DNA from: Candidatus Omnitrophota bacterium
Lineage (GTDB): Bacteria; Omnitrophota; Gorgyraeia; Gorgyraeales; Gorgyraeaceae
NCBI GenBank assembly: GCA_018824145.1
Contig: JAHJHC010000114.1
Span: forward strand, 1 to 46,391
DNA length: 46,391 nt
Direction: 5' to 3'
Shown here: positions 1-46,391 of the stretch, piece after piece
How positions within the stretch are numbered: position 1 is the stretch's first letter
Layout of the letters: each line of letters starts with the position of its first letter
Notes under the pieces: model-generated
The model's database searches: none
What the model was told of the DNA's origin: nothing
Seen by the model: the letters and a program-made list of their open reading frames with translations, nothing else
Program-made: the position numbers and the translations under genes

Positions 1-519
1 TGAACCTGTAAGATAAATCTTCTTGATGTCTTTTTTCTCCGTTCCTATACATTGAAAAATCGCGCTGTGCTCGCTGTCAACAGGTAATATCTCTACATTA
101 TTCTTCTTTATCTTCTTCATAATAATATCACCTGCCATCACCAGCGCCTCTTTATTTGCCAGCGCAATTTTTTTTACTTTGCTAACTGCAGTCAATATCG
201 GGAGAAGTGCGGATGCGCCTACGATACCGACTATAAGCGTATCTACGCTTATATCTTCCAGCATATTGCATAAGCCGGTTTCACCTTCATAGAGCTTTAT
301 CTTTTTTTTCTTCAACTTCTCTCTTATCTCTCTTGCCTTCTCAATATCGACCACACTGACAGCCTTGGGACGGAATTTATCTATCTGCTTTAATAATAAT
401 CCTATATTGGAGTGAGTAGAGAGGAGAGATACGTTGAATTTATCAGGGAACATGGAAATGACATCGAGGGCGTTTGTACCTATTGATCCTGTTGATCCTA
501 ATAGAGCTATTCTTTGCAT
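1..519 (-). CDS. dxr: 1-deoxy-D-xylulose 5-phosphate reductoisomerase, N-terminal part (runs off left edge)
   Basis: Minus-strand frame from ATG at 519 reads MQRIALLGSTGSIGTNALDVI...ALANKEALVMAGDII...EILPVDSEHSAIFQC, typical of DXR; no stop before the window edge. Confidence 0.93.
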   Translation of the reverse strand, partial: MQRIALLGSTGSIGTNALDVISMFPDKFNVSLLSTHSNIGLLLKQIDKFRPKAVSVVDIEKAREIREKLKKKKIKLYEGETGLCNMLEDISVDTLIVGIVGASALLPILTAVSKVKKIALANKEALVMAGDIIMKKIKKNNVEILPVDSEHSAIFQCIGTEKKDIKKIYLTGS

Positions 520-525
520 ATGGTT

Positions 526-1341
526 TTAACGGAACATTACAATAGTTATGTATATATAAAAAATAGGCGCTGTGAAAAGGATGCTATCGATCACATCCAA
601 CATGCCTCCCAGGCCCGGGAGAAAAGGACTCGAATCCTTTACCCTGTAATCCCGCTTTACAAGACTTTCAGCCAGATCTCCGAGCTGGGCAAAGATACCG
701 ATCAGGATCCCGCTTATCAATATGACACTAAATGACAACCAGCTTAAAAAAGACCTGCTGATTAAAGCGAAAAGTATACTGAATAAAAATCCTCCCAATG
801 CACCTTCCACACTCTTCTTCGGACTTATTCTGGGAATAAGGGGATGCTTGCCGAATTTTGACCCGACCAGATATGCGCCGATGTCCCCTGCCTTTGTTAC
901 CAATAATAAATACGCCACTAACTTATGTCCATTTTCCAGAAAACGTATCTTTACAAGGAACGTAAAAAACCACCCGACGTAAAAAATGCCGAAGAGGGTC
1001 AGGGCGATCAATGTTACTGCATTCTGATTTTCTTTCCTCGTAAACTGTATAAGAAAAAGCACAATCAAAACTAAGATAAAAAATAATGCCTCCCATATAC
1101 CTCCGGCCGGCTTATAGGAATATGTAATATACGGAAGGAGTATCCCGGAAAACATACCAAGATATATAAAGCTACGGGGGAAAACAACAGTCTTTGAATT
1201 GAGCTTAAAAAATTCATATAGCCCTATACCTATAAATATCGAAGAGACAATACTGAATGTCCAGATGGGAAGCAGGAATATCGTTATGATGGTGATGAGT
1301 ATCAGTATTATCGAGGTAAGGCTGCGTCTGGCTATATTCAC
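526..1341 (-). CDS. cdsA: phosphatidate cytidylyltransferase
   Basis: Multi-TM protein with C-terminal SPKKSVEGALGG...GDLAESLVKRDYRVKDSSPFLPGLGGMLDVIDS signature. Confidence 0.93.
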   Translation of the reverse strand: MNIARRSLTSIILILITIITIFLLPIWTFSIVSSIFIGIGLYEFFKLNSKTVVFPRSFIYLGMFSGILLPYITYSYKPAGGIWEALFFILVLIVLFLIQFTRKENQNAVTLIALTLFGIFYVGWFFTFLVKIRFLENGHKLVAYLLLVTKAGDIGAYLVGSKFGKHPLIPRISPKKSVEGALGGFLFSILFALISRSFLSWLSFSVILISGILIGIFAQLGDLAESLVKRDYRVKDSSPFLPGLGGMLDVIDSILFTAPIFYIYITIVMFR

Positions 1342-2033
1342 TTCCCGAACTTCCTTTCTCTTTTCTGATATTCCTCTATTGCATCCTTTAGATCCGATTC
1401 ATTAAAATCAGGCCAGAGCTTCTCGGTTACATAGATCTCAGCATAAGAGATCTGCCACAGTAGAAAATTTGACACACGCATCTGGCCGCTGGTACGGATC
1501 AAAAGGTCAGGATCAGGGCAATCTTTCGTATAAAGATATTCGGAAAAAAGTTTCTCGTCTATTTCAGAGGGTTCTATAGTGCCTTTTCTTGCTAGTTCTG
1601 ACAATGTCTTTGCAGCCCTAACGATCTCCTGCCGGGCACCATAACTTAATGCAATATTTAACATAAGACTTTTATTATCTATAGTATCTTTTTCAGCCTG
1701 TTCTATTTTTTTTCTCAATGGCGTTTCTATTCTTTCCCTTTCGCCGATTATACATAGCCTTACGTTGTTCTCATGAAAAAGCTGCATCTGGGTGCTTAAA
1801 AAATCATCTAACAATCCGAAAAGTGCTTTCACTTCACTCTTCACCCGCTGCCAATTTTCAGCGGAGAAGGCGTAGAGCGTTAAATATTTAACCCCGAATT
1901 TTATAGCGGCAGAAATAATCTTTTTTACAGTCTCTGTCCCTTGCCTGTGTCCCATTATTTTAGGCAGGCCCTTATTTCTCGCCCACCTGCCATTCCCATC
2001 CATTATTATTGCTATGTGTTGCGGGACATTCAT
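1338..2033 (-). CDS. uppS: isoprenyl transferase / undecaprenyl diphosphate synthase
   Basis: MNVPQHIAIIMDGNGRWARNKGLPKIMGHRQG...; the longer ORF to 2090 runs into a palindrome, so the internal ATG at 2033 is preferred. Confidence 0.93.
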   Translation of the reverse strand: MNVPQHIAIIMDGNGRWARNKGLPKIMGHRQGTETVKKIISAAIKFGVKYLTLYAFSAENWQRVKSEVKALFGLLDDFLSTQMQLFHENNVRLCIIGERERIETPLRKKIEQAEKDTIDNKSLMLNIALSYGARQEIVRAAKTLSELARKGTIEPSEIDEKLFSEYLYTKDCPDPDLLIRTSGQMRVSNFLLWQISYAEIYVTEKLWPDFNESDLKDAIEEYQKRERKFGK

Positions 2034-2063
2034 ACTCAAGTTATCTCTACTGCTAATAAATAA

Positions 2064-2101
2064 AAACGCGAATGTGGCTATAAAAAACACGATTCGCGTT
2101 T
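2064..2101. repeat. hairpin with 10-bp arms AAACGCGAAT/ATTCGCGTTT
   Basis: Exact inverted repeat 2064-2073 and 2092-2101, between uppS and the upstream CDS. Confidence 0.7.
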
Positions 2102-2136
2102 CTATGTATACGGTTAAATTTTAATTCCACACGAGC

Positions 2137-2493
2137 CTATTCAATTGCGACAGTATCAGATATATCAGCAGTAACAGATGCATCTTGAGTCTTCAGCGCT
2201 GCATCAAGTTTGGTCTTAAAAGTCACCACTTCTTTTCTTACGGTATCTAAAGAAGATTGTAACTCTCTAACCCGCTTTACCTCTTCACTGTATCTAATAT
2301 TGGACTCGGATAACTGCGCCGCCAACTCTGCTACTCGCCTATCAAGACTTACTGCCCTTGCCTTTTCAATGTTTAGTTGCGTAGCGCTGCCTTGAAGTTG
2401 TGTAGTACTGACTATCGAATTCACAGCGAGAACTATACAAATCAAACTCATTGCAATTGGGATAACCACTGAATAAAATCTATTTTTATCCAT
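2137..2493 (-). CDS. small membrane-anchored coiled-coil protein, unknown function
   Basis: N-terminal TM segment followed by a charged heptad-like region; no family recognised. Confidence 0.6.
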   Translation of the reverse strand: MDKNRFYSVVIPIAMSLICIVLAVNSIVSTTQLQGSATQLNIEKARAVSLDRRVAELAAQLSESNIRYSEEVKRVRELQSSLDTVRKEVVTFKTKLDAALKTQDASVTADISDTVAIE

Positions 2494-2501
2494 ATTCCTC
2501 C

Positions 2502-3233
2502 CTATTTTTTGTATTTTTTCAACCGCTTTTCGATTTCCCTTTTTCTCTCTACTATTTTCTCTATATCTGCCTGGATCTTTTCTATATTCTTGGGAAGTAT
2601 GACCAGCTCGACCCGCCTGTTTTGCCTGCGGCCGTCAGGTGTGTCATTAGACGATACAGGTCTATACTCGCCATAACCAGTAGCAGATACCCTCCTTGGC
2701 TCTATGCCCCGTTCATCCACTATATAATGAAGCACGCTTGTAGCCCTTGAAGTAGAGAGTTCCCAATTCGATTTCCATCCGGAATGTTTTATCGGCTCAT
2801 TATCGGTATGGCCTTCTATCCCTATCTCCCGCTCACCGATATTTTCTTTAAGCACCTTTGCTACTTTATCCAGGACCCCGAATGCATCTTCTTTTATCTT
2901 CGCCTTGCCAGAGTCAAAAAGCACCTCTGTCAGAAATATAATGGCGAGCCCTTTTTCTGCCATCTCAACACGCACTTCTTTTTCTCCTATTTCCTTGGAT
3001 AACTTCTTTTCCAGAAGCACTTTTGCCTTTTCTAGCTCTGATATTTCAGTCTCTTTTTCCTGCTGGAGTTTTTCTAATCTGGCATTCAATGCCTCGATCT
3101 CATTATTAAGAGATTGTATCTTTTCTATATCGCTCCGTCGGCCGCTTTGGAATGTCACAGAACATCCGGAAGTTATCAGGGAAAGAAAAACTATAAAAGA
3201 TATAAAATAGAACGACTTTTTTCCAGGTCTCAT
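2502..3233 (-). CDS. OmpA-family lipoprotein with coiled coil (peptidoglycan binding)
   Basis: Lipobox-like ITSGCS, coiled coil, and OmpA C-terminal motif GHTDNEPI...LSTSRATSVLHYI...GYGEYRPVSSNDTPDGRRQNRRVELVI. Confidence 0.88.
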   Translation of the reverse strand: MRPGKKSFYFISFIVFLSLITSGCSVTFQSGRRSDIEKIQSLNNEIEALNARLEKLQQEKETEISELEKAKVLLEKKLSKEIGEKEVRVEMAEKGLAIIFLTEVLFDSGKAKIKEDAFGVLDKVAKVLKENIGEREIGIEGHTDNEPIKHSGWKSNWELSTSRATSVLHYIVDERGIEPRRVSATGYGEYRPVSSNDTPDGRRQNRRVELVILPKNIEKIQADIEKIVERKREIEKRLKKYKK

Positions 3234-3283
3234 ATCTGAACCTCCTGTTTTTTTCTTTACTATAATACGCTAAGCGTACAAAG

Positions 3284-3532
3284 TCAATTAAAAATTTGCA
3301 ATTGCAAATTTTTAATTGATCCTGAGGAGTCCGCCGCGGCGGACAACGAAGGATCTCTATTAAAATCTGCCCTTGGCAAATTCTTATTGATCCTGATCCG
3401 CCTCAGGCGGAGAAGTATCTTTAATGAGATCCTTCGTCGCTTCGCCCCGTACCGAAAATCTTAATATATTAATACTTTCGGTACGGGGCTTCGCTCCTCA
3501 GGATGATTTGTCGGGAATTTTCCCGACAAATC
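3284..3532. repeat. cluster of palindromes: 36-bp perfect palindrome, three units of a REP-like family, and a terminal hairpin overlapping the hppA stop
   Basis: 3284-3319 perfect palindrome; units at 3318-3357(-), 3389-3420(-), 3426-3506(+); hairpin GATTTGTCGGGA/TCCCGACAAATC 3505-3532. Confidence 0.85.
3445..3488. mobile_element. 44-bp MITE-like palindrome (13-bp terminal inverted repeats CCCCGTACCGAAA/TTTCGGTACGGGG) with flanking CTTCG duplication
   Basis: CTTCG at 3440-3444 and 3489-3493; removing 49 bp restores a 32-bp unit collinear with 19281-19312. Confidence 0.65.
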
Positions 3533-5624
3533 ACTTGATAAAACTGTTACTTATTATAAACGACGCAAAGACAATCGAGACCATTGACATCAACTTTATC
3601 AAAATATTCAATGAAGGACCCGAAGTATCTTTAAAAGGGTCTCCTACTGTATCGCCGACTACTGCTGCTTTATGGCTAAAAGAACCCTTGCCGCCCTCTT
3701 CACCTTTTTCAATATATTTTTTTGCATTATCCCACGTCCCGCCTGAATTAGCCATCATTACTGCCAACGTAAAACCAGAAACGAGCGCCCCCACTAAAAG
3801 CCCAAATCCTGCCTCAATACCCATTACAATCCCTACGACAATCGGGGCTAAAAGTGCCAAAAGTGACGGGAGTATCATTTCTTTCTGCGCACTTTTAGTG
3901 ACAATAGTAACACACTTTGCATAGTCTGGTTCGCATTTATATTCCATCAAACCTTTTATCTCTCTGAATTGTCTCCTTACCTCCTGGACGATACTTGCAG
4001 CAGCCCTACCGACTGCACTCATAGTAAACGAACAGAAAGCAAACGGAAGCATCCCTCCTATAAAAAGACCGGCTAAGAGCCGCGGATTCATTAGATCTGT
4101 ATTTAGAGACTTTCCTAATAAATGGATGTGCTCTCTGTAAGCAGCTATCAATGCCAGGGCTGAAAGTGCAGCAGAGCCTATTGCAAACCCCTTGCCAGTA
4201 GCAGCAGTTGTATTCCCCAATGCGTCTAACGCATCTGTGCGCTCACGTACCTCTGGAGGCTGATGAGTCATCTCTGCATTCCCTCCGGCATTGTCTGCCA
4301 CAGGCCCGTATGCATCTGTTGCCAGGGTAATGCCTAACGTGCTAAGCATGCCCACACTAGCTATACCGACACCGTAAAGCCCGAGATTAAAATCCCTTGC
4401 CCCTCCTGAAAGATAAAAGCTGCAAAGTATGGCTGCTGCCACCACTACAACCGGGACTATAGTAGAGCACATACCTACAGATAAACCACTTATAATTACA
4501 GTAGCCGGCCCCGTGGACGCGGACTTTGCTACATTACGGGTAGGTGAATATTTATCAGAAGTAAAATACTCTGTAGAAAGTCCCATTATAATCCCTGCTA
4601 TTAGACCTGACAAAACTGCCCAATATACCCCTATAAATTCCATGCCTAACACAAATCTTACGACAAAAAATGACGCGATTGCAATCAGAGTAGCACTTGT
4701 AAAAATCCCTTTCCTTAATGCCATAAGAAGCACGTGCTGGTCAGCCTTTTCTTCGGAACGCACAAAAAAAGTACCCACAAGACTCGCAATAACTCCGACT
4801 GCTGCCATTACCATAGGTATAGTAATACCCTTTAAGCTCTTTCCGTATTGTATAAATGCAGCTGACCCAAGTGCCATTGTAGCAACAATAGATCCCACAT
4901 AAGATTCATATAAATCAGCTCCCATACCTGCAACGTCACCGACATTATCGCCTACATTATCAGCAATCACTGCCGGATTACGCGGGTCGTCTTCGGGGAT
5001 ACCTGCCTCAACTTTACCGACGAGGTCTGCGCCGACATCCGCTGCCTTAGTAAAGATCCCTCCTCCTACCCTTGCAAAAAGCGCCATGAAGCTGGCTCCC
5101 ATTCCAAAATTCAACATGGTGCTTGTTATATTCTGAATCCTTACAGCCTCATCAAGACCCCTATAATACCAGTCCAGAAAATAATACCATATACTCAAAT
5201 CCAAGAGTCCAAGTCCCACCACCATAAGTCCCATTACAGCACCGCTTGAAAACGCAACTTGAAGGGCCCTGTTTAGACTGCTCTTAGCGGCATTTGCGGT
5301 CCTGGAACTTGACCTCGTAGAAACGCTCATCCCTATAAATCCGCAAAGCCCTGAAAAAAATCCGCCTGTCAAAAATGCAAACGGGACGAAAATTATAAGG
5401 TAGCCTCTCAGATATAATATAAATAATATGGAAAATACTATTGCAAAGAACAGGCCTACCACCATATACTGCCTTTTAATATACGCGTATGCGCCTTCTC
5501 TTACACAATCTGCAATCTTCTTCATCTCTATGCTTCCCTCATCATAACGCATTATCTTCCAGATTAGAAAAACAGCAAAAAGTATTGCTATTAATGATCC
5601 TATAGGTGCTAGTAATAACATCAA
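3531..5624 (-). CDS. hppA: membrane-bound K+-dependent type ion-translocating inorganic pyrophosphatase
   Basis: DVGADLVGKVEAGIPEDDPRNPAVIADNVGDNVGD, GNTTAATGKGFAIGSAALSALAL, GGTWDNAKKYIEKG, GDTVGDPFKDTSGPSLNILIKL. Confidence 0.96.
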   Translation of the reverse strand: MMLLLAPIGSLIAILFAVFLIWKIMRYDEGSIEMKKIADCVREGAYAYIKRQYMVVGLFFAIVFSILFILYLRGYLIIFVPFAFLTGGFFSGLCGFIGMSVSTRSSSRTANAAKSSLNRALQVAFSSGAVMGLMVVGLGLLDLSIWYYFLDWYYRGLDEAVRIQNITSTMLNFGMGASFMALFARVGGGIFTKAADVGADLVGKVEAGIPEDDPRNPAVIADNVGDNVGDVAGMGADLYESYVGSIVATMALGSAAFIQYGKSLKGITIPMVMAAVGVIASLVGTFFVRSEEKADQHVLLMALRKGIFTSATLIAIASFFVVRFVLGMEFIGVYWAVLSGLIAGIIMGLSTEYFTSDKYSPTRNVAKSASTGPATVIISGLSVGMCSTIVPVVVVAAAILCSFYLSGGARDFNLGLYGVGIASVGMLSTLGITLATDAYGPVADNAGGNAEMTHQPPEVRERTDALDALGNTTAATGKGFAIGSAALSALALIAAYREHIHLLGKSLNTDLMNPRLLAGLFIGGMLPFAFCSFTMSAVGRAAASIVQEVRRQFREIKGLMEYKCEPDYAKCVTIVTKSAQKEMILPSLLALLAPIVVGIVMGIEAGFGLLVGALVSGFTLAVMMANSGGTWDNAKKYIEKGEEGGKGSFSHKAAVVGDTVGDPFKDTSGPSLNILIKLMSMVSIVFASFIISNSFIK

Positions 5625-5638
5625 TCCTCCATTTCTTC

Positions 5639-6871
5639 CTAAGATATTCTAAATGCCTGATTTCTCTTTGACCCTACTGAAACCATGCCTATCTTTACTT
5701 TAGTAATTTCAGCCAGACGCTCGAGGTATGCTCTTGCTTTCTTTGGAAGGTCCCTATATCTTGTAACACTGCCTGTATCCTGGAGCCATCCTTTATGTTC
5801 TTCGTATAAAGGCTTACCATTGTACAAGACATCTATATCTGCCGGAAAATCTTCATATATCTTTCCCTTATATTTATATCCGATACAAATCTTTATATCT
5901 TTCATCTCATCCAGGACATCAAGTTTCGTAACCGCCACTTCGGTGAGTCCATTCACTCCCACAGCATGCCTCACAATCAAGGCATCAAACCATCCGCATC
6001 TCCTAGGCCTTCCGGTAGTAGCGCCAAACTCTTTACCTTTACACCTTATTTTTTCCATAAGGGATTTGTTAAACTCTGTGGGAAAAGGGCCTTCGCCTAC
6101 TCTAGTAGTATATGCCTTTACCACACCTATAACCTTACTTATCTTGGTAGGGCCTACACCCGTACCAGTCAAAGCACCTCCTGCAGTAGCACTAGAAGAT
6201 GTAACATACGGATAGGTACCATGGTCTATGTCTAAAAGTGTCCCTTGTGCGCCCTCGAATAAAATCTTTTTATTTTTATCTATAGCCCTGTTTAACACTA
6301 AGGACACGTCAGCAAGGTATCCCTTTAACCTTCTACCATAATTTAAATACATCCTGTATATCTTTTCAAAATCAAATTCTACGGAATCCTCTAAATTCGC
6401 CTTTAATTTCCGCTTAAGTAAATCCCTGTTTACCAAATCTATCATGCGGATGCCGCACCGCGCCATCTTATCCACATAACAAGGGCCAATACCCCTTCCG
6501 GTAGTCCCAATCTTTGCGCCGCGCCTTTTATCTATAATTTTGTGATAGGGAAAAATTACATGAGCTGCCTGGCTAATCAAGAGATTCCCATCAACCTTAA
6601 TGCCTTTTTTTCTAAGCATACTGATTTCATTTAAAAGTGCTAATGGATCTATAACTAAACCGTTCCCTATAACACATAATTTCCCTTTATGCAGGATCCC
6701 TGAAGGCACAAGATGTAATATAAATTCTCTATCTCCCACGACAACAGTATGCCCTGCATTATTACCGCCCTGATACCTGACAATTATATCAATATCCTGC
6801 GCAAGTATATCTATTATCTTGCCCTTACCTTCATCTCCCCATTGCGCACCTACTACGATTGTACAGGACAT
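5639..6871 (-). CDS. purA: adenylosuccinate synthetase
   Basis: VVGAQWGDEGKGKIIDILA...GRGIGPCYVDK...TTGRPRRCGWFDA. Confidence 0.97.
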   Translation of the reverse strand: MSCTIVVGAQWGDEGKGKIIDILAQDIDIIVRYQGGNNAGHTVVVGDREFILHLVPSGILHKGKLCVIGNGLVIDPLALLNEISMLRKKGIKVDGNLLISQAAHVIFPYHKIIDKRRGAKIGTTGRGIGPCYVDKMARCGIRMIDLVNRDLLKRKLKANLEDSVEFDFEKIYRMYLNYGRRLKGYLADVSLVLNRAIDKNKKILFEGAQGTLLDIDHGTYPYVTSSSATAGGALTGTGVGPTKISKVIGVVKAYTTRVGEGPFPTEFNKSLMEKIRCKGKEFGATTGRPRRCGWFDALIVRHAVGVNGLTEVAVTKLDVLDEMKDIKICIGYKYKGKIYEDFPADIDVLYNGKPLYEEHKGWLQDTGSVTRYRDLPKKARAYLERLAEITKVKIGMVSVGSKRNQAFRIS

Positions 6872-6880
6872 AAAGACTCC

Positions 6881-8113
6881 CTACGGATTCACTGTCAAAA
6901 TCTTTTCTGATATAAGCGGATATCTGGCTATAAAACCAAGTTCTTTATGAGTAAGGGGTTTCTGTGTGTGTACATTAGCGTATCTCACCAACTCAAGGAT
7001 TCTTGTAGCCTCTTTATCATCCTTGAATTTAATCTCGAGTTTCTCATATACATTTCTGAAACCCTTGATCCCGCTATATTCGCCTGCGGTGATCTGTCTG
7101 CCTGTCTCAATAATCTCCGGCTCGCCCCGTCCTAACTCTTCAAAATCATAAAGTTCATAGTTGCGTCTATCCTTCAAGGCACCGTCTGCGTGGATACCGC
7201 TCTCATGCGCAAAGGCATTTGCGCCGACACCCGGCTGATTTATAGGTATAGGTACACCAAAGGCATATGAAGCGTATTTAGCAATCTTCCAGGCATTGTC
7301 CAGCTTGACCCTTTCATCAATATAGTATTTATCCCTGAACCCACTCGAATATTTTATTGCAAGTATTACAGAAACAAGGTCTGCGTTTCCAGCCCTTTCT
7401 CCCATACCGTTTACAGTAGTATTTATATATGCATCACACCCAGCGTCAATCGCTGCCTTTGCACCGCTGATAGAGCACGCCACTACCATACCGAGGTCAT
7501 TATGACAATGCAGCTCTATAGGCAAGTTCACTTCACTTGCAAGGATATTGACCCTCTTATAAATCGAAAAAGGGTCGTCATAACCAAGTGTATCGCAATA
7601 TCTAATCCTATCCGCTCCATGGTCTTTTGCTGCCTTTGCAAATTTTATTAGATACCGCATGTCAGTCCTTGATGCATCCTCTGCGTTCACGCCTACAATC
7701 TTTAACTTTCTTTTTCTGGCATAGTCCACTGCCTTAGTCATCATCAATAAGACATCGTCTCTCGTCTTTTTCCCCAGAAATTTTCCACTCGTCATCTGTT
7801 CAGACGTAGATATAGAAAGATTCAAATTTTCCACGTCTGTCAGTTCTACTGCCTTTTTTACATCTTCCTTAATAGCCCTCACCCAACCATTAAGGGCAAT
7901 CGGCTTTAAGACACCTTTACGGGCAAGCTCCAAATTGGCATTCAAATAATTAGTCTCGTGACGCGTAACAGGAAAACCAAACTCGCTCCCATATATCCCC
8001 ATCTCATTTAACATAAGATTTATCATGGTCTTCTGGAGCTTAGCGAGTCCCAATCTGGAGGTCTGTACGCCATCCCTGTTGGTTACATCGATGATATATA
8101 TCTTGTTTTTCAT
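6881..8113 (-). CDS. homocitrate synthase / 2-isopropylmalate synthase family protein
   Basis: DVTNRDGVQTSR start, ELHCHNDLGMVVA, NTTVNGMGERAGNADL and HESGIHADG motifs of the DRE-TIM LeuA/NifV family. Confidence 0.85.
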   Translation of the reverse strand: MKNKIYIIDVTNRDGVQTSRLGLAKLQKTMINLMLNEMGIYGSEFGFPVTRHETNYLNANLELARKGVLKPIALNGWVRAIKEDVKKAVELTDVENLNLSISTSEQMTSGKFLGKKTRDDVLLMMTKAVDYARKRKLKIVGVNAEDASRTDMRYLIKFAKAAKDHGADRIRYCDTLGYDDPFSIYKRVNILASEVNLPIELHCHNDLGMVVACSISGAKAAIDAGCDAYINTTVNGMGERAGNADLVSVILAIKYSSGFRDKYYIDERVKLDNAWKIAKYASYAFGVPIPINQPGVGANAFAHESGIHADGALKDRRNYELYDFEELGRGEPEIIETGRQITAGEYSGIKGFRNVYEKLEIKFKDDKEATRILELVRYANVHTQKPLTHKELGFIARYPLISEKILTVNP

Positions 8114-8132
8114 AATAGCTCCTTGATTCAGC

Positions 8133-9716
8133 TTAAAGCTTGATTAATTTCGCATCCAAAATATTCTTAATCTTCCTTATTTCAGAAAGTACTTTTTCAG
8201 GCACTGGGCTATCCACGTTTAATACTGACAGTGTCTTTCCACCCGGTTTTTCGCGGCCGAACGTCATTGTAGCGATGTTTATGTTGTTATTACCACAGAT
8301 GGTCCCTATCTTACCGATAATACCCGGTACATCAATATTGTGAGCTATCAACATATACCCCTGGGGTATAGCATCTACATGGAATTGGTCAATCTTTACG
8401 ATCCTGGCATCCTTCTTTGTAAATAAGGTCCCGGTAACAGATGTGGTACCTTTATCAGTCTTGACTTCTACGGTAATGAGATTCGCATATTCTTCAAGCT
8501 CAGAAGTCTTTGACTCCTTCACTTCTATGCCTCTTTCCTTCGCTACAATAAGCGAATTCACATAATTTACAGTCTCTTGCAGCACCGGAGTAAGAGTCCC
8601 TTTTACAATAGCTACGGTCAACGGAGACACAGTGTATTTGGCAATATCTCCCGAGTACTTTATATCTATCTTTGAAATCCTGCCTTTAGCAATCTGGGCA
8701 ACCAGTCCTCCTATCTTTTCGCTAAGTTCCACATAAGGCTGAAGGATTTTATAGAGCTCTATATCAATACAAGGCACATTGACTGCATTTCTTATTCCAC
8801 AACCTAACAATGCATCCCTTGCACTATTAGCAATATCAATAGCTACATTGACCTGTGCCTCTTCTGTAGAGGCGCCAAGGTGTGGCGTAAGAATAACCTC
8901 TGGGCATTTAAGCAAAGGATTATCTTTGGGAGGTTCCTTTTCATAAACATCCAAAGCCGCACCTGAAACCTTCCCGCTTTTTATACCCTCCAGAAGAGCA
9001 TTTTCATCTACTATGCCGCCCCTTGCACAATTTACTATGCGCACCCCTTCTTTCATATCTTTTATTGCCTTTCGGTCTATAATATGTTTGGTCTTGTCTG
9101 TCAAGGGTGTATGCACTGTAATATAGTCTGACTCTTTGAATATATCTTTCAGGTCAACTGACTCAACCCCTAATTCATTAGCCTTATCTATTGACAGAAA
9201 CGGATCATACGCTATTACCCTCATACCAAACGCAACTGCCCGCTTAGCAACTTCATTTCCAATTCTACCAAGGCCTATTATTCCCAGGATCTTACCGTAC
9301 AACTCTACTCCCATGAATTTTTTCCTCTCCCATTCTCCTCTCTTTGTAGAGGCGTCTGCCTGGGATATATTCCTAGAAAGAGATAGGATAAGCGACATAG
9401 TATGTTCTGCCGTTGAGATGGTATTTCCGCCCGGTGTATTCATGACAATAATGCCCTGCTTTGAGGCTGCTTCTAAATCCACATTGTCAAGACCCACACC
9501 AGCCCTTCCTATTACCTTTAATTTATCAGCACTTTCTATTATCTCTTTTGTAACCTTGGTAGAGCTACGTACTAAAAGCGCGTCATAATCCTTGATAATC
9601 TTTTTCAGCTCCTCCGGCGGAAGTTTCAACTTAACATCCACCTTAAATTCCTTAACTTTCCTCAATACCTCAATCCCTTCTTCTGCCAGAGAATCACTGA
9701 TAAGTATTTTAAACAT
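8133..9716 (-). CDS. serA: D-3-phosphoglycerate dehydrogenase (long form with C-terminal ACT domain)
   Basis: VRSSTKVTKEIIE, GRAGVGLDNVD, GLGRIGNEVAKRA, and C-terminal ACT-like DVPGIIGKIGTICGNNNINIATM. Confidence 0.95.
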   Translation of the reverse strand: MFKILISDSLAEEGIEVLRKVKEFKVDVKLKLPPEELKKIIKDYDALLVRSSTKVTKEIIESADKLKVIGRAGVGLDNVDLEAASKQGIIVMNTPGGNTISTAEHTMSLILSLSRNISQADASTKRGEWERKKFMGVELYGKILGIIGLGRIGNEVAKRAVAFGMRVIAYDPFLSIDKANELGVESVDLKDIFKESDYITVHTPLTDKTKHIIDRKAIKDMKEGVRIVNCARGGIVDENALLEGIKSGKVSGAALDVYEKEPPKDNPLLKCPEVILTPHLGASTEEAQVNVAIDIANSARDALLGCGIRNAVNVPCIDIELYKILQPYVELSEKIGGLVAQIAKGRISKIDIKYSGDIAKYTVSPLTVAIVKGTLTPVLQETVNYVNSLIVAKERGIEVKESKTSELEEYANLITVEVKTDKGTTSVTGTLFTKKDARIVKIDQFHVDAIPQGYMLIAHNIDVPGIIGKIGTICGNNNINIATMTFGREKPGGKTLSVLNVDSPVPEKVLSEIRKIKNILDAKLIKL

Positions 9717-9730
9717 ACATGACTCCTTAA

Positions 9731-10897
9731 TTATAATGTTTTCTCAAATGCCTTAACCCCAACACCCTTTTCAAACTTATATCCCATATCAGAAAGGACC
9801 GTCTCTAGTGTATCTATACAAACCTTTAAATCAGACGGTGTTATATGACCCATTGTTGCTATCCTGAAAATCTTTCCTTTTAACTGCGCCTGCCCTCCGG
9901 CAATAGCCACACCATATTTATCCCGCATTGTCTTAACGAGTTTTCCTCCGTCAATACCTTCAGGTACTTTAACAGCAGTAACTGCATCTGAATATGCATC
10001 CGGCGCAAAAAGTTCCAGCTTGAGCGCCTTCATTGCGTTACGCACTCCTTGTGCATTTTTCTTGTGTTTACTCAATACATTCTCAAGCCCATCTTTTTTA
10101 AACACCTTCAATGCCTCATTTAAACCTATGATAAGATTCACTGCAGGCGTATAAGGCGTATCGTCTTTCTCTATGGATTTCTTATGAGCAGAAAAACTAA
10201 AATAATATTTTGGGAGTTTTGAGCTACTAACCATCTCTAACGCCTTCTGGCTTAAGCTTACAAACGAAAGCCCTGGCGGGATCATCAATCCCTTTTGCGA
10301 ACCAGCCACACAGACATCTATTCCCCACTCGTCTGTTTTAATAGGGACAGCTCCCAATGCACTTATGGCATCTACGACTAAAACTGCATTTGAAGGCTTT
10401 ACGATCTTGCCGATTGCTTCTATATCAATTGATACGCCGGTTGAGGTCTCGCACAAGGTGGTAAATACTGCCTTTATCTCTGCCATAGGCGGACCCGCCA
10501 ATTTTTGTGGCGGGAGTGTTCCCTTCTCAGTCAGTATCTTTTTTATAACTTCCGGATCAACTGCCTTACCCCACTCTACGTCTATCGGGATAAACTCTAT
10601 ACCGTAAGCATCACATAACTCTCCCCATCTCTCTCCGAATTTTCCTGCCCTTACAACTATGGCCTTATCTCCGGGAGAAAGCAAATTAGTAACAGTCCCC
10701 TCCATAGCACCGGTCCCGCTCGAAGAAAATATAAGGACGTTGTTTTTTGTCTGAAACACATGCTTTAAATCAGCTTCGACTTCCTTCAATATTGTCTGAA
10801 ACTGAGGTGTCCTGTGATGTATAATGGGTCTTGCCATTGCATCCAGTACCTCTTTAGGCACTGGCGTCGGCCCTGGGGTAAGTAGATAATTCTTCAT
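9731..10897 (-). CDS. class V aminotransferase (serine-pyruvate/phosphoserine aminotransferase-like)
   Basis: LTPGPTPVPKEVLDAMARPIIHHRTPQF; PLP-lysine region AGSQKGLMIPPGLSFVS; adjacent to serA. Confidence 0.9.
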   Translation of the reverse strand: MKNYLLTPGPTPVPKEVLDAMARPIIHHRTPQFQTILKEVEADLKHVFQTKNNVLIFSSSGTGAMEGTVTNLLSPGDKAIVVRAGKFGERWGELCDAYGIEFIPIDVEWGKAVDPEVIKKILTEKGTLPPQKLAGPPMAEIKAVFTTLCETSTGVSIDIEAIGKIVKPSNAVLVVDAISALGAVPIKTDEWGIDVCVAGSQKGLMIPPGLSFVSLSQKALEMVSSSKLPKYYFSFSAHKKSIEKDDTPYTPAVNLIIGLNEALKVFKKDGLENVLSKHKKNAQGVRNAMKALKLELFAPDAYSDAVTAVKVPEGIDGGKLVKTMRDKYGVAIAGGQAQLKGKIFRIATMGHITPSDLKVCIDTLETVLSDMGYKFEKGVGVKAFEKTL

Positions 10898-10922
10898 TGT
10901 TATCCTTTCTTTCTATCACACG

Positions 10923-11516
10923 TCATTTTTTCTTTTTCCCTACTATAACTTCATCAATAACGCCATACGACTTTGCCTCTTCAGCAGACATAAAATAATC
11001 CCTGTCCGTATCCTGTTGAATCTTTTCTAATTTCTGGCCAGTGTGCTTAGCAAGTATCTCATTTATCCTATCTCGCATCTTTAAGATCTCTTTGGCCTGT
11101 ATGTTTATATCAGAGGCCTGGCCCTGTACGCCTCCCCAAGGTTGGTGTATCATTACCCTTGAGTTAGGAAGAGCCAATCGTTTACCTTTTGTACCTGCTG
11201 CAAGGAGCACTGCGCCCATGCTTGTTGCCTGGCCCATACAATAGGTGCAGATATCAGGTTTTACAAATTGCATTGTATCGTATATTGCCAAACCTGCGGT
11301 AACGATTCCGCCCGGACTATTAACATAGATATTTATATCTCTATCCGGATCTTCTGTCTGGAGAAAAAGCATTTGAGCAATAACAAGATTTGCGACTACG
11401 TCATCTATACCAGTACCTATAAATATTATCCTGTCTTTTAATAACCTGGAATAGATATCATACGCTCGTTCACCTCTATCTGACTGTTCGACTACTATTG
11501 GGACTAGCATTGACAT
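10923..11516 (-). CDS. clpP: ATP-dependent Clp protease proteolytic subunit
   Basis: [65 protein letters not shown]. Confidence 0.97.
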
Positions 11517-11530
11517 GTTTTTCCTCCTTT

Positions 11531-12583
11531 TTATTTAACTGCTGCTTCCTTCAACAAAAACTCCATCACCTTCTTATTTCTCATATTCACTGCTATTTCA
11601 TCAAGCAAGTGATTCTCTTCCAAGTATTTTCTTATCTCATCTTTTGATTTTTTATACTGCGCTGCCATTTCTTCGATGCGTTTTTCTAAATCCTCTTTTT
11701 TAATATATATCTTCTCAACTTGTGCGATTTTATCTAATATAAAAAATGCCTTCACCTGGCGCTCTGCCTGTTTCTGTGAATTCGACTCTAACTCTTTTTT
11801 ATCCTTATCTGTCAATGTGAACTTTTTGTCGGGATTTTGCTTTTTCTGAATAGCCTCCATATAAGACAAGCGTTGATTTGCGTCTTTTAACAATCTCTCT
11901 TTCTCGGCATTTACCAGTGAATCCGGGATTTCAAAATTCATCCGATCTGCAAGTTGGTTAATGATCTGTATTTCCAAATCAGCCGCACTTTCGTTTTCAA
12001 GCCTATATTGCAGATTCTTTCGTACGGCATCTTTTAACATCTCTAAATTATCAAATCCTAAATCCTTAGCAAACTCATCATCTATCTCAGGAAGGACTTT
12101 TTCCTTTTCTTGGCTGTCCTTTTTAGGTACATTCTGCGCATTCGCCTCTCTCAATGACTCAATGTTTTTTTGAACATCTTCCTCTTTCACCTCTGCTTTT
12201 TTCTTATTTAATTTCAGGGCCTTATAGTTCTTTAAAGGAATATCCGGCCTTGTCTCAAATGTAGCCTTGTAAGAAAACCCTTCTTTTAAATCGAGTTTCA
12301 CGTCACTTACATCAGGGTATCCTATCGGGTCTAACTTGTATTCATCCAGGATTTTCCTGTAACTCTCAGGAATAAGGTTTTTCATTACCTCTTCTTTTGC
12401 AGTCTTCCCATAGTGAAGTTCCAGCAAATCCTGTGGCGCCTTCCCCACTCTATACCCGGGAACATTGGCAACCTTACCTATACTATTATAGACCTTTTTA
12501 AATTCATCCTCCACTCTTTCAAGCGGAAGTTTTACCTCTACAACCTTTTTGCAATTCTTGAGTTTTTTTATGGATGATTTCAT
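11531..12583 (-). CDS. tig: trigger factor-like chaperone, apparently lacking the FKBP-type PPIase domain
   Basis: N-terminal ribosome-binding domain with a GYRVGKAP variant of the GFRxGKxP signature, C-terminal domain [14 protein letters not shown]; only a ~20 aa linker where the PPIase domain would be. Confidence 0.85.
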
Positions 12584-12604
12584 TTTTATTTAAACGCTAA
12601 TTGT

Positions 12605-12665
12605 CGTAAATCTAACGCAGATATTCGCGAATAATTTATTTGCGACCATTCGCGTTAGATTTGCG
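12605..12665. repeat. intergenic inverted repeat AAATCTAACGC...GCGTTAGATTT
   Basis: Exact 11-bp arms at 12608-12618 and 12652-12662, plus repeated ATTCGCG/TTTGCG words. Confidence 0.7.
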
Positions 12666-12680
12666 TATATTTGCGTTCAA

Positions 12681-13415
12681 TCACATTCGAAATTTTTCCC
12701 CCAGATAAATCTGGCGCGCCTTTGGATCACTAACCAATACTTCTTTACTTCCTGATATAAGTATTCTTCCATCCGCCATTATATACGAACGGTCAGTTAT
12801 TTCAAGTGTTTCTCTTACATTGTGGTCTGTAAGAAGTATACCCAAACCCTTTTTCTTAAGTCCTGCGATAATCTCCTGGGCATCTGCCACTGCAATAGGG
12901 TCTATGCCACTAAAGGGCTCATCAAGAAGTATAAATAAAGGATTCTTTACCAATGCCCTAGTGATTTCTAATCTGCGTCTCTCTCCTCCTGAAAGTAAAT
13001 AGGCCCTTTTCTTTGCTAAATGACTAATATGCAATTCATCGAGGAGCGTCTTTAACCTCTCTTTACGAGCTGTCCTTGAAATATCAAGTGTCTCAAGTAT
13101 AGCCATTATATTTTCTTCAACAGTGAGCTTTCTAAATATGGATGGTTCCTGTGAAAGATAACCGATTCCATTGCGGGAACGTTTATACATCGTTAGTTTT
13201 GTAATATCCTTGCCGTCAAAGATTATACTCCCTTGTTCCGGTTTCAACATACCTACAATCATGTAGAAAGTAGTAGTCTTTCCAGCGCCATTAGGTCCTA
13301 AAAGCCCTACGATCTCACCTCTTTTAATCCTTATACTTACGCCGTTTACTACTCTCTTACCGTCGTAAGACTTTGCAAGGCCTTCTACTTCAAGTAAATG
13401 TCCGTTATTGTTCAT
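12681..13415 (-). CDS. lptB: LPS export ABC transporter ATP-binding protein
   Basis: LLGPNGAGKTTTFYMIVG, GIGYLSQEPSIFRKLTVEENIMA, LSGGERRRLEITRAL, LLDEPFSGIDPIAV, ILLTDHNVRETL: classic LptB. Confidence 0.96.
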   Translation of the reverse strand: MNNNGHLLEVEGLAKSYDGKRVVNGVSIRIKRGEIVGLLGPNGAGKTTTFYMIVGMLKPEQGSIIFDGKDITKLTMYKRSRNGIGYLSQEPSIFRKLTVEENIMAILETLDISRTARKERLKTLLDELHISHLAKKRAYLLSGGERRRLEITRALVKNPLFILLDEPFSGIDPIAVADAQEIIAGLKKKGLGILLTDHNVRETLEITDRSYIMADGRILISGSKEVLVSDPKARQIYLGEKFRM

Positions 13416-13423
13416 AAGATCCT

Positions 13424-14290
13424 CTATTGAATAATTAGTTTTGGGTTTTTAGGCAATATCACACGATCCTCATCAACCAGATAGATTGCCTTATCACTAT
13501 ATGTCACGCTTTCATTGTTTAGTATCCTTACATTGCCTCTGGCAACCACGCATTTTACACGCCGGGTAGTCGGCCTAAAATAAACATCTATACGGTCAGC
13601 TAATATATCAGTCCGTATATTTTCAACTCTCACATTATTAAGAAAAGTCGCTTTATTTTTCTTGTAATTCAATTCAAGAGGACCGTCGCATGTAATAATC
13701 GTATCCTGCCTGTCCTCCGACCTGTCCTCCGAAGCCTTGGCGTAGGAGGAAGCCTTGGCGTAGGAAGATACTCTGTACCCCAAAGTATCTGTCTCTGCAG
13801 ATCCTATATTAGCTACTACATCCTTTTTCAACATAGCGGTTCTATGTCTTAAATCGCAAAACGCACCTTTACCATCGGCCTGAAAATCAGCCCTGTTTAT
13901 ATTTACATAACTATCTGTAAAAACATTCTTAGCCTCTGCATTCCAGTCTAAAGAATCTGTTTTTAAAGTTGCCCCATCTGTTGATTTCAACACTACATCA
14001 TCTTCAAGATGGACTATGTTATCTTTCCTATTAAAGTCACCGAACCTGGCCTTTAATTTAAAGGCCTTATCCCCTGAAAATGCTATTGCTGAAATCTCAT
14101 CGAATTTAATCCTATCATCCACTACCTCTGCTGAGGCGCCGTTTAACTCCCATTTTTTCTCTCCGCCGTCTTCATATTGCACAAGAGAAAAACCACCAAC
14201 CTCCTGATTAGGTTCTATTCCCTCCTGTGCTAAGGAAAAAGGACACACATTTAAAATCAACAAAATAGTCAATACAATTGCTTTACACAT
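13424..14290 (-). CDS. LptC/LptA (OstA)-like LPS transport periplasmic protein; apparent LptC-LptA fusion
   Basis: Signal peptide, LptC-like N-terminal half, LptA/OstA-like C-terminal half (ITCDGPLELNYKKNKATFLNNVRVEN...ADRIDVYF), directly upstream of lptB. Confidence 0.75.
   Translation of the reverse strand: MCKAIVLTILLILNVCPFSLAQEGIEPNQEVGGFSLVQYEDGGEKKWELNGASAEVVDDRIKFDEISAIAFSGDKAFKLKARFGDFNRKDNIVHLEDDVVLKSTDGATLKTDSLDWNAEAKNVFTDSYVNINRADFQADGKGAFCDLRHRTAMLKKDVVANIGSAETDTLGYRVSSYAKASSYAKASEDRSEDRQDTIITCDGPLELNYKKNKATFLNNVRVENIRTDILADRIDVYFRPTTRRVKCVVARGNVRILNNESVTYSDKAIYLVDEDRVILPKNPKLIIQ
13709..13768. repeat. two copies of a 30-bp in-frame module, one nested in the other
   Basis: Inner copy CCTGTCCTCCGAAGCCTTGGCGTAGGAGGA at 13721-13750; joining 13709-13720 to 13751-13768 gives a 30-mer differing at one base. 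Confidence 0.85.
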
Positions 14291-14299
14291 CTCTTATCC

Positions 14300-15190
14300 C
14301 TATGGGCGGGTCTTCCACCTTTCATGAAACCAGACCCAGTGTGACGGAAATCTCCTTATGTAGTCTTCTATAACCTTTGTATATCTACCCGTATTTTCTA
14401 AGATATCCATATGTCTGTCTCCTGTAACACTTAACTCTATAGGCTCATCGATTAAAATCTCATGCCCAAATTTCTTATTCACTATAAAACACGGTATTAT
14501 AGGGGCGCCCGTTAAAAAATTCAGGACTGCCGGTCCATTAGGCGTATAAGCCAACCTGCCAAAAAAATCAACAAATACCCCCGAGATACTATGCATATCC
14601 TGGTCAGGCATCATCCCTACAAACTCATTCTTTTTGAGAAGGGCTATTACATCCTTTGCAGAGGCATCTCTATATAAGATATTTACTCCATGACGCTGTC
14701 TAACTTTACCCAGGAACCTCTCGAACTGTTCCATTCTAACGCGTCTCGCGATTACATTTACCGAATACCCTTTTATTGCGAAGTAATGGGCCAAAAACTC
14801 CCAATTTCCGAAATGCGCAGATAAAACTATCCCGCCCTTACCCTGTTTAATAAGGCATTCTATTACCTGAAGTCCTCTGCATCCTATATAATCATCTATA
14901 TTGCGCCTGTTAAACTTAGAAAGACTTATTACCTCTATAAAATTTTTACCTAGATTTCCAAAGAGCTCTTTTATTATGGCCTCTTTATCTTTTAGAGACT
15001 TAGTCTCACCAAAGGCAATATCAAGATTATTTAATGCAGTCCTACGTACCTTTTTAAGTATATAAAAAGCTGCCTTTCCAATACACTCGCCTATCTTTAG
15101 ACTTAACTTAATCGGCAAAATAAAAATAAAAAAACTCAAGAGTCTAAAGAGTAAAAAAAGAATAACCCGTCTCGGCTTTTTTCTAGCCAT
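14300..15190 (-). CDS. lysophospholipid acyltransferase family protein (LpxL/HtrB-like)
   Basis: HFGNWEFLAHYFA, PDQD, VDFFGRLAYTPNGPAVL, RFPSHWVWFHERWKTRP. Confidence 0.9.
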   Translation of the reverse strand: MARKKPRRVILFLLFRLLSFFIFILPIKLSLKIGECIGKAAFYILKKVRRTALNNLDIAFGETKSLKDKEAIIKELFGNLGKNFIEVISLSKFNRRNIDDYIGCRGLQVIECLIKQGKGGIVLSAHFGNWEFLAHYFAIKGYSVNVIARRVRMEQFERFLGKVRQRHGVNILYRDASAKDVIALLKKNEFVGMMPDQDMHSISGVFVDFFGRLAYTPNGPAVLNFLTGAPIIPCFIVNKKFGHEILIDEPIELSVTGDRHMDILENTGRYTKVIEDYIRRFPSHWVWFHERWKTRP

Positions 15191-15288
15191 GGCTGAAATA
15201 TGGTATCATATATAGCATATAAAAGTCAACCTGAAAACCCTTGCCTTTTTGATTTTCATATGATATTTTAATAAAGGGGGTGATAAGA

Positions 15289-15522
15289 TTGTATTCTCAG
15301 ACAATCGAAGAGATCAAAAAAAGGCATCGCCAAGAATGGCTTCTTATTTCAGTGGACAAGGTAGATGAATCTACTACCACACCTATCTCCGGCAGACTCA
15401 TTGCTCATAGCCCTCAGAGGGATGAAATTTATAAGAAACTACTCGTCTTTAAGCGGAGAAAGCCGGTTCTTATTTCTTACTCCGAAGACACTGCACCTGG
15501 AAACTTTATCACTGGATTCTAA
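15289..15522 (+). CDS. small protein of unknown function paired with a retropepsin-like gene
   Basis: Plus-strand ORF; AAAGGGGGTG RBS-like sequence before a possible TTG start at 15289 (ORF track uses GTG at 15280); followed 6 bp later by the next ORF. Confidence 0.6.
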   Translation: MYSQTIEEIKKRHRQEWLLISVDKVDESTTTPISGRLIAHSPQRDEIYKKLLVFKRRKPVLISYSEDTAPGNFITGF

Positions 15523-15528
15523 AGATAA

Positions 15529-15924
15529 ATGGCAAAATTCAAACTAGCATCAGAAAAAGGGTTATTAATCTGCCATGTCAAGATCTCTGGAAAAGGTAAG
15601 CCAGTATTAATGAAAATGGCCATTGATACAGGCACTACTATAACCATCGTCCCCTACGAAGCTGTATTAAGCATTGGTTTAGTTCCTGAAAATTCAAATA
15701 GAACAATAGAAGTAACAACAGGCAGCGGCAGCGTAACACGTCCGATAGTAACCATCCCTAAATTCTCATGTTTTGGATTTACGATCAGAGACCTAGACGT
15801 AATCTGTCACAATCTCCCATCAGAAAGCCCAGTTGAAGGCCTACTGTGTCTAAACTTCCTAAAAACCTTCAAACTAATCCTAGACTTCCCAAAAAATACA
15901 ATCCAAATAGTAAAGAAAAAATAA
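15529..15924 (+). CDS. retropepsin-like aspartic protease family protein
   Basis: MAIDTGTTITIVPYEAVLSIGL matches the clan AA D-T/S-G active-site motif; C-terminal GLLCLNFLKTFKLILDFPKNTI. Confidence 0.8.
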   Translation: MAKFKLASEKGLLICHVKISGKGKPVLMKMAIDTGTTITIVPYEAVLSIGLVPENSNRTIEVTTGSGSVTRPIVTIPKFSCFGFTIRDLDVICHNLPSESPVEGLLCLNFLKTFKLILDFPKNTIQIVKKK

Positions 15925-15933
15925 TTAAAATAA

Positions 15934-16592
15934 TTGTACCGTTTGCGAATTTAGCTACCCACCTGTCCCTTTTTTCAAGATTAAAAGTGTCCCCATTGTA
16001 AAAAATTGAAAGAAAACCCCATACTACTGTGTCTATATATAAGGAGGTGATAAAATATGGCTAGAATAGGTAGGGTTTACAGTGGTTGTTATTGCTATCA
16101 CATTATTACAAGAGGCAACCAAAAACAAAATGTTTTCTTAAATGAAAAAGACTACGCTAGATATGTTGGCATATTAAAAAGAGCTAAAAGAAAATACAAT
16201 ATTCTACTTTTTTCCTATTGCCTTATGCCAAATCATGTACATCTTTTGATTGAAACAAAATCATCTAGTAATATGTCGAACTTTATGCGCTGGATTAATC
16301 GAGGGTACGCAGCATATTTTAATACAGCTTACCAGAAAACAGGCCACTTGTGGCAAGGCAGGTTTAAGAGTAAACCTATATTAAAAGGGCAATATTTAAT
16401 TCATTGCGGAAACTATATCGAAGCTAACCCTGTTAGAGCAAATATTGCAGATGATATAGCAAACTATAAATGGAGTAGCTATAAAGAAAGATGTCTATTA
16501 TCTAAAAGTTCCATACTAGATGGGATAGTTAGGGGACAGTTTTAATCTTAAAATTGGGGACACTTTGATAGGTGAATTCGCAAACGGTACAA
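15934..16592 (+). mobile_element. RAYT/Y1-transposase element with 18-bp perfect terminal inverted repeats and internal GGGACA inverted repeats
   Basis: TTGTACCGTTTGCGAATT (15934-15951) / AATTCGCAAACGGTACAA (16575-16592); inner AAGATTAAAAGTGTCCCC (15977-15994) vs GGGGACAGTTTTAATCTT (16532-16549), 17/18. Confidence 0.8.
16057..16545 (+). CDS. REP-associated tyrosine transposase (Y1_Tnp / IS200-like)
   Basis: YHIITRGNQKQNVF, HUH motif MPNHVHLLIE, YIEANPVRANI and W(S)SY motifs. Confidence 0.93.
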   Translation: MARIGRVYSGCYCYHIITRGNQKQNVFLNEKDYARYVGILKRAKRKYNILLFSYCLMPNHVHLLIETKSSSNMSNFMRWINRGYAAYFNTAYQKTGHLWQGRFKSKPILKGQYLIHCGNYIEANPVRANIADDIANYKWSSYKERCLLSKSSILDGIVRGQF

Positions 16593-16601
16593 AGCTCGTT
16601 G

Positions 16602-17051
16602 CTAATTTTGATCTGTGGGGTTTAGTTTTAGAGTGTATGTTTCTTCTTCTTGTTCTAGGACTACACTGTTTTGATTGATCTCAATTATGGTTACACCGCC
16701 TAGAATCTCACCTACCTCTACAACATTATTATTTATAATAGCATATGGGGTATCTTTGTCCCATACAATGCCGTTTAGAATTAAACCCTCTAACGTAGCA
16801 CCCATTGAAGGGCCTAGAAAAAATGGGTCCCTGCCCCATCCCTCTTTTATATCGGATTCTTCTATCTCGGGTATATCAAAAGAGATAGGTGCAGATAAAG
16901 AAGATACTACTTCAGTATTTGCCTTGATTATTAAAAATTTCTTCTTGTGAATTTTTTGAACATTACCAATAACTAAAAATATCAAGAAGATAATGCCAAT
17001 ACCTGTTATTGTAAGTTCAAGCCTCTCTTTTTTACCTAAGTTTTTAAACAT
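16602..17051 (-). CDS. PilP/GspC-like pilus assembly protein
   Basis: N-terminal TM, then GWGRDPFFLG...LNGIVWDKDTPYAIINNNVVEVGEILGGVTIIEI; next to the PilO-like gene. Confidence 0.65.
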   Translation of the reverse strand: MFKNLGKKERLELTITGIGIIFLIFLVIGNVQKIHKKKFLIIKANTEVVSSLSAPISFDIPEIEESDIKEGWGRDPFFLGPSMGATLEGLILNGIVWDKDTPYAIINNNVVEVGEILGGVTIIEINQNSVVLEQEEETYTLKLNPTDQN

Positions 17052-17052
17052 A

Positions 17053-17637
17053 TTATTTCCCGATTATATAAGCGATTAAATCTACCTTGGCCTTTATCTT
17101 AGGTTTAATATCCTCATCTTTTTCTATATCTACTTTTTCTATGGAAATCATAGGTGTTCTATTCATTTCTAGGCTCATAAGGAATTCTCCCAATGCCTGA
17201 TATCTTGACTCAACCCTCAAGGTTAAAGGCATAGATTTGCAAAAATAATCCGAGATTTCAACTTCTCTTCCATTATGATCTTTATATATTTCGATGTTTT
17301 CCGGCTTTAAAGAAATGACATTTATTTTAAAATATCTTGCCTTCTCATTTAGCTGTTTAATTATATCAGACACCTCTTGTTCGGAAGGAAAGGCCCTCTC
17401 AAGTAAATCCACCTTCTCACGCATCTTTATAATATTATCTTTTAGATCGGCCTCTCCGCCGATAAAATTGTAAAGGTCATCCATATCAGTCTTTATTTCT
17501 TTGTATTCCCCAGCCAACCTTTTAATCTCCTTTGACTTAGGGAAATACACGAATTGGAACAATATCAAAACTACTAACACTAAAACACCAACAGTTATGA
17601 TATTTTTTTTATTCTCTACTATAAATTTAATATCCAC
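17053..17637 (-). CDS. PilO-like type IV pilus assembly protein
   Basis: N-terminal TM, coiled coil and two small ferredoxin-like segments (PSEQEVSDIIKQLNEKA...LTLRVESRYQALGEFLMSLE). Confidence 0.75.
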   Translation of the reverse strand: MDIKFIVENKKNIITVGVLVLVVLILFQFVYFPKSKEIKRLAGEYKEIKTDMDDLYNFIGGEADLKDNIIKMREKVDLLERAFPSEQEVSDIIKQLNEKARYFKINVISLKPENIEIYKDHNGREVEISDYFCKSMPLTLRVESRYQALGEFLMSLEMNRTPMISIEKVDIEKDEDIKPKIKAKVDLIAYIIGK

Positions 17638-17640
17638 ACC

Positions 17641-19170
17641 CTACCTCGTAAAATCACTGGTTATCTCAAAGTCTAATGCCCCTTGCGGAAAATCTTCGTT
17701 CTTCCCGCTAAATACCAGCTTTACATTCTCAAGTATAGGAGAACGCTCCAAACCTGACATGAATTCGCTCAATTCTTCTCCTTTCAAGATAATACCTGAA
17801 AGCAATAGATTCGGCTCTGTGTCTTTTATAACTAAATTACCCAAGATTACAGAAGGAAGTAAAAGATTACTCATCTCTCTCATTATTTTTCCTGTCTCTA
17901 TAGTGCCACTGGATACAGTATTTACTGCAGAACCGAGCACAACCATCTTGTCTTTAATCAAACTTATATCCTGCATTGTCTCATGGTGGGATTTATAAAT
18001 CTTTATCTCTTCCCTTAAATTAATCGATCTGACGGACAATAATCCGTAAGATATCAAAAATAAAATCCCAAACACAATAGAAACCAATCTTATAGAAATC
18101 CTCTTTAATTCCCTCCCCTTCTCCTCTTTAAATCTCTCCGGAAGCATATTAATATCAGTATCGCTACTTAAAGCCAGGCCAGTCGCCACCGCAATCTCCG
18201 GAAGGGTATTTATTATCTCTACACCTATTTCTCTGGATAAATATTCCTTGAGGCCCTTTAGTTTCGAACCATTGCCTGCCAGTATAACCTTTCTGACAAG
18301 CTCACATTTAAATTGATGTTCACAATATTCCAAAGATGCCTTTATTTGATTCGCAAGCCTTTCCAAGACCGGCCTCATCATAGATAGAATCTTTATATCT
18401 CCGGGAATACCTTGCTCACATTTTATCCTCTCTGCTTCTTCTCTCGAAAGCTCAACCTTACCTTGATCTGATATTAAAACGCCTGTCATTACATCTGTAA
18501 TACTATCTCCGCCTATGGCCACATCCCTTGTAAAACAAAGTTTTTTATTTCCAATAATTGCTATTGTAGTTACGACACTTCCTATATCCACGATACTTAT
18601 AGTCTCTTGGGGTGAAATGAGATCAAAATAATCCACATAGCGAGCAAGTGCGTATTCAGTTGGAACAACACTTTTTATCTTCAACCCAAGACTATTTATC
18701 TCTTTCACCTTGGCTTCGACATCTGCTTCTTTATAAACTACTGCGAGCAACTCTATCTTCTTAGATTCACCCTCTTCTTTTTCTCCCAGAATACTAAATT
18801 TTATCTTAGCCTTATCAAGATTAAACTGAACCTGGTCTTTCAATTCCCACCTTAATGCCTCTTCTATTTCTTCGTGAGGCATAAAAGGGATGCTTACATT
18901 TTTTATTGCCAATGCATCTCCTTTAAAATTTATACATACCCGATCATCAGTGCCTATATCCATCCTAGTGACTAAATCTTTTAACTCATGAGTCTCAGCT
19001 ACTAAGGTATCCTTAAGAGGGACATCTTTAACGCCCTCTCTCACTTTCACTGTTCTAAAATGTTTAGTACCCAAATCCAGGCCTATCAGGTTTCCAGACT
19101 TTTGCCTTAAACCTAAATCTATAAGGATGGATTCTATCTCTTTTTTCAATTCATCTATAATATTTTTCAT
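17641..19170 (-). CDS. PilM-like actin fold fused to PilN-like domain
   Basis: IGLDLGTKHFRTVKV, IVDIGSVVTTIAII, VILAGNGSKLKGLKEYLSREIGV (PilM), then TM plus PilN-like region RLVSIVFGILFLISYGLLSVRSINLREEI. Confidence 0.82.
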   Translation of the reverse strand: MKNIIDELKKEIESILIDLGLRQKSGNLIGLDLGTKHFRTVKVREGVKDVPLKDTLVAETHELKDLVTRMDIGTDDRVCINFKGDALAIKNVSIPFMPHEEIEEALRWELKDQVQFNLDKAKIKFSILGEKEEGESKKIELLAVVYKEADVEAKVKEINSLGLKIKSVVPTEYALARYVDYFDLISPQETISIVDIGSVVTTIAIIGNKKLCFTRDVAIGGDSITDVMTGVLISDQGKVELSREEAERIKCEQGIPGDIKILSMMRPVLERLANQIKASLEYCEHQFKCELVRKVILAGNGSKLKGLKEYLSREIGVEIINTLPEIAVATGLALSSDTDINMLPERFKEEKGRELKRISIRLVSIVFGILFLISYGLLSVRSINLREEIKIYKSHHETMQDISLIKDKMVVLGSAVNTVSSGTIETGKIMREMSNLLLPSVILGNLVIKDTEPNLLLSGIILKGEELSEFMSGLERSPILENVKLVFSGKNEDFPQGALDFEITSDFTR

Positions 19171-19244
19171 GGCTCTTAGACAATTATATCACAACTATAA
19201 TTATTTGACCAGTTGGGGAGTTTTTCGCTGCTTTTCCCGACTGG

Positions 19245-19312
19245 TCATCCTGAAGCCCGAAGGGCTGAAGGATCTCTCATGAGATCCCTCGTCACTTCGT
19301 TCCTCGGGATGA
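19245..19312. repeat. inverted pair of 32-bp REP-like units
   Basis: Minus unit 19245-19276 and plus unit GAGATCCCTCGTCACTTCGTTCCTCGGGATGA 19281-19312, separated by TCAT; outer GACCAGT/ACTGGTC inverted repeat 19207-19246. Confidence 0.85.
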
Positions 19313-19343
19313 GGGGTCGGGGTATTTTTCACCGCCCCCTCAA

Positions 19344-20774
19344 TTACAGGCCTTCCCAAGAATCTGGTTCAACTGAAACATATCCGTCAAATCCCGCTGG
19401 AGGGTTTGGAAGACTTGTTGCACTATAGGTTATTGTAGAATTAACAATACGATCATTATTGTACTGACTAGAAACTACTGCACCTGTAATCGTTGCGTTA
19501 TTCAGTTGCGTGTATCCGGAACTGGCCCCCCATTGATAAACAAGGCCTGTAACTGTGGCACCATTATTTATAATCAATCCCGGGTCTCTACCTGAAACAC
19601 TTATTACACTGCCAGAGACTAATGTGCCACTATCTGTAATCTGTAAATAATTATTATTATCAGAGACATCACTGACATATAAAGTCGAATTTGTTACCTG
19701 AGCCCCGCTCTGCACAATAATCCTTCTTGTTGCAATAATAAAGGCTGAAGCAATATCTGTAGAGGTTGCAGCATGTTTACGGATCCTCACTAACTGGTTG
19801 TTGTTACTCTGGGCCCTTGAATAAAGATACGCACCGCTATTTATTGTCACATTAGTATCATTTTGTGTAGAATTAACCGTTAAACTCCTTGCTGCAAGAA
19901 AATAAATATTTCCCCCTGAAGGCGTTATGGTAAGTGTCCCTGATGCACTATTAGGAGAGTGTAAGTTAATATTCTGTTTTGCTACGATGTAGCCATAACC
20001 TGATATGGTAATATTGCCCGTTGTATTAAAATTTTTGCAACCAATAATATTACCGGTCAATGTCAAGTCTGTAGACTGATTGCGGTTGCTATTAGTGCCA
20101 TAGGTATTGATATACGTATTAAAGGAACTCATTAAATTACTATAAGATGTCTCATCAATCTGTGGCATTGATGGATACGGTGAATCTATTTCTACTTCTG
20201 TGTAGCTTCCTGCACCTGTTACATTTTCAGTAGTAGGACAATAAGAATTACCTGTTACAGAACAACCACTTTTTACATCTGTAGTCCCTCTTGACCAGAG
20301 ATCACCATTGATTGTAGTAGAAGTTCTCAATTCTAACCAAGCCCCTGTATCCCTGCCCCAATACACAGCAAATCTCATAGCGCCAGGAAGTTTCTTTGCT
20401 GTAACATTTATATAACGCGTTACATCCTGGCCTTCTGATGCACTAGTGACTGTTCCTGTAGACTTTATGTCTACACTCGTTGCACTGACATTGGATACTG
20501 TTATGGTAAATGAGCCGTTAGCAAAAGATTTTGTCTGGTTAGTCTCATCTGTCCAATCCGTATCATCATTTAACTGTTGCAGATACCACTCTAAACCTGC
20601 ATGGGCAAGCCAGAAGGCCTGTTGTGACTGAAAAGCTCCCACAGAAGAATAACCTGTCTTTGAAGTCAATAACGAGACTCCCACCAGTCCAAATAAAAAA
20701 CATATGAACATAATAGCAACAGCTGCTACTAAGGCCTGGCCTTTTTCATTACTCGTCCGTATAATCTTTTTCAT
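19344..20774 (-). CDS. PilX-like minor pilin/adhesin with long Thr/Asn/Ser-rich C-terminal region
   Basis: GQALVAAVAIMFICFLFGLVGVSLLTSKTGYSSVGAFQSQQAFWLAHAGLEW N-terminus; C-terminal short beta-type repeats. ATG at 20774 preferred. Confidence 0.7.
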   Translation of the reverse strand: MKKIIRTSNEKGQALVAAVAIMFICFLFGLVGVSLLTSKTGYSSVGAFQSQQAFWLAHAGLEWYLQQLNDDTDWTDETNQTKSFANGSFTITVSNVSATSVDIKSTGTVTSASEGQDVTRYINVTAKKLPGAMRFAVYWGRDTGAWLELRTSTTINGDLWSRGTTDVKSGCSVTGNSYCPTTENVTGAGSYTEVEIDSPYPSMPQIDETSYSNLMSSFNTYINTYGTNSNRNQSTDLTLTGNIIGCKNFNTTGNITISGYGYIVAKQNINLHSPNSASGTLTITPSGGNIYFLAARSLTVNSTQNDTNVTINSGAYLYSRAQSNNNQLVRIRKHAATSTDIASAFIIATRRIIVQSGAQVTNSTLYVSDVSDNNNYLQITDSGTLVSGSVISVSGRDPGLIINNGATVTGLVYQWGASSGYTQLNNATITGAVVSSQYNNDRIVNSTITYSATSLPNPPAGFDGYVSVEPDSWEGL

Positions 20775-20787
20775 TTTTCTATAACCA

Positions 20788-21297
20788 TTAAAAAAATAGA
20801 TCACTCATGTACCTCAAGTTTCTGGGCCTTACCTGTGATTTATAATAAAGTGTCTGGCCACTACTTTGAAATTCAAGAGATATATCAATGCGTCTTATGT
20901 CAGTATTGTTTGGGCTAACAAGGGGTGTTGCTACGGTAGTGCCGTCATCATCATAATAAGTGAAGCTTAAACTCTGCACGTCACCTGCTAATATATCAGA
21001 ATTTCGCATTAAGTTTGTACTACTCAAAGAATAACTTATAGTATTACTATTGACATCATCAAACGAAAACTGAGAAGAAATAGCAGTATTAACACTTCCA
21101 TCATCATCTAATCTTCGTATCTCTCTTACCATCCTAGTCAAAGCTACATCTGCTGCCTGATCTATTGAAGTTCTAGCAATTAAAAAAGCAAGCGATTCTG
21201 ATATGCTTAATAATAAAGGCACCGCAATACTAGCAATAACACCTAGAATAACTATAACTATCACAAGTTCTATTAGAGTAAAGCCTTTGCTTTTCAT
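20788..21297 (-). CDS. type IV prepilin-like protein
   Basis: MKSKGFTLIELVIVIVILGVIASIAVPLL prepilin signal. Confidence 0.88.
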   Translation of the reverse strand: MKSKGFTLIELVIVIVILGVIASIAVPLLLSISESLAFLIARTSIDQAADVALTRMVREIRRLDDDGSVNTAISSQFSFDDVNSNTISYSLSSTNLMRNSDILAGDVQSLSFTYYDDDGTTVATPLVSPNNTDIRRIDISLEFQSSGQTLYYKSQVRPRNLRYMSDLFF

Positions 21298-21302
21298 GTA
21301 AT

Positions 21303-21701
21303 TTAATTATTCGTAACAACCGTCTTCAAAGTAACGCTTCCTATAATGCTATTCGACACAGTTACTTCTACTTGTTTGTAGTCAGTCATACCAGGGTCCG
21401 TTGCTAAAGCAACTGGCACAGCACTCACAGTGACCGCATAGGTGTAATTTGAAAAATTTCCAGTAAATGCCGTTGAACTCTCATTAACAATGTCAGAATA
21501 TCGCAAGGCAGTAACCCTTTCCATCTCCTGCCCAGCCAATGCTGTAGCTACCTGCATAACCTCTGGTTGTGCATATGTCTTCATAACCTGGCTGAATAAA
21601 AGTGAAAGTGAAACCACACATATACCCAATATTACAATGACCATTACTAATTCAACTAGAGTGAAACCCTGTATTTTTTTCTTAAATAAATTATGTCGCA
21701 T
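21303..21701 (-). CDS. type IV prepilin-like protein (PilV/GspI-like)
   Basis: KKIQGFTLVELVMVIVILGICVVSLSLLFSQVM. Confidence 0.85.
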   Translation of the reverse strand: MRHNLFKKKIQGFTLVELVMVIVILGICVVSLSLLFSQVMKTYAQPEVMQVATALAGQEMERVTALRYSDIVNESSTAFTGNFSNYTYAVTVSAVPVALATDPGMTDYKQVEVTVSNSIIGSVTLKTVVTNN

Positions 21702-21732
21702 CCTGAATGTATACCCCTCCAGCAGGTATATT

Positions 21733-22314
21733 CTATTGGTTAAATTGCAATAACAGTGGTTGTAGTTGCACGGGTACTGGCACTGGCGTTAGTACACTCT
21801 GAATAAACACTCTCCCAGTATTCTGTGTCACTCTAATATCTCTTCTTCTATTAACTCTAACCCTAGCAGGATCTGCTAATGGAGTCGCAATTCCAGTTGC
21901 AGTATTATAGTCATAAGGGGTGCCAAACATATCAAAAAGCAAATCGCGGTTTGCTACATTAAAAAATACCCAGGTAATATCTACCCCTACAAATTCATCT
22001 TGATTTAACTGAATTGTAAAATTGCCTCTAGTTCGAGGGTCTGTTGCGGTTATCCAACTCCCTGGAGAATTCTCTATATATACTGTATAATTATCACTGG
22101 CAGTACTAAACGATACTCTAGTTCGTTTTTGAATGTCCATCGCCAATCTCTGCGTATACCTTATATCTGCCTGCATCTTTTCAGCAGCCAGATTTATCCT
22201 TAGATTAGTTAGGTCTATCTTGGGGATAGCTATTGCTGCCAGAATACCTACAACAGCTATTATAAAGATTAACTCAATTAAGGTAAAACCACGTTTATTC
22301 ATAATAATATACAT
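21733..22314 (-). CDS. type IV prepilin-like protein (GspH/FimT-like)
   Basis: MNKRGFTLIELIFIIAVVGILAAIAIPKIDL; following region resembles GspH/FimT. Confidence 0.83.
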   Translation of the reverse strand: MYIIMNKRGFTLIELIFIIAVVGILAAIAIPKIDLTNLRINLAAEKMQADIRYTQRLAMDIQKRTRVSFSTASDNYTVYIENSPGSWITATDPRTRGNFTIQLNQDEFVGVDITWVFFNVANRDLLFDMFGTPYDYNTATGIATPLADPARVRVNRRRDIRVTQNTGRVFIQSVLTPVPVPVQLQPLLLQFNQ

Positions 22315-22384
22315 ATAACCATACCCTATACCAGTAAAAAAATCAAGCCACGAAGTTTATGGTCCTATTACTACGCCATATACA

Positions 22385-22423
22385 AAATTAGGGACACATC
22401 CCTTTGGGATGTGTCCCTAATTT
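22385..22423. repeat. GGGACACATCCC palindrome (18-bp arms, 3-nt loop) forming the 3' end of the YfhO gene
   Basis: AAATTAGGGACACATCCC-TTT-GGGATGTGTCCCTAATTT. Confidence 0.92.
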
Positions 22424-24715
22424 CGGCCATATCAACAATATTGCAACAATCGTTCCTAATATTATAATCAGTCCTATCTTAAAAGAAAATGGCTCATATA
22501 TAAATCTTATAACATGTTCCCCCTGTTCAAGATGCACTGCCCTTAAAATGTAATCAGCTCTATAAATCTTATCACGCCTGCCATCAATATAAACCTTCCA
22601 TCCCGGATAATATGAGTCGCTTAAGATTAGAAACTTTGGAACGTTTACCTGCGCTTCGATTATGACTTCGTTAGGAGAGTATTTTAGGATACTCGCTTTT
22701 TCGTACAGCGGATATTGCTTCCACTTTCCCGCAAAAAGAAATCCCTCTTCCAATATCACCTCTTTTGACGGATCAAAGTCCTTACTTTTCAATCTTTCAA
22801 GAATCACCTCTTCATCCTTAATCACAACTGGCTTATCCGCCAAAAATGCCCTCGGCAACACATTCTCATTTTCATATACATTCACCTTTTCACCTTTCTT
22901 AACCACCTTATATCCTTCTGCCTTAAAATCCTTTGGTGAAATTACATATTTTACATTCAAAAGATCCAGGAGATTGGTGCGGTCAGGTGAATCCTGTTTT
23001 ATAATTGCCTTCATTACCTCTTCATGTCTCCTATTATAAAGCGAGCCATAGCCGTATGCATCGGATATCCCAAAACTGACTCCTCTATTGGCTGCCATCC
23101 TTTCTTTTAAAGCAAAATATCCCTCAAAATAATCCCGTTCAGGCACAAATATATTCTGCACTAATGTCGTCGGAGAATCGAATATCCTAAAAAGACTCTT
23201 GTCTTTTTTTAAAAATTCGACGTTGCTGCCTGGCTCCAAAAATTCATTGATATCCATGTTTAGATAGACATTTTTATTAGCGGTAAATATATCCAGTATA
23301 GCTACGGATAGTAACAGAGGTATGACTAAATTCAATTTTAACGCCTTCTTTGAACCTAAAAACAATAATAACGATAAAACCATAAATGTCCCTATCGCCC
23401 TCTTCAAATTATATATCCCCACAAGGACAAATTGCCCTAGTTCATTCTTTTTATCCATGAAACCAGGGACTATATCCAAAATAAATCTATGCAAAAAACT
23501 GTATATCTCCACGAATCTTATATTGATTATTAGATAAAAAAATGACCCTATAAAACCAATAGCTAACATCGCCTTCAAAAACCCTTTGAGAGCAACAATA
23601 TTCTTCCTGTAATAATCCAATCCCATCCCTGCTAAGATTGACAAAGAAAATGCTACCATAAAGAAGAATTTTATTGGATATCTTGAGAGATTAAAGCCCG
23701 GCATGACCTTGTATAAAAAATAATAAACCGGCGTGTATCTACCAAAACAAATCACTAAACCAAGCGCTAATATATAAAAGATTGCCTTCCTTCTTTTCGA
23801 TATATCAAACTTTAAAGAAATAAACGCGCATATTACGGTAAAAATCCCCATATAATATACCAAAAGCCAGCTCTGCCTTGTCCAGTAATTCTTATACAGG
23901 TAATCTGATTCGCTCAAATAAGGCACAAATAAATCCAAAAGCGCATATATAGGCAATGACCACATGGATGCTTCACTAAAATCCATGCCTGCCCTGGAGG
24001 AATGTCTTACAAATTCCAGAAAAGGTAATATCTGGAAACATGAAAGCCCTGCTGTGACAAGCAGGGCAATAAGAATTGTTTTAAACCGCAATCGGGTGAT
24101 CAATGCCAAAATAAAAACCGTACCCAACAAAATCGCCGGCTCGCCTCCTAAAAACATCAGTGTTAAAAAAATCCCGGTAATTATGGAATTTTTAATCCAG
24201 TCATGTCTTAACGCCCGTTCATAAAATAAAATCGCAAGGGGAAGCCATATAACAGAAGCAAGTGAGGCTAATAAGTTTATCACGGAAATAATATATCCAC
24301 TGAACATAAAAGCTGTGGCTGAAAGAAAAGATGCGTATCTGGAATAACCCCAGCTTCTCATTAAGATATAAGTAAAAAAACCTGCTAAAAAAATATGCAA
24401 TATTATGAAATAGTTGAATCCTTGAGGATACGAAAATAATAAGTAGACTATACTTAGGGGGTAAAACACGCAGGTCTGAAGCTCTGCAAGATGCGGGCTC
24501 CCGCAGTGGATATACGGATTCCATAAAGGGATGCGACCTGCTATAAATTCAGTTACGCTGAATTCTCTTAAAGGATAAAAAAATCTCGAAAGGTCCCTGT
24601 GGATAAATATCTTATTTCCGAATAAAACTTCGGAAAAAAAGATACAGGTAAGAACAACTAAAATAAAAATGGGGATGGCATCTTTCATCCATCCCCATTT
24701 AGTATTTGTGGTCAT
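22388..24715 (-). CDS. YfhO-family membrane protein
   Basis: HRDLSRFFYPLREFSVTEFIAGRIPLWNPYIHCGSPHLAELQTCVFYPLS; many TMs; C-terminal YPGWKVYIDGRRDKIYRADYILRAVHLEQGEHVIRFIYEP. Confidence 0.92.
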   Translation of the reverse strand: MTTNTKWGWMKDAIPIFILVVLTCIFFSEVLFGNKIFIHRDLSRFFYPLREFSVTEFIAGRIPLWNPYIHCGSPHLAELQTCVFYPLSIVYLLFSYPQGFNYFIILHIFLAGFFTYILMRSWGYSRYASFLSATAFMFSGYIISVINLLASLASVIWLPLAILFYERALRHDWIKNSIITGIFLTLMFLGGEPAILLGTVFILALITRLRFKTILIALLVTAGLSCFQILPFLEFVRHSSRAGMDFSEASMWSLPIYALLDLFVPYLSESDYLYKNYWTRQSWLLVYYMGIFTVICAFISLKFDISKRRKAIFYILALGLVICFGRYTPVYYFLYKVMPGFNLSRYPIKFFFMVAFSLSILAGMGLDYYRKNIVALKGFLKAMLAIGFIGSFFYLIINIRFVEIYSFLHRFILDIVPGFMDKKNELGQFVLVGIYNLKRAIGTFMVLSLLLFLGSKKALKLNLVIPLLLSVAILDIFTANKNVYLNMDINEFLEPGSNVEFLKKDKSLFRIFDSPTTLVQNIFVPERDYFEGYFALKERMAANRGVSFGISDAYGYGSLYNRRHEEVMKAIIKQDSPDRTNLLDLLNVKYVISPKDFKAEGYKVVKKGEKVNVYENENVLPRAFLADKPVVIKDEEVILERLKSKDFDPSKEVILEEGFLFAGKWKQYPLYEKASILKYSPNEVIIEAQVNVPKFLILSDSYYPGWKVYIDGRRDKIYRADYILRAVHLEQGEHVIRFIYEPFSFKIGLIIILGTIVAILLIWPKLGTHPKGMCP

Positions 24716-24729
24716 CTGATTTAAAAATT

Positions 24730-24800
24730 AAAATTCGGGACACATCCCAATTTTCAAACTTTGTAACTACATGTGAAAATTGGGATGTGTCCCGAATTTT
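24730..24800. repeat. GGGACACATCCC palindrome (27-bp arms) between YfhO and pilin genes
   Basis: AAAATTCGGGACACATCCCAATTTTCA (24730-24756) pairs exactly with 24774-24800. Confidence 0.93.
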
Positions 24801-24811
24801 CCTGAAGTTTT

Positions 24812-25213
24812 TTACCAACTAGACGTATTCACTGTCCCGTCGGAATACGCACCTGCAATACCAGAAGCAGATATATACCACCAGCCATTTGCAGATGTTG
24901 CAGTTCCGCTAGGCGCAGCTGCTGTAGCTGCCACACCCGTAGCATCATTTAATTTATTCGTCGGGATACGTTCATCTGCAAATAAACCAGTTGTAATTGC
25001 AGAAGGAAATGCAGCAGTACCAGAAGTAGCGCTCTTTGCATATTCAATAGCAATCACTGAACGAAGTGCACCCAGGCCACTCTTTGTAGCGCCTTGTTTA
25101 GCCTCTCCTGTCAGGTCTACAAATTTAGGTATAGCGATTGCAGACAATATTCCTAATATAACAATAACCATTACAAGTTCTATAAGGGTAAATCCCTTAT
25201 TTCTATTCTTCAT
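24812..25213 (-). CDS. type IV pilin (major pilin-like)
   Basis: MKNRNKGFTLIELVMVIVILGILSAIAIPKFVDLTGEAKQGATKSGLGALRSVI. Confidence 0.88.
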   Translation of the reverse strand: MKNRNKGFTLIELVMVIVILGILSAIAIPKFVDLTGEAKQGATKSGLGALRSVIAIEYAKSATSGTAAFPSAITTGLFADERIPTNKLNDATGVAATAAAPSGTATSANGWWYISASGIAGAYSDGTVNTSSW

Positions 25214-25575
25214 TTAACTCCTCCTGTCGTTATTTTCCCAGTCTTATTATCGTATATAAACCTGCGACTATATGGATCTACAGGATATCCTTCTTTGTCC
25301 TGCATCTGGTGTTCTAAATAACTCTTGCCGCATAAACTATCTTCTTCTGAAGCCTTGCACTTCTTATTAAGATCCCTCAAATCCTGCGGGTACTGTCCTT
25401 CCAATATCCTATATAATTCTAATGAATATTTCAGATTTGTCAATTGATTTTCCAATGCAACTGAACGCGCCTCTCGAAGATTTAAAACCCAATATACTGT
25501 AAATATGCCTGAAAGGATAAATATAATTACTATAGAAAATATAAAGTCTATTAAGCCCCGGCCCTTATTATGCAT
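25210..25575 (-). CDS. pseudopilin-like protein with noncanonical prepilin motif
   Basis: MHNKGRGLIDFIFSIVIIFILSGIF; GspG-like tail DKEGYPVDPYSRRFIYDNKTGKI; 4-bp overlap with neighbour. Confidence 0.68.
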   Translation of the reverse strand: MHNKGRGLIDFIFSIVIIFILSGIFTVYWVLNLREARSVALENQLTNLKYSLELYRILEGQYPQDLRDLNKKCKASEEDSLCGKSYLEHQMQDKEGYPVDPYSRRFIYDNKTGKITTGGVK

Positions 25576-25806
25576 TTAATACATCTTATAGAGATAATAG
25601 GCTACAAAAAATAATGTTGCGCTTGATAACAAAAGACAGACTCCCGTTCCTTTATTATACTTGTAAATAAAATAATCAATGCCGCTTATAAATTCATTCA
25701 TAAGTTTATTCGCCTTTTTTTCTATACTTCTTAGTCTCTCCGGCATCAGCAATAATAACACACCGCTCAGAAAGGCCACTATTCCTGAAAATATTAAAAA
25801 TCTCAT
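25576..25806 (-). CDS. small two-TM membrane protein
   Basis: 76 aa ORF with TM segments at both ends, packed tightly between pilus genes. Confidence 0.6.
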   Translation of the reverse strand: MRFLIFSGIVAFLSGVLLLLMPERLRSIEKKANKLMNEFISGIDYFIYKYNKGTGVCLLLSSATLFFVAYYLYKMY

Positions 25807-25824
25807 ATCTACACCTCTCCTTAC

Positions 25825-27042
25825 TTAATGCCTAAACAGGGTAATCAAATTCCATATAGGCATAAATATTGCAAGAGCTAAAACTAGAACCATAATCCCG
25901 ATTACAAATATTAAAATAGGCTCTATAAGAACCGTTAGATTTTTTACAGTATAACTTATCTGTGAATCATAATAATCCGAAACCCTTAGAAGCAACTCAT
26001 CTATCTTCCCTGTCTCTTCGCCAATCTTCACCATCTGGATGACAATAGAAGGGAAAAGCCCGCTTACTTTCATCGGCTCTGCCAATCCCTTACCCTCTTT
26101 AACACCTTCGATAATATTCTCGACTGAATTTGCGATGATCCTATTTCCAATCGCATCTTTTACGATATATAGCGTATCTATAATAGAGATACCGCTTGCT
26201 GAAAGCACAGATGTAAGCCTGCTGAACCGCGACATCGAAATCTTTAAAATAAGCAGGCCAAAAATAGGCGTCTTTAATTTAAGACTGTCCCATAAGGGCC
26301 TACCTACTTTACTATTAATAAAATATCTAAATGCACCTACTAGAAAGACTATCCCAATGATTATAAACATCCAATAATGCACCAATACAAAATTTAAACC
26401 TAAAAGAACCCTTGTGGGAAGAGGAAGCTGGGTATTGAACCTCATAAAAAGCACGCTGAACTTGGGTATGATAAACATAACTACCAGAGGAAATGCTATA
26501 GAAATAGTAAGCAAGACCAACAATGGATATCGAGTAGCCTGCTTTATCTTCATGTTAAGATCGTGCTCTTGTTCAAGAAGGTTTGCCAGCCTATCCAGGA
26601 CATTGTCCAGTATCCCGGCTGCTTCCCCTGCACGCAGCATATTTATATAGACTTCTGAAAATATATTCGTAAACTTAGAGATAGATTCCGAAAGGCTTTT
26701 TCCTGATTCTATATCACGGGTTATTTCTCCTATAACATCCTTAAAATATGCATTGGTACTTTGCTCCCTGATGCTCTCTAAGCTAACCAGAATAGGTACC
26801 CCAGCGTGTTGAAGCGTCATAAGCTGCCGCGTAAAAACTATCAATTCTTCCATATTGACTCTACGGAAAAGTTTCTCAAACGGGTTGTATTTTTTAAATG
26901 CGGAGCTTTGTTCCTTAATTACGGTAGGAGTATAGCCCATCTTTTTAAGATGCCGGGCAACCGAGTCTCTGGACTCACCTTCTATCGTGCCTTTCGAGGC
27001 ACGTCCATATTTATCGCGGATTTTGTAGCGGAAATTCGGCAT
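25825..27042 (-). CDS. pilC: type II secretion/type IV pilus inner-membrane platform protein (PilC/GspF)
   Basis: FRYKIRDKYGRASKGTIEGESRDSVARHLKKMGYTP, LVVFTRQL-like EELIVFTRQLMTLQHAGVPI, MVKIGEETGKIDELLLRVSDYYD. Confidence 0.94.
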   Translation of the reverse strand: MPNFRYKIRDKYGRASKGTIEGESRDSVARHLKKMGYTPTVIKEQSSAFKKYNPFEKLFRRVNMEELIVFTRQLMTLQHAGVPILVSLESIREQSTNAYFKDVIGEITRDIESGKSLSESISKFTNIFSEVYINMLRAGEAAGILDNVLDRLANLLEQEHDLNMKIKQATRYPLLVLLTISIAFPLVVMFIIPKFSVLFMRFNTQLPLPTRVLLGLNFVLVHYWMFIIIGIVFLVGAFRYFINSKVGRPLWDSLKLKTPIFGLLILKISMSRFSRLTSVLSASGISIIDTLYIVKDAIGNRIIANSVENIIEGVKEGKGLAEPMKVSGLFPSIVIQMVKIGEETGKIDELLLRVSDYYDSQISYTVKNLTVLIEPILIFVIGIMVLVLALAIFMPIWNLITLFRH

Positions 27043-27050
27043 TGGGTCCT

Positions 27051-28736
27051 TTATTTTTCCTGTGTTGCTTTTATAACTTCCTCTGCCGTAGTAATACCCT
27101 TCAAGACCTTATCCAAACCATCATCCCTCAATGTCTTCATGCCCATCTGGAGGGCCTTATTCTTTATCAGATCGCTTGAGGCCCTATCAACAATCATTTT
27201 TCTGATTTCTTCAGTGACCACTAAAAGCTCGAATATACCGACTCTCCCTTTATAGCCTGTATCCCTGCAAGTATTACATCCCTTGCCTCTAAACAATTCC
27301 TTAGCTTCCACTCCCAAACCCTTTAGAATTTCTTCTGACGGTGTGAAAGACTCTTTACATTTTTCGCAGATCTTTCTCACAAGCCTCTGGGCCAAGATCC
27401 CTATAACAGAACTAGATATCAAAAATGGCTCCACCTCCATATCCAGGAGCCTAGCCAAGGCGCCACTGGCATCATTTGTATGAAGTGTTGATAAAACCAG
27501 GTGTCCTGTTAATGCTGCCTGCACGCTAATCTCAGCAGTCTCCCTATCCCTTATCTCCCCCACCATTATTATATCAGGGTCCTGCCTTAAGATAGATCTC
27601 AAGCCTGAGGCAAAACCAAAACCAGCCTTTGGATTTATCTGAGACTGTCTTATTCTACCCAAATGGTATTCAACAGGATCTTCTATCGTAATAATATTCT
27701 TCTCTTCCGAATCAATTGTAGAAAGGGCTGAATAAAGGGTAGTAGTCTTTCCGCTGCCAGTAGGCCCTGTGACCAGTATTATTCCGTAAGGATGTCTTAT
27801 CAATGCATCAAATTCCTTTTGTCCACTGGCAGAAAAACCCAACATGTCAAGGCCCAGCAATATCGCCCCTTTATCCAGGATCCTTATAACAATGTTCTCT
27901 CCATATATGGTAGGAAAGGTAGAAACCCTCAAATCGATATCTCTATTCTCCACTTTTATATTAAACCTTCCGTCCTGGGGTTTTCTTTTTTCGGAAATAT
28001 CGATCCTGGAAAGCACCTTGATCCTGGAAAGAAGCGCCAGCTCCAGATGTTTGGGCGGAGAAAACACCTCATGCAAAATCCCGTCAACCCTGAACCTGAC
28101 CTTCAGCGTATCTTCTTGCGGTTCAATATGTATATCACTTGCCCTATCCTTTATTGCCTGTATGATTATAAGATTTACAAGTTTTATTATAGGGGCCTTG
28201 TCTGCTATTTCAGCGAGTTTCTCTGAATCTAATTCACCCTCTGTAACAACATCTTTCTTTTTCTCCTTATCTATATCCTTTATCACTTCATCAACCGAAC
28301 CCTGCACTCCATAATACTGATCTATTGCACCCAATATGGCGCCTTCGCTTGCCAATACAGGCTCTATATCACACTTAGACACCCTGGATAAATCATCTAT
28401 TCCCATAATATCCTTAGGATTCACCATTGCTACTGTCATGGCATTCCCGATTTTAAAAATAGGGATTATTTTATACTTGCGTGCCATACTTTCCGGAATA
28501 AGCTTTAAGGTCTCGGCATCTACCAGATAATTCGATAGGTCGATGTACGGCACCTCCAAAATCTCCGAGAATGCCTGCGTATAATCATCTTCGCTAACTA
28601 CTCCTGCCTTTACCAGCAATCTCCCCACAGGGATGCCTTTTCTCTTAGAATCCTCTTTCATCTTATCGATCTGCTCTTGTGTAATAAGGCTACGTTTCAA
28701 GAGGATCTGTTCTATAGTCTTCTTAGTCATATTCAA
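27051..28736 (-). CDS. pilB: type IV pilus / T2SS assembly ATPase (PilB/GspE)
   Basis: ILVTGPTGSGKTTTLYSAL (Walker A), EDPVEYHLGRIRQSQINPKAGFGFASGLRSILRQDPDIIMVGEIRDRETA, four-Cys zinc motif CEKCKESF...CNTCRDTG. Confidence 0.96.
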   Translation of the reverse strand: MNMTKKTIEQILLKRSLITQEQIDKMKEDSKRKGIPVGRLLVKAGVVSEDDYTQAFSEILEVPYIDLSNYLVDAETLKLIPESMARKYKIIPIFKIGNAMTVAMVNPKDIMGIDDLSRVSKCDIEPVLASEGAILGAIDQYYGVQGSVDEVIKDIDKEKKKDVVTEGELDSEKLAEIADKAPIIKLVNLIIIQAIKDRASDIHIEPQEDTLKVRFRVDGILHEVFSPPKHLELALLSRIKVLSRIDISEKRKPQDGRFNIKVENRDIDLRVSTFPTIYGENIVIRILDKGAILLGLDMLGFSASGQKEFDALIRHPYGIILVTGPTGSGKTTTLYSALSTIDSEEKNIITIEDPVEYHLGRIRQSQINPKAGFGFASGLRSILRQDPDIIMVGEIRDRETAEISVQAALTGHLVLSTLHTNDASGALARLLDMEVEPFLISSSVIGILAQRLVRKICEKCKESFTPSEEILKGLGVEAKELFRGKGCNTCRDTGYKGRVGIFELLVVTEEIRKMIVDRASSDLIKNKALQMGMKTLRDDGLDKVLKGITTAEEVIKATQEK

Positions 28737-29107
28737 ACCTTAAGGATAGCCTTTATCTTGTCAACTACAATATCTAGCTCAAACGGTTTTTCAAAATATC
28801 CGCTGATTTTTTGGAAGGCGAATAAATCCTTCACCTTATCTTCTTCTTTCCCACTCAACATCAAAACAGGGACATCTTTCAGTTTCGGCAGTTTCCGGAC
28901 CTCCTTCAAGCAACTATATCCATCCATCTTAGGCATCATAATATCCATAATGATCAAATCAGGCTCTTCTTCTTCTGCTACCTTCAGGCCTACATCCCCA
29001 TCATTTGCCATTACAACATTAAAACCCTCCTGCTGCAATCTGATCCTGATCATTTTCTGTATATCTTCTTCATCATCTATTATTAAAATCTTCTTCCCTT
29101 CTCCCAT
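28733..29107 (-). CDS. single-domain response regulator
   Basis: KKILIIDDEEDIQKMI...DLIIMDIMMPKMDGYS...VLMLSGKEE...FEKPFELDIV. Confidence 0.92.
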   Translation of the reverse strand: MGEGKKILIIDDEEDIQKMIRIRLQQEGFNVVMANDGDVGLKVAEEEEPDLIIMDIMMPKMDGYSCLKEVRKLPKLKDVPVLMLSGKEEDKVKDLFAFQKISGYFEKPFELDIVVDKIKAILKV

Positions 29108-29149
29108 TTTGTCCTCCGTTATTTAATCTTCAAGGCTGAACATATTGCC

Positions 29150-29530
29150 TTACGCTGTTTGCTGACCCATAGCATCATTTATCTTCTTCAGCAAATCATT
29201 TGTCTCAAATGGCTTCTCTATGAAATATGCTATATTCTCAAGGGCAAAAAGATCACCGACCTTCTGTTTCTCTTTGGCAGTCAATATAATTACAGGTATA
29301 TCTTTGAATCTCTCAACCTTTCTCATTTCTCTCAATGCACTATACCCATCCTTCTTAGGAAGCACAATGTCCAACACAACTACATCAGGACATCTTGTCT
29401 GCATAATCTCAAACATCTCGTCTGCATCCTGCGCGCCATCAAATTCATACCCTGCTGACTCTACCCTTAATTTTAACATGTTAAGTAAATCCACATCGTC
29501 ATCTACAATTAAAACCCTCTTCTTATCCAT
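29150..29530 (-). CDS. single-domain response regulator
   Basis: KRVLIVDDDVDLLNML...DVVVLDIVLPKKDGYSALREMRK...IILTAKE...FIEKPFE. Confidence 0.92.
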   Translation of the reverse strand: MDKKRVLIVDDDVDLLNMLKLRVESAGYEFDGAQDADEMFEIMQTRCPDVVVLDIVLPKKDGYSALREMRKVERFKDIPVIILTAKEKQKVGDLFALENIAYFIEKPFETNDLLKKINDAMGQQTA

Positions 29531-30050
29531 TCCTCACCTCCGAATATTCAGCAATTACCTTATCCCAACGGCCTTGAGATTTCAAGATCATCTCTATCAC
29601 TTCCCGTACAGCACCCTTGCCCCCCTTTTTCTGAGTGATATAGCGGGCAGAATCCTTAATCTCATCTCTTGCATCAGGGGGCGCGACTGCAAAGCCAACT
29701 CTTTTTATAATAGGTAAATCCAGGAGGTCGTCTCCCATAAAGCAAACCTCTTCGTCCTTTACCCTGAATCTACTTAATACCTTCTTATAGATCTTTAGTT
29801 TTCTATGGTCTGAATACAATGCCGCGACACGCATGTCTTTTGCCCTGCGTTCAACGACCTTTGTTTTCTTGGCAGTAATGATAACTGATTTCAATCCAGC
29901 TCTATGAAGTAGGTACATACCAAAACCATCATGGACATCGAAACATTTGAATTCATCCCCAAAGTTATCATAGATTATGCGGCCGTCAGTAAGTACACCG
30001 TCAACGTCCAATATCAATAATTTTATCTTCTTTGCTAGCGCTTCTATCAT
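29523..30050 (-). CDS. kdsC: 3-deoxy-D-manno-octulosonate 8-phosphate phosphatase
   Basis: IKLLILDVDGVLTDGRIIYDNFGDEFKCFDVHDGFGM...FMGDDLLDLPIIKRVGFAVAPPDA. Confidence 0.94.
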   Translation of the reverse strand: MIEALAKKIKLLILDVDGVLTDGRIIYDNFGDEFKCFDVHDGFGMYLLHRAGLKSVIITAKKTKVVERRAKDMRVAALYSDHRKLKIYKKVLSRFRVKDEEVCFMGDDLLDLPIIKRVGFAVAPPDARDEIKDSARYITQKKGGKGAVREVIEMILKSQGRWDKVIAEYSEVRNG

Positions 30051-30056
30051 AGAAAT

Positions 30057-31016
30057 CTATACCAGTCCGGCCTTCAGTAGATCCTGGACATCCACAAGGC
30101 CTATAGCACAGCCCTTTTCATCGACTATAGGGATCTCGTCAATCTTATATTCCTGTAAAACCCTAAGGGCCTCGACTGCAAGACAACCTTTTTTCAGTGC
30201 CTTAGGTCTTTTTGTCATTACATCTTTAACCTTTTCCTTCGAAAGATCGATGCCTTCTTTTAAGTGCCTTCTTAAATCACCGTCTGTAAAAATGCCCTTT
30301 ATCTTACCTTTATCGTCTACGACTGTAGCGCTGCCGGCCCTGGCTGCAGTAATCTTCAGAAGTACGCTCTTTACCCTTGTGTTTTCCTTCACAATGGGAT
30401 TCTCTTTATCTTTTCTCATTATGTCTTCCACCCTAAGAAGAAGTCGCTTGCCGAGATTTCCACCCGGATGAAGAAATGCGAAATCGCTTCTCTTGAACCC
30501 CCTCTTATCCATCAGTGCCGCACACAAGGCATCCCCCATTGCCAGCATACAAGTCGTGCTCGCCATAGGAGCCAACCCTAAAGGACAAGCCTCTTCTTTA
30601 ATAGAAACATCTAAAATAGCGTCGCTATTCTTTGCGAGCATAGAAGACATATTACCCGTCATGGCAATTAATTTTGAGCCTATTTTTTTTATAAGCGGGA
30701 TCAATTTTACGATTTCTTCTGTCTGACCGCTATTTGAAATAGCAATTACAATATCCTCTTTTTTCACACGTCCAAGGTCTCCATGGATTGCCTCTCCGGA
30801 ATGAAGCCATAGACTAGGGGTACCGGTAGAGGCAAGCGTTGAGGAAATCTTATTACCGATAATACCGGCCTTACCCATGCCAGTCACCACAACCCTGCCT
30901 TTAGAGGCAAAAATCAGGTTAACTGCTTTTTCGAAATCCTTATTTATATGGGAAGAAAGATGGCGGATAGAATCGGATTCTATCTTCAGGACCTGCTTAG
31001 CTCGTTTTTTTAACAT
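30057..31016 (-). CDS. kdsD: D-arabinose 5-phosphate isomerase (KpsF/GutQ family, SIS + CBS)
   Basis: VVVTGMGKAGIIGNKISSTLASTGTPSLWLHSGEAIHGDLGRV; C-terminal CBS domains. Confidence 0.95.
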   Translation of the reverse strand: MLKKRAKQVLKIESDSIRHLSSHINKDFEKAVNLIFASKGRVVVTGMGKAGIIGNKISSTLASTGTPSLWLHSGEAIHGDLGRVKKEDIVIAISNSGQTEEIVKLIPLIKKIGSKLIAMTGNMSSMLAKNSDAILDVSIKEEACPLGLAPMASTTCMLAMGDALCAALMDKRGFKRSDFAFLHPGGNLGKRLLLRVEDIMRKDKENPIVKENTRVKSVLLKITAARAGSATVVDDKGKIKGIFTDGDLRRHLKEGIDLSKEKVKDVMTKRPKALKKGCLAVEALRVLQEYKIDEIPIVDEKGCAIGLVDVQDLLKAGLV

Positions 31017-31845
31017 GTTGTTTTTTCATCTTTACAATGTTATCTATTTCTTTAACATCCTTTAACAACCCCTCCAACGTCTCCAAGGTAATCATATTAG
31101 CCCCATCGCACAACGCTTTATCCGGCTCTTTGTGGACCTCCAAGAATAAACCTTCACAGCCCATTGCCACAGCTGCGCGTGAGAGGCCTGTAACAAATTG
31201 TCTCTCCCCGCCAGACTCTATACCTTTACCTCCGGGAAGCTGGACACTGTGGGTCGCGTCATAAATAAGCGGGTAATTGAACTTGCGCATTATCTGTAAA
31301 GACCGCAGGTCACTTACAAGATTATTGTAGCCAAACATTGTGCCGCGCTCCGTAATAATAATGTTTTCATTCCCGGCATTCTCGATTTTTTCTATAACAT
31401 TCCCTATATCCCACGGCGCTAAAAACTGGGCCTTTTTTATATTCACAATTTTATTGGTCTTTGCAATTTCTATAATAAAATCCGTCTGTCTGCATAAAAA
31501 GGCAGGTACCTGAATAATATCCAAGACCTTAACTGCCTTATCCAGCTCGACTCTACAATGAACATCACTTAATATAGGTATGTCCAATTCTTTTTTAATC
31601 TCTGCCAGTATCTTAAGCCCTTCATCAATCCCTGGCCCTCTATAAGATTTTAGGCTCGAACGATTTGCCTTATCATAGCTGGATTTAAAGATAAAAGGTA
31701 TCTTTTCTTTTTCACAAATCTTCTTAATGGCCTTTGCATGATCCAATGCTCCTCTGGCACTCTCAATAACGCATGGGCCAGCGATCAGGACAATAGGATT
31801 ACTCTCACCTATCTTTATATTTTTTATCTTTATCTCTTTAGCCAT
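30997..31845 (-). CDS. kdsA: 2-dehydro-3-deoxyphosphooctonate aldolase (KDO-8-P synthase)
   Basis: LIAGPCVIESARGALDHA...FKSSYDKANRSSLKSYRGPGIDEGL...YDATHSVQLPGG; ATG at 31845 preferred over 31878. Confidence 0.95.
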   Translation of the reverse strand: MAKEIKIKNIKIGESNPIVLIAGPCVIESARGALDHAKAIKKICEKEKIPFIFKSSYDKANRSSLKSYRGPGIDEGLKILAEIKKELDIPILSDVHCRVELDKAVKVLDIIQVPAFLCRQTDFIIEIAKTNKIVNIKKAQFLAPWDIGNVIEKIENAGNENIIITERGTMFGYNNLVSDLRSLQIMRKFNYPLIYDATHSVQLPGGKGIESGGERQFVTGLSRAAVAMGCEGLFLEVHKEPDKALCDGANMITLETLEGLLKDVKEIDNIVKMKKQHVKKTS

Positions 31846-31852
31846 TCGTGTC

Positions 31853-32638
31853 TCAAAACAGACTAAGTTGCCTTGCACCTTTTATAAGGTCCGTCGCCTT
31901 CATCAAATCTTCAGGAGTATCTATACCGATTGTATCAAATTTTGTCTCTATGACCTTTATCTTGTACCCATTCTCTATTACTCTAAGCTGTTCCAGTTTT
32001 TCACTTTTTTCAAGTCTGGATTGAGGCAGACTCTTGAAGGTAAAAAGAAAATCTTTGGTATATGCGTAAATGCCGATGTGTTTATAGTGAGTGACGATTC
32101 CTCGCTCACCTGCAGCCCGCCTGTCCCCCGAAGCCTTGGCGAAGGAGGATAACAAATATGGTATAGGGGCGCGGGAAAAATATAACGCAAAGCCTTTCCT
32201 ATCCATCACAACCTTTACCACATTGGGATCCAAAAAGTCTTTTTCATTTCCAATCTTATGACAAAGGGTCGCCATGTGTATGGAGTCATCCCTTAAAATA
32301 GGATCTACCACATCATCTATCATCGTCGGATGTATAAGAGGTTCATCTGCCTGGATATTAACCACGACCTTTGTATCGATAGAACTCACGACTTCAGTAA
32401 GCCTGTCAGAACCACTTTTATGTGCCTTTGAAGTATATATTACCTTTGCACCAAAACCCTTAGCAAAATTATAAATACGCTTATCATCAGTTGCTATAAT
32501 AATGTCTTCTATTGTCTTTGCCTTCTTAGCATTTTCCCATGTGTGTTGGATAACTGACTTCCCGCACAAATCTGCTAAAAGCTTTCCTTCAAACCTTGTG
32601 GAACCATAACGTGCCGGAATTATCCCTATAACTTCCAT
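31853..32638 (-). CDS. kdsB: 3-deoxy-manno-octulosonate cytidylyltransferase
   Basis: IGIIPARYGSTRFEGKLLADLCGKSVIQHTWE...VVNIQADEPLIHP...YKHIGIYAYTKDFL...GIDTPEDL. Confidence 0.95.
   Translation of the reverse strand: MEVIGIIPARYGSTRFEGKLLADLCGKSVIQHTWENAKKAKTIEDIIIATDDKRIYNFAKGFGAKVIYTSKAHKSGSDRLTEVVSSIDTKVVVNIQADEPLIHPTMIDDVVDPILRDDSIHMATLCHKIGNEKDFLDPNVVKVVMDRKGFALYFSRAPIPYLLSSFAKASGDRRAAGERGIVTHYKHIGIYAYTKDFLFTFKSLPQSRLEKSEKLEQLRVIENGYKIKVIETKFDTIGIDTPEDLMKATDLIKGARQLSLF
32120..32149. repeat. 30-bp in-frame repeat module inside kdsB
   Basis: CCTGTCCCCCGAAGCCTTGGCGAAGGAGGA, 28/30 identical to 13721-13750; encodes SSFAKASGDR. Confidence 0.88.
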
Positions 32639-32649
32639 AATTTAAATGA

Positions 32650-32790
32650 GCACATCACTTACGGAGCACGAAGTGCGACGTAAGTGATAAGTGCGAATTT
32701 ATCCCGAGCAACAGCGAGGGATCTCATATGAGATCCCTCAGACCTTCGGTCTTCGGGATGACCAGTCAGATGAAAGGTAAAAATCTACAA
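32650..32790. repeat. intergenic palindrome cluster with REP-like 32-bp units
   Basis: ATCACTTACG/CGTAAGTGAT (32654-32663/32679-32688); 24-bp perfect palindrome GAGGGATCTCATATGAGATCCCTC 32716-32739; plus-unit 32730-32761. Confidence 0.85.
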
Positions 32791-32794
32791 CTGG

Positions 32795-33799
32795 TCACTT
32801 AATCCTCGTCAATAACTCTTCATTCGTTACCGCTGATATCCCTACCTTACCCACTACTATGCCTGCGGCAAAATTCGAGATGCGAGCTGCATCTACCATG
32901 CCAGCACCAGCTGCCAGGGATAATGTAAATGTACCTATTACAGTGTCCCCTGCACCTGAAACATCAAACACGTCCTGCGCAACTGTAGGTATATGTGTGA
33001 TGCGGCCTTCCTTTTCAAAAAGCTGCATGCCATTCTCTCCTAATGTTATAAGAACGGCTTCACATTTCAGTTTATTAAGAAGGGTTTTACCAATATTATT
33101 AAGACTTTCTTTATCCTTTACCTTTATGCCTGATGTATAAGCAGCCTCATGATGATTAGGCGTAATCGCTGTCACGCCTTTATAATAGTGAAAGTGATCT
33201 TCTTTGGGATCAACAGTTACTATCTTTCTACGAGCCTTGGCTATTTTTAAAACCGCCTCTAAAAGTCTAGCTGTTATAACTCCCTTACCATAATCCTCTA
33301 TTACAATAGCATCTACATCATCTATTATCTTTTTTATACGATCGCTCAACTGATCAATCAACTCTGTATCCAGACCGTCCATCTTTTCCTTATCGATTCT
33401 AACAACCTGTTGATGATGCGCAATAACTCTCGTCTTAAGAGTAGTAGGTCTTTTGGTATCAGTAATAATGCTTCCTATATCCATGCCTTTTTTCTTAAGA
33501 AGTTGGGTGAGTATTCTACCCCGTTCATCTGCTCCTATAACGCCTGCTATATACACCTTTCCTCCGAGTGCGTGGATGTTGTTCGCCACATTTGCCGCTC
33601 CTCCCGGCATAAAAGACTCTGAGCGTACCCACACAACCGGCACAGGCGCTTCAGGAGAAATCCTTGAGACATCGCCCCATAAAAATTCATCCAGTATTAA
33701 GTCTCCTATCACAAGGACCCTCGCCTTAGAAAATCTTAATATTATCTTCTTATACCTTCCATTCTCCTTAATCAAATCACACCTCTTAAATTTTTTCAA
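32795..33799 (-). CDS. D-glycero-beta-D-manno-heptose-7-phosphate kinase (RfaE/HldE N-terminal type)
   Basis: VLVIGDLILDEFLWGDVSRISPEAPVPVV, MPGGAANVANNIHALGG, DVSGAGDTVIGTFTLSLAAG. Confidence 0.93.
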   Translation of the reverse strand: MKKFKRCDLIKENGRYKKIILRFSKARVLVIGDLILDEFLWGDVSRISPEAPVPVVWVRSESFMPGGAANVANNIHALGGKVYIAGVIGADERGRILTQLLKKKGMDIGSIITDTKRPTTLKTRVIAHHQQVVRIDKEKMDGLDTELIDQLSDRIKKIIDDVDAIVIEDYGKGVITARLLEAVLKIAKARRKIVTVDPKEDHFHYYKGVTAITPNHHEAAYTSGIKVKDKESLNNIGKTLLNKLKCEAVLITLGENGMQLFEKEGRITHIPTVAQDVFDVSGAGDTVIGTFTLSLAAGAGMVDAARISNFAAGIVVGKVGISAVTNEELLTRIK

Positions 33800-34733
33800 T
33801 AATGGCCTGGGCCAAAAGCGGTATCATAACCTCATGCTGGCCAATAACAGTATATCCTCTACCGCCTGATTTTATAGGCCTACGCACTACATTCTGGTAA
33901 GGCCTATAGTGATTTATCATATCAAAATTACATGCGGTAAAACCTTTTACGTTGCAGCCTAGATTCCTCGCTACATTTATTGCCTTTAAAAATACTTCCG
34001 GGAGGATCACAGAAGATCCCATATTCAACACTACCCCTCCATCGCCTAGTTCCGAAACCACTTCGATAAAATTATGGAAGTCCTTAAGAGACGCCTCGCC
34101 TAAATGAGCGCCGTTACAGCTAAGATGTTGATGTATAACGTCAGTCCCTATAGCAATATGCACACTAGAACTTACATCTTGTTTGACACAATTATATAAT
34201 AGACTCGATTCCCTAAAAGGTAATTTCTCTTCCCCGATTACCTGGCCTATTGCCTGTCCCGCGCCTATATCCCTTTCCACAGCCTCGGATATTGCACCAT
34301 TTAGATATAAGGCTGTTTCTTTTGCCATGCCAAAACTTCCGTCCTCAAGAGAAGACTCCACATCCTCTGAAGTCTTACCAATAAGGGCGATCTCAAAATC
34401 GTGTATTGCGCCTGAACCATTCAAGGCAATAGCCGTGATTATTTTTTTCTTCATTAGCTCTATTAACACTGGATTAAGTCCGCATTTAATGACATGAGAA
34501 CCCAACATCACTATGACAGGCTTCTTCTTTTTACGAGCCGCAATAATCGCATCTACAATCTGCCTGAAGTTATTTCCTGAAAGTATGTTAGGGAGGGAAT
34601 TGTAAAAATCAGAGAAAGAGGCGTTCTTAGAAGGGACCTTGGCAAAATCCTCTCGCCTAACCTTACTCTTTCTTTTTGATATGGGGTAGGTCTTGAGTTT
34701 AGTTAAATCTATTTTAACCTTATTCTTGGCCAT
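33786..34733 (-). CDS. conserved protein, possibly remote deoxyhypusine synthase-like
   Basis: VIVMLGSHVIKCGLNPVLIELMKKKIITAIALNGSGAIHDFEIALIGKTSEDV, weakly reminiscent of the DHS NAD-binding fold; function uncertain. Confidence 0.55.
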   Translation of the reverse strand: MAKNKVKIDLTKLKTYPISKRKSKVRREDFAKVPSKNASFSDFYNSLPNILSGNNFRQIVDAIIAARKKKKPVIVMLGSHVIKCGLNPVLIELMKKKIITAIALNGSGAIHDFEIALIGKTSEDVESSLEDGSFGMAKETALYLNGAISEAVERDIGAGQAIGQVIGEEKLPFRESSLLYNCVKQDVSSSVHIAIGTDVIHQHLSCNGAHLGEASLKDFHNFIEVVSELGDGGVVLNMGSSVILPEVFLKAINVARNLGCNVKGFTACNFDMINHYRPYQNVVRRPIKSGGRGYTVIGQHEVMIPLLAQAIIEKI

Positions 34734-34813
34734 AAGTAATGTATTATTATACTTTTTCGCATTTTAGCATTATTGCTTTAAGGTGTCAATCCTTGAAGTT
34801 GTTTCAAGATGTT

Positions 34814-35149
34814 TCAAGAACTACGCCGAACAGCATAATTGAAATGGTCAAAATATTTGCGCCATAAAGATTCGGAGGAAAGAAATTGATTCGAACCATA
34901 GAAATAATCTACGACAGCCTCGCGTAAACGGGCAAACTCCTTAATGCAGGAAAAAGGCTTATTAATAGAATCTAAACTCAAATCAAGCAACTCCAATGCC
35001 CTTGAGGCAGCTTTTTTAGAAAAATCTATTTTACCTTTTTTCTGCCAGTTAAGCGCACGGCTTACTTCACTGCCGATATTTGCCATTTGGGCACATAAAG
35101 ACATCTGCCCCCATTTCCCTTCAGCAAGATTTTTATGCTGTATCATCAC
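34814..35149 (-). CDS. small helical protein paired with DUF5674
   Basis: KWGQMSLCAQMANIGSEVSRALNWQKKG...RALELLDLSLDS; 4-bp overlap with upstream gene. Confidence 0.7.
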   Translation of the reverse strand: MMIQHKNLAEGKWGQMSLCAQMANIGSEVSRALNWQKKGKIDFSKKAASRALELLDLSLDSINKPFSCIKEFARLREAVVDYFYGSNQFLSSESLWRKYFDHFNYAVRRSS

Positions 35150-35487
35150 CTTTTCACCCTTTTATTCGCAATCTCTATAATTTTCTGCCGAACCTTTTCA
35201 TCATCAACTCCCCGGCTCATATTCCCCTGAGACGGCCGCATGTTAATCATTGAATCGAATTCAATAAAATCATCCCCTTGAAGATCAGGATAAAAATTTA
35301 TCCCCCACAAACTTTTTTGCTTTGAACCATTTTCAATAAGCAGTGCTTCCAAATCAGAATGCAATTCCGCATCAAAGGCAACCAATTCCCGCTCTACATC
35401 AACTACAGCCTTTACCATATCGCCAAAGGTACAAGCTGCAATCTTCCTCAATTCTTCAATTGTAATAACTCCCTTTACTATTTGCAT
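35146..35487 (-). CDS. DUF5674 family protein
   Basis: FGDMVKAVVDVERELVAFDAELHSDLEALLIENGSKQKSLWGINFYPD...IEFDSMINMRPSQGNMSRGVDDEKVRQKIIEI. Confidence 0.78.
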   Translation of the reverse strand: MQIVKGVITIEELRKIAACTFGDMVKAVVDVERELVAFDAELHSDLEALLIENGSKQKSLWGINFYPDLQGDDFIEFDSMINMRPSQGNMSRGVDDEKVRQKIIEIANKRVKR

Positions 35488-35542
35488 AGTTTCTTTTATA
35501 CCAAAAATCAGCCCAAAAAGCAATTGAATTGCATTTGCTGGC

Positions 35543-36358
35543 CTATTTTTTATACTCTATTTTTTGAAGCGATATTGTAACAGAACCGACTAACGGTATA
35601 CTGCTTGTCTTAACTAATAAGGGGATCCTTTTTTCATCTGCTGAGAACCACATAGTGGCCTTTGCCTTCCTTTTTATCTTTCCCTGAAACCAAGGCAACG
35701 GCTCTACCATAAACGCCTCCCACTCACCAACGCCCTTGATATTTATAAAACCTTTATTATGCACCTTTGTCTCTAAAAGGTAATTCTTTTCATCTACATT
35801 CAGATTAGCAAAAATAGACCCGCCAACATCTGCTTCTTGTAATCTAAAGTAATACATACAACTCAATGGGTCCTGAACTTTTTCAGGTATATCGAAAACT
35901 TTTTTACTGCGATTGAGCCGTGAAAAATAAATTGCCTTGCCTTTTTCCTGATCGAAATCAGTATATTCATCGGATCTGTAACTGCCTTCTCTTTGTTTCT
36001 TTTCGAATCTCACAGGATAAAGACCTTCTACATCTAAATATGTAGATATTTCATCTTCCACCTTATAGACCTTTGAGATTGCAGGTGTAGTGTTAGCCGT
36101 AGCGAGGATGTGATATACCTTACGGCCGTTCATCTGGGTAATTTCCTCGACCGACAATGTTGCCGTTCCCACATCCAAACCAAGCCATTCTATCCCATAT
36201 GTAAATTTCTCTCCGACACGTAAGGTCTTAGAAGGGGCCTCTATTTTTATCCCATTTCCCTTTTTTATAATCCTATATTTCGCGCCTATCCCGCATCCTG
36301 ATATTGAAAATACCAATAAAAGTATTAGTAAATATCTTGTTAGCTCTCTTATTCTCAT
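35543..36358 (-). CDS. DUF3108-like lipoprotein
   Basis: Lipobox ISGCG; LRVGEKFTYGIEWLGLDVGTATLSVEE...TTPAISKVYKVEDEISTYLDVEGLYPVRFEKKQREG. Confidence 0.78.
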   Translation of the reverse strand: MRIRELTRYLLILLLVFSISGCGIGAKYRIIKKGNGIKIEAPSKTLRVGEKFTYGIEWLGLDVGTATLSVEEITQMNGRKVYHILATANTTPAISKVYKVEDEISTYLDVEGLYPVRFEKKQREGSYRSDEYTDFDQEKGKAIYFSRLNRSKKVFDIPEKVQDPLSCMYYFRLQEADVGGSIFANLNVDEKNYLLETKVHNKGFINIKGVGEWEAFMVEPLPWFQGKIKRKAKATMWFSADEKRIPLLVKTSSIPLVGSVTISLQKIEYKK

Positions 36359-36362
36359 ATAT

Positions 36363-37418
36363 CTATTTACCTGCTTTCTCGTTTAACAACTCGCCAGCCT
36401 TCTCCACCACTTCTTCCACAGTTACTGATCTAAGGCACAAGAAACCTTTTTTACAATTGTGCGCCAAACATTCCTTACAACCGACCTCCTTATGCAATAC
36501 TACACTTTTATCACCGAGCGCTTTCCATCTCGTAGGGCTAAGCCCCTTTTCATTCCTTCCAAATATGGATATAAGGGGTGTGCCCACAGCCGAGGCTATA
36601 TGAACAGGCCCTGAATCATTTGAAATAAATAGAGATGCCCTTTTGAATAGCGACGCTAACTCTCCCAGTGAAGTCCTGCCGCATAAAAATAAGGGTTTAT
36701 CTTTCATTAAGTCTCTGACTTTCTTACCTATCTCTATCTGGTCAGGACTTGAAATCAAAACACACTTCACACCAAATCTACCTATTAAGATATCCCCTAG
36801 CTCAGCAAAATTCTTCTGAGGCCACATCTTTGACACACAACTTGCACCGGGATGAAGCACAATAAATCTTTCACCTTTTGCCAAACCACATTCCTTTAGT
36901 AAATTATCCATGTTCTCTTCGTCTGATTTCTTAACCGGCATAACCAATGGCGACGGAGTTACGTTTATACCAATAGATCTCAATATATCCAGTGAATATT
37001 CTGATTCGTGTTTTTCTCCAAGGCGTTTGGTATATTCCAACTTGTCTGTTAAAAGAAAATCCATCTTACCCCGCGCGTATCCTATTCTCTTCGGGATTCT
37101 CGCCAAAAAACAGATCAGATTCACCCTCGCTGTAGAATGTAAAATAAGCGCCAGATCAAAACCTTTACTCCTGAGCCACCCAGAAAAAGCTACGGCCTTA
37201 AAAATACCTCTATGTTTAAATTTCTTATCATACACTATAACTCCATTTAGAAAAGGATTCCCTGTAACGATTTCTTTTGTCTTGGGTGATACCATAACAG
37301 CAATATATGCCTCAGGGAAGGCTTCTCTAGTAGCTGTAATCACAGGTGTAGAAAGCACGACATCGCCGATCCTATCAGTTCTCACAATAAGAATCTTTTT
37401 TATTTTCGAAATATCCAT
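36363..37418 (-). CDS. glycosyltransferase family 9 (heptosyltransferase-like)
   Basis: ILIVRTDRIGDVVLSTPVI...HPGASCVSKMWPQKNFAELGDIL...SNDSGPVHIASAVGTPLISIFG. Confidence 0.93.
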   Translation of the reverse strand: MDISKIKKILIVRTDRIGDVVLSTPVITATREAFPEAYIAVMVSPKTKEIVTGNPFLNGVIVYDKKFKHRGIFKAVAFSGWLRSKGFDLALILHSTARVNLICFLARIPKRIGYARGKMDFLLTDKLEYTKRLGEKHESEYSLDILRSIGINVTPSPLVMPVKKSDEENMDNLLKECGLAKGERFIVLHPGASCVSKMWPQKNFAELGDILIGRFGVKCVLISSPDQIEIGKKVRDLMKDKPLFLCGRTSLGELASLFKRASLFISNDSGPVHIASAVGTPLISIFGRNEKGLSPTRWKALGDKSVVLHKEVGCKECLAHNCKKGFLCLRSVTVEEVVEKAGELLNEKAGK

Positions 37419-37444
37419 GATTTAACTATGCTAAACTATCTGTT

Positions 37445-38419
37445 CTACAGCAATTTCTCTATGGCCTCTAATACTTCCCCTGCCTTAATCTCCTCCATAC
37501 ACTCGTGATTGAACTTACATACGGCTTTTCTACATGGAGAGCATTTGAGCCGTTTACGTATAACTATATCATTTTTACCTGTGGGGCCGTATTCTTCAGG
37601 GTCTGTAGGCCCAAATACTGCGGCTACTTTAATTCCGAGATCACATGCGATATGCAAAGAAGCGCTATCACAAGTTATAAGAAGCTGCATCTTGTCTATC
37701 AAGGCAAAAAGCTCATTTAAATTTATTTTTCCGGTCAAGTCAATCAAGTTCTTATGATTTACAGCATTCTGTATCCTGCTTGATATATTAACTTGAGTAG
37801 CATCCCCTATAAGAACAATTTTACAATCCCTGTGTCTTATAAGGTTGCTTATAACTTCTACAAAACCCTCTATGTGCCATTGTTTTAACGGGCTGCGACA
37901 AGCAGGGCTCAGGCCTATCAAGACATCACCTTTCTCCAAACCATGTTCTTCAAGTAATGCCTTAACCCTCTCCCTGTCTCTATTATCAATGTAAATGTTA
38001 CGATCCCCCATGTCTTTCTTGAATCCTATATTTAAGGCTTTTAATTTATTTAAATGCATTGTTTTCTTATGCCTGAGGGTATCTTTATTCATTGAAATTA
38101 AAGGGGACCTATACCTTGCAGCTATTAAAACAGGGATTAAACTAGTCTTCATATCTACTGCCAAGTCATACTTTTCGCTTTTTAGCTTTTTTATGAAAAG
38201 TATCTTATCTTTTAGCCCTGCATGTTTATCGTATATAAAAACACTATTGATCCTCGGGTCTTTTGTAAAGACCTCTTTCGGATTAGGCCCTACCACGACA
38301 TCTATAGTCTCGTCAGGGAATTTATCTCTAAGCGCAGATAAGACAGGCAAAGTCAAAACCACATCACCTATGTTACTGAGAGTTATAAAAAGGATTTTAT
38401 GAATATTGTCTAGTTTCAT
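37445..38419 (-). CDS. glycosyltransferase family 9
   Basis: ILFITLSNIGDVVLTLPVLSALRDKFP...TCDSASLHIACDLGIKVAAVFGPTDPEEYGP; ATG at 38419 overlaps next gene by 4 bp. Confidence 0.92.
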   Translation of the reverse strand: MKLDNIHKILFITLSNIGDVVLTLPVLSALRDKFPDETIDVVVGPNPKEVFTKDPRINSVFIYDKHAGLKDKILFIKKLKSEKYDLAVDMKTSLIPVLIAARYRSPLISMNKDTLRHKKTMHLNKLKALNIGFKKDMGDRNIYIDNRDRERVKALLEEHGLEKGDVLIGLSPACRSPLKQWHIEGFVEVISNLIRHRDCKIVLIGDATQVNISSRIQNAVNHKNLIDLTGKINLNELFALIDKMQLLITCDSASLHIACDLGIKVAAVFGPTDPEEYGPTGKNDIVIRKRLKCSPCRKAVCKFNHECMEEIKAGEVLEAIEKLL

Positions 38420-39426
38420 GACATTGCATCCAACACATCTTCCACACTTATGGATTTCATACACTTATTATCCTTACAGGAAAGTTTGTAACAAGGAATC
38501 TTACAATCAACATCCTTCTGTAAGATCTTGCACACACCTCCTCCGTAAGGACCTGTTATAGAAGGAGAAGTAGGGCCGAATAAGGCGATTAAAGGTGTTT
38601 TTATCCCCGCTGCAATATGCATTGGCCCAGAGTCATTCGAGATAACCCATTTTGCCTTTTCAAAGACAGCTCCCAGCTTTTTCAAATCTGTCTTGCCGCA
38701 TAGTAAGATCGGTTTTTGTTTCATTAAACCGGATATTCCTTCACACAAAACAACATCCTTCTCTGCACCGGTCAAAACGATACTTATATTGAATTTCTTG
38801 AAAATCTCTTCTCCAAGCCTGGCAAAATTCTCAAGAGGCCACCTTTTTAAATCCCAATTGCCGCCAGGATTAATTACTATAAAATCCGCGCCTTTTTTGA
38901 GGCCTCCTTTTTCTAATATCTCGTCTGCACCGAGCCTATCTTCATCAGAAACAAAAAACTCATAGCTTGTATCTCTCGGCTCAACACCGACACTCTTCAC
39001 CAGACCCAAAAAATACTCCACTTTGTGCAGGGCTTTAGAAGGCCGCGGGACTTTCTTAGTCAATAAAAAGCCTGCCTTTCTATTGTCATATCCTATACGT
39101 TCCGGTATTTTAGAAAGGAAAAGAAGCATTGTCCTGCTTAAGGATCTACGCAGTATAAACGCAGTATCGATCTTCATTGATTTCAGATGCGAAACAATTG
39201 CAAATTTCGCCAGGAGAGATCTATATATCCCCTTTTCATCATATGCGATGATTTCATCTATATGAGGATTCCCTTCGAGAATTTCCCTGCACCTGGGATG
39301 GGTAAGTACAGTAATATGGGATTTAATATAATTCTCTCTTATCGCTCTTATAAAGGGCGTTATAAAAAGCGTATCTCCCAACCAATTGACATTAACGATA
39401 AGTATCCGTTTCATCTCCATCATCAA
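38416..39426 (-). CDS. glycosyltransferase family 9 (heptosyltransferase II-like)
   Basis: ILIVNVNWLGDTLFITPFIRAIRENY...NPGGNWDLKRWPLENFARLGEEI...SNDSGPMHIAAGIKTPLIALFGPTSP. Confidence 0.93.
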   Translation of the reverse strand: MMMEMKRILIVNVNWLGDTLFITPFIRAIRENYIKSHITVLTHPRCREILEGNPHIDEIIAYDEKGIYRSLLAKFAIVSHLKSMKIDTAFILRRSLSRTMLLFLSKIPERIGYDNRKAGFLLTKKVPRPSKALHKVEYFLGLVKSVGVEPRDTSYEFFVSDEDRLGADEILEKGGLKKGADFIVINPGGNWDLKRWPLENFARLGEEIFKKFNISIVLTGAEKDVVLCEGISGLMKQKPILLCGKTDLKKLGAVFEKAKWVISNDSGPMHIAAGIKTPLIALFGPTSPSITGPYGGGVCKILQKDVDCKIPCYKLSCKDNKCMKSISVEDVLDAMS

Positions 39427-40202
39427 TCCTCGTCTCTATGCTCCTTGAGCCAGGTATAAAACCCTGTTATCTCAATCCAAAACACAAATAAATTATCAGA
39501 GGTCCTCGATATGCGCAACCGTTTCATCGCGAATATATCATGTTTGGGATATTTTCTTCCCGGATTTGTAGCTACTGCTATAGTGTATCCTGCCTTCATG
39601 ACCTTGTCTCTTATATAATCATTAAAAGCACCTACCGGATAACTGAACGAAGTAACATCTTTTCTGATATGGCTTTCAATCGCGCGTTTGGAATCAAAGA
39701 TCTCTACGCCTAACTTCTGTTCCGAGGAGTCCGGCAGATACGCATGGGTCATTGTGTGACTACCGATAGAAATTAGTCCGCTCTCTGACATCTCAATTAC
39801 CTGACCCCATGTTAAATATCCATCCATTCCGATAAGACCAGGTGCTATGAAAATAGTTGCAGGAAGCCCCAGTTTTTTTAAAACAGGGTAAGCCTCTTTA
39901 TAATTATTCTCGTAACCGTCATCAAAAGTAATGGCAACCGTCTTATAGGGACTATTACCCTTTCCCATCAAACCCGGCAAGTCATGAAGTCTCACGACAT
40001 TATACCCATATTGCTTTAAAAAGGTCATCTGTCTCTCGAAACTATCAGGAGAAACACTTAATTTAGAAAACATAGCATCCTCATCAATCTTGTGATACAT
40101 AAGAATAGGAATAACATACTGTGATTTGGCATATACCAAGAAACTTAAAAGTAAAAACGCAAAAGTAAAAATTACAACTAAAAATTTAAAATTTTTTTTC
40201 AT
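39423..40202 (-). CDS. polysaccharide deacetylase family protein
   Basis: PILMYHKIDE, VAITFDDGYENNYKEAYPVLKKLGLPATIFIAPGLIG, SIGSHTMTHAYLP. Confidence 0.93.
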   Translation of the reverse strand: MKKNFKFLVVIFTFAFLLLSFLVYAKSQYVIPILMYHKIDEDAMFSKLSVSPDSFERQMTFLKQYGYNVVRLHDLPGLMGKGNSPYKTVAITFDDGYENNYKEAYPVLKKLGLPATIFIAPGLIGMDGYLTWGQVIEMSESGLISIGSHTMTHAYLPDSSEQKLGVEIFDSKRAIESHIRKDVTSFSYPVGAFNDYIRDKVMKAGYTIAVATNPGRKYPKHDIFAMKRLRISRTSDNLFVFWIEITGFYTWLKEHRDED

Positions 40203-40250
40203 TTTTAATTTTACCTTGTGGTTTTGTCTTTTTACTTTTAACTTTTTACT
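40145..40250. repeat. AT-rich imperfect inverted repeat (AAAAGTAAAAA...TTTTTACTTTTAACTTTTTACTT)
   Basis: Repeated (A)AAAGTAAAAA and TTTTTACTTTT words on both sides of the gene boundary. Confidence 0.5.
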
Positions 40251-41347
40251 TCAATTTCTCTATACAACTCCGCCACCTTGTCCACCATTCCATTAATAGA
40301 AAACCTTTCTATGACTATTTCCCTACCAGCCTGGGACATCTTTTTGTAAAGCTCTTTTTGTTTCAATAGCTTCAATGTAGGCTCGACCAAAAATTCAGGC
40401 CGCGATGGAGGAACAAGAAATCCATTAACGCCGTCCTCAATGACATTGCGTATACCACCCACATCTGTAGCAACAACAGGTTTTCCCGCAGCCAGCGCTT
40501 CTATAGCAGCAATACCCAGGCCTTCTTTCCTTCTCGGAGCGAACATAAATACATCCAGGATAGACAGGATGTTTACGGTATTTATCTGCGGTTTTATAAA
40601 TATCACGTTCTCTGTTAGATTGAGACGATAAGCCAGATTTACTATATTCAAATACTCCTTGCCCTCACCCACAAAGACAAGTTGCACATTCGGTTTCTGT
40701 TTAAGAATATTGTAAAGCGCATACAAAAGCACATCATGCCCCTTGTCAGGCGTAAACCTGGAGATTGTCCCGATAATCGAATGGTCTTTTTTTATCCCGA
40801 ATCTATCCTTTAGATCATCCTTTTCTTTTTCTGAAAAATCTCTAAGGAATTTTTTGACATCTATGCCGTTATATATTAAAGCGACTTTATGCCGATCCAC
40901 CCGGAAATAACTCAAAAGATGGGACTGCACCGCGTCACTTATCGCGATCACACGCTCTCCCCATGAAGGCAATAAAGTCCTGCCTATATTTTTTCTGAAA
41001 AAACCATGACAGGTCGTGATAAAACCAACCTTGCATAATCTTGACACAAAAAAACCTACCACCTGCGCAACTCGTGTCTGTGCATGTATCACATCTATAT
41101 CTACTGCCTTAACTATCTTTGTGATCTCAAAAACAGCCCTAAAGACTTTAGGGCTCAATTCGGATTTAGTAGATAAATCAACTTTTAGATGTGAGACATC
41201 TCCGGCTGTTAACTCCGGCACTAAAACTCCTCCGCTTGAGGCGACAAAGACACTTTCACCTTTCGCCTTTAATGCCTTAGCCAGAGTCACAGTATACGTA
41301 GATATGCCGCCTATATTGAGATGGGTTGTGAGTAGTAATATTCGCAT
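40238..41347 (-). CDS. glycosyltransferase family 4
   Basis: MRILLLTTHLNIGGISTYTVTLAKAL...GTISRFTPDKGHDVLLYAL...EGLGIAAIEALAAGKPVVATDVGGIRNVIEDGVNGFLV. Confidence 0.93.
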   Translation of the reverse strand: MRILLLTTHLNIGGISTYTVTLAKALKAKGESVFVASSGGVLVPELTAGDVSHLKVDLSTKSELSPKVFRAVFEITKIVKAVDIDVIHAQTRVAQVVGFFVSRLCKVGFITTCHGFFRKNIGRTLLPSWGERVIAISDAVQSHLLSYFRVDRHKVALIYNGIDVKKFLRDFSEKEKDDLKDRFGIKKDHSIIGTISRFTPDKGHDVLLYALYNILKQKPNVQLVFVGEGKEYLNIVNLAYRLNLTENVIFIKPQINTVNILSILDVFMFAPRRKEGLGIAAIEALAAGKPVVATDVGGIRNVIEDGVNGFLVPPSRPEFLVEPTLKLLKQKELYKKMSQAGREIVIERFSINGMVDKVAELYREIEVKS

Positions 41348-41356
41348 AAAAATTAT

Positions 41357-41490
41357 AATGACAAATGACAAAATTCAAAGCACAAAATAAATTCAAAATT
41401 CAAATAACAAATTTCAAAACAGAAGTTTTGTCATTTGATATTTGTGATTTGTCATTATTTTGGTATTTGTGATTTGTCATTTGAAATTTT
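41357..41490. repeat. AT-rich repeat with inverted/direct TTTGTCATTTG words
   Basis: TATTTGTGATTTGTCATT exactly repeated at 41439-41456 and 41464-41481; opposite arm AATGACAAATGACAAAATTCAAA from 41357. Confidence 0.7.
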
Positions 41491-43569
41491 TTCCATCACC
41501 AACTTAAATACTTCTTCCACGCCAATTTTCTCCATGCATCTGATTCTCTTACAATCGGATTTATAACATGGGGAGCAACTTAGTTCCTTTTTTATAATAG
41601 TCCCCCTATATATAGGCTCAAAGTGCCTTCTTGGATCAGTAGGGCCGAATAGGGCGATAAAATTTGTATCCATACCTGAAGCGACATGCATAGGAGCACT
41701 ATCTCCTGTAACAAAGACCTTGCACTTTTTTATCAACGCGGCTAACTGTGTAATCGTTGTCTTGCCAGAGGCGTCTATAACTTTATTATGTGTCATGTTC
41801 ATGAAATCCCTGACCAGGGACTTTTCTTCTTTAGACCCTGTAACAATGACCCTTATATCCTTTGCCGCCAACATATCTGAAAGTTTTGCAAAACATCTTA
41901 TTGGCCATCTCTTAGTCTTCCAACTGCCTCCGATATTAATCCCTACCAGAACCTGGTCTTTTCTCACCCATTCATTTTTCAATAAATTATCTATGTATAT
42001 AAAATCTTCTTTTCCAGGCCATGCTTCCAAACGCCTAGATGCACCTATTGTATTAATACCTGCTCTTTTAAGTACCCTGAACTGTTCTTCAACAGGCCCC
42101 ACACCTCCGATCTTCAAGTGTCTCAATCTATTATTCAACAAAAATCCGAACTTTTTATTATCATAGCCAAATCTTCTGGGAACAGCTCCTAACCACGCAA
42201 CAATATGGCTGGCCTTATTATTCTGCAAATCTATAGACATATCAAATGCCTTACCTCTTATAATAGAACCTATCCTCCATAAACTGCCTATACCTTTATC
42301 CTCGGCTTCCCTATGGTAAAGTATAATATCATCTATATACGGGCATCTCTTCAACAGCACGCCGGAGAATGCACCTACCAACACACTAATAAAGGCATTT
42401 GGAAAAGCATTCCTTATGGCCCTAAGACTGGGCACACTAAGTATGACATCGCCTATTGCGCCTATCTTTATCACCAAGATCCTTTTTTTATTACATGCCT
42501 CATCATAGACTTTTATAGTGCAATCCACCATCCGGTCCAGGCTATACTCTTTTTCAACCTTTCTCCTTGCCTCAAATGCCAGGTCTTTGGCAAGATTTCT
42601 GTCCTTTAGCAATCTTATTATAGAATTTACTATCTCCATAATATCGCCGGGCTTTACAAGTAAACCTGTCTTACCGTCTTCTATAATATCCACTGCGCCG
42701 CCTATACGCGTACTTATGACAGGCACACCGCTTGCGCCAGCCTCAACAATCACCCGGCCAAACGCCTCTTGGCCTACAGAAGGAAGCACCAAAAGATCAA
42801 GTCCGGACATTATTTTGGGTATATCCTGCTGCGAACCCAATAATTCTACAAATCTCTCTATATTAAGTTTGGAGATCAACACCTTTAAATTTTTCTTGTA
42901 TTCAGGCTTATTTTTAGGCGAATCCCCTACAATCAATATCTTTACATTCGGAAAGATTCTCACGACTTTCGCAATCGCCTGTAAAAAAAAGATATGGCCT
43001 TTTATAGGCGTGATCCTACCTATAATACCTATTTTATACTCTGCCTTTTGACGAGTAGTATCCGGCGGATTGAATCTAAATCTTTCAAGATCGACTCCCC
43101 TGGGAATAAATCTTATCCTTTCGTGTGGAACACCAAAATCTCCTATCATATGCCGCCCCACAATGCCGGAAGCTACGATTACAAATTTACCCCAACCCAT
43201 TACGCGACTTAAAAAATGTCTCGAGTAATAGCCATGTGCTGTAGTGATAAAACTGGCATTTGTATGTCTAGCGGCAAAAAACGCAATAAGTGCCGGTACG
43301 CGAGAGCGGGCATGTACGACATCAATACGTTCTTCTTTCATGATGCGCTCTAATTTTTTAACCATCTTGACTACAGTAAACAGTGATTTTTCATGAACTG
43401 GAAGTTGTATATGTCTTGCACCTGCATCCATCAGGTCTCTCACCATTGTCCCGCCATTAGATACAACAATAGCCCTATGACCTCTTTTAATTAATTCCTT
43501 AGACAAATCAATTGTCCCGGTCTCTACGCCGCCTACATCCAATGCCGGAAGGATCTGTAAAATATTCAT
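41455..43569 (-). CDS. GT4-GT9 fusion glycosyltransferase
   Basis: N-terminal GT4 (MNILQILPALDVGGVETGTIDL...FGRVIVEAGASGVPVISTRIGGAVDIIEDGKTGLLV), then GT9 (RILVIKIGAIGDVILSVPSLRAIRNAFP...TGDSAPMHVASGMDTNFIALFGPTDP). Confidence 0.9.
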   Translation of the reverse strand: MNILQILPALDVGGVETGTIDLSKELIKRGHRAIVVSNGGTMVRDLMDAGARHIQLPVHEKSLFTVVKMVKKLERIMKEERIDVVHARSRVPALIAFFAARHTNASFITTAHGYYSRHFLSRVMGWGKFVIVASGIVGRHMIGDFGVPHERIRFIPRGVDLERFRFNPPDTTRQKAEYKIGIIGRITPIKGHIFFLQAIAKVVRIFPNVKILIVGDSPKNKPEYKKNLKVLISKLNIERFVELLGSQQDIPKIMSGLDLLVLPSVGQEAFGRVIVEAGASGVPVISTRIGGAVDIIEDGKTGLLVKPGDIMEIVNSIIRLLKDRNLAKDLAFEARRKVEKEYSLDRMVDCTIKVYDEACNKKRILVIKIGAIGDVILSVPSLRAIRNAFPNAFISVLVGAFSGVLLKRCPYIDDIILYHREAEDKGIGSLWRIGSIIRGKAFDMSIDLQNNKASHIVAWLGAVPRRFGYDNKKFGFLLNNRLRHLKIGGVGPVEEQFRVLKRAGINTIGASRRLEAWPGKEDFIYIDNLLKNEWVRKDQVLVGINIGGSWKTKRWPIRCFAKLSDMLAAKDIRVIVTGSKEEKSLVRDFMNMTHNKVIDASGKTTITQLAALIKKCKVFVTGDSAPMHVASGMDTNFIALFGPTDPRRHFEPIYRGTIIKKELSCSPCYKSDCKRIRCMEKIGVEEVFKLVMEKISNDKSQIPK

Positions 43570-43573
43570 AAAA

Positions 43574-45532
43574 TCAAATAATCCCCTGAAGTCTTTTCAC
43601 TATCTTATCTCTATCACCTAACTTCTTTATTGCCGGTCTTTCCCGTAAAAGCCTATCTATTACATCTTGAATAGCGCCAGGGGAAGCTGTCTTTATATAG
43701 CCCTGTTCTTCTAGATTCTTAACGGCCCTCTCGTATTTTCCTCCAGTGGCAAACCCGCCTCTAAAAACAACTGTATATTTTCCCGAGCTGACAGCCTCTG
43801 AAATCATTGAGATACTCTCAGGTGAAGTCACTATCACATCACTCAAACCAAATATTGCCGGCACAATACCATCTATATTCTTCTCATTTGCGATTACTAA
43901 CCGTTTACATATCGGATTTTTTTGTAACTTTTGTTTCAAAAGAGCGTCTATCTCTCCGGAGGTCCTTCTGGAAGTCGAAACAAATACATCCATCCCGACC
44001 TTATTAGCTATATTCAAAATTCCATCCACTACTTTTTCAACGTCTTCTTTTTTTAATTTAAAATTCTTTGCATCTCCGCCTATTAAGAGACCTATACCTT
44101 GACGCGGGGTATGGGGGTAACGAGTAATGGCTTCTTCCATTGCCTTTTCTGTAATCCTGTTAGGTGCAGCTTCTGTAACTACCACATTCGGCCTTACTCT
44201 CTCACCCTTGATATCATGCCCAGGTAAAATAACTATATCGAATCTTCTTCCTTTACCTAAACCAGGTTTCATTATTACAATATTCTTGGCATTATTTTCA
44301 TACTTTAAGAAAATATTAGTACTAACTAAGGACGCTCCACAGGAAATAATAATATCGGCATATTGACTTCTGACCCCATTAAAAGACTCTTTCTCTAAAC
44401 ATAACCTTAGGCCTTTTAGACATCCTTGGCACCGTCTTCCGGTAAAAAAACTTGCCAGATCTAAAATAAGCCTTGCTACTTTATTTTTGAATTTCACTTT
44501 CACAACTTTAATCTTAAGAATAGGCCTCTCTTCTATACCTCGCGCCTTGAGTCTAGTGCCCAGAGCTTCCTCTATCATCTCAGCCACTGCCAATGACTGA
44601 TTAAAATGCCCGGACTTGCCATCACTTAAAATCAACACTGTACGTTGAGGAGTGGTCTTCCACCTTTTGTGTGACCATAACCACTGCTCTGGAAACCGCC
44701 TTATATAATGTTCAAGTACACCTGTAATCTTTTCTAAATTTGTCCTTATATCTTTTTCTTTATCCTGTGTTTTAACTAACTCTAAAGGCTCTCCAATCTC
44801 TACAATATGTTTATCATAACCCACTCGCCAGACAAACGTAGGAAGTATAGCAGCACCTGTCTTCAAGCTAAAACTTACGACCCCTTGTGCTGTAGAAGCA
44901 GGCCTATTAAAAAGCTCCACAAACACCCCTTTCGGGCCGGCATCCTGATCAAAAAGCATTGCTACCATGCCATTATTATTAAGGGTCTTTATAATATCCC
45001 TTATTGAAAAACCCTTTGTAACAACCTTACAACCCGTCATTGCTCTATATTGATTCAAGAGACTATTCAACCTCTTATACTTCTGTTCCCGCGCAAAAAG
45101 AGACATTCTATAACCCTTTGCACTAATAGCTAAAGATGCAACCTCCCAATTACCAAAATGTGCGGCCAAGAATATCATGCCCTTACCTTCATCAAGCGCT
45201 CTTTTGACACTTTCAAGATTTTCAACACTTATATACTTTTCCAAATATCTCTTACCCATACGAGGGGTCCTTAGTAGTTCTATAATGCTCATACCAAGAT
45301 TTTCAAAATGAGATTTTGTAATCCTCTTAATCTGGCAGGACGTTTTTTCAGGAAACGCTGATTTTAAATTAGCATATGCTATAGCCCTTCTTTTGGAGTT
45401 CATAATACACACTAAATCGCCCACACGCCGGCCTATCCACAGCGCAAGGCATAAAGGAATAAACCCCAGCAATATGCTGAGTATCTTAAGTATTATATAT
45501 CCCAAAAAGTCTATTAAAGAATGCCTGTTCAT
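43574..45532 (-). CDS. LpxL-like acyltransferase fused to ELM1-like (mitochondrial fission ELM1/DUF1022-type) domain
   Basis: HFGNWEVASLAISAKG...RRFPEQWLWSHKRWKTTPQ (acyltransferase), then TVLILSDGKSGHFNQSLAVAEMIEE...GLLIGGDAKNFKL...VIVTSPESISMISEAVSSGKY (ELM1-like). Confidence 0.85.
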   Translation of the reverse strand: MNRHSLIDFLGYIILKILSILLGFIPLCLALWIGRRVGDLVCIMNSKRRAIAYANLKSAFPEKTSCQIKRITKSHFENLGMSIIELLRTPRMGKRYLEKYISVENLESVKRALDEGKGMIFLAAHFGNWEVASLAISAKGYRMSLFAREQKYKRLNSLLNQYRAMTGCKVVTKGFSIRDIIKTLNNNGMVAMLFDQDAGPKGVFVELFNRPASTAQGVVSFSLKTGAAILPTFVWRVGYDKHIVEIGEPLELVKTQDKEKDIRTNLEKITGVLEHYIRRFPEQWLWSHKRWKTTPQRTVLILSDGKSGHFNQSLAVAEMIEEALGTRLKARGIEERPILKIKVVKVKFKNKVARLILDLASFFTGRRCQGCLKGLRLCLEKESFNGVRSQYADIIISCGASLVSTNIFLKYENNAKNIVIMKPGLGKGRRFDIVILPGHDIKGERVRPNVVVTEAAPNRITEKAMEEAITRYPHTPRQGIGLLIGGDAKNFKLKKEDVEKVVDGILNIANKVGMDVFVSTSRRTSGEIDALLKQKLQKNPICKRLVIANEKNIDGIVPAIFGLSDVIVTSPESISMISEAVSSGKYTVVFRGGFATGGKYERAVKNLEEQGYIKTASPGAIQDVIDRLLRERPAIKKLGDRDKIVKRLQGII

Positions 45533-46391
45533 TTTCCACTATCCTAAGTTCAATGCCGAGGACTATTAATTCCGCCACCCCTATTACATCCTTACTGCCT
45601 CGTAATCTTACAGCGTCTTTTTCTGTAGTGATGATCGCATCGATTTCATTCTGTTTGCAATAACCTGCTATCTTTTCTAAATCCTTCTCCTTATACCAAT
45701 AATGATCGCGAAACATAAAATGTTTTTTGACGTTCAACCCCAGTTTCAAAATCGTCTTCTCAAATGAAGACGGGTTGCCGATTCCTGAAAGCAGTGCAAT
45801 ATTTTTACCTTTCAACTGTTCCGGATCTACGATCACTTCATCTAACAATCTATAAAAATGTCTGGCCCTGTGAATAGATTTAACCAAAAGTGCATTAGGA
45901 TTTATTTTTTTCAGTTTGACTTCTAACTCGAACAAACTCTTCTGATCCTCAACTAAGTCAACCTTTGTAATCAAAAAGACATCTCCCCTTTTAAGACCCG
46001 AAATACTTTCGCGCATCGAGCCAGCAGGTATTACCCATCCATTGCCAAAAGGATTTGTAGCATCTATACAGACAACATCCAGGTCTCTTTTTAAGGACAT
46101 ATATTGAAATCCATCGTCCAATAAAATTGTATCTACTGAATATTTAGTCACAGCCTCCCTTCCGGTCTTAACCCTGTCCTTACCAGCCAAAACAGGAACT
46201 CCTGATGCAGATCTCGACAACAGCTTCTCTTCATCATTACCATAATCTCTTGTAAGAAGCGCAACCTTCAAACCTCGCTTCAACATGGCCTGCAGCATGT
46301 ATAAAACCAACGGCGTCTTTCCCGTCCCGCCCCAGGTAATATTTCCCACGCTGATAACTTTTACATTAAGCCTATGTTCTCTAAAAATACA
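45486..46391 (-). CDS. lpxK: tetraacyldisaccharide 4'-kinase (N-terminus off right edge)
   Basis: RLNVKVISVGNITWGGTGKTPLVLYMLQAML...LLDDGFQYMSLKRDLDVVCID; frame stays open through 46391, so the true start lies outside. Confidence 0.93.
   Translation of the reverse strand, partial: CIFREHRLNVKVISVGNITWGGTGKTPLVLYMLQAMLKRGLKVALLTRDYGNDEEKLLSRSASGVPVLAGKDRVKTGREAVTKYSVDTILLDDGFQYMSLKRDLDVVCIDATNPFGNGWVIPAGSMRESISGLKRGDVFLITKVDLVEDQKSLFELEVKLKKINPNALLVKSIHRARHFYRLLDEVIVDPEQLKGKNIALLSGIGNPSSFEKTILKLGLNVKKHFMFRDHYWYKEKDLEKIAGYCKQNEIDAIITTEKDAVRLRGSKDVIGVAELIVLGIELRIVENEQAFFNRLFGIYNT

Follow-up and report, generated by a model that had tools for sequence, protein, structure and literature searches.

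A 30-bp palindrome lying in frame in kdsB and other genes of Omnitrophota has features of a REP-like mobile hairpin

How do two unrelated genes of one genome come to encode nearly the same ten amino acids? The window analysed here (the whole stretch of 46,391 nucleotides from a Candidatus Omnitrophota bacterium) carries a 30-bp sequence in kdsB and a second copy in an lptA-like gene. A sequence-only reading had taken the shared segment for a mobile protein-modifying module, the two copies being 28/30 identical in a common coding orientation and frame. Comparison of the sequences confirmed this identity, and a chance match was ruled out since 0 of 100 dinucleotide shuffles of the window gave a match to the 30-mer. 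The two genes had also been said to carry the same decapeptide; the encoded segments are indeed related but SSFAKASGDR and SSYAKASEDR (kdsB and inner lptA-like copy, respectively) agree at 8 of 10 residues. The features are listed in Table 1.

Table 1. Element copies and host genes in the window
Feature	Positions	Strand	Sequence or evidence
30-bp palindromic element copy in kdsB	32120..32149	+	CCTGTCCCCCGAAGCCTTGGCGAAGGAGGA; coding strand -, peptide SSFAKASGDR
kdsB host gene, 3-deoxy-manno-octulosonate cytidylyltransferase, 261 aa	31853..32638	-	Pfam, PDB, ortholog alignment
LptC/LptA-type host gene with nested pair (SSYAKASSYAKASEDRSEDR)	13424..14290	-	Pfam LptC + LptD_N, family alignment
Inner (nested) 30-bp element copy, lptA-like gene	13721..13750	+	match to kdsB copy, nesting pattern
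Left 12 bp (CCTGTCCTCCGA) of outer, interrupted element copy	13709..13720	+	sequence, nesting pattern
Right 18 bp (AGCCTTGGCGTAGGAAGA) of outer element copy	13751..13768	+	sequence, nesting pattern

Judging from its product, which matches Pfam CTP_transf_3 (E 3.7e-58) and solved KdsB structures in the PDB, the first host ORF is a genuine kdsB. On its coding strand the element amounts to exactly ten codons. The closest KdsB matches outside the own genome are Omnitrophota proteins, 72-76% identical, and when these orthologs were aligned the window KdsB exceeded them by about 9 residues in the stretch from FSRxxIPY to YKHIGIY, so the SSFAKASGDR segment is an insertion relative to them. An unrelated filler of equal length was not seen in the relatives, whose loop is shorter. 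In an AlphaFold2 model of the window KdsB (27 homologs, mean pLDDT 88.5), residues 163-181, comprising the insert and its edge, form the sole segment with pLDDT below 50. The placement of the decapeptide in a variable KdsB loop, proposed from the letters of the sequence, was borne out.

The site in the lptA-like gene consists of two copies of the element, one within the other (Table 1). Among the family genomes, 12 have an lptA ortholog that aligns across the loop, and in 11 of these the insert is absent. The twelfth, G006 (L435), has its own copy in the same lptA loop, in opposite orientation and encoding VRRSLGEGG. The simplest reading would be that two relatives acquired the element independently at one tolerant place in lptA, in different frames. 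The orthologs from which insertion is read are at closest 78% (KdsB) and, for the nearest lptA-like protein, 63% identical as proteins, a distance that counts against the case for movement.

To define the unit, 265 copies were aligned, drawn from own-genome matches (counted by pattern searches), relatives, element-rich genomes and fetched regions. Information content reaches background on both sides of a 30-bp core, the ends of which coincide with those initially assigned to the kdsB copy. The consensus is CCTGTCCNCCGAAGC[C/T]TT[G/A]GCGNAGGNGGA, with ends CCTGTCC and GGNGGA, and the element is an imperfect palindrome. Its predicted fold comprises six pairs TCCNCC/GGNGGA, a 3x3 internal loop GNA/GNA, three pairs GC[C/T]/[G/A]GC and a TT loop. 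Three varying pair positions covary (T-A with C-G, G-C with T-A and C-G with T-A), Watson-Crick pairs being found in 142 of 208 copies against 97.6 expected, 163 against 76.8 and 196 against 102.2, respectively. These counts were reached by 0 of 2000 shuffles, a figure that is no strict probability since related copies are non-independent. The internal loop is variable at its middle base, whereas its outer G and A hardly change. A GNA/GNA loop can be bridged by tandem sheared G.A pairs, a motif known to be stable, which together with this conservation suggests that selection likely acts on the folded form of a single strand, be it DNA or RNA. Folding energies fit a hairpin for consensus copies. 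The KdsB copy folded alone gives no strong hairpin, because of a C/A mismatch in its stem; matched copies fold better. An Rfam family search of the window returned no match.

Nesting as in the window lptA site was observed for 13 of the 265 copies, this site included. In each case the inner copy lies between CCGA (once CCGG) and AGC, and the outer halves rejoin exactly around a 30-bp inner copy, without duplicated target; nested units of any other length would go undetected, because the search was restricted to inner copies of 30 bp. Outside nested cases the target preference is weak: a GA^AG junction was found in 11 of 218 non-nested copies, compared to a background of 0.6% per position. Copies located exactly at the tip of a long palindrome (stems of at least 10 pairs) were 4 of 232, against 0 at random positions, as illustrated in L125 where the element sits at the tip of an unrelated palindrome, GCCGTAGGGCAGGTTTA^AACCTGCCCTACGGC. 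Targeting of hairpin tips as a general rule was therefore dropped, since it is real for few copies only. Arrays of the element also occur in element-rich genomes, their periods being 30 bp and 18 bp. A further family of palindromes (GAGGGATCTC...GAGATCCCTC), dispersed between genes, is present in the window at 3412-3457, 19239-19312 and 32715-32767, and similar repeats in other genomes are interrupted by the 30-bp element (L114).

Amplification in Omnitrophota is patchy. A near-consensus copy occurs in 79 of 386 genomes, with 0 in a backward-read control, and copy number ranges from about 95 in G207 (two mismatches) down to 0 in other genomes. Elsewhere the backward-read control gave 0 in the search from which the G207 count derives, one match in another search and two in a third. 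In the class to which a Micavibrio MAG belongs (Alphaproteobacteria per record), 19 of 290 genomes contain near-identical cores, including four copies on one contig of more than 2.28 Mb in G453. Such cores were also detected in two genomes recorded as Bacteroidota and in 30 stretches of viral contigs from IMG/VR, with 34-70% G+C. As judged by these matches, the element would occur across several phyla. This does not imply common descent of every case, since some Alphaproteobacterial copies share the core without the CCTGT end. The E. coli search gave no element match, and plasmids and cultured phages gave two weak partial matches in each set, nothing stronger. Six pieces of the element, of 14-17 nt, had no match in literature text (subscription papers and sequence supplements being outside its scope), and the literature, so far as searched, appears to contain no description of this sequence family.

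Taken together, the element is discrete, repeated, covarying, self-nested, patchily amplified and inserted relative to orthologs. We regard it as probable that the 30-bp unit is a non-autonomous, REP-like mobile hairpin. It would move as hairpin-folded single-stranded DNA with an enzyme supplied in trans, as has been proposed for the folded single-strand movement of REP elements and IS200/IS605 relatives (PMC2817692, PMC6006769). Its preferred targets would be the CGA^AGC site of existing copies and, in some cases, the tip of another palindrome; insertion would leave no visible target duplication, and in a gene each copy would lengthen a protein loop by about ten residues, which are tolerated. 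MITEs fit less well: they measure 70-300 bp and have terminal inverted repeats and target-site duplication, in contrast to a 30-bp element with nested copies lacking duplication.

REPs are palindromes of 20-40 bp, single or grouped, mostly intergenic with a minority in genes (PMC3733652). The element resembles them as an imperfect palindrome in this size range with a covarying stem and high copy number, and its clusters and intragenic copies are likewise REP-like. One could therefore expect a REP in the strict sense, mobilised by a cognate REP-associated tyrosine transposase (RAYT), all the more as Y1 (HUH) transposase genes were found in 16/16 genomes tested, one of them in the window. These genes are present in element-rich and element-free genomes alike, however, and their number does not follow element copy number. 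The REP of a RAYT is recognised by two inverted copies flanking the gene (PMC2817692), whereas none of 30 Y1_Tnp loci from the 16 genomes was flanked by inverted element copies, and a single clear copy had a Y1 gene nearby, at a distance of up to about 1.4 kb. Coupling to a RAYT was thus not seen at these loci. Moreover, neither end of the element carries the GTAG or CGTC tetranucleotide. A strict REP/RAYT pair is accordingly possible but doubtful.

The Y1 gene of the window (16057-16545, + strand; RAYT-like, PF01797 match 16093-16425) is itself bracketed by 61-nt inverted repeats at 15934-15994 and 16532-16592, which are 82% complementary and contain GGGGACAC-type sequence. Perfect palindromes with GGGACACATCCC arms lie at 22385-22423 and 24730-24800, and possibly constitute a REP family related to this gene.

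No transposase would be needed if the repeat were born from replication, its copies spreading when the polymerase slips or switches template at hairpins, or if palindromes exchanged sequence through gene conversion. The periodic arrays, the nesting at one internal site, the copies at tips of unrelated palindromes and the failure to find a transposase link would all agree with such an origin. Most copies, however, are found at sites unlike the element, in unrelated genes and in distant phyla, for which slippage alone is insufficient, and we consider this origin a serious alternative, if less probable than movement of a hairpin as above.

The element can be followed into coding sequences. Copy clusters were well inside an open frame of at least 200 codons in 74 of 243 cases (30%), compared to 61% when positions were drawn at random from these loci; element copies are therefore depleted inside genes. 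Both orientations occur, and all six frames are used in 65 distinct genes (stop-to-stop calls, uncurated): 20 AKASEDR, 13 ALAKAE, 11 RQGFGGQ, 10 PSPRLRR, 8 RRSLGEGG and 3 PPKPWRRR. Weighted by open frames, this usage was not clearly uneven (chi-square p = 0.08, 65 genes), the KdsB frame being slightly overrepresented (20/65, binomial p = 0.045 uncorrected for choosing the frame). Apart from that excess, the genes largely display the distribution over all frames which the sequence-only reading had set against its own proposal. That the element was selected to encode a hydrophilic AKASEDR-like decapeptide, as a useful or safe loop, is very improbable: the KdsB frame is the commonest and is shared by kdsB, lptA and pyrD of the own genome, but the lnt copy of that genome uses another, WRRR- and GFGGQ-rich frames are used as well, the lptA copy of G006 is reversed, copies are depleted in ORFs, and covariation is in nucleic-acid base pairing rather than in the peptide. 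What remains of the proposed module is a mobile-looking unit in frame in a KdsB loop, without a single chosen frame. The survival of genic copies would follow from a length of 30 bp, which leaves the reading frame intact, and from the scarcity of stops, five to six of the six possible frames usually being open; a protein-level function is unnecessary to explain them.

Palindromes inserted in proteins are best known from Rickettsia, where the Rickettsia palindromic elements (RPE-1, and the small RPE-4 and RPE-6) occupy unrelated, often essential genes in frame (PMC10969869; PMC3733652). The present element is likewise in frame in unrelated genes (KdsB, LptA, Lnt, PyrD and Pfam-validated genes of relatives). 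Compared by description, RPEs are about 150 bp long with a conserved peptide, whereas this far smaller unit is read in any of the six frames, lies either way round, is nested within its own copies at one constant position and is spread over several phyla. Intragenic REPs of the GTAG/CGTC super-families have been described in a number of bacteria, with the highest numbers in Opitutus terrae and R. conorii, and their authors argued that insertion into varied unrelated proteins opposes functional constraints (PMC3733652). Insertion in any frame similarly argues for DNA mobility and tolerance over selected peptides. The element accounts for the recurrent odd peptides FAKASADR, SLGEGG, LRQGFGGQA and PPSPRLRRTG in proteins of these genomes.

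Cyanobacterial small dispersed repeats (SDRs; Elhai et al. 2008, as cited by PMC3116915) are summarised as about 20 bp, possibly mobile, and single or tandem (PMC2884548). By description, the 30-bp element resembles them in being very small, possibly mobile and present in single and tandem copies. SDRs probably differ from it in sequence and hosts. The double-hairpin elements and GC clusters of fungal mitochondria are likewise very small, mobile and hairpin-forming, and insert into each other; they are mitochondrial, generally longer than 30 bp and made of two hairpins. The kind of element is already known from RPEs, intragenic REPs and SDRs, and what distinguishes this family is the 30-bp size, the missing tag, six-frame use, self-nesting and breadth. 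We would suggest more tentatively that the unit may be among the smallest transposable DNA elements, crossing phyla, with the GNA/GNA loop and the two-base loop recognised by a single-strand DNA enzyme and with hairpin tips (CGA^AGC), including its own, as targets; the odds are rather against this complete scheme. The precise 30-bp unit and its fixed nesting site make the mobilising activity testable.

The presence of the element in unrelated essential-type genes, pointed out for KdsB and LptA, holds for further housekeeping proteins. Pfam-confirmed hosts are PurL, DnaX and UvrA, together with PyrD, MnmA, ProB, ArgF, RecJ, ValS and PheT, in which the copy lies within a single Pfam domain match, as it also does in a nucleotidyl transferase, a lactate-racemase-type protein and ComEC. 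The gene pheT has the element in three different genomes (L105, L255, L293), and certain genes may therefore be repeated targets. In pyrD of the own genome (L004, C88), the element lies beside tandem copies of a heptamer, (GTGAACT)n, and each of the two is in frame.
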